Shown here in pieces: positions 1 to 42,723 of a stretch of 42,723 nt of DNA (its first letter is position 1; each line of letters begins with the position of its first letter). The notes beneath the pieces were generated by a model. It was given only the letters and a program-made list of their open reading frames with translations, did no database searches and had not been told where the DNA came from. The position numbers and the translations under genes were made by a program. The DNA comes from Clostridium sp. (lineage in GTDB: Bacteria > Bacillota > Clostridia > Clostridiales > Clostridiaceae), in the NCBI RefSeq assembly GCF_016650035.1, contig NZ_JAENWM010000026.1, positions 1 to 42,723 of the forward strand. Direction: 5' to 3'.

Positions 1-153
1 AAAGTGAACTATGAAAATGAATTGAAACTTATTTTATCAGCAATATTATATAAAAAAATCTGCGAATCACAAATAGTAATAGTAATTTATAATTTTAAGT
101 TAAATTAGTGCTTTTAAAAAAAATCATGCTTCAGCTCTGTGAAAATGCTTATC

Positions 154-182
154 TTGACATTACAAGTCTATGAATATATAAT
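154..182 (+). promoter_or_regulatory. Consensus SigA promoter for rpmH
   Basis: TTGACA at 154-159 and TATAAT at 177-182 are separated by 17 bp, a full match to the vegetative sigma factor consensus. The expected transcript start near 189 gives a leader of about 70 nt before rpmH. Confidence 0.85.
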
Positions 183-220
183 CTAATAGTAAAACTATAA
201 ATGTGCGATTGTAACGTGAT

Positions 221-229
221 TGCTATAAT
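221..229 (+). promoter_or_regulatory. Extended -10 element, second rpmH promoter
   Basis: TGCTATAAT at 221-229 is an extended -10 hexamer (TGnTATAAT). No good -35 lies 16-18 bp upstream, as is usual for extended -10 promoters. Transcription would start about 25 nt before the rpmH start codon. Confidence 0.55.
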
Positions 230-260
230 GTAAGATTTAAAACGAGGGGGTGTAGTAGAT

Positions 261-395
261 ATGTTCATGACTTACCAACCAAAAAAGAGACAAAGAAAGA
301 AAGAGCACGGATTCAGAAAGAGAATGAAAACAGCTTCTGGCAGAAACATTCTTAGAATAAGAAGACAAAAAGGTAGAAAAAGATTGACAGCATAA
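261..395 (+). CDS. rpmH: 50S ribosomal protein L34
   Basis: This 44-residue, extremely basic protein has the L34 signature (starts [20 protein letters not shown], ends GRKRLTA). L34 is a small component of the large ribosomal subunit. The start at ATG 261 is set by the preceding GAGGGGG at 244-250 and by the MFMTYQPK N-terminus usual in clostridia; an internal ATG two codons later is the only alternative. It is the first gene of the rpmH-rnpA-yidD-yidC-jag cluster, reading away from the presumed origin. A conservative difference is Ile33 where many clostridial L34 proteins have Lys. A hairpin directly follows the stop codon, so part of the transcription may end here. Confidence 0.97.
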
Positions 396-417
396 GGGCC
401 GCTAATGTGGCCTTTTT
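394..417 (+). terminator. Weak hairpin with T-run after rpmH
   Basis: GGCC at 397-400 and GGCC at 409-412 form a short stem around an 8-nt loop, flanked by AA and TT pairs, followed by TTTTT at 413-417. The short stem suggests partial termination, setting rpmH above the downstream rnpA-yidC genes. Confidence 0.5.
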
Positions 418-447
418 CTGCAATTTGCGGAAAAGAGGGCGGCTAAT

Positions 448-819
448 TTGAACATTAACGTGAAAAAATACAGAATTAGAAAGAATGCTGAATTTAGAAC
501 AGTATATAGGAGAGGAAAATCTTTTTCTAATGTATCATTAGTTCTATATATTTATAGAAACAATAAAGATATTAATAGATTGGGAATATCCGTGAGTAAA
601 AAAGTTGGAAATAGTGTGATTAGAGGTAAAGTAAAAAGACTTATTTCTGAAAGCTATAGGCTTAACAATGAAGGATTGAAGGCTGGATATGATTTGGTTT
701 TTATTGCAAGAAATCCTTCCAATTCTAAAAATCATAAAGAAATAGAGAGTGCACTTAAAAATTTGCTTAAGAAGGCAGGTTTGATTAATGATGAAAAAAA
801 TATTTATACTGGGCATTAA
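448..819 (+). CDS. rnpA: Ribonuclease P protein component
   Basis: A 123-residue basic protein of the RnpA family, the protein cofactor that helps the RNase P RNA bind precursor tRNA for 5' leader removal. The conserved arginine-rich RNR motif is seen as [10 protein letters not shown] near residues 59-68, and the N-terminal [20 protein letters not shown] is typical. Start codon is TTG at 448, preceded by GAGGGCGG; an in-frame GTG five codons on is less likely. The length fits the family (about 110-125). Its 3' end overlaps yidD by 32 nt in another frame, an arrangement common in Firmicutes that implies coupled translation. Confidence 0.95.
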
Positions 820-1000
820 ACTTTATAGAAAATATATATCACCTATAAAAAGGCCTTGCTGTATATTTTACCCTACATGTTCTCAGTATACTTTAGAAGC
901 TATTGAAAAATATGGAGCGTTAAAAGGCTCTATTATGGGAATAAAGAGAATACTCAGATGTCATCCTTTTAATAAGGGTGGATTTGATCCAGTTAAATAA
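788..1000 (+). CDS. yidD: Membrane protein insertion efficiency factor YidD
   Basis: A 70-residue YidD-family protein. The family helps insert inner-membrane proteins and works with YidC at the cytoplasmic face of the membrane. The defining segment is present: [20 protein letters not shown], then [19 protein letters not shown], including the conserved Cys residues and the RCHP motif. ATG 788 (or ATG 791, one codon later) follows GAAGGCAGG by about 8 nt. The gene starts inside rnpA and ends 20 nt before yidC, so rnpA, yidD and yidC look like one translationally coupled unit. Confidence 0.95.
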
Positions 1001-1020
1001 CCGCTCGGGAGGTTTTATAT

Positions 1021-1689
1021 TTGAATTTTGATTTTTTAACTGTTCCACTTGAAAAGCTATTTTTCTTTATACATAGTGGAGTGCATAGTGTCATACCTAT
1101 TGAGGATTTATCATTTGGAATAACAATAATTCTTTTTACAATTTTAATAAGGGTGCTATTGTTACCATTAAGCATTAAATCAACAAAATCAACAGCTAAA
1201 ATGGGTGCAATTGGACCAGAAGTGAAGAAAGTTCAAGCTAAATATAAAAGTGATCCACAAAAATCTCAGCAAGAAGTAATGAAACTTTACAAAGAAAATG
1301 GAGTAAATCCAATGGGTGGATGTTTGCCAATGCTTATTCAAATGCCTGTTTTATTTGCTATGTTTTATGTATTTAGAAACTTAGATATGAATGGTGCTGG
1401 TTTCTTATGGATGAATGATTTAACATTAAAGGACCCTAAGATGATATTACCAGTATTATCTATGGTTACAACATACTTTTCATCAAAAGTTATGCAACCA
1501 AAAGTAGTAGGAGACGATGCTAAATCTAAACAAACTTCTACAATGAATACTGTAATGGCCATTTTTATGGGATTTATGAGTCTTAACTTTCCGGGTGCAT
1601 TAGTATTATATTGGGTATTAAATAACATACTACAAATACTTCAAACACTATGGATTAATAAATTAGAAGATTCAAAAAAACAAATTTAA
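1021..1689 (+). CDS. yidC: Membrane protein insertase YidC/SpoIIIJ family
   Basis: A 222-residue member of the YidC/Oxa1/Alb3 family, which inserts membrane proteins independently of or together with SecYEG. Start is TTG 1021 behind a strong GGGAGG. Hydrophobic segments lie near residues 31-50, 97-118, 140-155 and 175-210. The conserved Arg of the hydrophilic groove is R44 in IRVLLLPL. The cytoplasmic coiled region (KMGAIGPEVKKVQ, then KENGVNPMGGCLPMLIQMP) is characteristic. There is no lipobox, unlike Bacillus SpoIIIJ, which fits the short clostridial form. The jag partner follows 49 nt downstream. Whether this copy has a sporulation role cannot be read from sequence. Confidence 0.95.
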   Translation: MNFDFLTVPLEKLFFFIHSGVHSVIPIEDLSFGITIILFTILIRVLLLPLSIKSTKSTAKMGAIGPEVKKVQAKYKSDPQKSQQEVMKLYKENGVNPMGGCLPMLIQMPVLFAMFYVFRNLDMNGAGFLWMNDLTLKDPKMILPVLSMVTTYFSSKVMQPKVVGDDAKSKQTSTMNTVMAIFMGFMSLNFPGALVLYWVLNNILQILQTLWINKLEDSKKQI

Positions 1690-1738
1690 CACAAGTGCCT
1701 AATAATTTTGATATTTAGAAAGGCGGGTGTAGCACAAT

Positions 1739-2365
1739 ATGAAGGTTATAGAAATGATGGGGAAAACCGTAGAGGATGCAATTAATAATGCATTGAATGA
1801 GCTTAAAGTTACAAGAGATAAAGTAGAAGTGGAAACCATAGATGAAGGTAGTAGAGGGTTTTTAAATATTATAGGTGTAAAACCTGCTAAAATTATAGTT
1901 TCAGTAAAAAGAGATATTTTATTTGAAGCGAATATTTTCCTTACTGATGTACTTAAAGCTATGAATATGGAAGCGGAAATATCACTTAAAGAAGTAAATA
2001 ATGAAATTAAAATTAACTTAATTGGACCTAATATGGGACTACTAATAGGATATAGAGGTGAGACTTTAGATTCTCTTCAATATCTTGTAAGCTTAGTTGT
2101 AAACAAAAATCATAATGAAGAATATAGAAGAGTAATATTAGATACTGAAAATTATAGAGCAAAAAGAGAAGAGACACTAAAAAGACTTGCATCTAAAATT
2201 GCCTATAAGGTAAGGGCTAGTGGTAGAGTTTTAAAACTTGAACCTATGAATCCTTATGAGAGAAGAATAATACACTCTACGCTTCAAAATGATTCATACA
2301 CTTATACCTTTAGTGAAGGTGATGAACCATATAGAAGAGTTGTAGTTGATTTAAAGAAAGCCTAA
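1739..2365 (+). CDS. jag: RNA-binding protein Jag (KhpB/EloR family)
   Basis: 208 residues with the three-part Jag layout: an N-terminal Jag domain (1-50, starting MKVIEMMGKTVEDAI), a KH domain around residues 85-150 with the loop IGYRGETLD, and a C-terminal R3H domain with the Arg-x3-His motif in ERRIIHSTLQ. The protein binds RNA; homologues pair with KhpA and affect cell elongation. ATG 1739 follows AAAGGCGGGTG. The stop codon lies inside the terminator hairpin that closes this operon. Confidence 0.93.
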   Translation: MKVIEMMGKTVEDAINNALNELKVTRDKVEVETIDEGSRGFLNIIGVKPAKIIVSVKRDILFEANIFLTDVLKAMNMEAEISLKEVNNEIKINLIGPNMGLLIGYRGETLDSLQYLVSLVVNKNHNEEYRRVILDTENYRAKREETLKRLASKIAYKVRASGRVLKLEPMNPYERRIIHSTLQNDSYTYTFSEGDEPYRRVVVDLKKA

Positions 2366-2378
2366 GGGCTTTCTTTTT
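2353..2378 (+). terminator. Intrinsic terminator of the rpmH-jag operon
   Basis: AAAGAAAGCC (2353-2362) pairs with GGCTTTCTTT (2367-2376) around a 4-nt loop and runs into a T-tract. The stem includes the last jag codons and the loop includes the stop, so the terminator is embedded in the coding end. Confidence 0.88.
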
Positions 2379-2490
2379 AAATTATAAAAAAAAATTATAG
2401 TGATGTAATAAAATTACAGAAATTATATAGATATAATATTCTAATAAGGATATAATAATAGATACGCATAAAATTAGGAGGTAGCATTTA

Positions 2491-3867
2491 ATGAAAGAAT
2501 TCGATACTATAGCTGCAATAGCAACTAGTATAGGTGAAGCTGGTATATCTATAATTAGAGTATCTGGTGACAAGGCTATAGAAATGGTAGGAAGTATATT
2601 TCTAGGCAAAAAAAACAGAGGACTTCATGATATAAAACCTTACACTATGAGATATGGTCATATTATTGATAAAAATGGAAGCAGATTAGATGAAGTTATT
2701 ATTTCTTATATGAAAGGACCAAAAAGTTTTACGGCAGAAGATACTATTGAAATAAATTGTCACGGTGGAGTAGTTGGTACTAATATAATTTTGAAAGAAA
2801 TTATTCGCGCAGGAGCAAGAATGGCAGAGCCAGGAGAATTCACTAAAAGAGCATTCCTAAATGGAAGAATTGATTTAAGTGAGGCTGAGGCAGTTATTGA
2901 CATAATAAGGGCTAAGACAGAACTAAGTTTAAAATCAGCCCTTATGCAATCAGAAGGTACAATTTCCAGGGAAATAAAAATCATAAGAAATAAATTACTT
3001 ACTGTGATTGCACATATAGAGGCTACAGTGGATTATCCTGAAGAGGATATGGAAGAAGTAACTGCAGAAAAGGTTAATGAAGATGTTACCGCATTAATAA
3101 GTGAGATCGACATGCTTTTAAGCACTGCAGATGAAGGTAAAATTTTAAGAGAAGGCTTAAGTACAGTTATAGTTGGAAAACCTAATGTAGGAAAATCATC
3201 ACTACTTAATGCTCTTGTTAAGGAAAAAAGGGCTATTGTTTCGGACATTCCAGGTACTACAAGGGATGCGATAGAGGAATATATAAATATTGAAGGTATA
3301 CCAATTAAAATAGTAGATACTGCAGGTATTAGAGAAACAGAGGATGTAGTTGAAAAAATAGGAGTAGAAAAATCAAAGGAAAAAATTGATGAGGCTGATT
3401 TAGTTATCTTAATTTTAGACCTAAGTAGTAAGATAGAGAATGAAGATAGGCAAATCATTGAATATATTAAAGATAAAAAGTACATTGTACTATTAAATAA
3501 AAGTGATTTAGGTGGTAAAATAGAGATGAGTGAACTAAAAAATCTTAAATCAAAATATATAACTAATGTTTCTATAAAAACAGGCGAGGGATTAGATCAT
3601 GTTAAAGAATATATTAAAGATTTATTTTTTAATGGTGAAATAAAAACTGAAGGAATATTTGTTACAAATAATAGGCATAAACAGGCTTTAATAAGAGCAA
3701 GTGAAAATTTAGAATCATCTTTAAAAGCATTAGAATATACTAAGGCTATAGATTTGGCATCAATTGATATACGAAATGCATGGACGAATTTAGGTGAGAT
3801 TACGGGAGAATCTTTAGAAGAAGATATCATACATAAGATATTCTCAGAATTTTGCCTAGGAAAGTAG
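2491..3867 (+). CDS. mnmE: tRNA uridine-5-carboxymethylaminomethyl modification GTPase MnmE
   Basis: A 458-residue MnmE/TrmE. With MnmG it installs the (carboxymethyl)aminomethyl group at C5 of the wobble uridine in tRNAs reading NNA/NNG codons, using a folate one-carbon donor. The N-terminal folate-binding domain (about 1-118) is followed by helical parts and an embedded G domain: P-loop GKPNVGKSS at 229-237, DTAG at 276-279 and NKSD near 337. The C-terminus is CLGK, the family's required C-[ILV]-G-K. The start at ATG 2491 follows AGGAGG. Its stop is 8 nt before the chosen mnmG start, consistent with co-expression of the two partners. Confidence 0.97.
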
Positions 3868-3875
3868 GGATAAAA

Positions 3876-5780
3876 ATGAAATATTTTGCAGGGGATTTTG
3901 ACGTTGTAGTCGTAGGAGCTGGTCATGCAGGTTGTGAGGCGGCTCTTGCTGCAGCAAGAATGGGATGTAAAACACTAATTTGTGCTATAAATTTAGATAG
4001 TGTGGCACTAATGCCATGTAATCCTAATATTGGCGGAACTGCTAAAGGACATTTAGTAAGGGAAATAGATGCTCTTGGTGGCGAAATGGGAGTAAACATT
4101 GATAATACATATATACAATCAAGAATGTTAAACACATCCAAAGGTCCAGCTGTGTTCTCACTAAGAGCTCAAGCTGATAAAAAAGCATATGGAATGCGAA
4201 TGAAAAATGTAATAGAAAAACAGGAAAATTTACAATTAAGACAATTAGAAGTAATATCTATAGATGTAATAGATGGAAAAGTAAAAGGGGTTCTTACTAA
4301 AAATGGAGCATACTTTGAAACTAAGGCTATAATTATAGCTTCTGGGACATATTTAAAATCAGAAGTTATAATTGGAGATCTTAAATTTGAGGAAGGACCT
4401 AGTGGACTTCTTCCAGCAAACGAGCTTTCTAAATCTTTAGAACAAATAGGGATTAGACTTCGAAGGTTCAAAACAGGAACTCCAGCTAGAATAAATAAAC
4501 GATCAGTGGATTTTTCTAAAATGGAAGAGCAATGTGGTGACACTGAGATAGTTCCATTTTCATTTATAAGTGAAGATATACATAGGGAACAGGTATCTTG
4601 TTATCTGACTTATACAAATGAAGATACTCATAATGTAATTAGAAAGAATATTCATAGATCTCCACTATACAATGGGTCGATTGTCAGTACTGGTCCTAGA
4701 TATTGCCCTTCCATTGAGGATAAAGTAATGAGATTCGCGGATAAGGAAAGACACCAAATATTTATTGAACCTGAGGGTGAAACTACTGAGGAAATGTATG
4801 TTCAAGGTATGTCAAGCTCACTTCCTGAAGAGGTTCAGGTTGAAGTATTAAGAACAGTACCAGGACTTGAGAATGTAGAAATTATGAGAACTGCTTATGC
4901 CATAGAATATGATTGTTTATATTCAACGGATCTAAAACTTTCCCTAGAATTTAAAAATATTCGTGGATTATTTTCAGCTGGTCAAATAAACGGCTCTTCT
5001 GGATATGAAGAAGCTGCAGCTCAGGGGCTTATGGCAGGAATTAATGCTGCGCTTATTATTCAAAATAAGGATCCATTAATATTAAAAAGATCTGATGCAT
5101 ATATAGGAGTTTTAATTGATGATTTAGTTACTAAAGGTACCAATGAACCATATAGGATGATGACATCAAGAGCGGAGTATAGATTGCTTCTAAGGCAAGA
5201 TAACGCTGATTTAAGGTTAACTGAAATAGGATATGGCGTAGGCCTTGTTAAAGAACATAGATATGATATATTTGTGAAAAAGAAGATGCAACTAGAAGAA
5301 GAAATTAATAGAATTAAACACTTACAAATTACAAATAAAAAAGAGATTGAGGAATTCTTAATTTCTTGTAACTCTACGCCACTAAAAAAGCCTATTAGTC
5401 TATATGAGCTAATAAAGAGACCGGAGCTTGATTATTATATAGTTTCAGAACTTGATATACATAGACCTAAATTAGATAAATATATACAAGAGCAAGTTAA
5501 CATTATTTCAAAGTATGAAGGATATATCCAGAAACAATTAGACCAAATTAAACAATTTAAGAAGTTTGAAAACAAATTTATACCAAAAGATATAAATTAT
5601 GATAAAATAAAAGGATTAAGGATAGAGGCTATGCAAAAATTAGGCAAAATCAAACCTGAAAGTATAGGTCAAGCTTCTAGAATATCAGGGGTATCACCTG
5701 CAGATATGACGGTTTTAATGATATATATTGAGCAACAAAATAGAATTAAAAATAGCTCAGTACCTAAAGTTACTATTTAA
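3876..5780 (+). CDS. mnmG: tRNA uridine-5-carboxymethylaminomethyl modification enzyme MnmG (GidA)
   Basis: The FAD-dependent partner of MnmE, 634 residues from ATG 3876. The dinucleotide-binding motif [10 protein letters not shown] is at 14-23, and the family stretch [24 protein letters not shown] follows near 45-70. The conserved Cys-containing and C-terminal helical regions are intact. The frame is open to a TTG at 3852 inside mnmE, but ATG 3876 is preceded by TAGGGA and gives the usual N-terminus ([19 protein letters not shown]). The length matches the family (about 620-640). Confidence 0.97.
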
Positions 5781-5810
5781 GTGATAATAAAAGATACATG
5801 GAGGTGAATT

Positions 5811-6530
5811 ATGGAATACTTCGATATATTAAATGAGGCTAGCAATAATGTTGGACTTGATTTTAGTGAAAAAAAGTACCAACAATTTATGAGATATAAG
5901 GAACTTATAAAGGAATGGAATGAAAAAATAAACTTAACAGCTATAAAAGAAGATGAAGATATAGTAAAAAAACATTTTATTGATTCTATGAAAGTTTTTA
6001 ATTTTGAAGGACTTAAGGGTGCAAAAAATGTAATAGATATAGGGACTGGAGGTGGATTTCCTGGTATACCTATGAAAATAATGAAACCTGAAATAAATAT
6101 AGTACTATTAGATTCACTGAATAAAAGAATTAAATTTTTAAACGAAGTAATAAAAGATTTAAACCTAAAGAATATTAGTGCAATTCATGGTAGGGCAGAA
6201 GATTTTGCACAAGTGCATCAGTATAGAGAAAAGTTTGATATTGCAGTTTCAAGGGCTGTTGCTAATTTAACAGTTTTAAGTGAATATTGTTTACCCTATG
6301 TAAAGGTTGGAGGATATTTTGTTGCAATGAAGGGACCTGCTGCTGAAGATGAAATTAAGTGTTCACAAAATGCAATAAGGAAATTAGGTGGACGAATCGA
6401 ACATATAGAAAAAGTCCAAATTGAAGACAGTGATTTAAAACATAATCTTATAATAATAAGTAAAATCTCTGGAACTCATAAGCAGTATCCTAGAAAAGCA
6501 GGTATAGTTTCTAAAAATCCACTGTTATAA
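5811..6530 (+). CDS. rsmG: 16S rRNA (guanine-N7) methyltransferase RsmG (GidB)
   Basis: A 239-residue SAM-dependent methyltransferase that modifies G527 (E. coli numbering) of 16S rRNA. The SAM site [14 protein letters not shown] is at 74-87 and the GidB-specific ISRAVANL-type segment appears as [11 protein letters not shown] 5811 follows GGAGGTG. It is the last gene of the mnmE-mnmG-rsmG group. Its stop codon overlaps a promoter-like element that probably serves noc. Confidence 0.96.
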
Positions 6531-6539
6531 TGTTATAAT
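6523..6539 (+). promoter_or_regulatory. Two overlapping extended -10 elements upstream of noc
   Basis: TGTTATAAT occurs at 6523-6531 and again at 6531-6539, sharing one base; each is an extended -10 (TGnTATAAT). The first overlaps the rsmG stop codon. No clear -35 is seen. Transcription from either would run into the noc-like gene. Confidence 0.5.
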
Positions 6540-6634
6540 TTGTCGTACGATTTAATAAAAAAAAAGAAGGAAATTAGACAAAAAGAGAGAACTGTTAATA
6601 TAAGGAAAAAACTTGAGGGATGGTATATTATATT

Positions 6635-7414
6635 ATGCAAAACAACGTAAATTATGTATCTATTGAATTAATATCGCCAAATGTTTATCAGCCTAGAAAG
6701 CATTTTAATGAAGAAACTATTGAGGAACTGTCGCAGTCAATCAAATCTTACGGGATAATTCAACCATTAACAGTTAGAAAAAGTGGAGAAAACAGATATG
6801 AATTGGTGGCGGGCGAGAGAAGACTAAGAGCAGCTAAAAAAATAGGATTACAGCAGGTTCCAGTAATTATTATAGATATTACAGATAAAGATTCTGCTGC
6901 AATTGCATTACTGGAAAACTTGCAAAGAGAAGATTTAAATTTTTTAGAAGAAGCAGTGGCTTATTTTAATCTTATTCAAGATCATTCCTACACACAAGAA
7001 CAATTAGCTCAAATAATAGGAAAAAAACAATCAACTATAGCTAATAAACTAAGATTGCTAAAACTAGATAAAGAAATAACTAATGTCTTGGTAGAGAATA
7101 AACTTACTGAAAGACATGCTAGAGCACTGTTAAAATTGCCTGATATACATATTCAAAAGAAAGTGCTTAAAGTAATTATTGATAAATCGCTTAATGTTAA
7201 ATTCACAGAACAACTTATTGAAAGAGAATTATTAAAGTTATCCAGGGATGGAGTAGCTGTGGAGGGAAAGAAAAAAATTAAAGGAATTTTTTCGCCTAGA
7301 GTATATATAAATACGATTAAACAAGTTTTCGAAAAGTATGGTATAAATGCAGAATATAGATCTAAGGAATTAGAAGATAGTATAGAAGTTACAATAAGAA
7401 TACCTAAAAAATAA
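6635..7414 (+). CDS. noc: ParB-like nucleoid occlusion protein (Noc family)
   Basis: A ParB-fold DNA-binding protein of 259 residues, in the position after rsmG where Firmicutes carry noc, a ParB paralogue that protects the nucleoid from septation and spreads on DNA as a CTP-dependent clamp. Visible are the CTP-binding motif GERRLRAAK at 60-68, the ENLQREDLNFLEEA box, and a helix-turn-helix near 120-143 (YTQEQLAQIIGKKQSTIANK). The start is uncertain: ATG 6620 directly abuts GAGGG with no spacing, whereas ATG 6635 has 15 nt, so I prefer 6635. No Bacillus-type Noc-binding palindrome was noticed, so a ParB-like specificity cannot be excluded. parAB follow. Confidence 0.85.
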   Translation: MQNNVNYVSIELISPNVYQPRKHFNEETIEELSQSIKSYGIIQPLTVRKSGENRYELVAGERRLRAAKKIGLQQVPVIIIDITDKDSAAIALLENLQREDLNFLEEAVAYFNLIQDHSYTQEQLAQIIGKKQSTIANKLRLLKLDKEITNVLVENKLTERHARALLKLPDIHIQKKVLKVIIDKSLNVKFTEQLIERELLKLSRDGVAVEGKKKIKGIFSPRVYINTIKQVFEKYGINAEYRSKELEDSIEVTIRIPKK

Positions 7415-7423
7415 TGTGTATAT

Positions 7424-7460
7424 AAAGAGAGAATGTTTCACGTGAAACATTCTCTTTTTT
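7424..7460 (+). terminator. Terminator after noc built around a parS palindrome
   Basis: Bases 7424-7459 form an almost perfect 36-bp palindrome (one G-T position, 7427/7456) centred on CACGTG, followed by a T-rich tail (TTTTTT, then ATATTTTTTT to 7470). It should act as a Rho-independent terminator for noc. Its core is the parS site at 7434-7449. Confidence 0.75.
7434..7449. promoter_or_regulatory. parS centromere site 1
   Basis: TGTTTCACGTGAAACA is an exact match to the canonical 16-bp bacterial parS bound by ParB/Spo0J. It lies between noc and parA and forms the core of the terminator hairpin there. Confidence 0.95.
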
Positions 7461-7588
7461 ATATTTTTTTGAGAAAAGACTATTAAATTGTTACACATAA
7501 ATATATAATAGCTTTATAGAATATAAAGAACTTTATATCAAAATAACTTATGAAAATAAAAATAACATTATGAATGGTAGGTGTAGTC

Positions 7589-8356
7589 ATGAAAACTATA
7601 TGTATTTTTAATCAAAAGGGCGGGGTAGGTAAAACTACTACGAATATAAACCTATGTGCATATTTAGCTATGCGGGGTAAAAAAGTTTTAACAATAGATA
7701 TCGACCCTCAAGGTAACACTACAAGTGGACTCGGATTTGATAAAAAAAAGATAGATTTATCAATGTACGATTTATTAACATCAGATATCTCAATAAGAGA
7801 AACTATAAAGGAATGTGAGCTAATAAATAATCTATACGTAGTACCTTCTACAATGGAACTTGTAGGCGCAGAAGTAGAACTAATTAATAGAAGTAATCGT
7901 GAAAATATGCTAAAGGAAAAGCTAAAAGAAATAGACGGTGAATTTGATTATATTTTTATAGATTGCCCACCATCCCTTGGAATACTAACTATAAATGCAC
8001 TTACTGCAGCAGATACTGTACTTACACCTATTCAATGTGAGTTCTATGCATTAGAAGGTGTTGGTCAATTAGTTAATACCATAAGCCTTATTAGAAAATC
8101 TTTAAATAAAAAGCTGGAAATTGAGGGTATAATTTTGAGTATGTATGATAATAGAACAAAACTTTGTAATGAGGTTGTATCAGAAGTTAAAAAATACTTC
8201 AATGATAAAGTTTACGAGACAACTATACCTAAAAATATACGACTGGCAGAAGCACCAAGTTTTGGACTTCCGATTATGTTGTATGATGACAAATGCAAGG
8301 GCGCAGAAGCCTATGCGAAACTAGTAAATGAATTTTTAAATAGACAAGGGAGATGA
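7589..8356 (+). CDS. parA: Chromosome-partitioning ATPase ParA (Soj)
   Basis: A 255-residue MinD/ParA ATPase that binds the nucleoid as an ATP dimer and, with ParB-parS, drives origin segregation; in Bacillus, Soj also regulates DnaA. The deviant Walker A KGGVGKTT is at 10-17 (starts MKTICIFNQKGGVGKTTTN), Walker A' is DIDPQGN and Walker B is FIDCPPSLG. The frame is open to an ATG at 7574, but ATG 7589 has GGTAGGTG at the right distance and gives the standard N-terminus. ParB begins 6 nt after the stop, so the pair is an operon. Confidence 0.96.
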   Translation: MKTICIFNQKGGVGKTTTNINLCAYLAMRGKKVLTIDIDPQGNTTSGLGFDKKKIDLSMYDLLTSDISIRETIKECELINNLYVVPSTMELVGAEVELINRSNRENMLKEKLKEIDGEFDYIFIDCPPSLGILTINALTAADTVLTPIQCEFYALEGVGQLVNTISLIRKSLNKKLEIEGIILSMYDNRTKLCNEVVSEVKKYFNDKVYETTIPKNIRLAEAPSFGLPIMLYDDKCKGAEAYAKLVNEFLNRQGR

Positions 8357-8362
8357 TTAGTA

Positions 8363-9211
8363 TTGAGCAAAAAATTTGGGTTGGGTAAGGGTCTTGGTGC
8401 TTTAATACCAGAAGAAGAAGTTCTAGAGGATGGTTCTTCAATTATAAAAGTATCTATGAATTTAATAAAAGCTAACAAAGATCAACCAAGAAAAAGTTTT
8501 GATCCTGGGAAAATATCTGAATTGGCACAATCAATAAAAGAACATGGTGTGATACAACCTATCATATTGAATAAAGAAGGTGATATATATGTAATTATAG
8601 CAGGTGAAAGAAGATTCAGAGCAGCTAAAAGTATTGGACTAACGAATATACCTGCAGTTATAATGAATGTAGATAATAAAAAAGTATTAGAAATATCATT
8701 AATAGAAAACATTCAAAGAGAAGATCTAAATCCTATTGAAGAAGCAATAGCATATAAGAAACTAATATTAGATTTTAATCTTACTCAGGAAGATATAAGT
8801 AAAAAGGTATCCAAGTCAAGAACAGCTATAACAAATTGCATGAGATTATTAAACTTAGATGAAAGAGTTCAAGATTACATAATAGATGGGGTAATATCTG
8901 AGGGCCATGGAAGGGCAATACTCGGAATAAACGATAAACAAATTCAACATAAAATTGCACAAATGGTTATAGATGATAGTCTTAATGTTAGACAAACAGA
9001 GAAAGTAGTAAAAAATTATGATGACGAAAAAAAAGTGAAAGTGGTTGAAAAACAAAACAATATATACTATAAAGATGTATTGAATAAATTAGAAGATCAT
9101 TTTGGTACTAAAGTTTTTATAAACTCTAAAAATAAAAACAAAGGTAAAATAGAAATTGAGTATTACTCAGAAGAAGATTTTGAAAGAATTTTAGAGGTTT
9201 TTAATATATAA
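8363..9211 (+). CDS. parB: Chromosome-partitioning protein ParB (Spo0J)
   Basis: A 282-residue ParB CTPase clamp that loads at parS and spreads along origin DNA, recruiting SMC. The N-terminus MSKKFGLGKGLGALIP is classic for Spo0J. GERRFRAAK (81-89) binds CTP, ENIQREDLNPIEEA is at 115-128, and a helix-turn-helix lies around 140-163 (TQEDISKKVSKSRTAITNCM). Start codon is TTG 8363 behind GGGAGATG. The C-terminal dimerisation segment is present. A perfect parS begins at the base after the stop codon. Confidence 0.96.
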   Translation: MSKKFGLGKGLGALIPEEEVLEDGSSIIKVSMNLIKANKDQPRKSFDPGKISELAQSIKEHGVIQPIILNKEGDIYVIIAGERRFRAAKSIGLTNIPAVIMNVDNKKVLEISLIENIQREDLNPIEEAIAYKKLILDFNLTQEDISKKVSKSRTAITNCMRLLNLDERVQDYIIDGVISEGHGRAILGINDKQIQHKIAQMVIDDSLNVRQTEKVVKNYDDEKKVKVVEKQNNIYYKDVLNKLEDHFGTKVFINSKNKNKGKIEIEYYSEEDFERILEVFNI

Positions 9212-9227
9212 TGTTTCACGTGAAACA
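9212..9227. promoter_or_regulatory. parS centromere site 2
   Basis: TGTTTCACGTGAAACA, identical to site 1, begins immediately after the parB TAA. The two sites are 1778 bp apart and bracket parAB. Here the palindrome lacks long flanking arms and a T-run, so it is not a terminator. Confidence 0.95.
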
Positions 9228-9249
9228 TAATGGGAGGATGTAATTTAAA

Positions 9250-9753
9250 ATGCAGAGTATATTTAATTTCATAAGTAATGCAGAGGTATATATAATACTA
9301 TCACTTATAGTTGTTGTTTTTGTTTTAACAATAATAATTATAATGACATATAGGTTTTTAAATAAATTAGAGAACAAATATAGAAAACTAATGAGAGGGG
9401 TAAATAAAAAGAATTTAGAAGATGTGGTTGTATCATATTTAGATAAAATTGATGAAGTTAAAGAAGAAAATGATGTTATGAAACAAATGTTTAATGGATT
9501 AAATGGGCGGCTAAAAACTTGTGTTCAAAAAACTTCAATAATAAGATATAAAGCTTTTGAAGACGTTGGAAGTGATTTGAGTTTTTCAATAGCATTACTT
9601 GATGGAAACCAAAATGGCGTTATATTAACTAGTATATATGGTAGAAACGAAAGCACTACCTATGCTAAACCAGTGGATAAAGGGATATCTAGGTATGATT
9701 TATCGCAGGAAGAGAACAAAGTGTTAGAGCAAGCTATGTATCCAAAACAATAA
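9250..9753 (+). CDS. DUF4446 family membrane-anchored protein
   Basis: A 167-residue protein with one N-terminal transmembrane helix (about 13-36, IYIILSLIVVVFVLTIIIIMTY), a charged, probably coiled-coil stretch (37-85), and a C-terminal globular part containing the family's typical IIRYKAFEDVGSDLSFSIAL and GVILTSIYGRNES blocks. It matches DUF4446 proteins, usually found next to parB in clostridia; their function is unknown. ATG 9250 follows GGGAGG by 12 nt. It is probably co-transcribed with parAB, which makes a role in origin or envelope biology conceivable but unproven. Confidence 0.85.
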   Translation: MQSIFNFISNAEVYIILSLIVVVFVLTIIIIMTYRFLNKLENKYRKLMRGVNKKNLEDVVVSYLDKIDEVKEENDVMKQMFNGLNGRLKTCVQKTSIIRYKAFEDVGSDLSFSIALLDGNQNGVILTSIYGRNESTTYAKPVDKGISRYDLSQEENKVLEQAMYPKQ

Positions 9754-9815
9754 GTGTAAATATATTATAGTAAAAAAATTCTTTTAGGGAAAGATAAAAA
9801 CAAAGGAGTTTTTTT

Positions 9816-10073
9816 ATGGTAATATGTATTTCACAAGAACTTGTAATTTTACAAAATGAACTAATCAAAAGAGGACATACAATAGTAAATAATAAAGAAA
9901 ATAATGTATGTTGTGACGCAATTATATGTAATCTTAAAGACGGTGGACTCATAAAATTAAACATGCAAAATAACATAAGAAGAGAAGGAACTTTAATTAT
10001 CGATAGTGGAAGTAAAACTATTGATGAAATAGAATATATATTAAGTAATAGAGTGTATAGTAATATTTTTTAA
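9816..10073 (+). CDS. YkuS/UPF0180-like small protein
   Basis: An 85-residue soluble protein. The pattern I-x5-L-x7-GH-x3, then CDAIICN and a C-terminal GTLIIDSGSKTIDEIEYIL, resembles the YkuS/UPF0180 family (a small alpha/beta domain of unknown function). The assignment is by pattern, not search. ATG 9816 follows AAAGGAG. It has its own gap from DUF4446 and is closed by a strong bidirectional terminator. Two adjacent Cys (residues 32-33) are unusual for such a small protein. Confidence 0.6.
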   Translation: MVICISQELVILQNELIKRGHTIVNNKENNVCCDAIICNLKDGGLIKLNMQNNIRREGTLIIDSGSKTIDEIEYILSNRVYSNIF

Positions 10074-10151
10074 AATTAATTTTGAGTATATTTTTAAATT
10101 GATAATAAATATGTACAAACACTATTATAAAATATACTTTGGAATACAAAA

Positions 10152-10200
10152 AGAAATAACAAGAAAAGTAGACTATTATACTTTTCTTGTTATTTCTCTT
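10152..10200. terminator. Bidirectional terminator between convergent genes
   Basis: A perfect 19-bp stem, 10152-10170 with 10179-10197 (arms start AGAAATAACAAG), encloses an 8-nt loop. T-rich sequence follows on the plus strand and A-rich sequence precedes it, so it can serve both the plus-strand gene ending at 10073 and the minus-strand gene ending at 10213. Confidence 0.85.
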
Positions 10201-10212
10201 TATATACTGGAA

Positions 10213-10815
10213 TTAAACTTCAACATCCTTTATAGTTGATTCATTATAAAGAGAATTAAATTTTCGACCACCTATAGTTTTGAGTATTGAATGATATAAA
10301 CCATTTGATATAGCATCAGCAAGCATCATTACTGTATATAATCTTGTGTTTTGGAGAACCATAAATTCAAAGGCACCAGATATATTTACAACCCCTGTTA
10401 TGCTTAGGTCACCCACTTTAGGCAAATCTTTATTCATAGCTGCACCAGGGCTTAAGGGCTTTTCCTCAACAATGATTTTTCCTACATTTTGCAAACTGCC
10501 TAGGCAAGCATCAATTGCAATAATGTAAGGATTGGTGTAAGAATAGTTGATTTCATCAATTGTTTCACATAAATTTTTAGCATGTACTGGACACTCAAGA
10601 CTACCATAAAGATGAATTTCATTTCTAACTAAAAATTTAAGTTTATTTCCAACTAGGGGGCCTAAACTATCACCAGTAGACCTATCTGTACCAATACATA
10701 AAACAACAATAGGACGTGAGCATTTAGCTATGGGAACGATATACTGGCTTATAATATCTCTTAACTTATAAGTGCAATCTTTGGACATAGAATCTAAAAT
10801 AACTTTATCTACCAT
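10213..10815 (-). CDS. yyaC: Spore protease-like protein YyaC
   Basis: A 200-residue YyaC-family protein, related to the germination protease GPR fold and found in endospore formers. The glycine-rich signature CIGTDRSTGDSLGPLVG is at 40-56, and GDLSITGVVNISGAFEF follows in the C-terminal half. The frame stays open 10 codons upstream, but ATG at 10815 has AGGAGG (minus strand, complement of 10823-10828) 7 nt away, so the upstream start is rejected. The ribosome-binding site lies inside the 3' arm of a terminator-like hairpin. Its substrate, and whether it is proteolytic, are unknown. Confidence 0.88.
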   Translation of the reverse strand: MVDKVILDSMSKDCTYKLRDIISQYIVPIAKCSRPIVVLCIGTDRSTGDSLGPLVGNKLKFLVRNEIHLYGSLECPVHAKNLCETIDEINYSYTNPYIIAIDACLGSLQNVGKIIVEEKPLSPGAAMNKDLPKVGDLSITGVVNISGAFEFMVLQNTRLYTVMMLADAISNGLYHSILKTIGGRKFNSLYNESTIKDVEV

Positions 10816-10816
10816 A

Positions 10817-10859
10817 AAAAAACCTCCTATTTGGATTTTATCCATGTAGGAGGTTTTTT
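10817..10859 (-). terminator. Terminator hairpin that also sequesters the yyaC ribosome-binding site
   Basis: A perfect 13-bp stem (10847-10859 with 10817-10829) around a 17-nt loop, with the loop able to form an inner TGGAT/ATCCA stem. Read on the minus strand it starts 3 nt after the stop of the permease gene and ends in a TTTTTT run, a good intrinsic terminator. The 3' arm contains AGGAGG, the Shine-Dalgarno of yyaC, so transcripts reading through would have that site paired. Confidence 0.8.
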
Positions 10860-10862
10860 ATT

Positions 10863-11915
10863 CTATAAAACTTCAACTTTTTTCAATATATTGTAAAAAA
10901 CTACTAAAAACATGCAGAATAACATTCCAAGAATACCGTTTGCTCGGAGTCCTATAAATATAGAGGCTAGAACCGCTACAGGATGAATCCCTAGTGAGGT
11001 AGATACAATTTTAGGTTCAATGATTTGTCTCACTATAGTTATAATTATATAAGATATTAAAAGTCCTAAAGCTGCTACATAATTATGTGATATAAAAAAT
11101 ATTATTATTAAAGGAAGATATATAGCTCCTATACCAAAAATAGGTAGCAAATCAAATATTCCACACAATATACTTAATGAAACGGCATACTTAACTTTAA
11201 AAACTAAAAAAACAACTAAGGTTTCTAAAAATGTTATAGTGATTATTAATAAGTAAGAAAGTAAATAATTTTTAAACATTTTTTTTGATTCTTCGAAAAT
11301 GGAGGTTATTCTATCTTCATTTTTATGAGGAATTAAATCCGATAGTTTTTTACTTGATGATGATAAATCTTTTGTGAAGAAATATGTGGCAAGTAAAGTA
11401 AATAATAAAACCATTATAGCATAGGGTATAGTAGATACAAATAATAGCGTTTGTGAAAAAATTTTTGTAGATGCATTCATACTAATATCTATAGTTTTGG
11501 TTATATAATTAGTAATATTTAGCTCGATATTAGTAATTATGTTGGGGTCCAAATTTTTATAATAATTCCGTAAATTATTAACAAAATCAACTATACTAGC
11601 TTCGTTAGAGGAGATATAAGATTGAATATTTTTTGCAAGTTGTATCGTTTCTGAAGTTATAGTGGTAATTATTAAGGATATTACCACTACAATTATAGTG
11701 AAAAAAATGGTAGTCGTAAATAATGATGCTACAGTGTTTTTAATTTTAAACTTTTGCATCAAATATTTTGTTGGAAATTTAAGAGTTAAAGCTAAAATAA
11801 GAGCTAGTACAAAAGGAAGGGTGTAGCCTATTGTTCCAAAAAATATTACAAAAACTAAAGTATACAAAATAAAGAATATAGCTAATTTATCAATTTTTTG
11901 TAGAAATTTATCCAT
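10863..11915 (-). CDS. AI-2E family transporter (YtvI/PerM-like permease)
   Basis: A 350-residue polytopic membrane protein of the AI-2E exporter superfamily. Hydrophobic segments at the N-terminus (two helices within about 12-50), near 60-85, 155-180 and a cluster from about 210 to 345 follow the family layout with a large extracytoplasmic loop (about 85-150). The C-terminal GIHPVAVLASIFIGLRANGILGMLF is the diagnostic block. Start choice: ATG 11915 gives MDKFLQKIDKLAIF; a GTG at 11927 overlapping the upstream stop (GTGA) is possible and sits closer to the AGGAAGG. Some family members export AI-2, others Na+ or unknown solutes; the substrate here is unknown. It is co-transcribed with the class V aminotransferase upstream. 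Confidence 0.85.
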   Translation of the reverse strand: MDKFLQKIDKLAIFFILYTLVFVIFFGTIGYTLPFVLALILALTLKFPTKYLMQKFKIKNTVASLFTTTIFFTIIVVVISLIITTITSETIQLAKNIQSYISSNEASIVDFVNNLRNYYKNLDPNIITNIELNITNYITKTIDISMNASTKIFSQTLLFVSTIPYAIMVLLFTLLATYFFTKDLSSSSKKLSDLIPHKNEDRITSIFEESKKMFKNYLLSYLLIITITFLETLVVFLVFKVKYAVSLSILCGIFDLLPIFGIGAIYLPLIIIFFISHNYVAALGLLISYIIITIVRQIIEPKIVSTSLGIHPVAVLASIFIGLRANGILGMLFCMFLVVFYNILKKVEVL

Positions 11916-11923
11916 GTAAAAAA

Positions 11924-13078
11924 TCACACCTTCCTTATAATAGTACTTAGAGAATTCAGGGTATAATTAATGTCTTTAATATCGTTAAAAGGGCCAATAC
12001 CAAATCTTAAGGTGCCACATGGATATGTGCCTATGGTTTTATGAGCCAGTGGCGCACAGTGAAGTCCAGTTCTTGTTATAATACCATAGTCACTATCAAG
12101 TATAAATCCCAATTCTGAATTATCAATTTTTGTAGAATTAACAGAGATAGTTGCTGTTCTTTTAGAATTATCTGTTAATCCATAAATTTTAATGGTGTCT
12201 ATATTTAATAGTCCTTCTACAAATTTTTTTAACAAATATTCTTCATGCTGGCGAATTGCGTCTATACCTTGCGTATTAATAAAATTTATACCTTCTAAAA
12301 GTCCGGCTATACCAGGAGCGTTTAGTGTCCCACTTTCAAATTTATCAGGCAAAAAATCCGGTTGAATAATACTTGAAGAAAGACTACCAGTTCCACCTTC
12401 CATAAATGAAGTACATGCTTCATTTAGATTATCGTCAATTAAAAATCCACCGGTGCCCTGAGGTCCGAGTAGACTTTTGTGGCCAGTAAAAGCTAGGGCG
12501 TTGCAATTTAATTTGTAAAAATCTAAAGGTATTACTCCAGCGGTTTGTGCAGAGTCTATAATAAAAAAGATGCCTTTTTCTTTGCATATTTTACCTATAG
12601 CTTCTAGTGGTTGAATACTTCCAACAATATTTGAGGCATGGGATAGAACTACGAGTTTCGTATTAGGTTTAATTGTATTAATAAAATCATCTATGTTAAT
12701 AAGGCCCTGTTTTGAGCAGGGAACTATGTCTAGTTCTATAATACCTTTTTCTAAAAGAGAGTTTAAAGGTCTTAGCGACGCGTTGTGATCCATTGAGGAT
12801 GTTATTACATGCCAACCACTTTTTACCACTGTTTTTATAAGTGTATTTAAAGAAGTGGTAATGTTTGGTGTGAAAATTACGTTTTCAACTTTATCAAAGT
12901 TGAAAAGTTCCATTAATGCGTACCTACAATTCAAAATAACCTTATTTCCTTCAAGGGAAGCAGTAGTTACACCTCTTCCAGGATTTGTTCCCACGTTCAT
13001 CATATAGTTCATCATTGAAGTATAAACTAGCGATGGTTTAGGAAATGTAGTGGCTGCATTATCTAAATATATTTTCAT
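11924..13078 (-). CDS. Cysteine desulfurase family protein (class V aminotransferase)
   Basis: A 384-residue PLP enzyme. MKIYLDNAATTFPKP at the start, H98 in MDHNA, D175-S176 (FIIDSAQTAG) and the PLP-binding Lys201 in AFTGHKSLLGPQGTGG define it. The C-terminal RTGLHCAPLAHKTIGTYPCGTLRFGIGPFN places it in the cysteine desulfurase-like group often linked to selenium metabolism rather than IscS/SufS. ATG 13078 follows GGAGGGAA (minus strand). Expected reaction: removal of S (or Se) from cysteine (or selenocysteine), not provable from sequence. It is divergent from yedF/DUF3343, which act in the same area. Confidence 0.88.
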   Translation of the reverse strand: MKIYLDNAATTFPKPSLVYTSMMNYMMNVGTNPGRGVTTASLEGNKVILNCRYALMELFNFDKVENVIFTPNITTSLNTLIKTVVKSGWHVITSSMDHNASLRPLNSLLEKGIIELDIVPCSKQGLINIDDFINTIKPNTKLVVLSHASNIVGSIQPLEAIGKICKEKGIFFIIDSAQTAGVIPLDFYKLNCNALAFTGHKSLLGPQGTGGFLIDDNLNEACTSFMEGGTGSLSSSIIQPDFLPDKFESGTLNAPGIAGLLEGINFINTQGIDAIRQHEEYLLKKFVEGLLNIDTIKIYGLTDNSKRTATISVNSTKIDNSELGFILDSDYGIITRTGLHCAPLAHKTIGTYPCGTLRFGIGPFNDIKDINYTLNSLSTIIRKV

Positions 13079-13432
13079 AATTCCCTCCAATTTTAAAGAA
13101 AAATACAATAGTATTACTACATCTAATAGAAGGTGTAATATCTATTAATATTATCAATAACAAGATAAATTTTGTTTTGATGTATTTATACGATAAATAG
13201 TCTATAATAATATTATAAAAAGATAAAATAAACTATTATTATAATAAATAAAACAACATTATATATATAAAAGATTAAAAACTAAAAATAATTACATATT
13301 TATTAATTAACGTATAATAGAATATTATAATCTAAAGCACAGTAAATGTATATGAAATTAGCAGTTTTCCTAGAGAAAGGGGTGTGAAAGTTTTAAGTTA
13401 ATTATTAAAAATTAATTTGAAACGTAAATAAT
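13079..13432. other. Divergent intergenic region, extremely AT-rich
   Basis: This 354-bp gap separates the minus-strand aminotransferase from yedF. It consists almost wholly of A and T, with many TATAAT-like hexamers (for example 13203-13208 and 13313-13318) but no well-spaced -35/-10 pair that I can defend. AAAGGGGTG near 13377-13384 looks like a ribosome-binding site but leads only to a 5-codon frame. No RNA gene or larger reading frame is seen. Confidence 0.6.
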
Positions 13433-14017
13433 ATGAATAATATAATAGATTGCAAGGGTTTAAAATGCCCAATGCCTGTAGTTAAGACTAAAAAATATTT
13501 TGATTCCATAGAAAGTGGAGATAGTACAATAATTGTAGATAATTTAGTTGCTAAAAACAATATAGTAAAATTAGCTGAAGGTAGTGGATATAAGAGTATT
13601 GTAGAAGTAAAAGATAAAATGTATTTTATAAAAATATCTAAAGAAAAATGTGAAGTCTTAAATACTGAAACTAAAGAAAAGAAAAAATTTACATTGGTAC
13701 TATCTAGTGATAAGCTAGGCCATGGGGATGACAAGCTTGGAGATATTCTTATGAAAAGCTATATATTTGCATTATCAGAAGCAGATTTAATACCTGATGA
13801 TTTACTTCTTATTAACGGCGGGGTAAAGCTTATTATAAACAGTTCACCGGTACTTGACAGCTTAAAACAGCTTATACAAAGAGGAACAAATATATTAGTT
13901 TGTGGGGTGTGTCTTGATTTTTATAATCTAAAGGATGAGCTTTCTCTTGGAGAAATATCAAACATGTACACCATAGTACAATTAATGAATAATGCAGACA
14001 AGACTATAAAACTATAA
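13433..14017 (+). CDS. yedF: Sulfurtransferase-like selenium metabolism protein YedF
   Basis: 194 residues: an N-terminal TusA/SirA-like domain with the CPMP motif (Cys12-Pro-Met-Pro15) and a C-terminal DsrE-like domain (about 80-194) with LLINGGVKLIINSSPVLDSL and GVCLDFYNLKDELSLGEISNMYTI. This two-domain arrangement matches the selenium metabolism protein YedF, thought to carry or relay sulfur or selenium. The start ATG 13433 lacks a strong Shine-Dalgarno sequence. DUF3343 follows 23 nt later. Whether the organism uses selenium cannot be judged because selD/selA are not in the window. Confidence 0.88.
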   Translation: MNNIIDCKGLKCPMPVVKTKKYFDSIESGDSTIIVDNLVAKNNIVKLAEGSGYKSIVEVKDKMYFIKISKEKCEVLNTETKEKKKFTLVLSSDKLGHGDDKLGDILMKSYIFALSEADLIPDDLLLINGGVKLIINSSPVLDSLKQLIQRGTNILVCGVCLDFYNLKDELSLGEISNMYTIVQLMNNADKTIKL

Positions 14018-14040
14018 TACATGAAATAGGGTGAAATACA

Positions 14041-14292
14041 TTGAATAAATATTATATAGTAACATTTCAGAATACACTTGAAGCTATGAAAGCAGAAAGA
14101 GAAGCTATAAAAAAACAAATTAAGGTAATAGTGATTCCTACACCTACTTATATAACTAAGAGCTGTGGTATTAGTTTGAAAATAGGAGAAGAGAACATTC
14201 AAAATATAATTGAACTTATAAAATCAGAAATTATAAAAGTTAAAGAAATATTTATTCGAAATGGAGAAAGTATAAAAGTTATGATTATATAG
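14041..14292 (+). CDS. DUF3343 domain protein, putative Se/S carrier
   Basis: 83 residues of the DUF3343 family: a small protein with a conserved TP.....SCG.SL motif, here PTPTYITKSCGISLKIG at about 37-53, whose Cys is proposed to carry sulfur or selenium. TTG start at 14041 behind AGGGTG. It lies between yedF and DUF951, and with the divergent desulfurase-like gene forms a possible selenium/sulfur relay set. The carrier role is a hypothesis in the literature, not established here. Confidence 0.82.
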   Translation: MNKYYIVTFQNTLEAMKAEREAIKKQIKVIVIPTPTYITKSCGISLKIGEENIQNIIELIKSEIIKVKEIFIRNGESIKVMII

Positions 14293-14319
14293 TTGTGGAA
14301 TACAAAGGTGGGATGTGTA

Positions 14320-14517
14320 GTGAAAGTTTTTAATTTAGGAGATATTGTTGAAATGAAAAAAACTCACCCTTGCGGAAGTAAGAACTGGGAAATTATTAGG
14401 TTGGGTGCTGATATAAAAATAAAATGTTTAGGTTGTGCAAGAATAGTTATGCTTCCAAGAATTAAATTTGATTCGGCGGTAAAGAAAATTATAAGAGAAA
14501 ACCCTCTAAAAGAATAA
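14320..14517 (+). CDS. DUF951 domain-containing protein
   Basis: A 65-residue basic DUF951 protein with the family pattern [36 protein letters not shown] near the N-terminus; the Cys in HPCGS and the CLGC pair could bind a metal. The frame runs up to 14293, but GTG 14320 has GGTGGGATG upstream and gives the family's normal N-terminus. Function is unknown. It is conserved just upstream of rpsF in clostridia, as here. Confidence 0.88.
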
Positions 14518-14521
14518 TAAC

Positions 14522-14550
14522 TTGTTTTTTATACTAATAAGTGATATAAT
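14522..14550 (+). promoter_or_regulatory. Promoter of rpsF-ssb-rpsR
   Basis: TTGTTT (14522-14527), a 17-bp spacer and TATAAT (14545-14550) with an extended TG at 14542-14543. Start of transcription is expected near 14557, a few bases before the S6:S18-type leader structure. Confidence 0.8.
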
Positions 14551-14562
14551 TTATTATTGTAA

Positions 14563-14599
14563 TCCCTGCCGTGCAATGCATGGCCGTTAGTCCGAGGGG
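14563..14599 (+). ncRNA. S6:S18 ribosomal leader (autoregulatory mRNA element)
   Basis: The 5' UTR of rpsF folds into an outer stem CCCT (14564-14567)/AGGG (14595-14598), a 7-bp inner stem (14568-14574/14578-14584, one G-U) with an AAU loop, and a 10-nt 3' bulge ending in CCG (14592-14594) just before the outer stem. This is the described S6:S18 binding motif, in which the unpaired CCG mimics the 16S site so that excess S6:S18 complex represses the operon. Confidence 0.8.
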
Positions 14600-14613
14600 A
14601 GGAGGTGAAATTA

Positions 14614-14901
14614 ATGAGAAAATATGAAACTATATTCATATTACATCCATCATTAGACGAAGAAGCAGTTAAAACTAATGTTGAAAAATTTAAAGGTGTA
14701 ATAGAAAACAATGGTGGAGTAATTGAAAATGTTGATGCTTGGGGTAAAAGAAAATTAGCCTATGAAATACAAAAGGTTGGTGAAGGCCACTATACATTAA
14801 TCAATTTCAATGCAAATCCTGATTTACCAAAAGAATTAGATAGAGTATTCAGAATTACAGACAGTGTTATAAGACATATCATAATAAATCCAGAGAAATA
14901 G
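14614..14901 (+). CDS. rpsF: 30S ribosomal protein S6
   Basis: 95 residues, starting [17 protein letters not shown], with the [24 protein letters not shown] core of S6, which binds S18 and the 16S rRNA central domain. GTG 14605 is in frame but lies inside the ribosome-binding site GGAGGAGG, so ATG 14614 is the start. It heads the rpsF-ssb-rpsR operon, probably under control of the leader upstream. Confidence 0.97.
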
Positions 14902-14912
14902 GTGGTGCTTTT

Positions 14913-15353
14913 ATGAATAAAGTTGTTTTAGTTGGTAGATTAACAAAAGATCCTGAGTTAAAATTTGCTCAAGGAACAGGAACAGCTGTAACCACTTTTA
15001 CTATTGCCGTTAATAGAAGATTTAAAAGAGAAGGTCAACCAGACGCTGACTTTATACCAGTAGTGGTATTTGGTAAGCAAGCTGAAAATACTGCCAATTA
15101 CATGAGTAAAGGCAAACTTTTAAGCGTATCTGGAAACATTCAAACTAGAAATTATGAAGCTAAAGACGGTACTAGAAGATATGTTACTGAAGTAGTTGCT
15201 GATGAAGTTGACTTCCTTGAATGGGGAGGAAATAAAACATCAGATACGAATACTAATCAAGGTGGCTATAAAGGCGATGCAAATGCTGGATCAAATGATT
15301 TTGGCAGTGCTAGCGATATAACACCAATTGATGATGGAGATATTCCATTCTAA
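14913..15353 (+). CDS. ssb: Single-stranded DNA-binding protein
   Basis: 146 residues: OB-fold (about 1-105, [18 protein letters not shown] ... [16 protein letters not shown]), a glycine/asparagine-rich linker, and the acidic tip IDDGDIPF through which SSB recruits replication and repair partners. ATG 14913 follows GGTGG. It sits in the canonical slot between rpsF and rpsR, 11 nt from rpsF. Confidence 0.97.
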
Positions 15354-15378
15354 TATTAGGTAAGGAGGGAAAAAAACA

Positions 15379-15642
15379 ATGGCTATGAACGAGCGTAAAA
15401 AAAGCGGCGGCGGTGCTGGTGGAAACAGGAAGAGAATGAAAAGAAAAGTTTGTGCTTTCTGTATGGACAAAGCAACTGCAATCGACTATAAAGACATAAA
15501 TAAACTTAGAAAATATGTTACAGAAAGAGGAAAGATTCTTCCTAGAAGAATTTCTGGAAACTGTGCAAAACATCAAAGGATGCTTACTGTATCTATAAAA
15601 AGAGCAAGAAACATAGCATTATTACCATTTACTACTGAATAG
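15379..15642 (+). CDS. rpsR: 30S ribosomal protein S18
   Basis: 87 residues; [36 protein letters not shown] is standard S18. Cys25, Cys28, Cys62 and His65 form a zinc-binding set (CxxC ... CxxH), so this looks like the zinc-containing (C+) form rather than the Cys-free version. ATG 15379 follows AAGGAGGG. It is the last gene of the operon, closed by the terminator at 15653. Confidence 0.97.
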
Positions 15643-15652
15643 TAAATGACTG

Positions 15653-15688
15653 AAAGCAGCACCTTATGGTAGCTGCTTTTATTTTTTA
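15653..15688 (+). terminator. Terminator after rpsR
   Basis: AAAGCAGC-ACC (15653-15663) pairs with GGT-(A)-GCTGCTTT (15668-15679), one bulged A, followed by a T-rich tail. Confidence 0.85.
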
Positions 15689-15821
15689 TTTATAATATTT
15701 GTAAATAAATATAAAGATTTTAGTAAATAATCAATATATAATTATAAAAGTGTATATGCTACAGTACAATTTGTAGTATACTTGTAGTTATAACCCATAT
15801 AATGTAAATGTTGTGGAGCAT

Positions 15822-15850
15822 TATATATGTAATTATAAATTACATATATA
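15822..15850. repeat. 29-bp palindrome upstream of the MazG-like gene
   Basis: Perfect 13-bp arms (15822-15834 and 15838-15850, TATATATGTAATT and its complement) around ATA. No T-run follows on the plus strand. It lies in the otherwise empty 290-bp gap between rpsR and the MazG-like gene and could be an operator or cruciform. Confidence 0.6.
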
Positions 15851-15933
15851 AAAATAAACTTTAGTTGCATAAACAGGGACAAATCACTAAAATAGAGTTA
15901 TATGTATAAGGCTACAAGGGGAGATGGTATAAT

Positions 15934-16248
15934 ATGAAAAAAGAAGATTTTAATATAATGTCTAACGTTAGGATAATTGAAAGCTTGAAGGCTGAACTAT
16001 TATGTATAATAGGGGATTTCTTCAAATTATTAAGTAAGGGAAGTAATGTAGCTCAAGATGCTATACTGGATTGCATTTCAGGGGCAATAATACTCCTATA
16101 TATTTTAGGAGAAAGGTTAGGATACTCCAATGTAGCTGTAGATGAAAGTATGAAAAAGAAACTAAAAGTTGGAATAGTTGAAGGAGATAATATAGAAAAG
16201 GATGGAAAAGATCTAAGTAAATTATATATGCACATAAAAGGAAGGTAA
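15934..16248 (+). CDS. MazG-like family protein
   Basis: 104 residues resembling the clostridial MazG-like family: N-terminal helices (SNVRIIESLKAELLCIIGDFFKLLSKG), a conserved DAILDCISGAIILLYILGERLG helix, and the terminal DLSKLYMHIKGR. MazG-type proteins hydrolyse nucleoside triphosphates, but this short version lacks an obvious complete EExxD metal site, so catalysis is doubtful. ATG 15934 follows AAGGGGAGATG. It is 2 nt upstream of the DUF2232 gene, so co-transcribed with DUF2232, gdpP and rplI. Confidence 0.78.
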   Translation: MKKEDFNIMSNVRIIESLKAELLCIIGDFFKLLSKGSNVAQDAILDCISGAIILLYILGERLGYSNVAVDESMKKKLKVGIVEGDNIEKDGKDLSKLYMHIKGR

Positions 16249-16250
16249 TA

Positions 16251-17270
16251 ATGGATAAAAAAATAGATAATAAAGGTTTTAGCACAAAGGCAATTGTAGA
16301 GGCTTCGCTTATATCTGTTATAATTTCAATAATAATGATCATAACAGGATACCTGCCTATTGTATCATTTATAGGGACTTTAATATTACCAATTCCTGTG
16401 GCAATACTCTATATTAGGCATAATTATAAAATAACAATCACGTCTATATTTTTAAGTGTAATTTTAACATCCTTAGTCTATAATCCAATAATGGCAATAT
16501 ATACTGCTATAACTTGTAGCATTGTTGGTATTACGCTTGGCTATTGTGTTAAGCGTAATAAAACATCAACAATGACTCTATGGTATTTAGCTATAAGTTG
16601 TGCAATATCTAATATATTAACGATAGCTTTTACTATGTTACTTATAGAAAAAACAAGTTTTATTAGTTTTATTTCTAAAAACTTAGAGTTTATGAAGAAA
16701 ACAATAGAGGCATCCATAGTTGAAGTAAAAACGCTTTACTTACAATCAGGAGTAAACACAAAACAGATCCAGCAGTTAGATGAAAATTTTAAACTTATAA
16801 AACAAATAGATGTAGGGCTAGTTCTGATATTAATACCGGCTACTATATTTATTTATGCAGTTATAGCAGCTTATATGAATTATATGGTGTCTAGAGCAAT
16901 ACTAAAGAAACTAAATTATAAAATGGATAAAGTATTACCTTTTAGCAAAGTTTGTGTTTCTAACATTGTAGGAGCGTTATTAATAGGCATAGTATGTATA
17001 GGCATAATATTTTCTTCGAAAAACATACCAGGTGGAGAATATATACTAAATGCTTCTCAGCTTCTTGCCTGGTGGGTATTTATTATAAATGGACTCGCTG
17101 CAAGTACATATTATCTAAGAGTCAAAAGAAAGTTATCTAAACCAGTAGTAGTATTAATTTTAGGGTTAACAATGCTCACACAACTAAGTAGTTTTTACTT
17201 TTCAATAGGATTCATGGAAATGGCTTTTGATTTTAGAAAGCTTGACCCTTATAGAATTAAAAGAAAATAA
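16251..17270 (+). CDS. DUF2232 (YybS-like) integral membrane protein
   Basis: A 339-residue multi-pass protein with about eight hydrophobic segments and the ECF S-component-like start (ASLISVIISIIMIITGYLPIVSFIGTLILPIPVAILYIRHNYK). YybS/DUF2232 proteins are regularly encoded directly before the DHH phosphodiesterase gene in Firmicutes, as here; their substrate or role is not known. ATG 16251 has AAGGAAGG upstream and sits 2 nt after the previous stop. Confidence 0.88.
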   Translation: MDKKIDNKGFSTKAIVEASLISVIISIIMIITGYLPIVSFIGTLILPIPVAILYIRHNYKITITSIFLSVILTSLVYNPIMAIYTAITCSIVGITLGYCVKRNKTSTMTLWYLAISCAISNILTIAFTMLLIEKTSFISFISKNLEFMKKTIEASIVEVKTLYLQSGVNTKQIQQLDENFKLIKQIDVGLVLILIPATIFIYAVIAAYMNYMVSRAILKKLNYKMDKVLPFSKVCVSNIVGALLIGIVCIGIIFSSKNIPGGEYILNASQLLAWWVFIINGLAASTYYLRVKRKLSKPVVVLILGLTMLTQLSSFYFSIGFMEMAFDFRKLDPYRIKRK

Positions 17271-17282
17271 TGGGGGCTTATT

Positions 17283-19274
17283 ATGGATAATAAATATAAT
17301 AACTTTAGTGTTAATAATAAAATATATATGGTGACCATGGCCCTACTCATATGTATAATATTTTATTATGGACACATTGAAGCAGGAATGCTAGCACTTG
17401 GATTATACGCAATACTAGTAGTGTATAATATTTACAACTCAAAAGTTAAAAAAAGTGAATGGAAAAAATTCATCGAAAACTTTTCATCTAAACTTGATAT
17501 AGCAACCACAAGTACTTTAGTAAAGCTTCCTTTTCCATTATTAATAATAGGTTATACGGGAAACATTTTATGGTATAATCAGAGTGTAACTACAATGCTC
17601 GAAGGTGAAGATCTTTTAAATAAAAACATTAAAGATATAATTAAGGAACTTAACCTAAAACAAGTTTTAGAGGGTAAGAAGAATTTATTCCCAAATGTTA
17701 AAATAAAAGATAATTTTTACGAAGTTTATACTAATATGGTGGATACAAACGAAAATAAAAATATTAAAGATAAGATTATGCTTTTATATTTTTACGATAT
17801 AACGGAAAAAACTAATCTAATAAAAAGTATTAACGGTAATAGAGAAAGTGTTATGCTAGTAGAGGTTGATAATCTCGATGATGTTATTAAAACTACAGAT
17901 GAAGATAAGGCGCCACTCCTTATGGCAGATATTGAAAGAACAATAAACAGCTATGGACAGAGTGTGAATGCTGTGGTAAAAAAATATACATCCAATAAAT
18001 ATGTTATTATAGTTCAAGATAAGTATATTGAAAAAGAAATAGAAAAAAAGTTTGATATACTAGATAATGTTCGAGAAATAAGTAATGGAAACAAACTTGC
18101 AGTTACTCTAAGTATAGGAGTAGGAAGAGGAGAAGATACACCTCTTAAAAACTTTGAATTTGCTAGATCGGCTAAGGAGCTTGCCTTAGGTAGGGGGGGA
18201 GACCAGGTTGTAGTAAAAAAAGGTGATAAACTATCTTTCTTCGGAGGAAAAACAAAAGAAGTTGAAAAAAGAACTAAGGTTCGCGCAAGGGTTATTGCTC
18301 ATGTATTAATGGATTTAGTAAATGAGAGTGACGCAATTTTCATTATGGGTCATAAAAATCCCGATGCTGATTGTTTAGGTTCTGCCATAGGACTGTATAG
18401 TGTTATTAAAAACTTAAATAAAGAATGTTATATTATTTTAGAAGGAATAAATACTGGCATAAAAAGTATGATGGATATAATATCAGAAGATGTAGATTAT
18501 AAAAATACTTTTATAACAACCGAAAAATTTAAAAGTGTTAAAAAATCAAATAATCTGCTTATATTAGTAGATGTTCATAATGAAAGCTATGTGCAAAACT
18601 TTGAAATAGTTAAAGAAGTAGAAAAAGTAGTTATAATTGACCATCATAGAAAGTCACCGGATTTTATACAGGGTGCAGTGGTTAGCTATATGGAACCTTA
18701 TGCGTCATCTGCTTCTGAATTAGTTACTGAAATGATTCAATATATGGTAGATAAACCAAAGCTTAAACATATAGAAGCGGTGTGCCTTTTGGCAGGGATA
18801 TGTGTGGATACAAAGAATTTTTATTTTAAAACAGGGGTTAGGACATTTGAAGCTGCTGCTTTCTTAAGGCGTCATGGTGCAGATAGTTTGGATGTGAAAA
18901 AAATGTTTTCTGATGACCTAAATGTTTATTTAAAAAGAACTGATATTATAAGATCAGCAAAAGTTGAAAATGAAATTGCCGTAGCAGTTTGTCCAAAAGC
19001 TATAGAAGATACAGTACTCGCTGCTCAGGCAGCAGATGAACTTCTAAACATTACTGGTATCGAAGCGTCATTTGTAGTTGTTAAAATAGGAGATGAAATA
19101 TTTATTAGCGGAAGGTCTCTTGGAAAAATAAATGTGCAGTTAATCCTGGAGACTTTAGGGGGAGGCGGACATATGACTATGGCTGGAACAAAATTTACGT
19201 CACTTACAATGGAAGAAGTAGTAGCAAAATTAAATAGTGCTATACAGGAATACTTAAGGGAAGGTGGAAAATAA
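17283..19274 (+). CDS. gdpP: DHH family phosphodiesterase GdpP (c-di-AMP phosphodiesterase)
   Basis: 663 residues: two N-terminal transmembrane helices (about 14-29 and 33-50), a PAS-like domain (about 75-180), a degenerate GGDEF domain (185-315, no GGDEF motif; ends [17 protein letters not shown]), then DHH (HKNPDAD 357-363, VDVH 429-432, IDHH 452-455) and DHHA1 ([13 protein letters not shown] near the C-terminus). All metal-binding motifs for c-di-AMP to pApA hydrolysis are present. ATG 17283 follows GGGGG. Its TAA overlaps the rplI ATG (TAATG), implying translational coupling. Confidence 0.95.
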
Positions 19275-19714
19275 TGAAGGTTATATTATTAAAAGATATT
19301 AAAAGTGTAGGTAAAGTGGGCGATGTGATAAATGCTGCAGATGGGTATGCCAGGAATTTTTTATTTCCTAGGAAACTTGCTGAGGAAGCTACAGATGCCA
19401 ATATGCACATATTAAATAGGAAAGATGAAAATGAAAGAAAAAAGAAGACTTCTGAAATTGAAGAGGCGCAGAAATTAGCTAATGAGCTTAAAGATAAAGT
19501 TATAAAAATGGTTATGAAAGCTGGAGAAAATGGAAAACTTTTTGGAGCAATTACAACTAAAGATATAGCAGTAGCTTTAAATAAACAATGTAATTTAGAT
19601 ATTGATAAAAAGAAAATAGTAACAGACACAATAAAATTATTAGGAACTTATGATGTAGAAATTAAAATATATCCAGAAATATCTACTAAGATAAAAGTTC
19701 TTGTTTGTGAGTAA
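19274..19714 (+). CDS. rplI: 50S ribosomal protein L9
   Basis: 146 residues: the N-terminal rRNA-binding domain [36 protein letters not shown] is textbook L9, followed by the long connecting helix and C-terminal domain ([16 protein letters not shown]). The start overlaps the gdpP stop by one base. gdpP-rplI-lonC/dnaB order is common to Firmicutes. Confidence 0.97.
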
Positions 19715-19740
19715 TAATTATATAAAACGGAGGGGGGAAA

Positions 19741-19779
19741 CGCTTTAGTAAATAAATGATAGTTTTATTTATTAGAGCG
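19741..19779 (+). other. 39-nt hairpin in the lonC leader
   Basis: A 16-bp stem (19741-19756 with 19764-19779, two G-U pairs) with a 7-nt loop. It is preceded at once by a strong Shine-Dalgarno-like run CGGAGGGGGG (19728-19737) and followed 8 nt later by an in-frame TTG (19788). No T-run follows, so it is not a simple terminator. It may place the ribosome-binding site next to the TTG or block translation. Confidence 0.6.
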
Positions 19780-19823
19780 GACTAATTTTGAATACATTAT
19801 TCGTTAATAAAGCAGGAGAAGAG

Positions 19824-21683
19824 ATGGCAAAAGATGCGTTACCAATAGATACCCAAATTGACGTTTTATATGAAATAATGAGAAATGTAATAGATGAGAG
19901 TAGTATAAAAGCGAAAACTGTAAAGTTTAAACTTCAAAAATATATTAAAAGTGATGATATATATAGAAGAGCATATGCTTTAAATAAAATTATTAGTAAT
20001 GGTAAAGGTATAGAAGTAGTACCTAACAAGAAAAATATACATGAGGTGCTAGACAATACTAATGAGTGGCTCACTGAAGAAATAGCTAAAAGATATGTCC
20101 AAAATAAGATTGAGGCTGAAGTAGAAAAAAACCTAATGGAAAAGCAAGATAAGTATATTGACGAAGTAAGACTTGGTATAATTAAGAAACAAAAGGGTCC
20201 TGAAAATGCTAAAACACTTAAAAAATATGAAGAGTTAAAAGCACTTGATAGGAGAAAACTTACTAAAAATATACAAGCTATTTTAAGACCAGAGTGTTTT
20301 AACGAGATAGTTGGACAAGAAAGAGCAATAAAATCTCTGCTATCTAAAATGGCATCGCCATATCCTCAACATATTATTCTTTATGGACCGCCAGGCATTG
20401 GTAAAACCACTGCAGCTAGGCTTGCTCTTGAGGAAGCTAAAAAGTTAAGCTATACAATTTACGATAAAGATGCTAAATTCGTAGAGGTGGATGGTACAAC
20501 GCTGAGATGGGACCCAAGAGAAATAACAAATCCACTACTCGGTTCTGTACACGACCCAATATATCAGGGAAGTAAAAGAGATTTAGCTGATGTTGGAATC
20601 CCAGAACCAAAAACGGGTCTTGTAACAAAGGCTCATGGAGGGGTATTATTTATTGACGAAATAGGAGAACTCGATAGCATACTCCAAAATAAATTACTTA
20701 AAGTATTAGAAGATAAAAGAGTTGAATTTTCATCATCATATTACGATCCTGAGGATGAAAACACACCTAAATATATAAAATATTTGTTTGATAAAGGTGC
20801 TCCAGCAGATTTTGTTTTAATAGGCGCTACAACTCGTGAACCATCAGAAATAAGTCCGGCACTAAGGTCAAGGTGTACTGAAGTTTATTTCGAACCATTA
20901 TCTGCTGTGGATATTGAAAATATCGTAGTAAACGCTGCGAATAAGTTAGAGGTTGAAGTTGGTGATGGAGTTGCAGAGACTATTAGTAGATATACTATTG
21001 AGGGAAGAAAAGCTATAAATATTTTAGCGGATGCTTATGGATATGTATTGCATAATAGGGAAATATCATCTAATTCTAAAGTTAAAATTGAGGTTAAGGA
21101 TTTATTAGATATTATATCTATAAGTAGATTAACTCCATATGAAGAATTAAATAATGAGGTTAAATTTGAAGTTGGGCATATATATGGACTTGGAGTATCA
21201 GGCTATATAGGGTCAACTATTGAAATAGAAACATCAGTGTTTGAGGCAAAGGAAAGTGGTAAAGGCCAAGTAAGATTCAATGATACGGCTGGAAGTATGG
21301 CTAAGGACTCAGTATTTAATGCTGCATCCGTAATAAGAAAAACTACTAATAGAGATATAAAGGATTATGACATACATGTAAATATAATAGGTGGCGGTAA
21401 AATTGATGGACCTTCAGCGGGAGCGGCTATAACGGTATGTATAATCAGTTCACTCCTAGATAAGCCATTAAGACAAGACGTTGCAGTAACTGGAGAGATA
21501 TCACTAAGAGGCATTATAAAACCTGTAGGTGGTATATTCGAAAAAGTTTACGGCGCAAGGAGAAAGGGAATAAAGCTGGTTATACTTCCAAAGGACAATG
21601 AAAAAGAAGTACCTATTGGTCTTGTGGACATTGAAACAAAAGCTATATCAAACATAGAACAACTAATGAAATTAGTTTTTTAA
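19824..21683 (+). CDS. lonC: Lon family ATP-dependent protease LonC
   Basis: 619 residues from ATG 19824 (631 from TTG 19788). AAA+ domain: Walker A GPPGIGKTTAA at about 188-198, Walker B GGVLFIDEIGELD, and a clear arginine-finger region (SPALRSRC). The C-terminal Lon protease domain has the catalytic Ser in GGGKIDGPSAGAA and the Lys in the following helix block (GIIKPVGGIFEKVYGA). There is no large Lon N-domain, which fits the sporulation-linked LonC/LonB-like group. ATG 19824 has AGGAG 5 nt upstream and is preferred; TTG 19788 depends on the hairpin described separately. It lies between rplI and dnaB. Confidence 0.92.
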   Translation: MAKDALPIDTQIDVLYEIMRNVIDESSIKAKTVKFKLQKYIKSDDIYRRAYALNKIISNGKGIEVVPNKKNIHEVLDNTNEWLTEEIAKRYVQNKIEAEVEKNLMEKQDKYIDEVRLGIIKKQKGPENAKTLKKYEELKALDRRKLTKNIQAILRPECFNEIVGQERAIKSLLSKMASPYPQHIILYGPPGIGKTTAARLALEEAKKLSYTIYDKDAKFVEVDGTTLRWDPREITNPLLGSVHDPIYQGSKRDLADVGIPEPKTGLVTKAHGGVLFIDEIGELDSILQNKLLKVLEDKRVEFSSSYYDPEDENTPKYIKYLFDKGAPADFVLIGATTREPSEISPALRSRCTEVYFEPLSAVDIENIVVNAANKLEVEVGDGVAETISRYTIEGRKAINILADAYGYVLHNREISSNSKVKIEVKDLLDIISISRLTPYEELNNEVKFEVGHIYGLGVSGYIGSTIEIETSVFEAKESGKGQVRFNDTAGSMAKDSVFNAASVIRKTTNRDIKDYDIHVNIIGGGKIDGPSAGAAITVCIISSLLDKPLRQDVAVTGEISLRGIIKPVGGIFEKVYGARRKGIKLVILPKDNEKEVPIGLVDIETKAISNIEQLMKLVF

Positions 21684-21717
21684 CTAATACAATTAGTTTT
21701 AACTAATATAATTAGTT
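21661..21717. repeat. Alternating ATTAGTT / AACTAAT heptads between lonC and dnaB
   Basis: AACTAAT is at 21661, 21682 and 21701; its complement ATTAGTT is at 21671, 21692 and 21711. They make two dyads (21671-21688 and 21692-21707) plus flanking half-sites. The array spans the lonC stop codon and ends just before the dnaB ribosome-binding site. It could be an operator, a set of alternative RNA hairpins, or a weak terminator. Confidence 0.7.
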
Positions 21718-21732
21718 TAGGAGCGATAAAAA

Positions 21733-23064
21733 ATGGATACACCTCTTAGAAGTTTACCCTATAATTTAGAAGCAGAACAATCAATAATTGGGTCAATGCT
21801 TATTGATAAAACCGCCATATCAAGGGTGGTGGAGGTTTTAATAACTGAAGATTTTTATAGAGATTCTCATAAGGTTATATTTAACGCTATTTTTGAATTA
21901 TACCAAAAGGATACACCTATTGACATGATTACTTTACTCGAACATTTACGTTCTTCTGAAAAATTAGAAGCTTCAGGTGGAATTACATATATCTCAGAGA
22001 TAAGTAATTCAGTACCATCTACTGCTAACTTAAGTTCATATATAAAAATTGTAGATGATAAATCTATTTTAAGAAAACTTATTAGAGCTTCAACTGAGAT
22101 TATGGAGAATTGTTATAATAAGCAAGACAACGTGGAAGCAGTTATGGATCTTGCAGAACAAAAGGTATTTAATATAGCAGAGAGAAAGAATTCAAGTGAA
22201 TTAGAACCGATGAATACAGTTCTTGAGAGAGGTTTTTTAGAAATAGAAAGAATCTTTAATAATAAAGGTGAAACAACAGGTATATCTAGTGGGTTTCCAG
22301 AACTTGATGATAAAACGGCTGGATTTCAAAAGGGAGATATGATTCTTATTGCGGCAAGACCTTCTATGGGTAAAACTACTTTCGCACTAAACTTAGCTGA
22401 GTATGCAGCACTTAGGGGAGGAAAAAGCGTAGCCATATTTTCTCTGGAAATGTCTAAGGAACAGCTTTCTTATAAATTACTTTGTTCAGAAGCAAATGTT
22501 GACATGTCAAAGCTTAGACATGGTGCTTTAGAAGATAGGGATTGGGAAAACATAGCCAAAGCTTCTGGTCCCCTAGCGGCTGCTAAAATATTCATTGATG
22601 ATACAGCGGGAACTTCTGTTATGGATATGCGTTCAAAGTGTAGAAAATTAAAAATGGAGCACGGTATCGATATGATAGTTATTGACTATCTTCAACTTAT
22701 GTCTGGTAGCAATACAGAAAGTAGACAACAAGAGGTATCAGAAATATCAAGATCAATTAAAGCTCTTGCAAAAGAGATGGAGTGTCCAGTTATTGCACTA
22801 TCACAGCTATCTCGTGCACCAGAGCAGAGAGCTGACCATAGACCTATGCTATCTGACCTTAGAGAATCAGGGTCTATTGAGCAGGATGCTGACGTTGTTA
22901 TGTTCTTATACAGAGATGAGTATTATGATGCTGAAACGGAAGATAAAAATATAGCAGAGCTTATAATAGCAAAACAAAGGAATGGCCCTATAGGAACAGT
23001 TAAGCTTGCATGGATAGGTCAATTTAGTAAATTTGCAAAACTTGATGTGATTTATAGTGATTAA
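21733..23064 (+). CDS. dnaB: Replicative DNA helicase DnaB (DnaC of Bacillus)
   Basis: 443 residues: N-terminal domain (about 1-105, starts MDTPLRSLPYNLEAEQSIIGSML), linker helix, and a RecA-like helicase domain with Walker A ARPSMGKTT at 208-216, Walker B VIDYLQLM and the DLRESGSIEQDADVV motif. This is the hexameric 5'-3' helicase at the fork. ATG 21733 follows TTAGGAG. It ends the conserved origin-proximal block and is closed by a strong terminator. Confidence 0.97.
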   Translation: MDTPLRSLPYNLEAEQSIIGSMLIDKTAISRVVEVLITEDFYRDSHKVIFNAIFELYQKDTPIDMITLLEHLRSSEKLEASGGITYISEISNSVPSTANLSSYIKIVDDKSILRKLIRASTEIMENCYNKQDNVEAVMDLAEQKVFNIAERKNSSELEPMNTVLERGFLEIERIFNNKGETTGISSGFPELDDKTAGFQKGDMILIAARPSMGKTTFALNLAEYAALRGGKSVAIFSLEMSKEQLSYKLLCSEANVDMSKLRHGALEDRDWENIAKASGPLAAAKIFIDDTAGTSVMDMRSKCRKLKMEHGIDMIVIDYLQLMSGSNTESRQQEVSEISRSIKALAKEMECPVIALSQLSRAPEQRADHRPMLSDLRESGSIEQDADVVMFLYRDEYYDAETEDKNIAELIIAKQRNGPIGTVKLAWIGQFSKFAKLDVIYSD

Positions 23065-23089
23065 TCATTTACTAAATTTTTAAAACAAG

Positions 23090-23132
23090 AATAGGATAAC
23101 AAAACTTATAAAGTTTTGTTATCCTATTTTTT
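23090..23132 (+). terminator. Strong terminator after dnaB
   Basis: An 18-bp perfect stem (23090-23107 with 23111-23128) with a 3-nt loop, followed by TTTT. Confidence 0.9.
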
Positions 23133-23191
23133 ATAGATAATAACAAGAATTTTCTATTACAAATGAGCTGTTGTGGCTATTTGGTTCAATA

Positions 23192-23490
23192 TAGATATAT
23201 CTACATTTGTAGATATATCTATATATATAAATAAATATATAGGTAGATAAACATATATATTTACAAATAGGTGATTAAATAATATTTAGTTAGAGCAAAT
23301 AACGAACTGTAAAATCAAAAGAAGCCACATAGTTATGTTTTTATATAAAGATTAGTAATATATAATGAGAATAAGACAAAAGAGTAGCAAGAGGTATATA
23401 TATAAACATTTATAGATATATTTACAAATGTATATAAGTAGATATATAAATGTCTATATATAAGTTTACAAATATTTGAAAGTATTTCAA
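23192..23490. repeat. Iteron-like repeat region, candidate parC centromere
   Basis: In the 437-bp gap between the dnaB terminator and the actin-like gene, TTTACAAAT occurs at 23260, 23421 and 23465. The inverse-type ACATTT occurs at 23203 and 23406, with ATAAATGT near 23447. Two copies of TAGATATATCTA (23192-23203, 23210-23221) flank CATTTG. The repeats fall in two clusters (23192-23270 and 23400-23480) about 130 bp apart, followed by the inverted repeat TTGAAA-GTA-TTTCAA (23476-23490). Type II partition operons carry such iterons upstream of parM, where ParR binds and autoregulates. AT-richness makes some matches cheap, so this is a candidate. Confidence 0.6.
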
Positions 23491-23569
23491 TATAAAAGAA
23501 GGATATTACATTTTAATACAGAATATATAGTTATAAACCATAAAAAGAAACATTTAGGAGGATAAAAAA

Positions 23570-24625
23570 ATGAATTTAGTTGAAATATCAAAAAAATACC
23601 CTGCGCTAAGTAAAGTGTTAGCCTCTGTACTAACTGTAGACATAGGAAATACTTTTACAAAAACAAGTACGGATGTTACTTTTGCTAGTAGGGTATCATC
23701 AGTAAATAAACATGGTTCAAGGGCTACTGGAGTAAGTAACATCACTTGGAATGGAAAGTTATATACAGTGGGCAACAAAGAAGGTAAGCTTAATATGGAA
23801 GCTAACAAATACATGTCAGACCATTATAAGTTGAACTTGCTTAATGCTATTGCGCTAAGTTTTAAAGGTGAAACTAGCATAAAGGTAAGACTTGCTGTTG
23901 GACTTCCTGCGGAATACTATATAGATCATAGTGTCTCTCTTAAAAATGAGATTAAGAAGATGGAAAAGCAATCTATAACATTAAATAGTAAAACATATGA
24001 TATAGAAATTTTAGATGTACAAGTATTTAAACAAGGGGGTACACTTAGTGCTGAAACTATGGAAATATTTAGTTACCCAATGCTTCTACTTGACTTTGGT
24101 GGTGGTACTTTAGATGTATCTCATTGGAAATATGAAAAAGATGAATTTGGTAACAAGGTGCTTGGAATGACTAAGGCTAGTAGTTTTGCTCAACACGGGT
24201 TCCAGCCGATAATTGAATCTATACTAACTAAATTTAATTCTGCAGAAGGGTCTGACGGTAATTATGATATATCAGATGCTATTGAATATTTAGAAGATAA
24301 CGAACTACCATTTGGAGAATCAAATGTGTTACAAGAAATTAAGGACCAAGTGTTGAGACCGTATGTGGAGAAAGCAATAAGTTCGATTAATAGCTCTTTC
24401 AAGCCTAACATTTGTAAAGATATTAGAATAATAGGAGGTCCTGCCGAGATACTACTTGAATACTTACAAAATGAATTTATTAGAACCGAGCCAAAATTAA
24501 TAGACAATAAAAATCCTCAATGTGCTAATGCTATACTATTTGCTGAAAGATATAAGGAACTGTTAGTATTAGAATTTTTAGATGGAAATAAAGAAGTTGC
24601 TGCAACTACAGAAGTAGGATATTAA
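23570..24625 (+). CDS. ParM/StbA family actin-like ATPase
   Basis: 351 residues with the actin-fold ATP-binding signatures: phosphate 1 VDIGNTFTK at 23-31, phosphate 2 LLLDFGGGTLDV at 172-183 and the adenosine motif IRIIGGPAE near 285-293. This pattern matches plasmid segregation actins (ParM, Alp-type), which form filaments that push sister plasmids apart, not MreB or FtsA. It has about 20 extra residues before the phosphate-1 strand. ATG 23570 follows TTAGGAGG. The next gene starts 3 nt after its stop, giving the parM-parR order. Such genes are usually on plasmids; here it lies right after dnaB on the chromosome. Confidence 0.85.
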   Translation: MNLVEISKKYPALSKVLASVLTVDIGNTFTKTSTDVTFASRVSSVNKHGSRATGVSNITWNGKLYTVGNKEGKLNMEANKYMSDHYKLNLLNAIALSFKGETSIKVRLAVGLPAEYYIDHSVSLKNEIKKMEKQSITLNSKTYDIEILDVQVFKQGGTLSAETMEIFSYPMLLLDFGGGTLDVSHWKYEKDEFGNKVLGMTKASSFAQHGFQPIIESILTKFNSAEGSDGNYDISDAIEYLEDNELPFGESNVLQEIKDQVLRPYVEKAISSINSSFKPNICKDIRIIGGPAEILLEYLQNEFIRTEPKLIDNKNPQCANAILFAERYKELLVLEFLDGNKEVAATTEVGY

Positions 24626-24627
24626 TT

Positions 24628-25017
24628 ATGGGAGCACTCCGTAAAACTGTATCATCAAACTTAGGAGAGGAAACAGATAAAGATTTAATTGTTTATGTGA
24701 GCAATATGGAGAAGAAGGGTATCAATAATTCTAAACTTATAAAGCAGGCACTAAGATTTTACAGGGACTATGGAAATAAAGTTAAACAACTAGATACAGT
24801 AGATATTGCAAACATCCTGGATAACCCTGAAGTTAAAAAATATATAGGTAATATAGTTGGAGATCTTTTTAGAAGTGCTATACCAAATTCTGATTCACAA
24901 ATTAATGATATAGATATAGTTAAAAAATTAAAGAGAGAACAACAAGAGAGGGATATAGATTCTGTTGAGAGTGAGTATATGAAAAAGCTTAATTGTGTTA
25001 AAGATATGTCTTTATAG
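24628..25017 (+). CDS. Probable ParR-like DNA-binding adaptor
   Basis: 129 residues, no family recognised with certainty. Residues 4-50 (LRKTVSSNLGEETDKDLIVYVSN, then a second helix NNSKLIKQALRFYRDYG) fit a ribbon-helix-helix: one strand and two helices, with a Gly-Ile-Asn-Asn turn. The rest is charged and acidic towards the C-terminus, as in ParR adaptors whose tail caps ParM filaments. Position (3 nt after the actin-like gene, before a terminator) and size also match ParR. Expected job: bind the upstream iterons, repress the operon and couple DNA to the filament. Confidence 0.62.
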   Translation: MGALRKTVSSNLGEETDKDLIVYVSNMEKKGINNSKLIKQALRFYRDYGNKVKQLDTVDIANILDNPEVKKYIGNIVGDLFRSAIPNSDSQINDIDIVKKLKREQQERDIDSVESEYMKKLNCVKDMSL

Positions 25018-25020
25018 ATT

Positions 25021-25048
25021 GGAGTGACCAAAAGGCCATTCCTTTTTT
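25021..25048 (+). terminator. Terminator of the parMR-like operon
   Basis: GGAGTG-A-CC (25021-25029) pairs with GG-C-CATTCC (25034-25042) around an AAAA loop, followed by TTTTTT (25043-25048). Confidence 0.85.
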
Positions 25049-25140
25049 CAGTTTAAACAGATAAATCTAATACATATATTAAATCTTTTGCATATATGAT
25101 AAAATGTAGTTGGAATAAAATAATAGGAATGGGTGATTTA

Positions 25141-25458
25141 ATGTTCTGTCCAATTTGTGGGTCTCAAAATGATGATACATCAAATTTTTGTAAAACTTGT
25201 GGGATTAATTTATTAATTAATTCGGAGAAAACAGGCATAAGGAATATAAGTGAAAAGAATTGGCTAGTTGCATTATTACTATCAATTTTTCTTGGATCCT
25301 TTGGCATTCATAGGTTTTATGTGGGAAAAACAGGTACAGGAGTTTTAATGTTATTAACCTTTGGTGGATTTGGATTATGGACAATAATTGATATTATTTT
25401 GATTGCTACTAATTCATTTACGGATATAGATGGATTACACCTAAACAAAAATATTTAA
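25141..25458 (+). CDS. Zinc-ribbon TM2 domain membrane protein
   Basis: 105 residues. An N-terminal zinc ribbon CPICG...CKTCG (Cys at 3, 6, 18, 21) is followed by a TM2 domain: KNWLVALLLSIFLGSFGIHRFYVGKTGTGVLMLLTFGGFGLWTIIDIILI, two transmembrane helices linked by the GxHRFYxGK loop. The frame extends up to 25096, but ATG 25141 has AGGAATGGGTG upstream and begins directly with the zinc ribbon. Function of bacterial TM2 proteins is unknown. It has its own short transcription unit between two terminators. Confidence 0.85.
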   Translation: MFCPICGSQNDDTSNFCKTCGINLLINSEKTGIRNISEKNWLVALLLSIFLGSFGIHRFYVGKTGTGVLMLLTFGGFGLWTIIDIILIATNSFTDIDGLHLNKNI

Positions 25459-25489
25459 TAGAAGTATTGTCAACTTATTATATATTTTT

Positions 25490-25524
25490 AAGGAAGGATA
25501 ATAATTTTTTATTCCATCCTTTCT
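25490..25524. terminator. Possible terminator after the TM2 gene
   Basis: AAGGAAGGAT (25490-25499) can pair with ATCCTTTCTT (25516-25525, one G-U) with a T-rich loop. Weak T-tail on the plus strand, so only tentative. The rest of the gap to 25702 shows nothing except promoter-like TATAAT at 25674-25679. Confidence 0.45.
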
Positions 25525-25702
25525 TCATAAAGTAATCATAATATTTGAATATTTTACATAAAATGAAACATGAGGCATCACTCATATTAATTATATGCGT
25601 TTTAAATTCCCATTTAAGCATAAATATTAAAAACAATTAATTAACAATAAATGTATTTAAAGAATAATATTTGTATAATGCAATAAACATGGGGGGTGCG
25701 TT

Positions 25703-25771
25703 ATGTTTAATATATTTTCTGTGAATTATATTAAAAAACATGAGATTATAAAAGAAATACAGGAGGGTTAA
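25703..25771 (+). CDS. 22-codon leader peptide
   Basis: ATG 25703 follows the very strong Shine-Dalgarno GGGGGGTG (25690-25698) and a TATAAT at 25674-25679. The peptide starts MFNIFSVNYIKKHEIIKE and ends QEG. Its last codons contain AGGAGGG, the ribosome-binding site of the next gene, and its stop is one base before that gene's ATG. It is either a leader peptide that controls translation of the operon by coupling or a small protein. No family recognised; too short for statistical gene calling. Confidence 0.5.
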   Translation: MFNIFSVNYIKKHEIIKEIQEG

Positions 25772-25772
25772 A

Positions 25773-26795
25773 ATGGGGGCAAATGTAGGTATTGTAGGCA
25801 CTGGAATTTATATACCTGAAAAATTTATGACAGCAGCAGACATTGCAAAGGCTACAAAGGGTATTTGGTCTGAACAGGCAATTTTCGAAAAGCTTGGAGT
25901 AAGAAAGAAGCCAGTACCAGGTACGGATGATGGCACTCAAGAAATGGGCGCAAAGGCTGCTCTTGACTGCCTTAAGAATACGGGAATTGGTGCAGAAGAG
26001 ATAGATGTTATTATTTGTATGGGAGAGGAGTGGAAAGAATACCCACTTACCACTTCAGCACTATATATACAGGGTAGACTAGGAGCCGTAAATGCTTGGG
26101 GAATAGATGTTCAAAATAGATGTTGTACAACTGTTTCTGCAATAAAGATAGCAAAAGATATGCTTATAGCTGATGATTCTATAAATACAATAATGATAGC
26201 TGGAGGCTATAGAAATGGGGATTTTGTGGATTATACTGATAAAAATATGTCTATGATGTACAATCTTTCAGCTGGAGGAGGTGCTATAATCCTTAAGAAA
26301 AATTATGGGAGAAACCTAGTACTTGGTTCTCATATAATAGGAGACGGTTCTTTATCTAGAGCTGCAGGAGTTGAAATAGGAGGTATATGCAACCCTATAA
26401 ATAGCGGCAATATAAATGAGGCGAGTAAATCCTTAAGATTAATGGAGCCTATAGTCATGAAAAATAGACTTAAACTAGTATCAATGCCAAATTGGTACAA
26501 ATGTATAGATAGTGCTTTTGAAAAATCAGGTATTGATAAAAGCGAGGTAGACTATTTAGCAATACTTCATATGAAGCGTTCATCACATATAGATATGCTT
26601 AAGGAGCTAAAGCTTAGACCTGAACAGTCAATTTATCTTGAAGACTATGGTCATATGGGGCAGGTTGATCAAATATTATCGCTTCATCTTGGGCTTGAAC
26701 AAGGGAAAATAAGAGATGGGTCTGTAATTTCTATGATTGCAGCGGGGATAGGTTATGTATGGGCAGCAAATGTTATTAAATGGGGTGTAATGTAA
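25773..26795 (+). CDS. 3-oxoacyl-ACP synthase III-like (thiolase fold) protein
   Basis: 340 residues with the KAS III/HMG-CoA synthase fold: MGANVGIVGTGIYIPEKFMTAADI at the start, candidate nucleophile Cys117 in IDVQNRCCTTVSAI (aligned to the FabH AACAGF Cys), and His266 in LHMKRSS (FabH HQAN). At the third catalytic position, where FabH has Asn in YGNTS, this protein has His294 (DYGHMGQVDQI). It may condense an acyl-CoA, transfer an acyl group, or have another thiolase-type role. It is first in an operon with an ABC transporter whose permease start overlaps its stop (TAATG), unlike the usual fab cluster setting. Confidence 0.8.
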   Translation: MGANVGIVGTGIYIPEKFMTAADIAKATKGIWSEQAIFEKLGVRKKPVPGTDDGTQEMGAKAALDCLKNTGIGAEEIDVIICMGEEWKEYPLTTSALYIQGRLGAVNAWGIDVQNRCCTTVSAIKIAKDMLIADDSINTIMIAGGYRNGDFVDYTDKNMSMMYNLSAGGGAIILKKNYGRNLVLGSHIIGDGSLSRAAGVEIGGICNPINSGNINEASKSLRLMEPIVMKNRLKLVSMPNWYKCIDSAFEKSGIDKSEVDYLAILHMKRSSHIDMLKELKLRPEQSIYLEDYGHMGQVDQILSLHLGLEQGKIRDGSVISMIAAGIGYVWAANVIKWGVM

Positions 26796-27670
26796 TGGGA
26801 GTTCTTTTGCAAATCCTATTAAGGAGTTTGGAAACGGGAAGTATCTATGCCCTTGCCGCACTTGGAATAATCATTGTTTATCGTACTTCTAATACTGTAA
26901 ATTTTGCTCAAGGTGCAATTGGCATGTTCAACGCTTATGTCGTAACATTCTTTTTTTCAAAATTTGGACTTCCTTTATGGCTTTCAATCATTATTGGAGT
27001 CATAAGTGCTATGATCATGGGACTTTTAATAGATGTTTTGATAATTAGGCATACAAAAAAAGTTTCAGCTGTTGCAAAGCAGATTATAACTCTTGGATTA
27101 ATGATGGTCTTACTGGGAATCGTACCACTATTATTTGGAGTGGATCCAATGCGCCTTCCAAGATTAATAGAAAGTGGAGATATTAAACTACTGGCTGCTT
27201 CAATTTCTTACAATGGATTGATTAATATAGTTTTTGGTCTCGCTATTATGGCAAGTCTTTTCTTCATTCTTCAAAAGACTAAGTGGGGGCTCGCGGTAAG
27301 AACAACTGCATCTAATGAAAACACTGCGAAGCTAATGGGAGTTCCTACGAAGACCGTGACTATGGGAGCATGGGCAGTTGCGGGGATACTTGGTGTTTTA
27401 GCAGGAGTCATGGTTGCACCTATGACATCAGTTACGCTTAATTTAATGGATGGAATACAGATTGATGCCTTAATTGCTTGTGTGTTAGGAGGATTTCAGT
27501 CCTTTTATGGTCCTGTATTAGGTGCTTATATCATAGGAATTAGCAGAAATTTATTATTATATTATGTGTCTTCAATATGGGGAGAACAAATATTATATAT
27601 CCTTATTCTTGTGTTCTTGGTATTTAGACCTCATGGTCTTATTGGTAAGAAAATTGTAAAGAAAGTATAG
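26795..27670 (+). CDS. Branched-chain amino acid-type ABC transporter permease (LivH family)
   Basis: 291-residue membrane protein, about eight hydrophobic segments, with the LivH start (GSIYALAALGIIIVYRTSNTVNFAQGAIGMFNAYV) and the family core ASNENTAKLMGVPTKTVTMGAWAVAGILGVLAGVM. ATG 26795 overlaps the preceding stop by one base; the in-frame ATG at 26780 is inside the upstream gene with no ribosome-binding site. Forms the membrane channel with the LivM-type partner. Substrate of the HAAT family cannot be told from the permease; it includes branched-chain amino acids, urea, amides and carboxylic acids. Confidence 0.92.
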   Translation: MGVLLQILLRSLETGSIYALAALGIIIVYRTSNTVNFAQGAIGMFNAYVVTFFFSKFGLPLWLSIIIGVISAMIMGLLIDVLIIRHTKKVSAVAKQIITLGLMMVLLGIVPLLFGVDPMRLPRLIESGDIKLLAASISYNGLINIVFGLAIMASLFFILQKTKWGLAVRTTASNENTAKLMGVPTKTVTMGAWAVAGILGVLAGVMVAPMTSVTLNLMDGIQIDALIACVLGGFQSFYGPVLGAYIIGISRNLLLYYVSSIWGEQILYILILVFLVFRPHGLIGKKIVKKV

Positions 27671-27678
27671 GTGTGAAT

Positions 27679-28683
27679 ATGAAAATAATAATAGAAAAAC
27701 TAAGAAATCCACGTTTTCAATTTATATTATTTGGTATTGTGCTCGCTACTATCCCTAGTTTGGCAAATATTGGAATGCTTAAAACAAGCCATATTACAAT
27801 TATAGGTGGAACACTTATTTATGCAATAGCTGCACTGGGTTTAAATATTCTTTTAGGGTATTCAGGGCTTATTTCACTAGGAACTGCTGGATTTATGGGC
27901 CTGGCTACTTACATTTCTGCCTACGTGACTATAAATATGAAATTACCGTTTGAAGTTGCATTACTTTTAGCGGTGATAATTCCAACTTTAATAGGAATTC
28001 TTGTGGGACTAGTTTCATTAAAAATGGAAGGAATGTATCTTGCAATTGCAACTTTATGCGTATCTGAAATTCTAAAAAAAACCTTTGAAGAATTAAATAT
28101 GTTTACCAATGGATTCAGTGGAAAACAAGCTGGATTTCCAGTATTATTCGGATTTTTAAAACTAGACAGAACAACGACTTACTATTTAATAGTTTTTGTT
28201 CTAATAGTAATTATGCTAATAACTTACAACATGATAAATGGCCAACTGGGAAGAGCACTAAACGCTATGCGTGGCAGTGAAGCTGCAGCACAAGCTATGG
28301 GTATAAATCTTCTAAAGTACAGATTGGTAGCATTTGCACTAGCAACAATATTTGCAAGTGTAGCGGGAGTTTTATATGTTCATTTTATTCGGTTTTCTTA
28401 TCCTACTACATGGAACTTAAAGCTTTCATTAGACTTTTTAGCTATGATAATAATTGGTGGTTTAAGATCAATTTTTGGGACGGTTCTGGGAGCTTTTATA
28501 GTTTTTGCAGTTCCAGATTTATTTTTAAAACAAATTCCATTTCTTAATCAATTATCCTATGTATTTAATGGAGTGCTTATAATACTCGTTGTTATGTTTT
28601 ATCCAAACGGTATTATCTACATAGGGCATGATATCAAAGAATGGAGAGAGAAATTTAAAAAGAGAGGGCAAAAAAATGAATAA
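27679..28683 (+). CDS. Branched-chain amino acid-type ABC transporter permease (LivM family)
   Basis: 334 residues with the LivM signature GYSGLISLGTAGFMGLATYISAYV and the EAA-like AMRGSEAAAQAMGINLLKYRLVAFALATIFASVAGVLY, about nine hydrophobic segments. ATG 27679 follows TAGGTG; a GTG at 27673 is in frame. It overlaps the next gene by 8 nt (ATGAATAA). Partner of the LivH-type permease. Confidence 0.92.
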   Translation: MKIIIEKLRNPRFQFILFGIVLATIPSLANIGMLKTSHITIIGGTLIYAIAALGLNILLGYSGLISLGTAGFMGLATYISAYVTINMKLPFEVALLLAVIIPTLIGILVGLVSLKMEGMYLAIATLCVSEILKKTFEELNMFTNGFSGKQAGFPVLFGFLKLDRTTTYYLIVFVLIVIMLITYNMINGQLGRALNAMRGSEAAAQAMGINLLKYRLVAFALATIFASVAGVLYVHFIRFSYPTTWNLKLSLDFLAMIIIGGLRSIFGTVLGAFIVFAVPDLFLKQIPFLNQLSYVFNGVLIILVVMFYPNGIIYIGHDIKEWREKFKKRGQKNE

Positions 28684-29488
28684 AGAGAGGATACTGCCAG
28701 AGGGTGTTGTTCTAAGGCTTGAAAATCTGAGTATTGCTTTCGGTGGTCTAAAAGCAGTTGATAATTTATCTTTTGATATTAAAGAAAATGAAATATTTGG
28801 ATTAATTGGACCAAATGGAGCAGGTAAAACCACTGCATTTAATTGTATAACTCAATTTTATAAACCAGACTCAGGAAATATATATTTTAGAGATAGAGTT
28901 AATAATGTTCAAAATTTACTTGATCATCAGGTACATGAAATTATTAAGCTGGGATTAGTTAGAACTTTTCAAAATGTTGAACTTATAAGAGAACTTAGTA
29001 TTTTAGATAATGTATTAGTTGGCGGGCATATTGATTTTAAAGCATCAATTTTTGAGCAAGCATTGAAACTTCCAAGAGCTTTAAGAGAAGAAAAAGTATT
29101 AAGAGAGGAAGCAATAAGTATTCTTAAAAGTTTAGAACTCGAAGAGCGGAAAGATATGATTGTAGCTGGTCAGCCTTATGGAATACTCAAAAAGGTAGAA
29201 CTCGCTCGAACTCTAATGTGTAAGCCAAAACTTATCATTTTAGATGAACCAGCTGCAGGGTTAAATGATATTGAAACGTTGCAACTTACAAAGATGATTC
29301 GAAAGATTAGGGACGAATTTAACTGTTCAGTGCTTTTAGTTGAACATGATATGAGATTAGTTATGGATGTCTGCGATAGAGTTTGCGCTATCTCTTTTGG
29401 AAGATTCTTAGCAATAGGAACTACAGTGGAAATTCAACAAAATAAGGACGTTCAAGCAGCTTATTTAGGAAATGATGGAGATGAATAA
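28676..29488 (+). CDS. ABC transporter ATP-binding protein (LivG family)
   Basis: 270 residues. Walker A GPNGAGKTT near 52-60, Walker B LIILDEPAAGLN, H-loop VEHDMRLVMDVCDRV, and the LivG-typical LVRTFQNVELIRELSILDNVLVG. The signature loop reads QPYGILKKVELAR, where LSGG is replaced by PYGILKK; LivG proteins commonly have LPYGxQRxxEIAR, so this is a mild variant. ATG 28676 follows AGAGAGGG; the frame extends to 28628 inside livM and is rejected. Confidence 0.92.
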   Translation: MNKERILPEGVVLRLENLSIAFGGLKAVDNLSFDIKENEIFGLIGPNGAGKTTAFNCITQFYKPDSGNIYFRDRVNNVQNLLDHQVHEIIKLGLVRTFQNVELIRELSILDNVLVGGHIDFKASIFEQALKLPRALREEKVLREEAISILKSLELEERKDMIVAGQPYGILKKVELARTLMCKPKLIILDEPAAGLNDIETLQLTKMIRKIRDEFNCSVLLVEHDMRLVMDVCDRVCAISFGRFLAIGTTVEIQQNKDVQAAYLGNDGDE

Positions 29489-29489
29489 G

Positions 29490-30212
29490 ATGGAGAAGAA
29501 AATAGCATTGTCCATAAGTGGATTAAAAGTTAAATATGGTGCAATTGAGGCTTTAAAAGGTATTAATATTGAAGTTAGACAAGGCCAAGTGGTTGCGCTT
29601 TTAGGTGCAAATGGTGCAGGAAAAACTACAACTCTTCATAAGATATCCGGACTCATTGAGGCTCAAGAAGGTTCAATTCAATTCTATGGAAATGATATTA
29701 CAAAGCTTGAACCTGAGAAAATAGCAAAGCTTGGAATTGCACAATGTCCCGAAGGTAGGCAGGTATTTAAAGATTTAACAGTGGAAGAAAATCTTAAAAT
29801 AGGGGCCTTCACTATAAAAGATTCAGAGCAAATTCAAAGAAACTTTGAGAGGGTATATAAATATTTCCCAGTGCTGAAAGAAAGAGAGAATCAAACAGCA
29901 GCTACTTTATCTGGAGGAGAACAGCAAATGCTTGCGATTGCTAGATCTTTAATGAGTAGTCCCAAAATTCTCCTTTTAGATGAGCCATCTTTAGGGCTAG
30001 CACCTTTAATTATTCAAGATATAATGAAAATTATTAAAGAGATAAAAGAAGAAGGAACAACTGTAGTAATTGTGGAGCAAAATGCAGCTCAGACATTAAA
30101 AATTGCTGATTATGCATATGTTTTAGAACTTGGAAATATTACAACATATGGGAAAGCAGAAAAGTTAAGAAATGATCCAAAGTTAATTGAAGCTTATTTA
30201 GGTGTACATTAG
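29490..30212 (+). CDS. ABC transporter ATP-binding protein (LivF family)
   Basis: 240 residues from ATG 29490 (alternatives 29472, 29475, 29481 in frame). Walker A GANGAGKTT, signature TLSGGEQQMLAIARSL, Walker B ILLLDEPSLGLAP, and the LivF block LGIAQCPEGRQVFKDLTVEENL. GGAG lies 9 nt before 29490. It overlaps or abuts livG, so the two ATPases are translationally coupled. Unlike LivG, its signature motif is canonical. Confidence 0.92.
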   Translation: MEKKIALSISGLKVKYGAIEALKGINIEVRQGQVVALLGANGAGKTTTLHKISGLIEAQEGSIQFYGNDITKLEPEKIAKLGIAQCPEGRQVFKDLTVEENLKIGAFTIKDSEQIQRNFERVYKYFPVLKERENQTAATLSGGEQQMLAIARSLMSSPKILLLDEPSLGLAPLIIQDIMKIIKEIKEEGTTVVIVEQNAAQTLKIADYAYVLELGNITTYGKAEKLRNDPKLIEAYLGVH

Positions 30213-30260
30213 TTGTAAATAATGCGAATGCATTGTTATATAATAAGGAGGGAAAGTTAA

Positions 30261-31469
30261 ATGAAAAAAATAATTCCTATTTTAACAACGTTAACCCTGG
30301 TAGGTAGTTTAGTTGGTTGTGCTACAGCGAAGACCGAAACACAAGCACAAGGAGTTACTGATACTGAAATAAAGATTGGTAACAGTGCAGCTACATCTGG
30401 AGTTTATGCCCCAGTTGGAGTTCCATTTAATGCTGGCATAAATTCCTATATAAAGATGATAAATGATGCTGGTGGAGTAAATGGTCGTAAAATTACATTT
30501 GTACATCAGGATGATGAATTTGATCCAGTTAAAGGGAAAGCAATACTATCAAAGCTAGTAGAAGATGATAAAATATTTGCTATGGTTGGACATTTTGGAA
30601 CTCCAGTAGTTGGTGCAACTCTGCAAGATTTAAAAGATAAAGGAATCCCTGTTGTTTACTTGGCTACTGGAATTGGACAGCTTTATAACGATAAAGCAGA
30701 AGGTGCAGACAGAGGGATATTCCCAGTACAGCCTATTTATAAGACAGAAGGCAAAATAATGGTTGCTCGTGCTGTGGGAGATTTTAAGGCTAAAAAATTA
30801 GGGGTTATCTATACTAATGATGATGCTGGAAAAGATCTGCTTTGGGGTATTGAGGAAAAAGCTAAGGAATTAAAGGTAGAAGTAGTAGCTGAACAAGTTA
30901 CTGCAGGGGCTACAGATGTATCCTCGGCGGTTACAAAAATTAAGGATGCCAATGTTGATTTTATTATTGGTGCTGCAATTCAAGCAACAATTCCAACAAT
31001 TGTAAAGGAATTAGCAAGCCAAGGAGTAGAAAAAGATGTTATTACAACATACGTTAATGTTTCTCCAGTTATTGCAAAAGCAGTAGTAAATGAAATTAAG
31101 GGCAAATTTGATGTATATGGTAATGGATGGGTTTCGTTTGACGGAGATAGAGCAGCAGCTTTAACAGAATACCAAAAATTTACTCCAGAATATAAAGACA
31201 ATGTATATGCAATGACAGGATGGATAGCAGCTCACTTCTTTGTTGAAGGATTAAAGAGAGTTGAAGGAACTGTAACCTGGGAAAAATACATGGATGCTTT
31301 AGAAAAAGATCCTATAAAAAATCCATTTGGTGGTGAAATAAACTTTGGTGATGGACTTAGAGCAGGAACTCAAGAGATGAATCTTTCTAAAGTTAGTCAT
31401 ACAAATTTAGAAGGTGCTTGGGATGCAGTGAAACCACTTCAATCTATAAAAGAAATAGTGGGAAATTAA
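30261..31469 (+). CDS. Substrate-binding lipoprotein of LivJ/HAAT-type ABC transporter
   Basis: 402 residues. Lipoprotein signal MKKIIPILTTLTLVGSLVGC with lipobox LVGC (Cys20), then a periplasmic-binding-protein type I domain (TDTEIKIGNSAATSGVYAPVGVPFNAGINSYIKMINDAGGVNGRKITFVHQDDEFDPVKGK). This is the extracytoplasmic receptor for the HMGF components upstream. ATG 30261 follows AAGGAGGG. Being last in the operon and preceded by its own Shine-Dalgarno suggests high expression, as usual for receptors. The ligand is not predictable by eye; the CoA-transferase downstream suggests a carboxylic acid. Confidence 0.9.
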   Translation: MKKIIPILTTLTLVGSLVGCATAKTETQAQGVTDTEIKIGNSAATSGVYAPVGVPFNAGINSYIKMINDAGGVNGRKITFVHQDDEFDPVKGKAILSKLVEDDKIFAMVGHFGTPVVGATLQDLKDKGIPVVYLATGIGQLYNDKAEGADRGIFPVQPIYKTEGKIMVARAVGDFKAKKLGVIYTNDDAGKDLLWGIEEKAKELKVEVVAEQVTAGATDVSSAVTKIKDANVDFIIGAAIQATIPTIVKELASQGVEKDVITTYVNVSPVIAKAVVNEIKGKFDVYGNGWVSFDGDRAAALTEYQKFTPEYKDNVYAMTGWIAAHFFVEGLKRVEGTVTWEKYMDALEKDPIKNPFGGEINFGDGLRAGTQEMNLSKVSHTNLEGAWDAVKPLQSIKEIVGN

Positions 31470-31540
31470 TATCACTATATATAAATTAATATTTATATAT
31501 AGTATATTAAAAGAATGTATTAAATAACTTAAAACTAAAT

Positions 31541-31565
31541 GGGCAGGTAGTGCCTGCCTTTTTAT
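31541..31565 (+). terminator. Terminator after the transporter operon
   Basis: GGCAGG (31542-31547) pairs with CCTGCC (31553-31558) with a 5-nt loop, then TTTTTTATT. GC-rich stem, strong by local standards. Confidence 0.88.
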
Positions 31566-31586
31566 TCTATAATTTGGAGGGGGAAA

Positions 31587-32900
31587 ATGAGTTATAAAGA
31601 TAAGATAATTACTATTAAAGATGCTCTGAGTATGGTGAAGTCAAATGATATGATTGTTACAGGACTTGGCGCTGCAGAGGCTCAACTTTTCATGAACAAC
31701 CTTCACAACATAGCGGATAGAGTAGAGAATGTTACGATCACAAATTGTCTGCCTATGTCAAGTGGTGAGTTTTTAAAGGCTGAATATAGAAAAGCATTCA
31801 ATATTGATGGGTGGTTTTATTGCCCACCTTTAAGAAAATCACATCCAAACGGGAATATTTCTTTTATTCCTAACCATCTTCATCTAGCTGGGGTAAAGAG
31901 ACTAGCTCATATAAAACCTAATATATATGTAGGAAGTGCAACAATGCCTGACAAGCATGGGTATATTTCTCTTTCATTAAGTAATACCTATGAAAGGCGA
32001 ATGATTGATGAAGCGGATATTGTTATACTTGAAATAAATTCTAATTATCCACGAACCTTTGGTGATGTAGAAATTCATTATTCGGAGATAGATTATTTAA
32101 TTCAAGCTGAATACCAGGTCCCATCTATTCCAGATGTCGTATCTAGTGAAAAAGATATGAGCATAGGAAAATACATTGCAGATATGGTTAACGATGGGGA
32201 TTGCATCCAACTTGGTATAGGTGGTATTCCAAATGCAGTAGCTGCGGCATTAAAAGGTAAGAGTGATTTAGGAATTCACACAGAGATGATGACTTCGGGA
32301 ATGGTTGAGCTTGCATTGCTTGGGGTAGTGAATGGAAGTAAGAAGACTCTACACAAGGGAAAAATAGTTTGTACCTTTGCTCTTGGAACTACGGAACTTT
32401 ACGAGTTTCTTGACGATAATCCTTCAGTTCTTATAATGGATGGAAATTATGTAAATGATCCTCATATAATAGCTAAAAATGATAATATGGTATCCATAAA
32501 TACAACTATAGAGGTAGATCTAACAGGTCAATGTTGCTCTGAATCTATAGGTCCTATTCAGTTCAGTGGAACAGGTGGCCAGGCAGACACAGCAATAGGA
32601 GCACAGAAAGCTAAAAATGGTCGTTCAATTATAGCACTTTATTCGACTGCAATGGTTAGAAGTAAAGAAACCGGTAATAAGGAAGAAATATCAAAAATCG
32701 TACCCATGCTTAAGCAAGGTGCTATAGTAAGTCTTTCAAGAAATGATGTGGATTATGTTGTAACTGAATATGGAGTAGCTTCACTTAGAGGTACAAATAT
32801 AAAAGAAAGAGTGGAAAGACTTATTGAAATATCTCATCCTAAATTCAAAGAAGAACTTAGGCTAAGGGCTCATGAAATAGGGTTAATATATGATAAGTAA
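31587..32900 (+). CDS. Acetyl-CoA hydrolase/transferase family CoA-transferase (4-hydroxybutyrate/butyrate type)
   Basis: 437 residues matching the 4-hydroxybutyrate or butyryl-CoA:acetate CoA-transferase group: GIGGIPNAVAAALKGKSDLGIHTEMMTSGMVEL with probable catalytic Glu233 (HTEM), EVDLTGQCCSESIGPIQFSGTGGQADTAIGAQ, and EYGVASLRGTNIKERVERLIEISHP. Such enzymes move CoA between acetyl-CoA and another carboxylate through a glutamyl-CoA intermediate. ATG 31587 follows GGAGGGGG. It lies just after the transporter terminator and 12 nt before the hydrolase gene. The exact acid is not determinable. Confidence 0.87.
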   Translation: MSYKDKIITIKDALSMVKSNDMIVTGLGAAEAQLFMNNLHNIADRVENVTITNCLPMSSGEFLKAEYRKAFNIDGWFYCPPLRKSHPNGNISFIPNHLHLAGVKRLAHIKPNIYVGSATMPDKHGYISLSLSNTYERRMIDEADIVILEINSNYPRTFGDVEIHYSEIDYLIQAEYQVPSIPDVVSSEKDMSIGKYIADMVNDGDCIQLGIGGIPNAVAAALKGKSDLGIHTEMMTSGMVELALLGVVNGSKKTLHKGKIVCTFALGTTELYEFLDDNPSVLIMDGNYVNDPHIIAKNDNMVSINTTIEVDLTGQCCSESIGPIQFSGTGGQADTAIGAQKAKNGRSIIALYSTAMVRSKETGNKEEISKIVPMLKQGAIVSLSRNDVDYVVTEYGVASLRGTNIKERVERLIEISHPKFKEELRLRAHEIGLIYDK

Positions 32901-32912
32901 GGGGGTAAAACA

Positions 32913-33734
32913 TTGTCTTATTTTAATTTTAAGGGAAAGAAAGTATATTACGAAACATATGGACAGGGAAAACCTATAGTCCTTCTAAATGGAATTATGA
33001 TGTCAACTCTAAGCTGGCAGATGTTTAAGGGTGAGCTTTCTGTAAACAATCAACTTATACTTTTGGATTTTCTTGACCAAGGGAGATCTGACAAGATGGA
33101 GGATGTTTCTTACACATTAGATATTCAGGTTGAGGCTTTGAAGGCGTTGACACATGAACTTAATCTTACAAAAATAAATCTTGTAGGTATATCTTATGGG
33201 GGAGAGGTTGCTTTAAACTTCTCGGTAAAGTATGAGGAATATGTTGATAAGATGGTTTTATTTAATACCACATCAAAAACAACACCATGGCTTAAGGATA
33301 TAGGAATTGCATGGAATAGAAGCGCAGGAGATCCTTTGAATTATTATTGTACAACTATTCCTGTAATTTATTCCCCAAATTTTTATAATGCAAATAGTGA
33401 GTGGGTGAATAATAGAAAGAAATTACTGGTAGACAAGGTATTTAATCAGAAACCATTCATGGATGCGATGGTAAGGCTCACGGAAAGTGCAGATAACCAT
33501 GATGTTACTAAGGATTTACCTAAAATAAAAACGCCTACTTTAATAGTTAGCTGTGAGAATGACTATGTCACACCTATGCCTGAACAAGAAAGGCTTCATG
33601 AGCTTATAAGTACTTCAGAGCTTGTAGTGCTACCTAGCACAGGGCATGCATCAATGTATGAGAGACCTGTGCTATTTGTAACCTTGGTGCTAGGATTTAT
33701 TAATATGGTGCAAAAGAAGTTTCAAATAGTATAG
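32913..33734 (+). CDS. Alpha/beta hydrolase
   Basis: 273 residues with the alpha/beta-hydrolase fold: oxyanion-region strand IVLLNGIMMSTLSW, nucleophile Ser94 in VGISYGGEVAL, acid in VSCENDYVTPM and His in LPSTGHASMYERP. TTG start at 32913 behind AAGGGGG. The substrate class is open (ester, thioester or lactone); location beside a CoA-transferase fits a thioester or ester step. It probably shares a transcript with the CoA-transferase. Confidence 0.85.
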   Translation: MSYFNFKGKKVYYETYGQGKPIVLLNGIMMSTLSWQMFKGELSVNNQLILLDFLDQGRSDKMEDVSYTLDIQVEALKALTHELNLTKINLVGISYGGEVALNFSVKYEEYVDKMVLFNTTSKTTPWLKDIGIAWNRSAGDPLNYYCTTIPVIYSPNFYNANSEWVNNRKKLLVDKVFNQKPFMDAMVRLTESADNHDVTKDLPKIKTPTLIVSCENDYVTPMPEQERLHELISTSELVVLPSTGHASMYERPVLFVTLVLGFINMVQKKFQIV

Positions 33735-33804
33735 TTTTTAAGCTTATTGAAATTATTTACGTTAAGCTTGAAAAAACAGTTGCTGGATGGAAAGGAGAAT
33801 TTGT

Positions 33805-34410
33805 ATGGAAGAGATAGTACATATGCCCAAAACCCAAAGAGGTCAGGCAACCTTAGAAAAAATATGTAAGGCTGCGAAAACTCTTTTCTACCAGAAGGGC
33901 TATTACAATACTTCAATAGTAGATATAACTAACTTATCGGGAATAGCTACAGGAACCTTTTATATATATTTTCAAGATAAGTACTACCTATATAAATATC
34001 TTCTGTTTAGATACAGTCATCAGATTCGTAAGGAAATAAGCACCAAAACTAAGTTGGTGCAAGGAAGAAGAGAAAAAGAAAGAGTTGGACTTAAAACCTT
34101 TCTTAATTATATTAGAGAAAATAAGCATGCTTATAATATAATCTGGGAAGCATTATATATTGATAAAAATCTTTTTATTAACTACTATGATAACTTTGCG
34201 GCTAGGTATTTGAGTGGAATGACAGAATCTCAGAGGGCAGGAGAGGTAATACAAGGTGATCCTATGGTTATAAGTTATCTTCTTATGGGAATCTCAAACT
34301 TTATAGGTTTAAAATATGTAATGTTTGATGAAGAAAATTTAGATTATGATCTTGTTGTTGACCAAATTATAGATATACTTGAAAATGGTATTTTTACAAA
34401 AAATAAGTAA
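33805..34410 (+). CDS. TetR/AcrR family transcriptional regulator
   Basis: 201 residues. N-terminal TetR helix-turn-helix: TLEKICKAAKTLFYQKGYYNTSIVDITNLSGIATGTFYIYFQDKYYLYKYLL (about 12-62). The C-terminal ligand domain is unclassified, as expected. ATG 33805 follows GGAAAGGAG; the ATG at 33787 overlaps that region and is less likely. It ends the cluster and is the natural candidate regulator of the transporter and CoA-transferase genes. An inducer such as an acyl-CoA would be in keeping with the family but is speculation. Confidence 0.9.
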   Translation: MEEIVHMPKTQRGQATLEKICKAAKTLFYQKGYYNTSIVDITNLSGIATGTFYIYFQDKYYLYKYLLFRYSHQIRKEISTKTKLVQGRREKERVGLKTFLNYIRENKHAYNIIWEALYIDKNLFINYYDNFAARYLSGMTESQRAGEVIQGDPMVISYLLMGISNFIGLKYVMFDEENLDYDLVVDQIIDILENGIFTKNK

Positions 34411-34447
34411 TCATTTAAATAAAAGTAAAATATATAGAAAAAATTTA

Positions 34448-34481
34448 AAGGTTCAGGCTAATATTAGTCTGAATCTTTTTT
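34448..34481 (+). terminator. Terminator after the TetR gene
   Basis: AGGTTCAGGCTAAT pairs with ATTAGTCTGAATCT (two G-U pairs) ahead of TTTTTT. It closes the accessory cluster. Confidence 0.85.
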
Positions 34482-34585
34482 CGAAAAACGGGTTACTCGT
34501 CATTAAGATTACTATATAATGTAGTATGAATATGTTACTATGGGGTTAATATATAATAAGTTTAATACAATATAAGGAGATAAAT

Positions 34586-35548
34586 ATGGAAATGAAAAAA
34601 ATTAGTGAAATAAAAAAAGGCGACAGGATTGAAGGATTTTATATTATAAAATCTGTAGATAGCAAGGTTCCCAACAATAGTAATACAAATAAATATTTAG
34701 ATTTTAATTTGGGGGATGTCACAGGGGATATAAATGCAAAGCTTTGGGAATGTAATGAGGAATTAGAAAATAAGTTTAAACAAAATACTTTAGTAAAAGT
34801 TAAAGGCAGTGTAAATGAGTGGAGAGGAAAACTTCAATTAAAAATTGAAGCTATAAGACTTGTTGAAGAAAAAGATGAAGTTAAAATTGGAGATTACGTT
34901 GCAGTTGCACCATATTCTCCAGAAAGTATGTACGATGATATTTTAAATTACCTATCTAAAATTAACAATATAGATATTCAAAATATAGTCACAAATATTT
35001 TAAGTGATAATGAAGAAAAGTTAATGTATTATCCTGCGGCTAAATCTAACCATCATGCTGTAAAATCAGGCCTTTTATATCATACGACAACTATGCTTAA
35101 GGCAGGAGAAAAGTTAAGTGAAATTTATACCTTTCTAAATATGGATTTACTTTATGCAGGTATAATACTTCATGATATTGGTAAAATATATGAAATGGAT
35201 GCTAGTGAGCTTGGAATTGTAAGTACATATACAGTGGAAGGGCAACTAATAGGCCATATCGTTCAGGGAATTAAAATGATAGAAACGGCAAGTATTGAAG
35301 TGAAAGCAAGCAAGGAAGTATCCATGTTACTGCAGCATATGGTATTATCTCATCATTATGAGGCTGAATATGGAAGCCCTAAAAAGCCTATGATACCAGA
35401 AGCAGAAATGTTACATCATTTGGATATAATGGATGCTAGAATGTATGACATTAATAAGGCTTTAAGGGATACAGAAGAAGGTAAATTTTCAGAAAGAATA
35501 TTTTCACTAGATAACATAAGTGTTTATAAGAGTTTTATTAGTAAATAG
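34586..35548 (+). CDS. 3'-5' exoribonuclease YhaM-like (OB-fold plus HD domain)
   Basis: 320 residues: an N-terminal OB-fold nucleic-acid-binding domain (about 5-95, MKKISEIKKGDRIEGFYIIKSVDSK...INAKLWECNEEL) and an HD phosphohydrolase domain with His166 (LLYHTTTM), His196-Asp197 (IILHDIGK) and a late HHLDIMDARMYD. This is the architecture and size of YhaM, a manganese-dependent 3'-5' exonuclease that trims RNA 3' ends. ATG 34586 follows AAGGAGA. DUF3006 lies 29 nt downstream. Confidence 0.88.
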   Translation: MEMKKISEIKKGDRIEGFYIIKSVDSKVPNNSNTNKYLDFNLGDVTGDINAKLWECNEELENKFKQNTLVKVKGSVNEWRGKLQLKIEAIRLVEEKDEVKIGDYVAVAPYSPESMYDDILNYLSKINNIDIQNIVTNILSDNEEKLMYYPAAKSNHHAVKSGLLYHTTTMLKAGEKLSEIYTFLNMDLLYAGIILHDIGKIYEMDASELGIVSTYTVEGQLIGHIVQGIKMIETASIEVKASKEVSMLLQHMVLSHHYEAEYGSPKKPMIPEAEMLHHLDIMDARMYDINKALRDTEEGKFSERIFSLDNISVYKSFISK

Positions 35549-35577
35549 GCTCAATTTTTTTTATGAAGGTGATGAAA

Positions 35578-35793
35578 ATGAAGGGGATAATAGATAGATT
35601 TGAAGTGGAATATGCTGTTGTAGAATTAGAAGATGGGAAAATGATTAATATAAATAAAGAACAATTACCAATAAAAGTAGAGGAAGGAATGGTTATAGAT
35701 ATCACAGAGTGTATAACTATTAACAATGAGGAGACTATAAAACGAAGAAGTGAAATAGAGAAATTGACAGAAAATTTGTGGGACGATAACTAA
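35578..35793 (+). CDS. DUF3006 domain protein
   Basis: 71 residues: MKGIIDRFEVEYAVVELEDGKMININKEQLP is typical of DUF3006, a small beta-rich domain of unknown function found in Firmicutes, often near metallo-beta-lactamase-type or HD proteins. ATG 35578 follows AAGGTGATG. The frame extends to 35563, but that lacks a ribosome-binding site. It is probably co-transcribed with the YhaM-like gene; its stop codon is inside the 26-bp palindrome. Confidence 0.85.
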   Translation: MKGIIDRFEVEYAVVELEDGKMININKEQLPIKVEEGMVIDITECITINNEETIKRRSEIEKLTENLWDDN

Positions 35794-35809
35794 TTATAAT
35801 TAGTTATCG
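35784..35809. repeat. 26-bp perfect palindrome over the DUF3006 stop
   Basis: CGATAACTAATTA and its exact complement, symmetric about 35796/35797, include the stop codon at 35791-35793. No T-run, so an operator or RNA-stability hairpin is possible. Confidence 0.7.
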
Positions 35810-35813
35810 AATA

Positions 35814-35860
35814 GAACAACACACTTATTCAGTATTGTGAGTAAGTGTGTTGTTCATTTT
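35814..35860 (+). terminator. Probable terminator after DUF3006
   Basis: A 14-bp stem (35814-35827 with 35842-35855; arms begin GAACAACACACTTA) with an extendable loop, followed by a short T-run (ATTTT). Immediately 3' of the 26-bp palindrome. Confidence 0.7.
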
Positions 35861-35925
35861 AAGTTAGTAATCCGAATATATACGAACTATTAGTGCAAAT
35901 ATTTAATTAGTATTCGCATTTTGTA

Positions 35926-35954
35926 TTGACTGAGTTAAACTGCTCTGATATTAT
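35926..35954 (+). promoter_or_regulatory. Promoter of the COG2509-type flavoprotein gene
   Basis: TTGACT (35926-35931), 17-bp spacer, TATTAT (35949-35954) with an extended TG at 35946-35947. Start of transcription expected near 35961, about 58 nt before the gene. Confidence 0.75.
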
Positions 35955-36018
35955 TAAGTAGGTATAAAAACATGGATAACTTTTATTTTAAGTCGAAGAA
36001 GACAGGAGGAACAGTGAG

Positions 36019-37434
36019 ATGAAAAATTTTTACGATGTAGTTATTGTAGGAGCTGGACCTGCGGGTATATTTACGGCCCTAGAAATTTCTAATAAAAAAC
36101 CTGAACTTAGTGTACTTATAGTTGACAAGGGAAGAAGTATAGAGAAGAGAAAATGTCCAGCTAGAGATAACGGTGGCAAATGCGTTAAATGTAATCCTTG
36201 TGGTATAACATTTGGATGGTCAGGTGCAGGAGCCTTTTCGGATGGTAAGCTTTCGCTAAGCCCTGAAGTGGGTGGAAGACTTCTTGAATATTTTTCTGAA
36301 GATGAATCAAAAAAATTAATTAAGTATTGTGATGATATATACATAAAATTTGGAGCAAATGAAAAAGTATATGGACTTAATAGTGACAAAGTTGAAGAAG
36401 TTAAATATGAAGCAAGCAAACATAATATTCGCCTTATTGAATGTCCTGTAAGGCATTTAGGAACAGAACTTGCCTATGAAGTTTTAAAATCTATGTACCA
36501 TCATTTAATGGATAATACAAACACAGAATTCGTTGAACTTAGTGAAGTAGAAGAAATATTAGTAGAAGATAACAAAGCCACTGGAGTCTTATTAAGAAGT
36601 AGTGAAGGTATGGTTAAAGTTAATGCAAATTACGTTGTAGCAGCACCAGGTAGAGGTGGAGCAGAGTGGGTTTCAAATCAAGCTAAAAAACATAATATTG
36701 TGGTTACTAACAATGCAGTAGATATTGGACTTCGAGTAGAGGTTCCTAATTCTGTTATGGACCATCTAACAAAGGATTTATACGAAGCAAAATTAGTATA
36801 TTATTCTGATACCTTTGACAGTAAGGTTAGAACCTTCTGTATGAACCCCGGTGGAGTAGTCTCAGCTGAATATTATGATGATAATAAACTTGCTGTTGTA
36901 AATGGTCATAGCTACTCAGATAAAGAGCTTAGAACAACTAATACAAATTTTGCAATGCTTGTATCTACTACATTTACAGAGCCCTTTAATCAACCTATCG
37001 ATTATGGTAAGTATATAGCTAAGTTAGGTAATATGTTAACTGGTGGGGGTATAATGGTTCAAAGACTGGGGGATTTACTAAAGGGAAGAAGGACAGATTA
37101 TGATAGATTAGCTAAATCAACTACTGTTCCTACTCTAAAATCAGCAGTGCCAGGTGACCTAAGCTTTGTATTGCCACAAAGGCATTTAACATCCATTGTA
37201 GAAGCGTTAAAGGCTTTTGACAAGATAGCACCAGGGTTATATAGCAAGAACACATTACTATATGGAGTGGAAGTTAAGTTTTATTCTAGTAAGATTAGTA
37301 CAAATGATAAATTTGAAACATCTATTGGTAATTTGTACACCATTGGAGATGGAGCGGGAATAACTAGAGGACTTATGCAAGCATCTACAACTGGTGTAGT
37401 AGTAGCGAGAAACATAGTAGAAAAGTCATATTAA
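36019..37434 (+). CDS. FAD-dependent oxidoreductase (COG2509 type)
   Basis: 471 residues. GAGPAG at 11-16 binds the FAD ADP moiety; GWSGAGAFSDGKLSLS and the C-terminal YTIGDGAGITRGLMQASTTGVVVA are typical of this flavoprotein group. Cys46, Cys55, Cys58 and Cys61 (CPARDNGGKCVKCNPC) form a metal or iron-sulfur-like cluster pattern. Its physiological substrate is unknown. ATG 36019 follows GGAGGA. It is monocistronic between DUF3006 and purA. Often annotated only as NAD(P)/FAD-dependent oxidoreductase or dehydrogenase. Confidence 0.85.
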   Translation: MKNFYDVVIVGAGPAGIFTALEISNKKPELSVLIVDKGRSIEKRKCPARDNGGKCVKCNPCGITFGWSGAGAFSDGKLSLSPEVGGRLLEYFSEDESKKLIKYCDDIYIKFGANEKVYGLNSDKVEEVKYEASKHNIRLIECPVRHLGTELAYEVLKSMYHHLMDNTNTEFVELSEVEEILVEDNKATGVLLRSSEGMVKVNANYVVAAPGRGGAEWVSNQAKKHNIVVTNNAVDIGLRVEVPNSVMDHLTKDLYEAKLVYYSDTFDSKVRTFCMNPGGVVSAEYYDDNKLAVVNGHSYSDKELRTTNTNFAMLVSTTFTEPFNQPIDYGKYIAKLGNMLTGGGIMVQRLGDLLKGRRTDYDRLAKSTTVPTLKSAVPGDLSFVLPQRHLTSIVEALKAFDKIAPGLYSKNTLLYGVEVKFYSSKISTNDKFETSIGNLYTIGDGAGITRGLMQASTTGVVVARNIVEKSY

Positions 37435-37453
37435 GAAGAAGTGACTTGAATAA

Positions 37454-37483
37454 TTGGTTATTTAAACAGTTAACGTGTATAAT
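37454..37483 (+). promoter_or_regulatory. Probable purA promoter
   Basis: TATAAT at 37478-37483, preceded directly by TG, with a weak TTGGTT (37454-37459) 18 bp upstream. The leader before ATG 37576 is about 85 nt and has no recognised riboswitch. Confidence 0.5.
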
Positions 37484-37560
37484 TTAAAGAGTAAGTAAAC
37501 ATATGATCAGTAAAATTTTTGAACTTAGTATGAAATGAATTTTATTGTAAAAATAATTGA

Positions 37561-38862
<1,302 letters not shown>

Positions 38863-38955
38863 TAGATTGAGACATATAGTTATGCATAAAAGGTCATAAT
38901 TAAAATTAGAAAGTGGTACTTGTAAAATTCAATTAAATAAAGTACAATGAGAATG

Positions 38956-38998
38956 ATAATTAGTTACTAAATAATTATTTTAATTAGTAGCTAATTAT
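38956..38998 (+). repeat. Inverted repeat between purA and DUF1858 gene
   Basis: 15-bp arms (38956-38970 and 38984-38998, one G-U) around a 13-nt A/T loop, ATAATTAGTTACTAA and near-complement. No T-run, so terminator activity is doubtful; it may be an operator for the next gene. Confidence 0.6.
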
Positions 38999-39038
38999 GG
39001 TACAATTATTTCAAATTTAAAAAAGCGAGGTAGATGAT

Positions 39039-39224
39039 ATGAAAATAACTAAGGATATGACAATAGGAGAAGTTGTAAGACAATTTCCAGATTCAGTAGA
39101 GATATTAATGGGATTTGGAATGGGTTGCGTAGGATGCCCTTCAGCACAAGCTGAAACATTAGAAGAAGCAGCAATGGTTCATGGTCTTAATATAGAAGAA
39201 TTAATGACTAAATTAAACGCATAA
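39039..39224 (+). CDS. DUF1858 domain protein
   Basis: 61 residues: [51 protein letters not shown] is characteristic of DUF1858, a helical domain with a CxxC (Cys30, Cys33) that occurs alone or fused to redox and iron-sulfur related proteins. Function unknown; the CxxC suggests metal or redox chemistry. ATG 39039 follows AAGCGAGG. Its stop is the start of a strong bidirectional terminator. Confidence 0.92.
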
Positions 39225-39267
39225 AAAAATGAAGACACTTAGCAAATGCTAGGTGTCTTCATTTTTT
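39224..39267. terminator. Bidirectional terminator between DUF1858 and ECF S genes
   Basis: A 20-bp stem (39224-39243 with 39248-39267, one G-U) with a 4-nt loop, A-run on the left and T-run on the right. It serves both convergent genes. Confidence 0.9.
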
Positions 39268-39291
39268 ACTTTATTAGTGGAGATTAAAATG

Positions 39292-39882
39292 TTATTGTTT
39301 TTTCATTTTTTTTATTGAAAGTACAACAGGTATTGTAATTATAGTAGCTATGATGGCTTCAGGAACACCATTTAGTATAGCTATACCATATATGGTTTTA
39401 GCGGCTGTAGATGCTGGTATACCCTTAGCAACAGCAAATTTAGCTGCATATAGAAAATATATCATAGTAAGTACTCCAAAGGTGTTAGTTAAAGAACCGA
39501 TTACGGTAGCAAGGCCAATTTTTAGGCTATCATTTTTAGTAAAGTTTAGTTTATAAACATAATAAGAAGTAAGACCAATAAGAACTCTTGGCAATACGGA
39601 TACTAGAGGATTTATAAAGGCAAAAGATAATATATTTGGAGCCATAATATTTTGCATAATGCTAAAAATCCCAAATATGAGTCCTATAGTCATTCCTACG
39701 ATTGGGCCGCCAATTATTGAACCTATAATAACAGGAATATGCATAATTGTTGCTTTTGCACCTGGAAGTGGAATAAACCCATACCCAGTTAATCCTAGTA
39801 CTACACAAATAGCTGATAGCATACCGATTGTTGTAAGTTGATTTGTTTTTGCTTTTCTTCTTTTAATAGAATTCGTAATCAT
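39292..39882 (-). CDS. ECF transporter S component
   Basis: 196 residues, about six hydrophobic segments; the start RRKAKTNQLTTIGMLSAICVVLG and the block KATIMHIPVIIGSIIGGPIVGMTIGLIFGIFSIMQN are typical of ECF substrate-binding (S) subunits, which use a shared EcfAA'T module encoded elsewhere. ATG 39882 follows GGAGGGAAAA on the minus strand. The vitamin specificity cannot be fixed by eye; the motif is shared by pantothenate- and related-type S components. No riboswitch that I can name is upstream. Confidence 0.88.
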   Translation of the reverse strand: MITNSIKRRKAKTNQLTTIGMLSAICVVLGLTGYGFIPLPGAKATIMHIPVIIGSIIGGPIVGMTIGLIFGIFSIMQNIMAPNILSFAFINPLVSVLPRVLIGLTSYYVYKLNFTKNDSLKIGLATVIGSLTNTFGVLTMIYFLYAAKFAVAKGIPASTAAKTIYGIAILNGVPEAIIATIITIPVVLSIKKMKKQ

Positions 39883-40188
39883 GTTTTCCCTCCGCTCTTA
39901 TTCCATAAGGATATAAGTCGACCTTATTTATAAGCCTTATTAATAGTTCAGTTTCATAAATGAATACCGACATTAATATTTTAGCACTTTTTTAATAAAA
40001 ATTACATAGATATAAAGAATTTTATAAATTTATGTAGATAGCAATATAAAACTTTATGTAAACATTTGATTGTTAATGTTTACCCGATTACTTTAGTTTG
40101 ATATTATTTTAGTAATGAAGAAAATTAAAAATTAAAAATTAAAAATTAATAATTACGATGTAATAATAAGAAATATAGGGGTGGTATT
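39883..40188. other. Divergent intergenic region with 7-bp tandem repeat
   Basis: The 306-bp gap between the ECF S gene and the thioesterase gene holds a short tandem repeat of AAAATTA (four exact units 40121-40148 and one altered unit to 40155) and, on the minus strand, a TGCTAAAAT extended -10-like element (near 39981-39989). No gene or recognised riboswitch. Confidence 0.6.
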
Positions 40189-40941
40189 ATGAGTAGAATT
40201 CCAGTAATTACAGATAGAAATTATAACGTTCATTATTATGAAGTAGATATTCATAAAAGAGCTTTAATTACGAGCATTATAGATTATCTTGGGGATATGG
40301 CAATGTACCAAAGTGAAATACTTGGAGTAGGGGTAGATTATCTTAAAGAGAACAAGATGGCTTGGGTATTATATAAATGGGATATAACAATGGAGTCATA
40401 TCCATTGCTAAACGAAACTATAAAGGTAAAAACTTTTGCTCATTCATTTAGGAAATTTTATGCCTATAGAAAATATGAAATTATTGATGGAAGAGGAAAT
40501 AAAATAGGATATGCAAGTTCTGTGTGGATTCTAATAAACACAGATAGAAGAAGACCAATAAGAATTATCAGTGATATGTATGAGGTCTATGGAATAGATG
40601 ACAGCAATAATGATGCTTTAAACATTAAGGATATACAAGGAATAAATACAGTTCATGAAGAGAAAAGTTTTAATGTTAGGTATAGTGACATTGATACAAA
40701 TATGCATGTAAATAATGTTAAATATGTGGCGTGGGCGTTAGAAACAATTCCTAAGGATATAGTTCTAAATTATGAACTAAAGAACATTAGGGTAACATAC
40801 ATAAAGGAAACAACCTATGGAGAAACCGTAAATGTAAGCACGGAAATTATAAGAGAAGAAAGTAAAACAATATGTAAACATAAAATTGTAAATGAGGATG
40901 GAACTGAGCTTACATTGTTAGAAAGTACTTGGTTTAAGTAA
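40189..40941 (+). CDS. Acyl-ACP thioesterase (FatA/FatB-like)
   Basis: 250 residues with two hot-dog domains. It releases fatty acids from acyl-ACP. The catalytic segment SDIDTNMHVNNVKYVAW contains Asp169, Asn171 and His173, as in plant-type thioesterases (D-x-N-x-H). The N-terminal hot dog begins about residue 10 (NYNVHYYEVDIHKRALITSIIDYLGDMAM). ATG 40189 follows GGGGTGG. It lies alone after the 7-bp repeat and is closed by a bidirectional terminator. It might set free fatty acid chain length; chain specificity is unknown. Confidence 0.9.
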   Translation: MSRIPVITDRNYNVHYYEVDIHKRALITSIIDYLGDMAMYQSEILGVGVDYLKENKMAWVLYKWDITMESYPLLNETIKVKTFAHSFRKFYAYRKYEIIDGRGNKIGYASSVWILINTDRRRPIRIISDMYEVYGIDDSNNDALNIKDIQGINTVHEEKSFNVRYSDIDTNMHVNNVKYVAWALETIPKDIVLNYELKNIRVTYIKETTYGETVNVSTEIIREESKTICKHKIVNEDGTELTLLESTWFK

Positions 40942-40955
40942 TTTAAATTTAGGAT

Positions 40956-41012
40956 ATAGACATATAAAAACCGACTTATCTATTAAAGAAAAGTCGGTTT
41001 TTATATGTCTAT
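40956..41012. terminator. Bidirectional terminator between thioesterase and flavoprotein
   Basis: A perfect 22-bp stem (40956-40977 with 40991-41012) around a 13-nt loop, with CCGACTT as the inner arm and TTTTT inside the right arm. It starts 15 nt after one stop and ends next to the other. Confidence 0.9.
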
Positions 41013-42242
41013 TTATTTGGAAGCACTTTTCCCTGCAATCGCACCAGAACTCCATGCCCATTGAAGATTATAACCACCACAATCCCCATCTACATCTAAT
41101 ACTTCTCCTGCAAAAAATAAATTTGAAACGATATTAGATTCTAAAGTATCAGCATTAATTTCTTTTGTATTAATGCCTCCAGCAGTTACCTGAGCATTGG
41201 CAAAAGAATTAGTGCCAGAAATCTCGAATTTCCATTTTTTTAGAAGTTCATATATAGCTTTTTTTTCTTTTATGTTTAGATTGGAGCAAGGTTTATGAAT
41301 ATCTTCTACTCTTGCTTCTTTTAAAATTATTGGAATGACTTTCTTATTAATTATTCCAATGAATGAATCATAAACCGAACGATCTTCAAATATTGACCAA
41401 TGATTAGATAAAAAATCATTTAGCGCTTTATGCGGAGTAGTTGGTAACATATCAATTATTAAAGATACTTTTTTATTTTCAATTATTGCAAGGGATGCAA
41501 TTCTACTAAGTTGAAGAATTGGAGGGCCAGAAATACCATAGTCTGTGAAGAGTATTTCTCCAAATTCTTTTTGTACACATTTATCATTTATAAATATTTC
41601 TGCATAACCATCAAATTTTACTCCAGATAAAGCCTTTAATCTGTTATAGTTTAATTTAAGCTGCACAAGGGCTGGTGCAGGAGATATTATACTATGGCCT
41701 AGTTGTTTAGCCAAGGTATATCCAGAGCCGTCAGAACCGGTTTTAGGGGCGGATTTACCACCGGTAGCAATAATCAACTTTTCACACTTGTATGTAGCAT
41801 CATCTGTACTAGAAATAATAAATTCATTCTTTTTCTTTACAATTTTTTTAGCCTTAGTGTTTATATATACAGGAATGTGTTTCTCTTCTAGAGCAAAGCG
41901 CAGTATATCCAGAACTGAGGAGGCTTGTAAGGACATAGGAAACATTTTACCGCCATCTAAAGTTACTAAGGGTAATCCTAAACATGCAAAAAAATCTATA
42001 GTGTCTTTTATGGTAAAAGAATCTAGTATGTTATTTTGAAAATATAAATTTTCACTGTGATATCTATCGCTATTTATGTTTGCATTGCTAATATTACATC
42101 TTCCGTTACCGGTGGTTAATATTTTTTTACCTATTCGATCAGTGCCTTCAATTATAGCTACATCTATTCCGTAGTCTTTAGCTATAAGAGCGGAGGTTAG
42201 ACCAGCGGCTCCTCCGCCAATTATTATAAGAGAATGTTTCAA
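41013..42242 (-). CDS. HI0933 family flavoprotein (BaiN-like NAD(P)/FAD oxidoreductase)
   Basis: 409 residues: FAD site SLIIIGGGAAGLTSALIAK, then GTDRIGKKILTTGNGRCNISN (the HI0933/BaiN hallmark), KLIIATGGKSAPKTGSDGSGY and a terminal AGEVLDVDGDCGGYNLQWAWSSGAIAGKSA. TTG 42242 (minus) follows GGGAGA at 8 nt; the upstream in-frame TTG at 42260 would put the ribosome-binding site inside the gene and is rejected. Physiological substrate unknown; relatives include bile-acid-associated flavoproteins. Confidence 0.9.
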   Translation of the reverse strand: MKHSLIIIGGGAAGLTSALIAKDYGIDVAIIEGTDRIGKKILTTGNGRCNISNANINSDRYHSENLYFQNNILDSFTIKDTIDFFACLGLPLVTLDGGKMFPMSLQASSVLDILRFALEEKHIPVYINTKAKKIVKKKNEFIISSTDDATYKCEKLIIATGGKSAPKTGSDGSGYTLAKQLGHSIISPAPALVQLKLNYNRLKALSGVKFDGYAEIFINDKCVQKEFGEILFTDYGISGPPILQLSRIASLAIIENKKVSLIIDMLPTTPHKALNDFLSNHWSIFEDRSVYDSFIGIINKKVIPIILKEARVEDIHKPCSNLNIKEKKAIYELLKKWKFEISGTNSFANAQVTAGGINTKEINADTLESNIVSNLFFAGEVLDVDGDCGGYNLQWAWSSGAIAGKSASK

Positions 42243-42260
42243 AAAAATCTCTCCCTTCAA

Positions 42261-42590
42261 GAAAGTGAATTATGTTTTTAATATAAAGTGTTTTACTTAT
42301 GAGTTTACCCTAAAATGAGTAGATTGAACATGAATTTTTATTTTAGGACACGATAAATTATAGAATTTGATGAGTGAAGACCAATATGTATTAAATAATG
42401 TATATTAAATTTATAATAAAAACTGATGAATTTACTCAACTTATTCGTTGTATAAAAAAAAAAAATAAAAAAAATACGGAAATATGTTGACACTTCGACA
42501 AAAATTATGTATTATAGTCTATGTTGGGTTGCGAGACGGAAGTGCAATGTTAACTAAAGCACAAACTTAATAAGTTACAACTTTTAATAA
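42261..42590. other. Intergenic region upstream of the tRNA genes
   Basis: About 330 bp with no reading frame of note. CCTAAAAT (42308-42315) can pair with ATTTTAGG (about 42341-42348), a weak hairpin. A poly-A run lies near 42457-42475, then the tRNA promoter at 42487. Confidence 0.6.
42487..42515 (+). promoter_or_regulatory. Promoter of the tRNA-Glu/tRNA-Val operon
   Basis: TTGACA (42487-42492), 17-bp spacer, TATTAT (42510-42515), preceded by TG. The start would be near 42522, about 69 nt before the first tRNA. Confidence 0.85.
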
Positions 42591-42665
42591 GGCTCCTTGG
42601 TCAAGCGGTTAAGACACCACCCTTTCACGGTGGTAACAGGGGTTCAATTCCCCTAGGAGTCACCA
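42591..42665 (+). tRNA. tRNA-Glu (anticodon UUC)
   Basis: 75 nt. Acceptor stem GGCTCCT/AGGAGTC (G2-U71 wobble), discriminator A with encoded CCA, anticodon stem CCACC/GGTGG with loop CTTTCAC giving anticodon UUC, and T-loop GGTTCAATTCC. The cloverleaf is complete. Confidence 0.97.
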
Positions 42666-42677
42666 AAAAACATATAT

Positions 42678-42723
42678 GGGAGCATAGCTCAGCTGGGAGA
42701 GCATCTGCCTTACAAGCAGAGGG
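42678..42723 (+). tRNA. tRNA-Val (anticodon UAC), cut by the window end
   Basis: Only the 5' part (46 nt) is present: GGGAGCA acceptor arm, D-arm with AGCTCAGCTGGGAGAGC, and anticodon stem TCTGC/GCAGA with loop CTTACAA giving UAC. The T-arm and 3' acceptor lie beyond the window. It is 12 nt after tRNA-Glu, so co-transcribed. Confidence 0.93.

Follow-up and report, generated by a model that had tools for sequence, protein, structure and literature searches.

The DNA analysed here (hereafter the window, 42,723 nucleotides in length) is a whole contig of the 3.97-Mb draft genome of a Clostridium species from the cold-adapted C. frigoris/algoriphilum/bowmanii group, and contains two adjacent forward-strand genes: parM (positions 23570 to 24625), encoding an actin-like partition ATPase of 351 residues that is identified by family matches, and a parR candidate (24628 to 25017), encoding 129 residues. 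To the left lies dnaB (21733 to 23064, forward strand), the gene of the replicative DNA helicase, which occupies that position at 12 of 12 loci and whose identity, confirmed by NCBIfam model NF004109 (E = 8.4e-258, over cut-off), bears out the claim of an earlier note that the module lies immediately after this gene. A strong A+T-rich hairpin with a T run (23087 to 23131; -23.6 kcal/mol) follows and is probably the terminator of dnaB; a similar hairpin is visible by eye upstream of parM at all 12 loci. The ribosome-binding site of parM, AGGAGG (23557 to 23562, forward strand), is kept in the 12-way alignment. The parR candidate begins 2 nt beyond the parM stop codon, so that the earlier note was right about the adjacency and wrong about the gap, which it gave as 3 nt.

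The terminator that the same note placed after parR corresponds to a weak hairpin with a T run at about 25021 to 25050 (forward strand; -10.3 kcal/mol), which is absent from the terminator-scan listing; the only hairpin listed there is that at 23087 to 23131, on the other strand. The conserved right neighbour is a gene with a TM2 domain (25096 to 25458, forward strand; Pfam TM2, 1e-22), which directly follows dnaB in one relative with an empty site, G016. A search of positions 22900 to 25800 against Rfam returned no family over threshold, and inspection of the open reading frames by eye recognised neither a phage gene beside the pair nor, as previously remarked, an integrase or plasmid replication gene next to it. 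Farther to the right, within positions 25773 to 28683, a gene for a 340-residue ketoacyl synthase III-like protein stands, by eye, directly before genes resembling branched-chain amino-acid ABC permeases.

The description of the first protein as a segregation actin of the ParM/StbA type is upheld by its matches to Pfam ALP_N (E = 5.8e-15, over cut-off) and to PHROG 691, 'partition protein' (3e-34). Matches to the ParM C-terminal family (E = 7.2e-6; 26.6 bits, where the cut-off is 27.4) and to the Alp7A C-terminal domain (E = 0.0056) fall under their cut-offs. The Pfam and NCBIfam searches listed no MreB, FtsA or EutJ model at E values up to 1, and those identities were rejected for lack of a family match; the NCBIfam search of ParM listed nothing at all, and a search of the PDB gave no useful match. 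Among 72,556 plasmid records, 24 contain a match to ParM, 18 of them from Clostridioides (27-31% identity among the matches listed), and a single record covers 80% or more of the query at one location; among 50,697 phage records there are three. The ancestor of this ParM was likely of plasmid type, and old.

The second gene is called parR on account of its position, its length, and a conserved N-terminal part (with a pattern like that of a ribbon-helix-helix, or RHH, protein) that is separated by a variable linker from a conserved C-terminal tail. Its presence at all 12 loci agrees with the earlier placing of a gene in the parR position. No family matches the window's protein over threshold, and an RHH fold is weakly supported: (i) model RHH_1 is found in two of 12 orthologues (best E = 0.069, under threshold), and in a search of the window's own genome it has no match; (ii) other models do equally well or better on the orthologues, namely T4SS in three of 12 (best 0.0097) and YgbB in five (best 0.073), all likewise under threshold; and (iii) an hhalign comparison with seven other ParR-like proteins aligns residues 6 to 48 in the RHH register with a probability of 3.5%, and with a score of 19 against 8-12 for eight column shuffles. 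In a separate PDB search, residues from about 21 to 98 aligned with the C-terminal domain of RecA, the only protein found; the matches were to fused RecA chains (1.9e-10 and 1.7e-19) and to single RecA (0.08-0.12 and weaker). Homology to RecA was rejected; the low values are taken to arise from the adding-up of repeated matches along a helical segment, the resemblance itself being probably due to chance.

The region that the earlier note called iteron-like, upstream of parM, does contain two clusters of repeats, in DNA (23140 to 23495) of 20% G+C, compared with 31% for the window. Searches for repeats and palindromes found the palindrome ATATCTACATTTGTAGATAT with half-sites in the first cluster (23189 to 23275), and the same half-sites, TTTACAAATGTA and variants, in the second (23395 to 23480). 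Similar arrays, of one or two clusters each, are visible by eye before parM at all 12 loci, and 11 of the 12 (G010 being the exception) hold at least one exact copy of the palindrome TACAWWTGTA. The 8-mers TATCTACA and CATTTGTA occur 23 and 17 times, against 0.7 and 0.4 expected from dinucleotide shuffles, in counts that are not independent because the 12 loci are related. With two or fewer mismatches allowed, a 20-base form of the palindrome occurs at four distinct places in the 3.97-Mb genome, three of them upstream of parM, compared with two for the reversed control; two of five places in G006, the two best, and one of four in G015 lie in the corresponding region. In G004, whose repeats have drifted from the pattern, none of seven places lies at its own parM, and G016, which has no parMR, shows seven scattered matches. 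No second array was found with the 20-base pattern in G000, G004, G015, G006 or G016, in what is a weak test for G004; the 10-base palindrome, at 60 places in G000 compared with 39 for its control, is too common for extra arrays to be judged. The upstream array is read as a candidate parC on the strength of these patterns.

Between the second cluster and the ribosome-binding site lies an element of sigma-H type (GAAGGATAT-N11-ACAGAATAT; 23498 to 23526, forward strand), 43 nt before the parM start and conserved at the 12 loci. The sigma-H consensus has been given as RNAGGAWWW and RNNGAATWW (PMC8510167, in the part of that source available), and boxes of this kind, 11 to 12 nt apart upstream of the gene, are present at nine of 12 parM loci, the window's included; the relaxed form AGGRNWW-N11-RNNGAATWW lies 69 to 71 nt before parM at all 12. 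The first box reads AGGAWWW at those nine loci, AGGANWW at 11 and AGGRNWW at 12, each of the three divergent loci departing from AGGAWWW at one position (AGGAGTT in G006 and G012, AGGGATT in G005). In dinucleotide-shuffled upstream regions of 150 nt, a relaxed box arose anywhere in 251 of 24,000 (1.0%). The promoter block, whose limits were picked after the alignment had been viewed, has 24 invariant columns of 36, compared with 70 of the 184 other gap-free columns, about 20 of which are dnaB codons. As a control, 11 of 12 distant ParM genes have no relaxed box within 400 nt upstream; the remaining one, L013, has it at -350. The genome is A+T-rich, in which repeats and weak promoters are easy to find, and this caution applies to both the array and the promoter.

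The stricter pattern AGGAWWW-N11/12-RNNGAATWW has 78 matches in the window's genome, against 29 for its reversed control. The 76 matches beyond the window, after boxes inside frames of at least 100 codons had been dropped, comprise 39 distinct boxes, and 27 of these are followed, at a distance of up to 300 nt, by an open frame that is preceded by a stretch resembling a ribosome-binding site. Ten of the 27 frames were searched against families, yielding two Spo0A, dnaG, an EF-G-like protein, Hfq, a type II/IV secretion ATPase, a partial MraZ under cut-off, and three that matched nothing; spoIIAA, spoVG and ftsZ were not recognised among the box frames, with those ten so searched. The start of dnaG in C. 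difficile is assigned to SigA, even though dnaG has a sigma-H-type box in this genome. Both Spo0A genes are full-length, exceed the cut-off of TIGR02875, and carry boxes of their own, 45 and 48 nt before their starts compared with 43 for parM; they lie at L123:627-1439 (reverse strand) and L136:253-1065 (forward strand), on contigs C88 and C122, and their products are 72% identical. Two copies of Spo0A are unusual.

Judged by its sequence, the parM box is similar to those of C. difficile genes whose promoters have been attributed to sigma-H, spoVG for example; the set described in the available part of PMC7438776 also includes spo0A, fusA1, ftsZ and a Spo0J-like gene, and the same source indicates that sigma-H serves non-spore genes as well. 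No sigma-70-type site scoring at least 9 of 12 was listed upstream of parM on the forward strand, and over positions 23065 to 25100 such sites number 10 on both strands, compared with 14.2 expected. The pair is probably, as far as its promoter sequence can indicate, turned on by sigma-H.

The pair is chromosomal and occupies a fixed place near the origin. Seven orthologous contigs come from Clostridium algoriphilum, C. psychrophilum, C. bowmanii, C. frigoris, C. lacusfryxellense and two further strains, which belong to the cold-adapted C. estertheticum group. Of the 17 genus genomes compared (the window's own included), 12 have a parM orthologue at 87-90% identity, with parR in the same 12, and all 12 share the order lon-dnaB-iterons-parM-parR-TM2, a parM of 351 codons and the 2-nt gap. 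In four near-complete chromosomes (contigs of 3.85-5.47 Mb, with dnaA and rpmH recognised by eye) parM lies 23-25 kb from dnaA: its start is 23.4 and 23.2 kb from that gene in G001 and G015 (by eye), and in G004 (4.76 Mb) and G006 (5.47 Mb), whose contigs start inside dnaA and have rpmH near the end, the near edge of parM is 23.5 and 25.1 kb from that end. The assignment to the chromosomal origin region made at the outset therefore stands, and the possibility that the window is a plasmid contig or a misassembly, which had been named as a refutation, is excluded by the same placement on these large contigs; carriage on a plasmid, as for type II (ParMRC) systems, was not found. Beyond the genus, a parM profile detected one further genome in the order, G083 (4e-30; 225 genomes at 1e-20), and in a search of 398 genomes of the phylum at 1e-8 it detected none other than the window's own. 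Three relatives, G007, G008 and G010, carry in addition one to three extra ParM homologues each (loci L016-L021; 23-30% identity), every one with a small downstream ParR-like gene and without a relaxed sigma-H box within 400 nt.

When carriers are compared two by two (66 pairs), the median dN/dS is 0.060 for parM, 0.151 for parR and 0.049 for dnaB, and internal stops are absent. A constraint on parM so close to that on dnaB argues that the locus is neither decayed nor recently inserted; decay was rejected on the dN/dS values and the absence of stops, and recent insertion because trees place carriers in three or more separate lineages within the genus. The earlier note had left the choice between domestication and decay, of which the former is supported (12 of 17 genomes, strong purifying selection) and the latter excluded by the same data; its second suggestion, that the module is the trace of an integrated element, fails for recent integration, given the shared place and the selection. 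The pair is very probably a functional, domesticated chromosomal ParMRC.

The chromosome's more familiar partition genes are close by, as the earlier note had stated. Positions 6620 to 9211 encode Noc and a ParB-family protein, each with a model match over cut-off, together with a member of the ParA superfamily that occupies the soj position and matches no model over its cut-off. Perfect parS sites occur at 7434 and 9212, against 0.04 matches expected. These ParABS-type genes are 14-16 kb from the ParMRC-like locus.

Plasmid type II partition systems (ParMRC, and Alp7A with its relatives) have the order parC-parM-parR and an iteron array. The present locus shares with them its domain families, that order and the array, and differs in being chromosomal, kept by descent, equipped with a sigma-H-type promoter, and related at 27-31% identity to its Clostridioides plasmid matches. 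Chromosome-encoded ParMs accompanied by ParR were reported in 2025 (PMC12270681, to the extent available): polymerisation is described for two of them and conservation within Desulfitobacterium for one, no role is known for them, and no conserved parC was identified among Cb-type strains. The locus described here resembles those systems, as they appear in that source, in its adjacent chromosomal parM and parR and in a place conserved within the genus (here 12 of 17 genomes), and shares with them a repeat-type parC (in the case of Cb-cParM) and the presence of ParABS. Compared by description, it differs in its position beside dnaB, 23-25 kb from dnaA wherever a carrier can be placed, and in its local array and sigma-H-type promoter; the main text of PMC12270681 nowhere uses the words 'dnaB', 'promoter' or 'sigma', and has 'oriC' once, in the title of a reference. 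Among the titles and abstract openings listed from open-licence papers, no description of an origin-linked or sigma-H-driven ParM was found. While chromosomal ParMs are thus a known kind, one that is tied to the origin and equipped with its own array and a transition-phase promoter appears to be new.

Two additional systems offer more limited parallels. The AlpC/AlpA system of the Corynebacterium prophage CGP3, in the account available, likewise combines an actin, a DNA-binding adapter and a cis site within a chromosome; it serves a prophage, whereas parMR has no phage gene recognised beside it by eye. RacA, the origin anchor of Bacillus, is comparable by analogy solely in the role proposed here, the placing of origins at sporulation; its machinery is unrelated to ParMRC, and no family relationship is claimed.

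The mechanism that we consider as probable as not is that a type II (ParMRC) system of plasmid-type ancestry, fixed in one Clostridium group 23-25 kb from oriC and timed by sigma-H, separates sister origins. ParR would bind the iterons that precede parM, giving every replicated origin region one ParR-parC complex; ParM would then polymerise, and push or hold two such complexes, and hence the sister origins, apart. The sigma-H-type promoter would activate the operon as growth ends or sporulation starts, the time at which origins have to reach the poles, and ParR might damp its own promoter, a proposal suggested by the position of that promoter right beside the iterons. ParMRC would work alongside the ParABS-type system 14-16 kb away. 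Action of the pair on the origin region is slightly favoured; a service to sporulation is plausible but somewhat doubtful, and attractive because many clostridia are without RacA, which is sporulation-specific (PMC4949633, in the part available). Against this service weigh the other, non-spore genes under sigma-H and the relatives that manage without parMR. Most tentative is the fullest form of the proposal, in which the locus would constitute a second, actin-driven chromosomal centromere, with ParM, under sigma-H control near oriC, moving sister origins to opposite poles as sporulation begins.

The alternative that best survives these observations is a chromosomal ParMRC active all through growth as a back-up to ParABS, with the sigma-H-type box as one of several promoters. 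It is compatible with the shared place and the selection on both genes, with the ParABS-type genes and parS sites beside the locus, and with the distribution of SpoIVA, which all 17 genus genomes encode, the three that lack the pair at a locus open to judgement included, so that the pair is no condition for keeping this sporulation gene. Continuous expression fits poorly, however, with a scan that listed, before parM, no forward-strand sigma-70-type site scoring 9 or more out of 12, and with a sigma-H-type block more conserved than the other intergenic columns, and this explanation is considered rather unlikely.

Distinctly less probable is that an integrated-plasmid relic has been kept to stabilise or exclude visiting plasmids with the same parC. 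The best plasmid matches are indeed ParMs of Clostridioides plasmids, at 27-31% identity, and three relatives do contain further ParM homologues at 23-30%; yet the 20-base pattern revealed no second array in the five genomes searched (weakly for G004), the neighbouring reading frames, inspected by eye, include no recognisable integrase or plasmid replication gene, and a conserved sigma-H-type promoter would not be expected to be needed. Equally improbable is a ParM-derived filament with a task other than DNA movement, such as shaping the cell or marking its poles, or one that ParR controls, for which there is a precedent in the depolymerising ParR proposed for the chromosomal Cb-cParM (PMC12270681, as available) and against which stand the iteron array beside the genes and the N-terminal part of ParR, both kept at 12 of 12 loci.

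Actin-type partition has so far been tied to plasmids, and the chromosomal ParMs known are without a role. Sigma-H-timed separation of origins would give one of them a role that can be tested: its location next to oriC, its centromere-like array and its promoter all point to timed chromosome movement, and the apparent switch-on by a control signal of sporulation entry raises the possibility that the bacterial chromosome has in parMR a second apparatus for its movement. The question bears on how clostridia without RacA bring their origins to the pole at sporulation (PMC4949633, in the part available); if the proposal is true, a ParMRC near oriC does a RacA-like job in clostridia, many of which have no RacA.

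Natural controls are provided by relatives that lack parMR, among which one has an empty site. Of the 15 genomes of the genus that can be judged at the locus, three (G016, G002 and G009) are without it. In G016, about 425 bp separate dnaB from the conserved part of the TM2 gene, with no parM; in G002 and G009 other sequence follows dnaB, again with no parM. G013 and G014, at 94% and 51% completeness, have no parM match, and are left out of the 15 because their contigs break off inside dnaB. In trees of lon-dnaB, G016 groups with three carriers (support 100/98 for DNA, and a moderate 89/88 and 91/81 for protein), so that loss is the simplest reading there, and an empty site among carriers indicates that the pair can be lost. 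G002, G009 and G014 group together, the forks at the base being open, and G002 and G009 may either have lost the pair or never had it. The segment just after dnaB has also accommodated, in some of these genomes, a repeat that looks of MITE type, with inverted ends AACTAAAAGTATATGTTGCTAGAAATGCG and variants and a length of about 150-250 nt by eye; its ends were not found in the window at up to three mismatches, and it is present in G012, G006, G016 and G002 and, in shortened form, in G005 and G009 (L023, L024, L025, L026, L035, L036).
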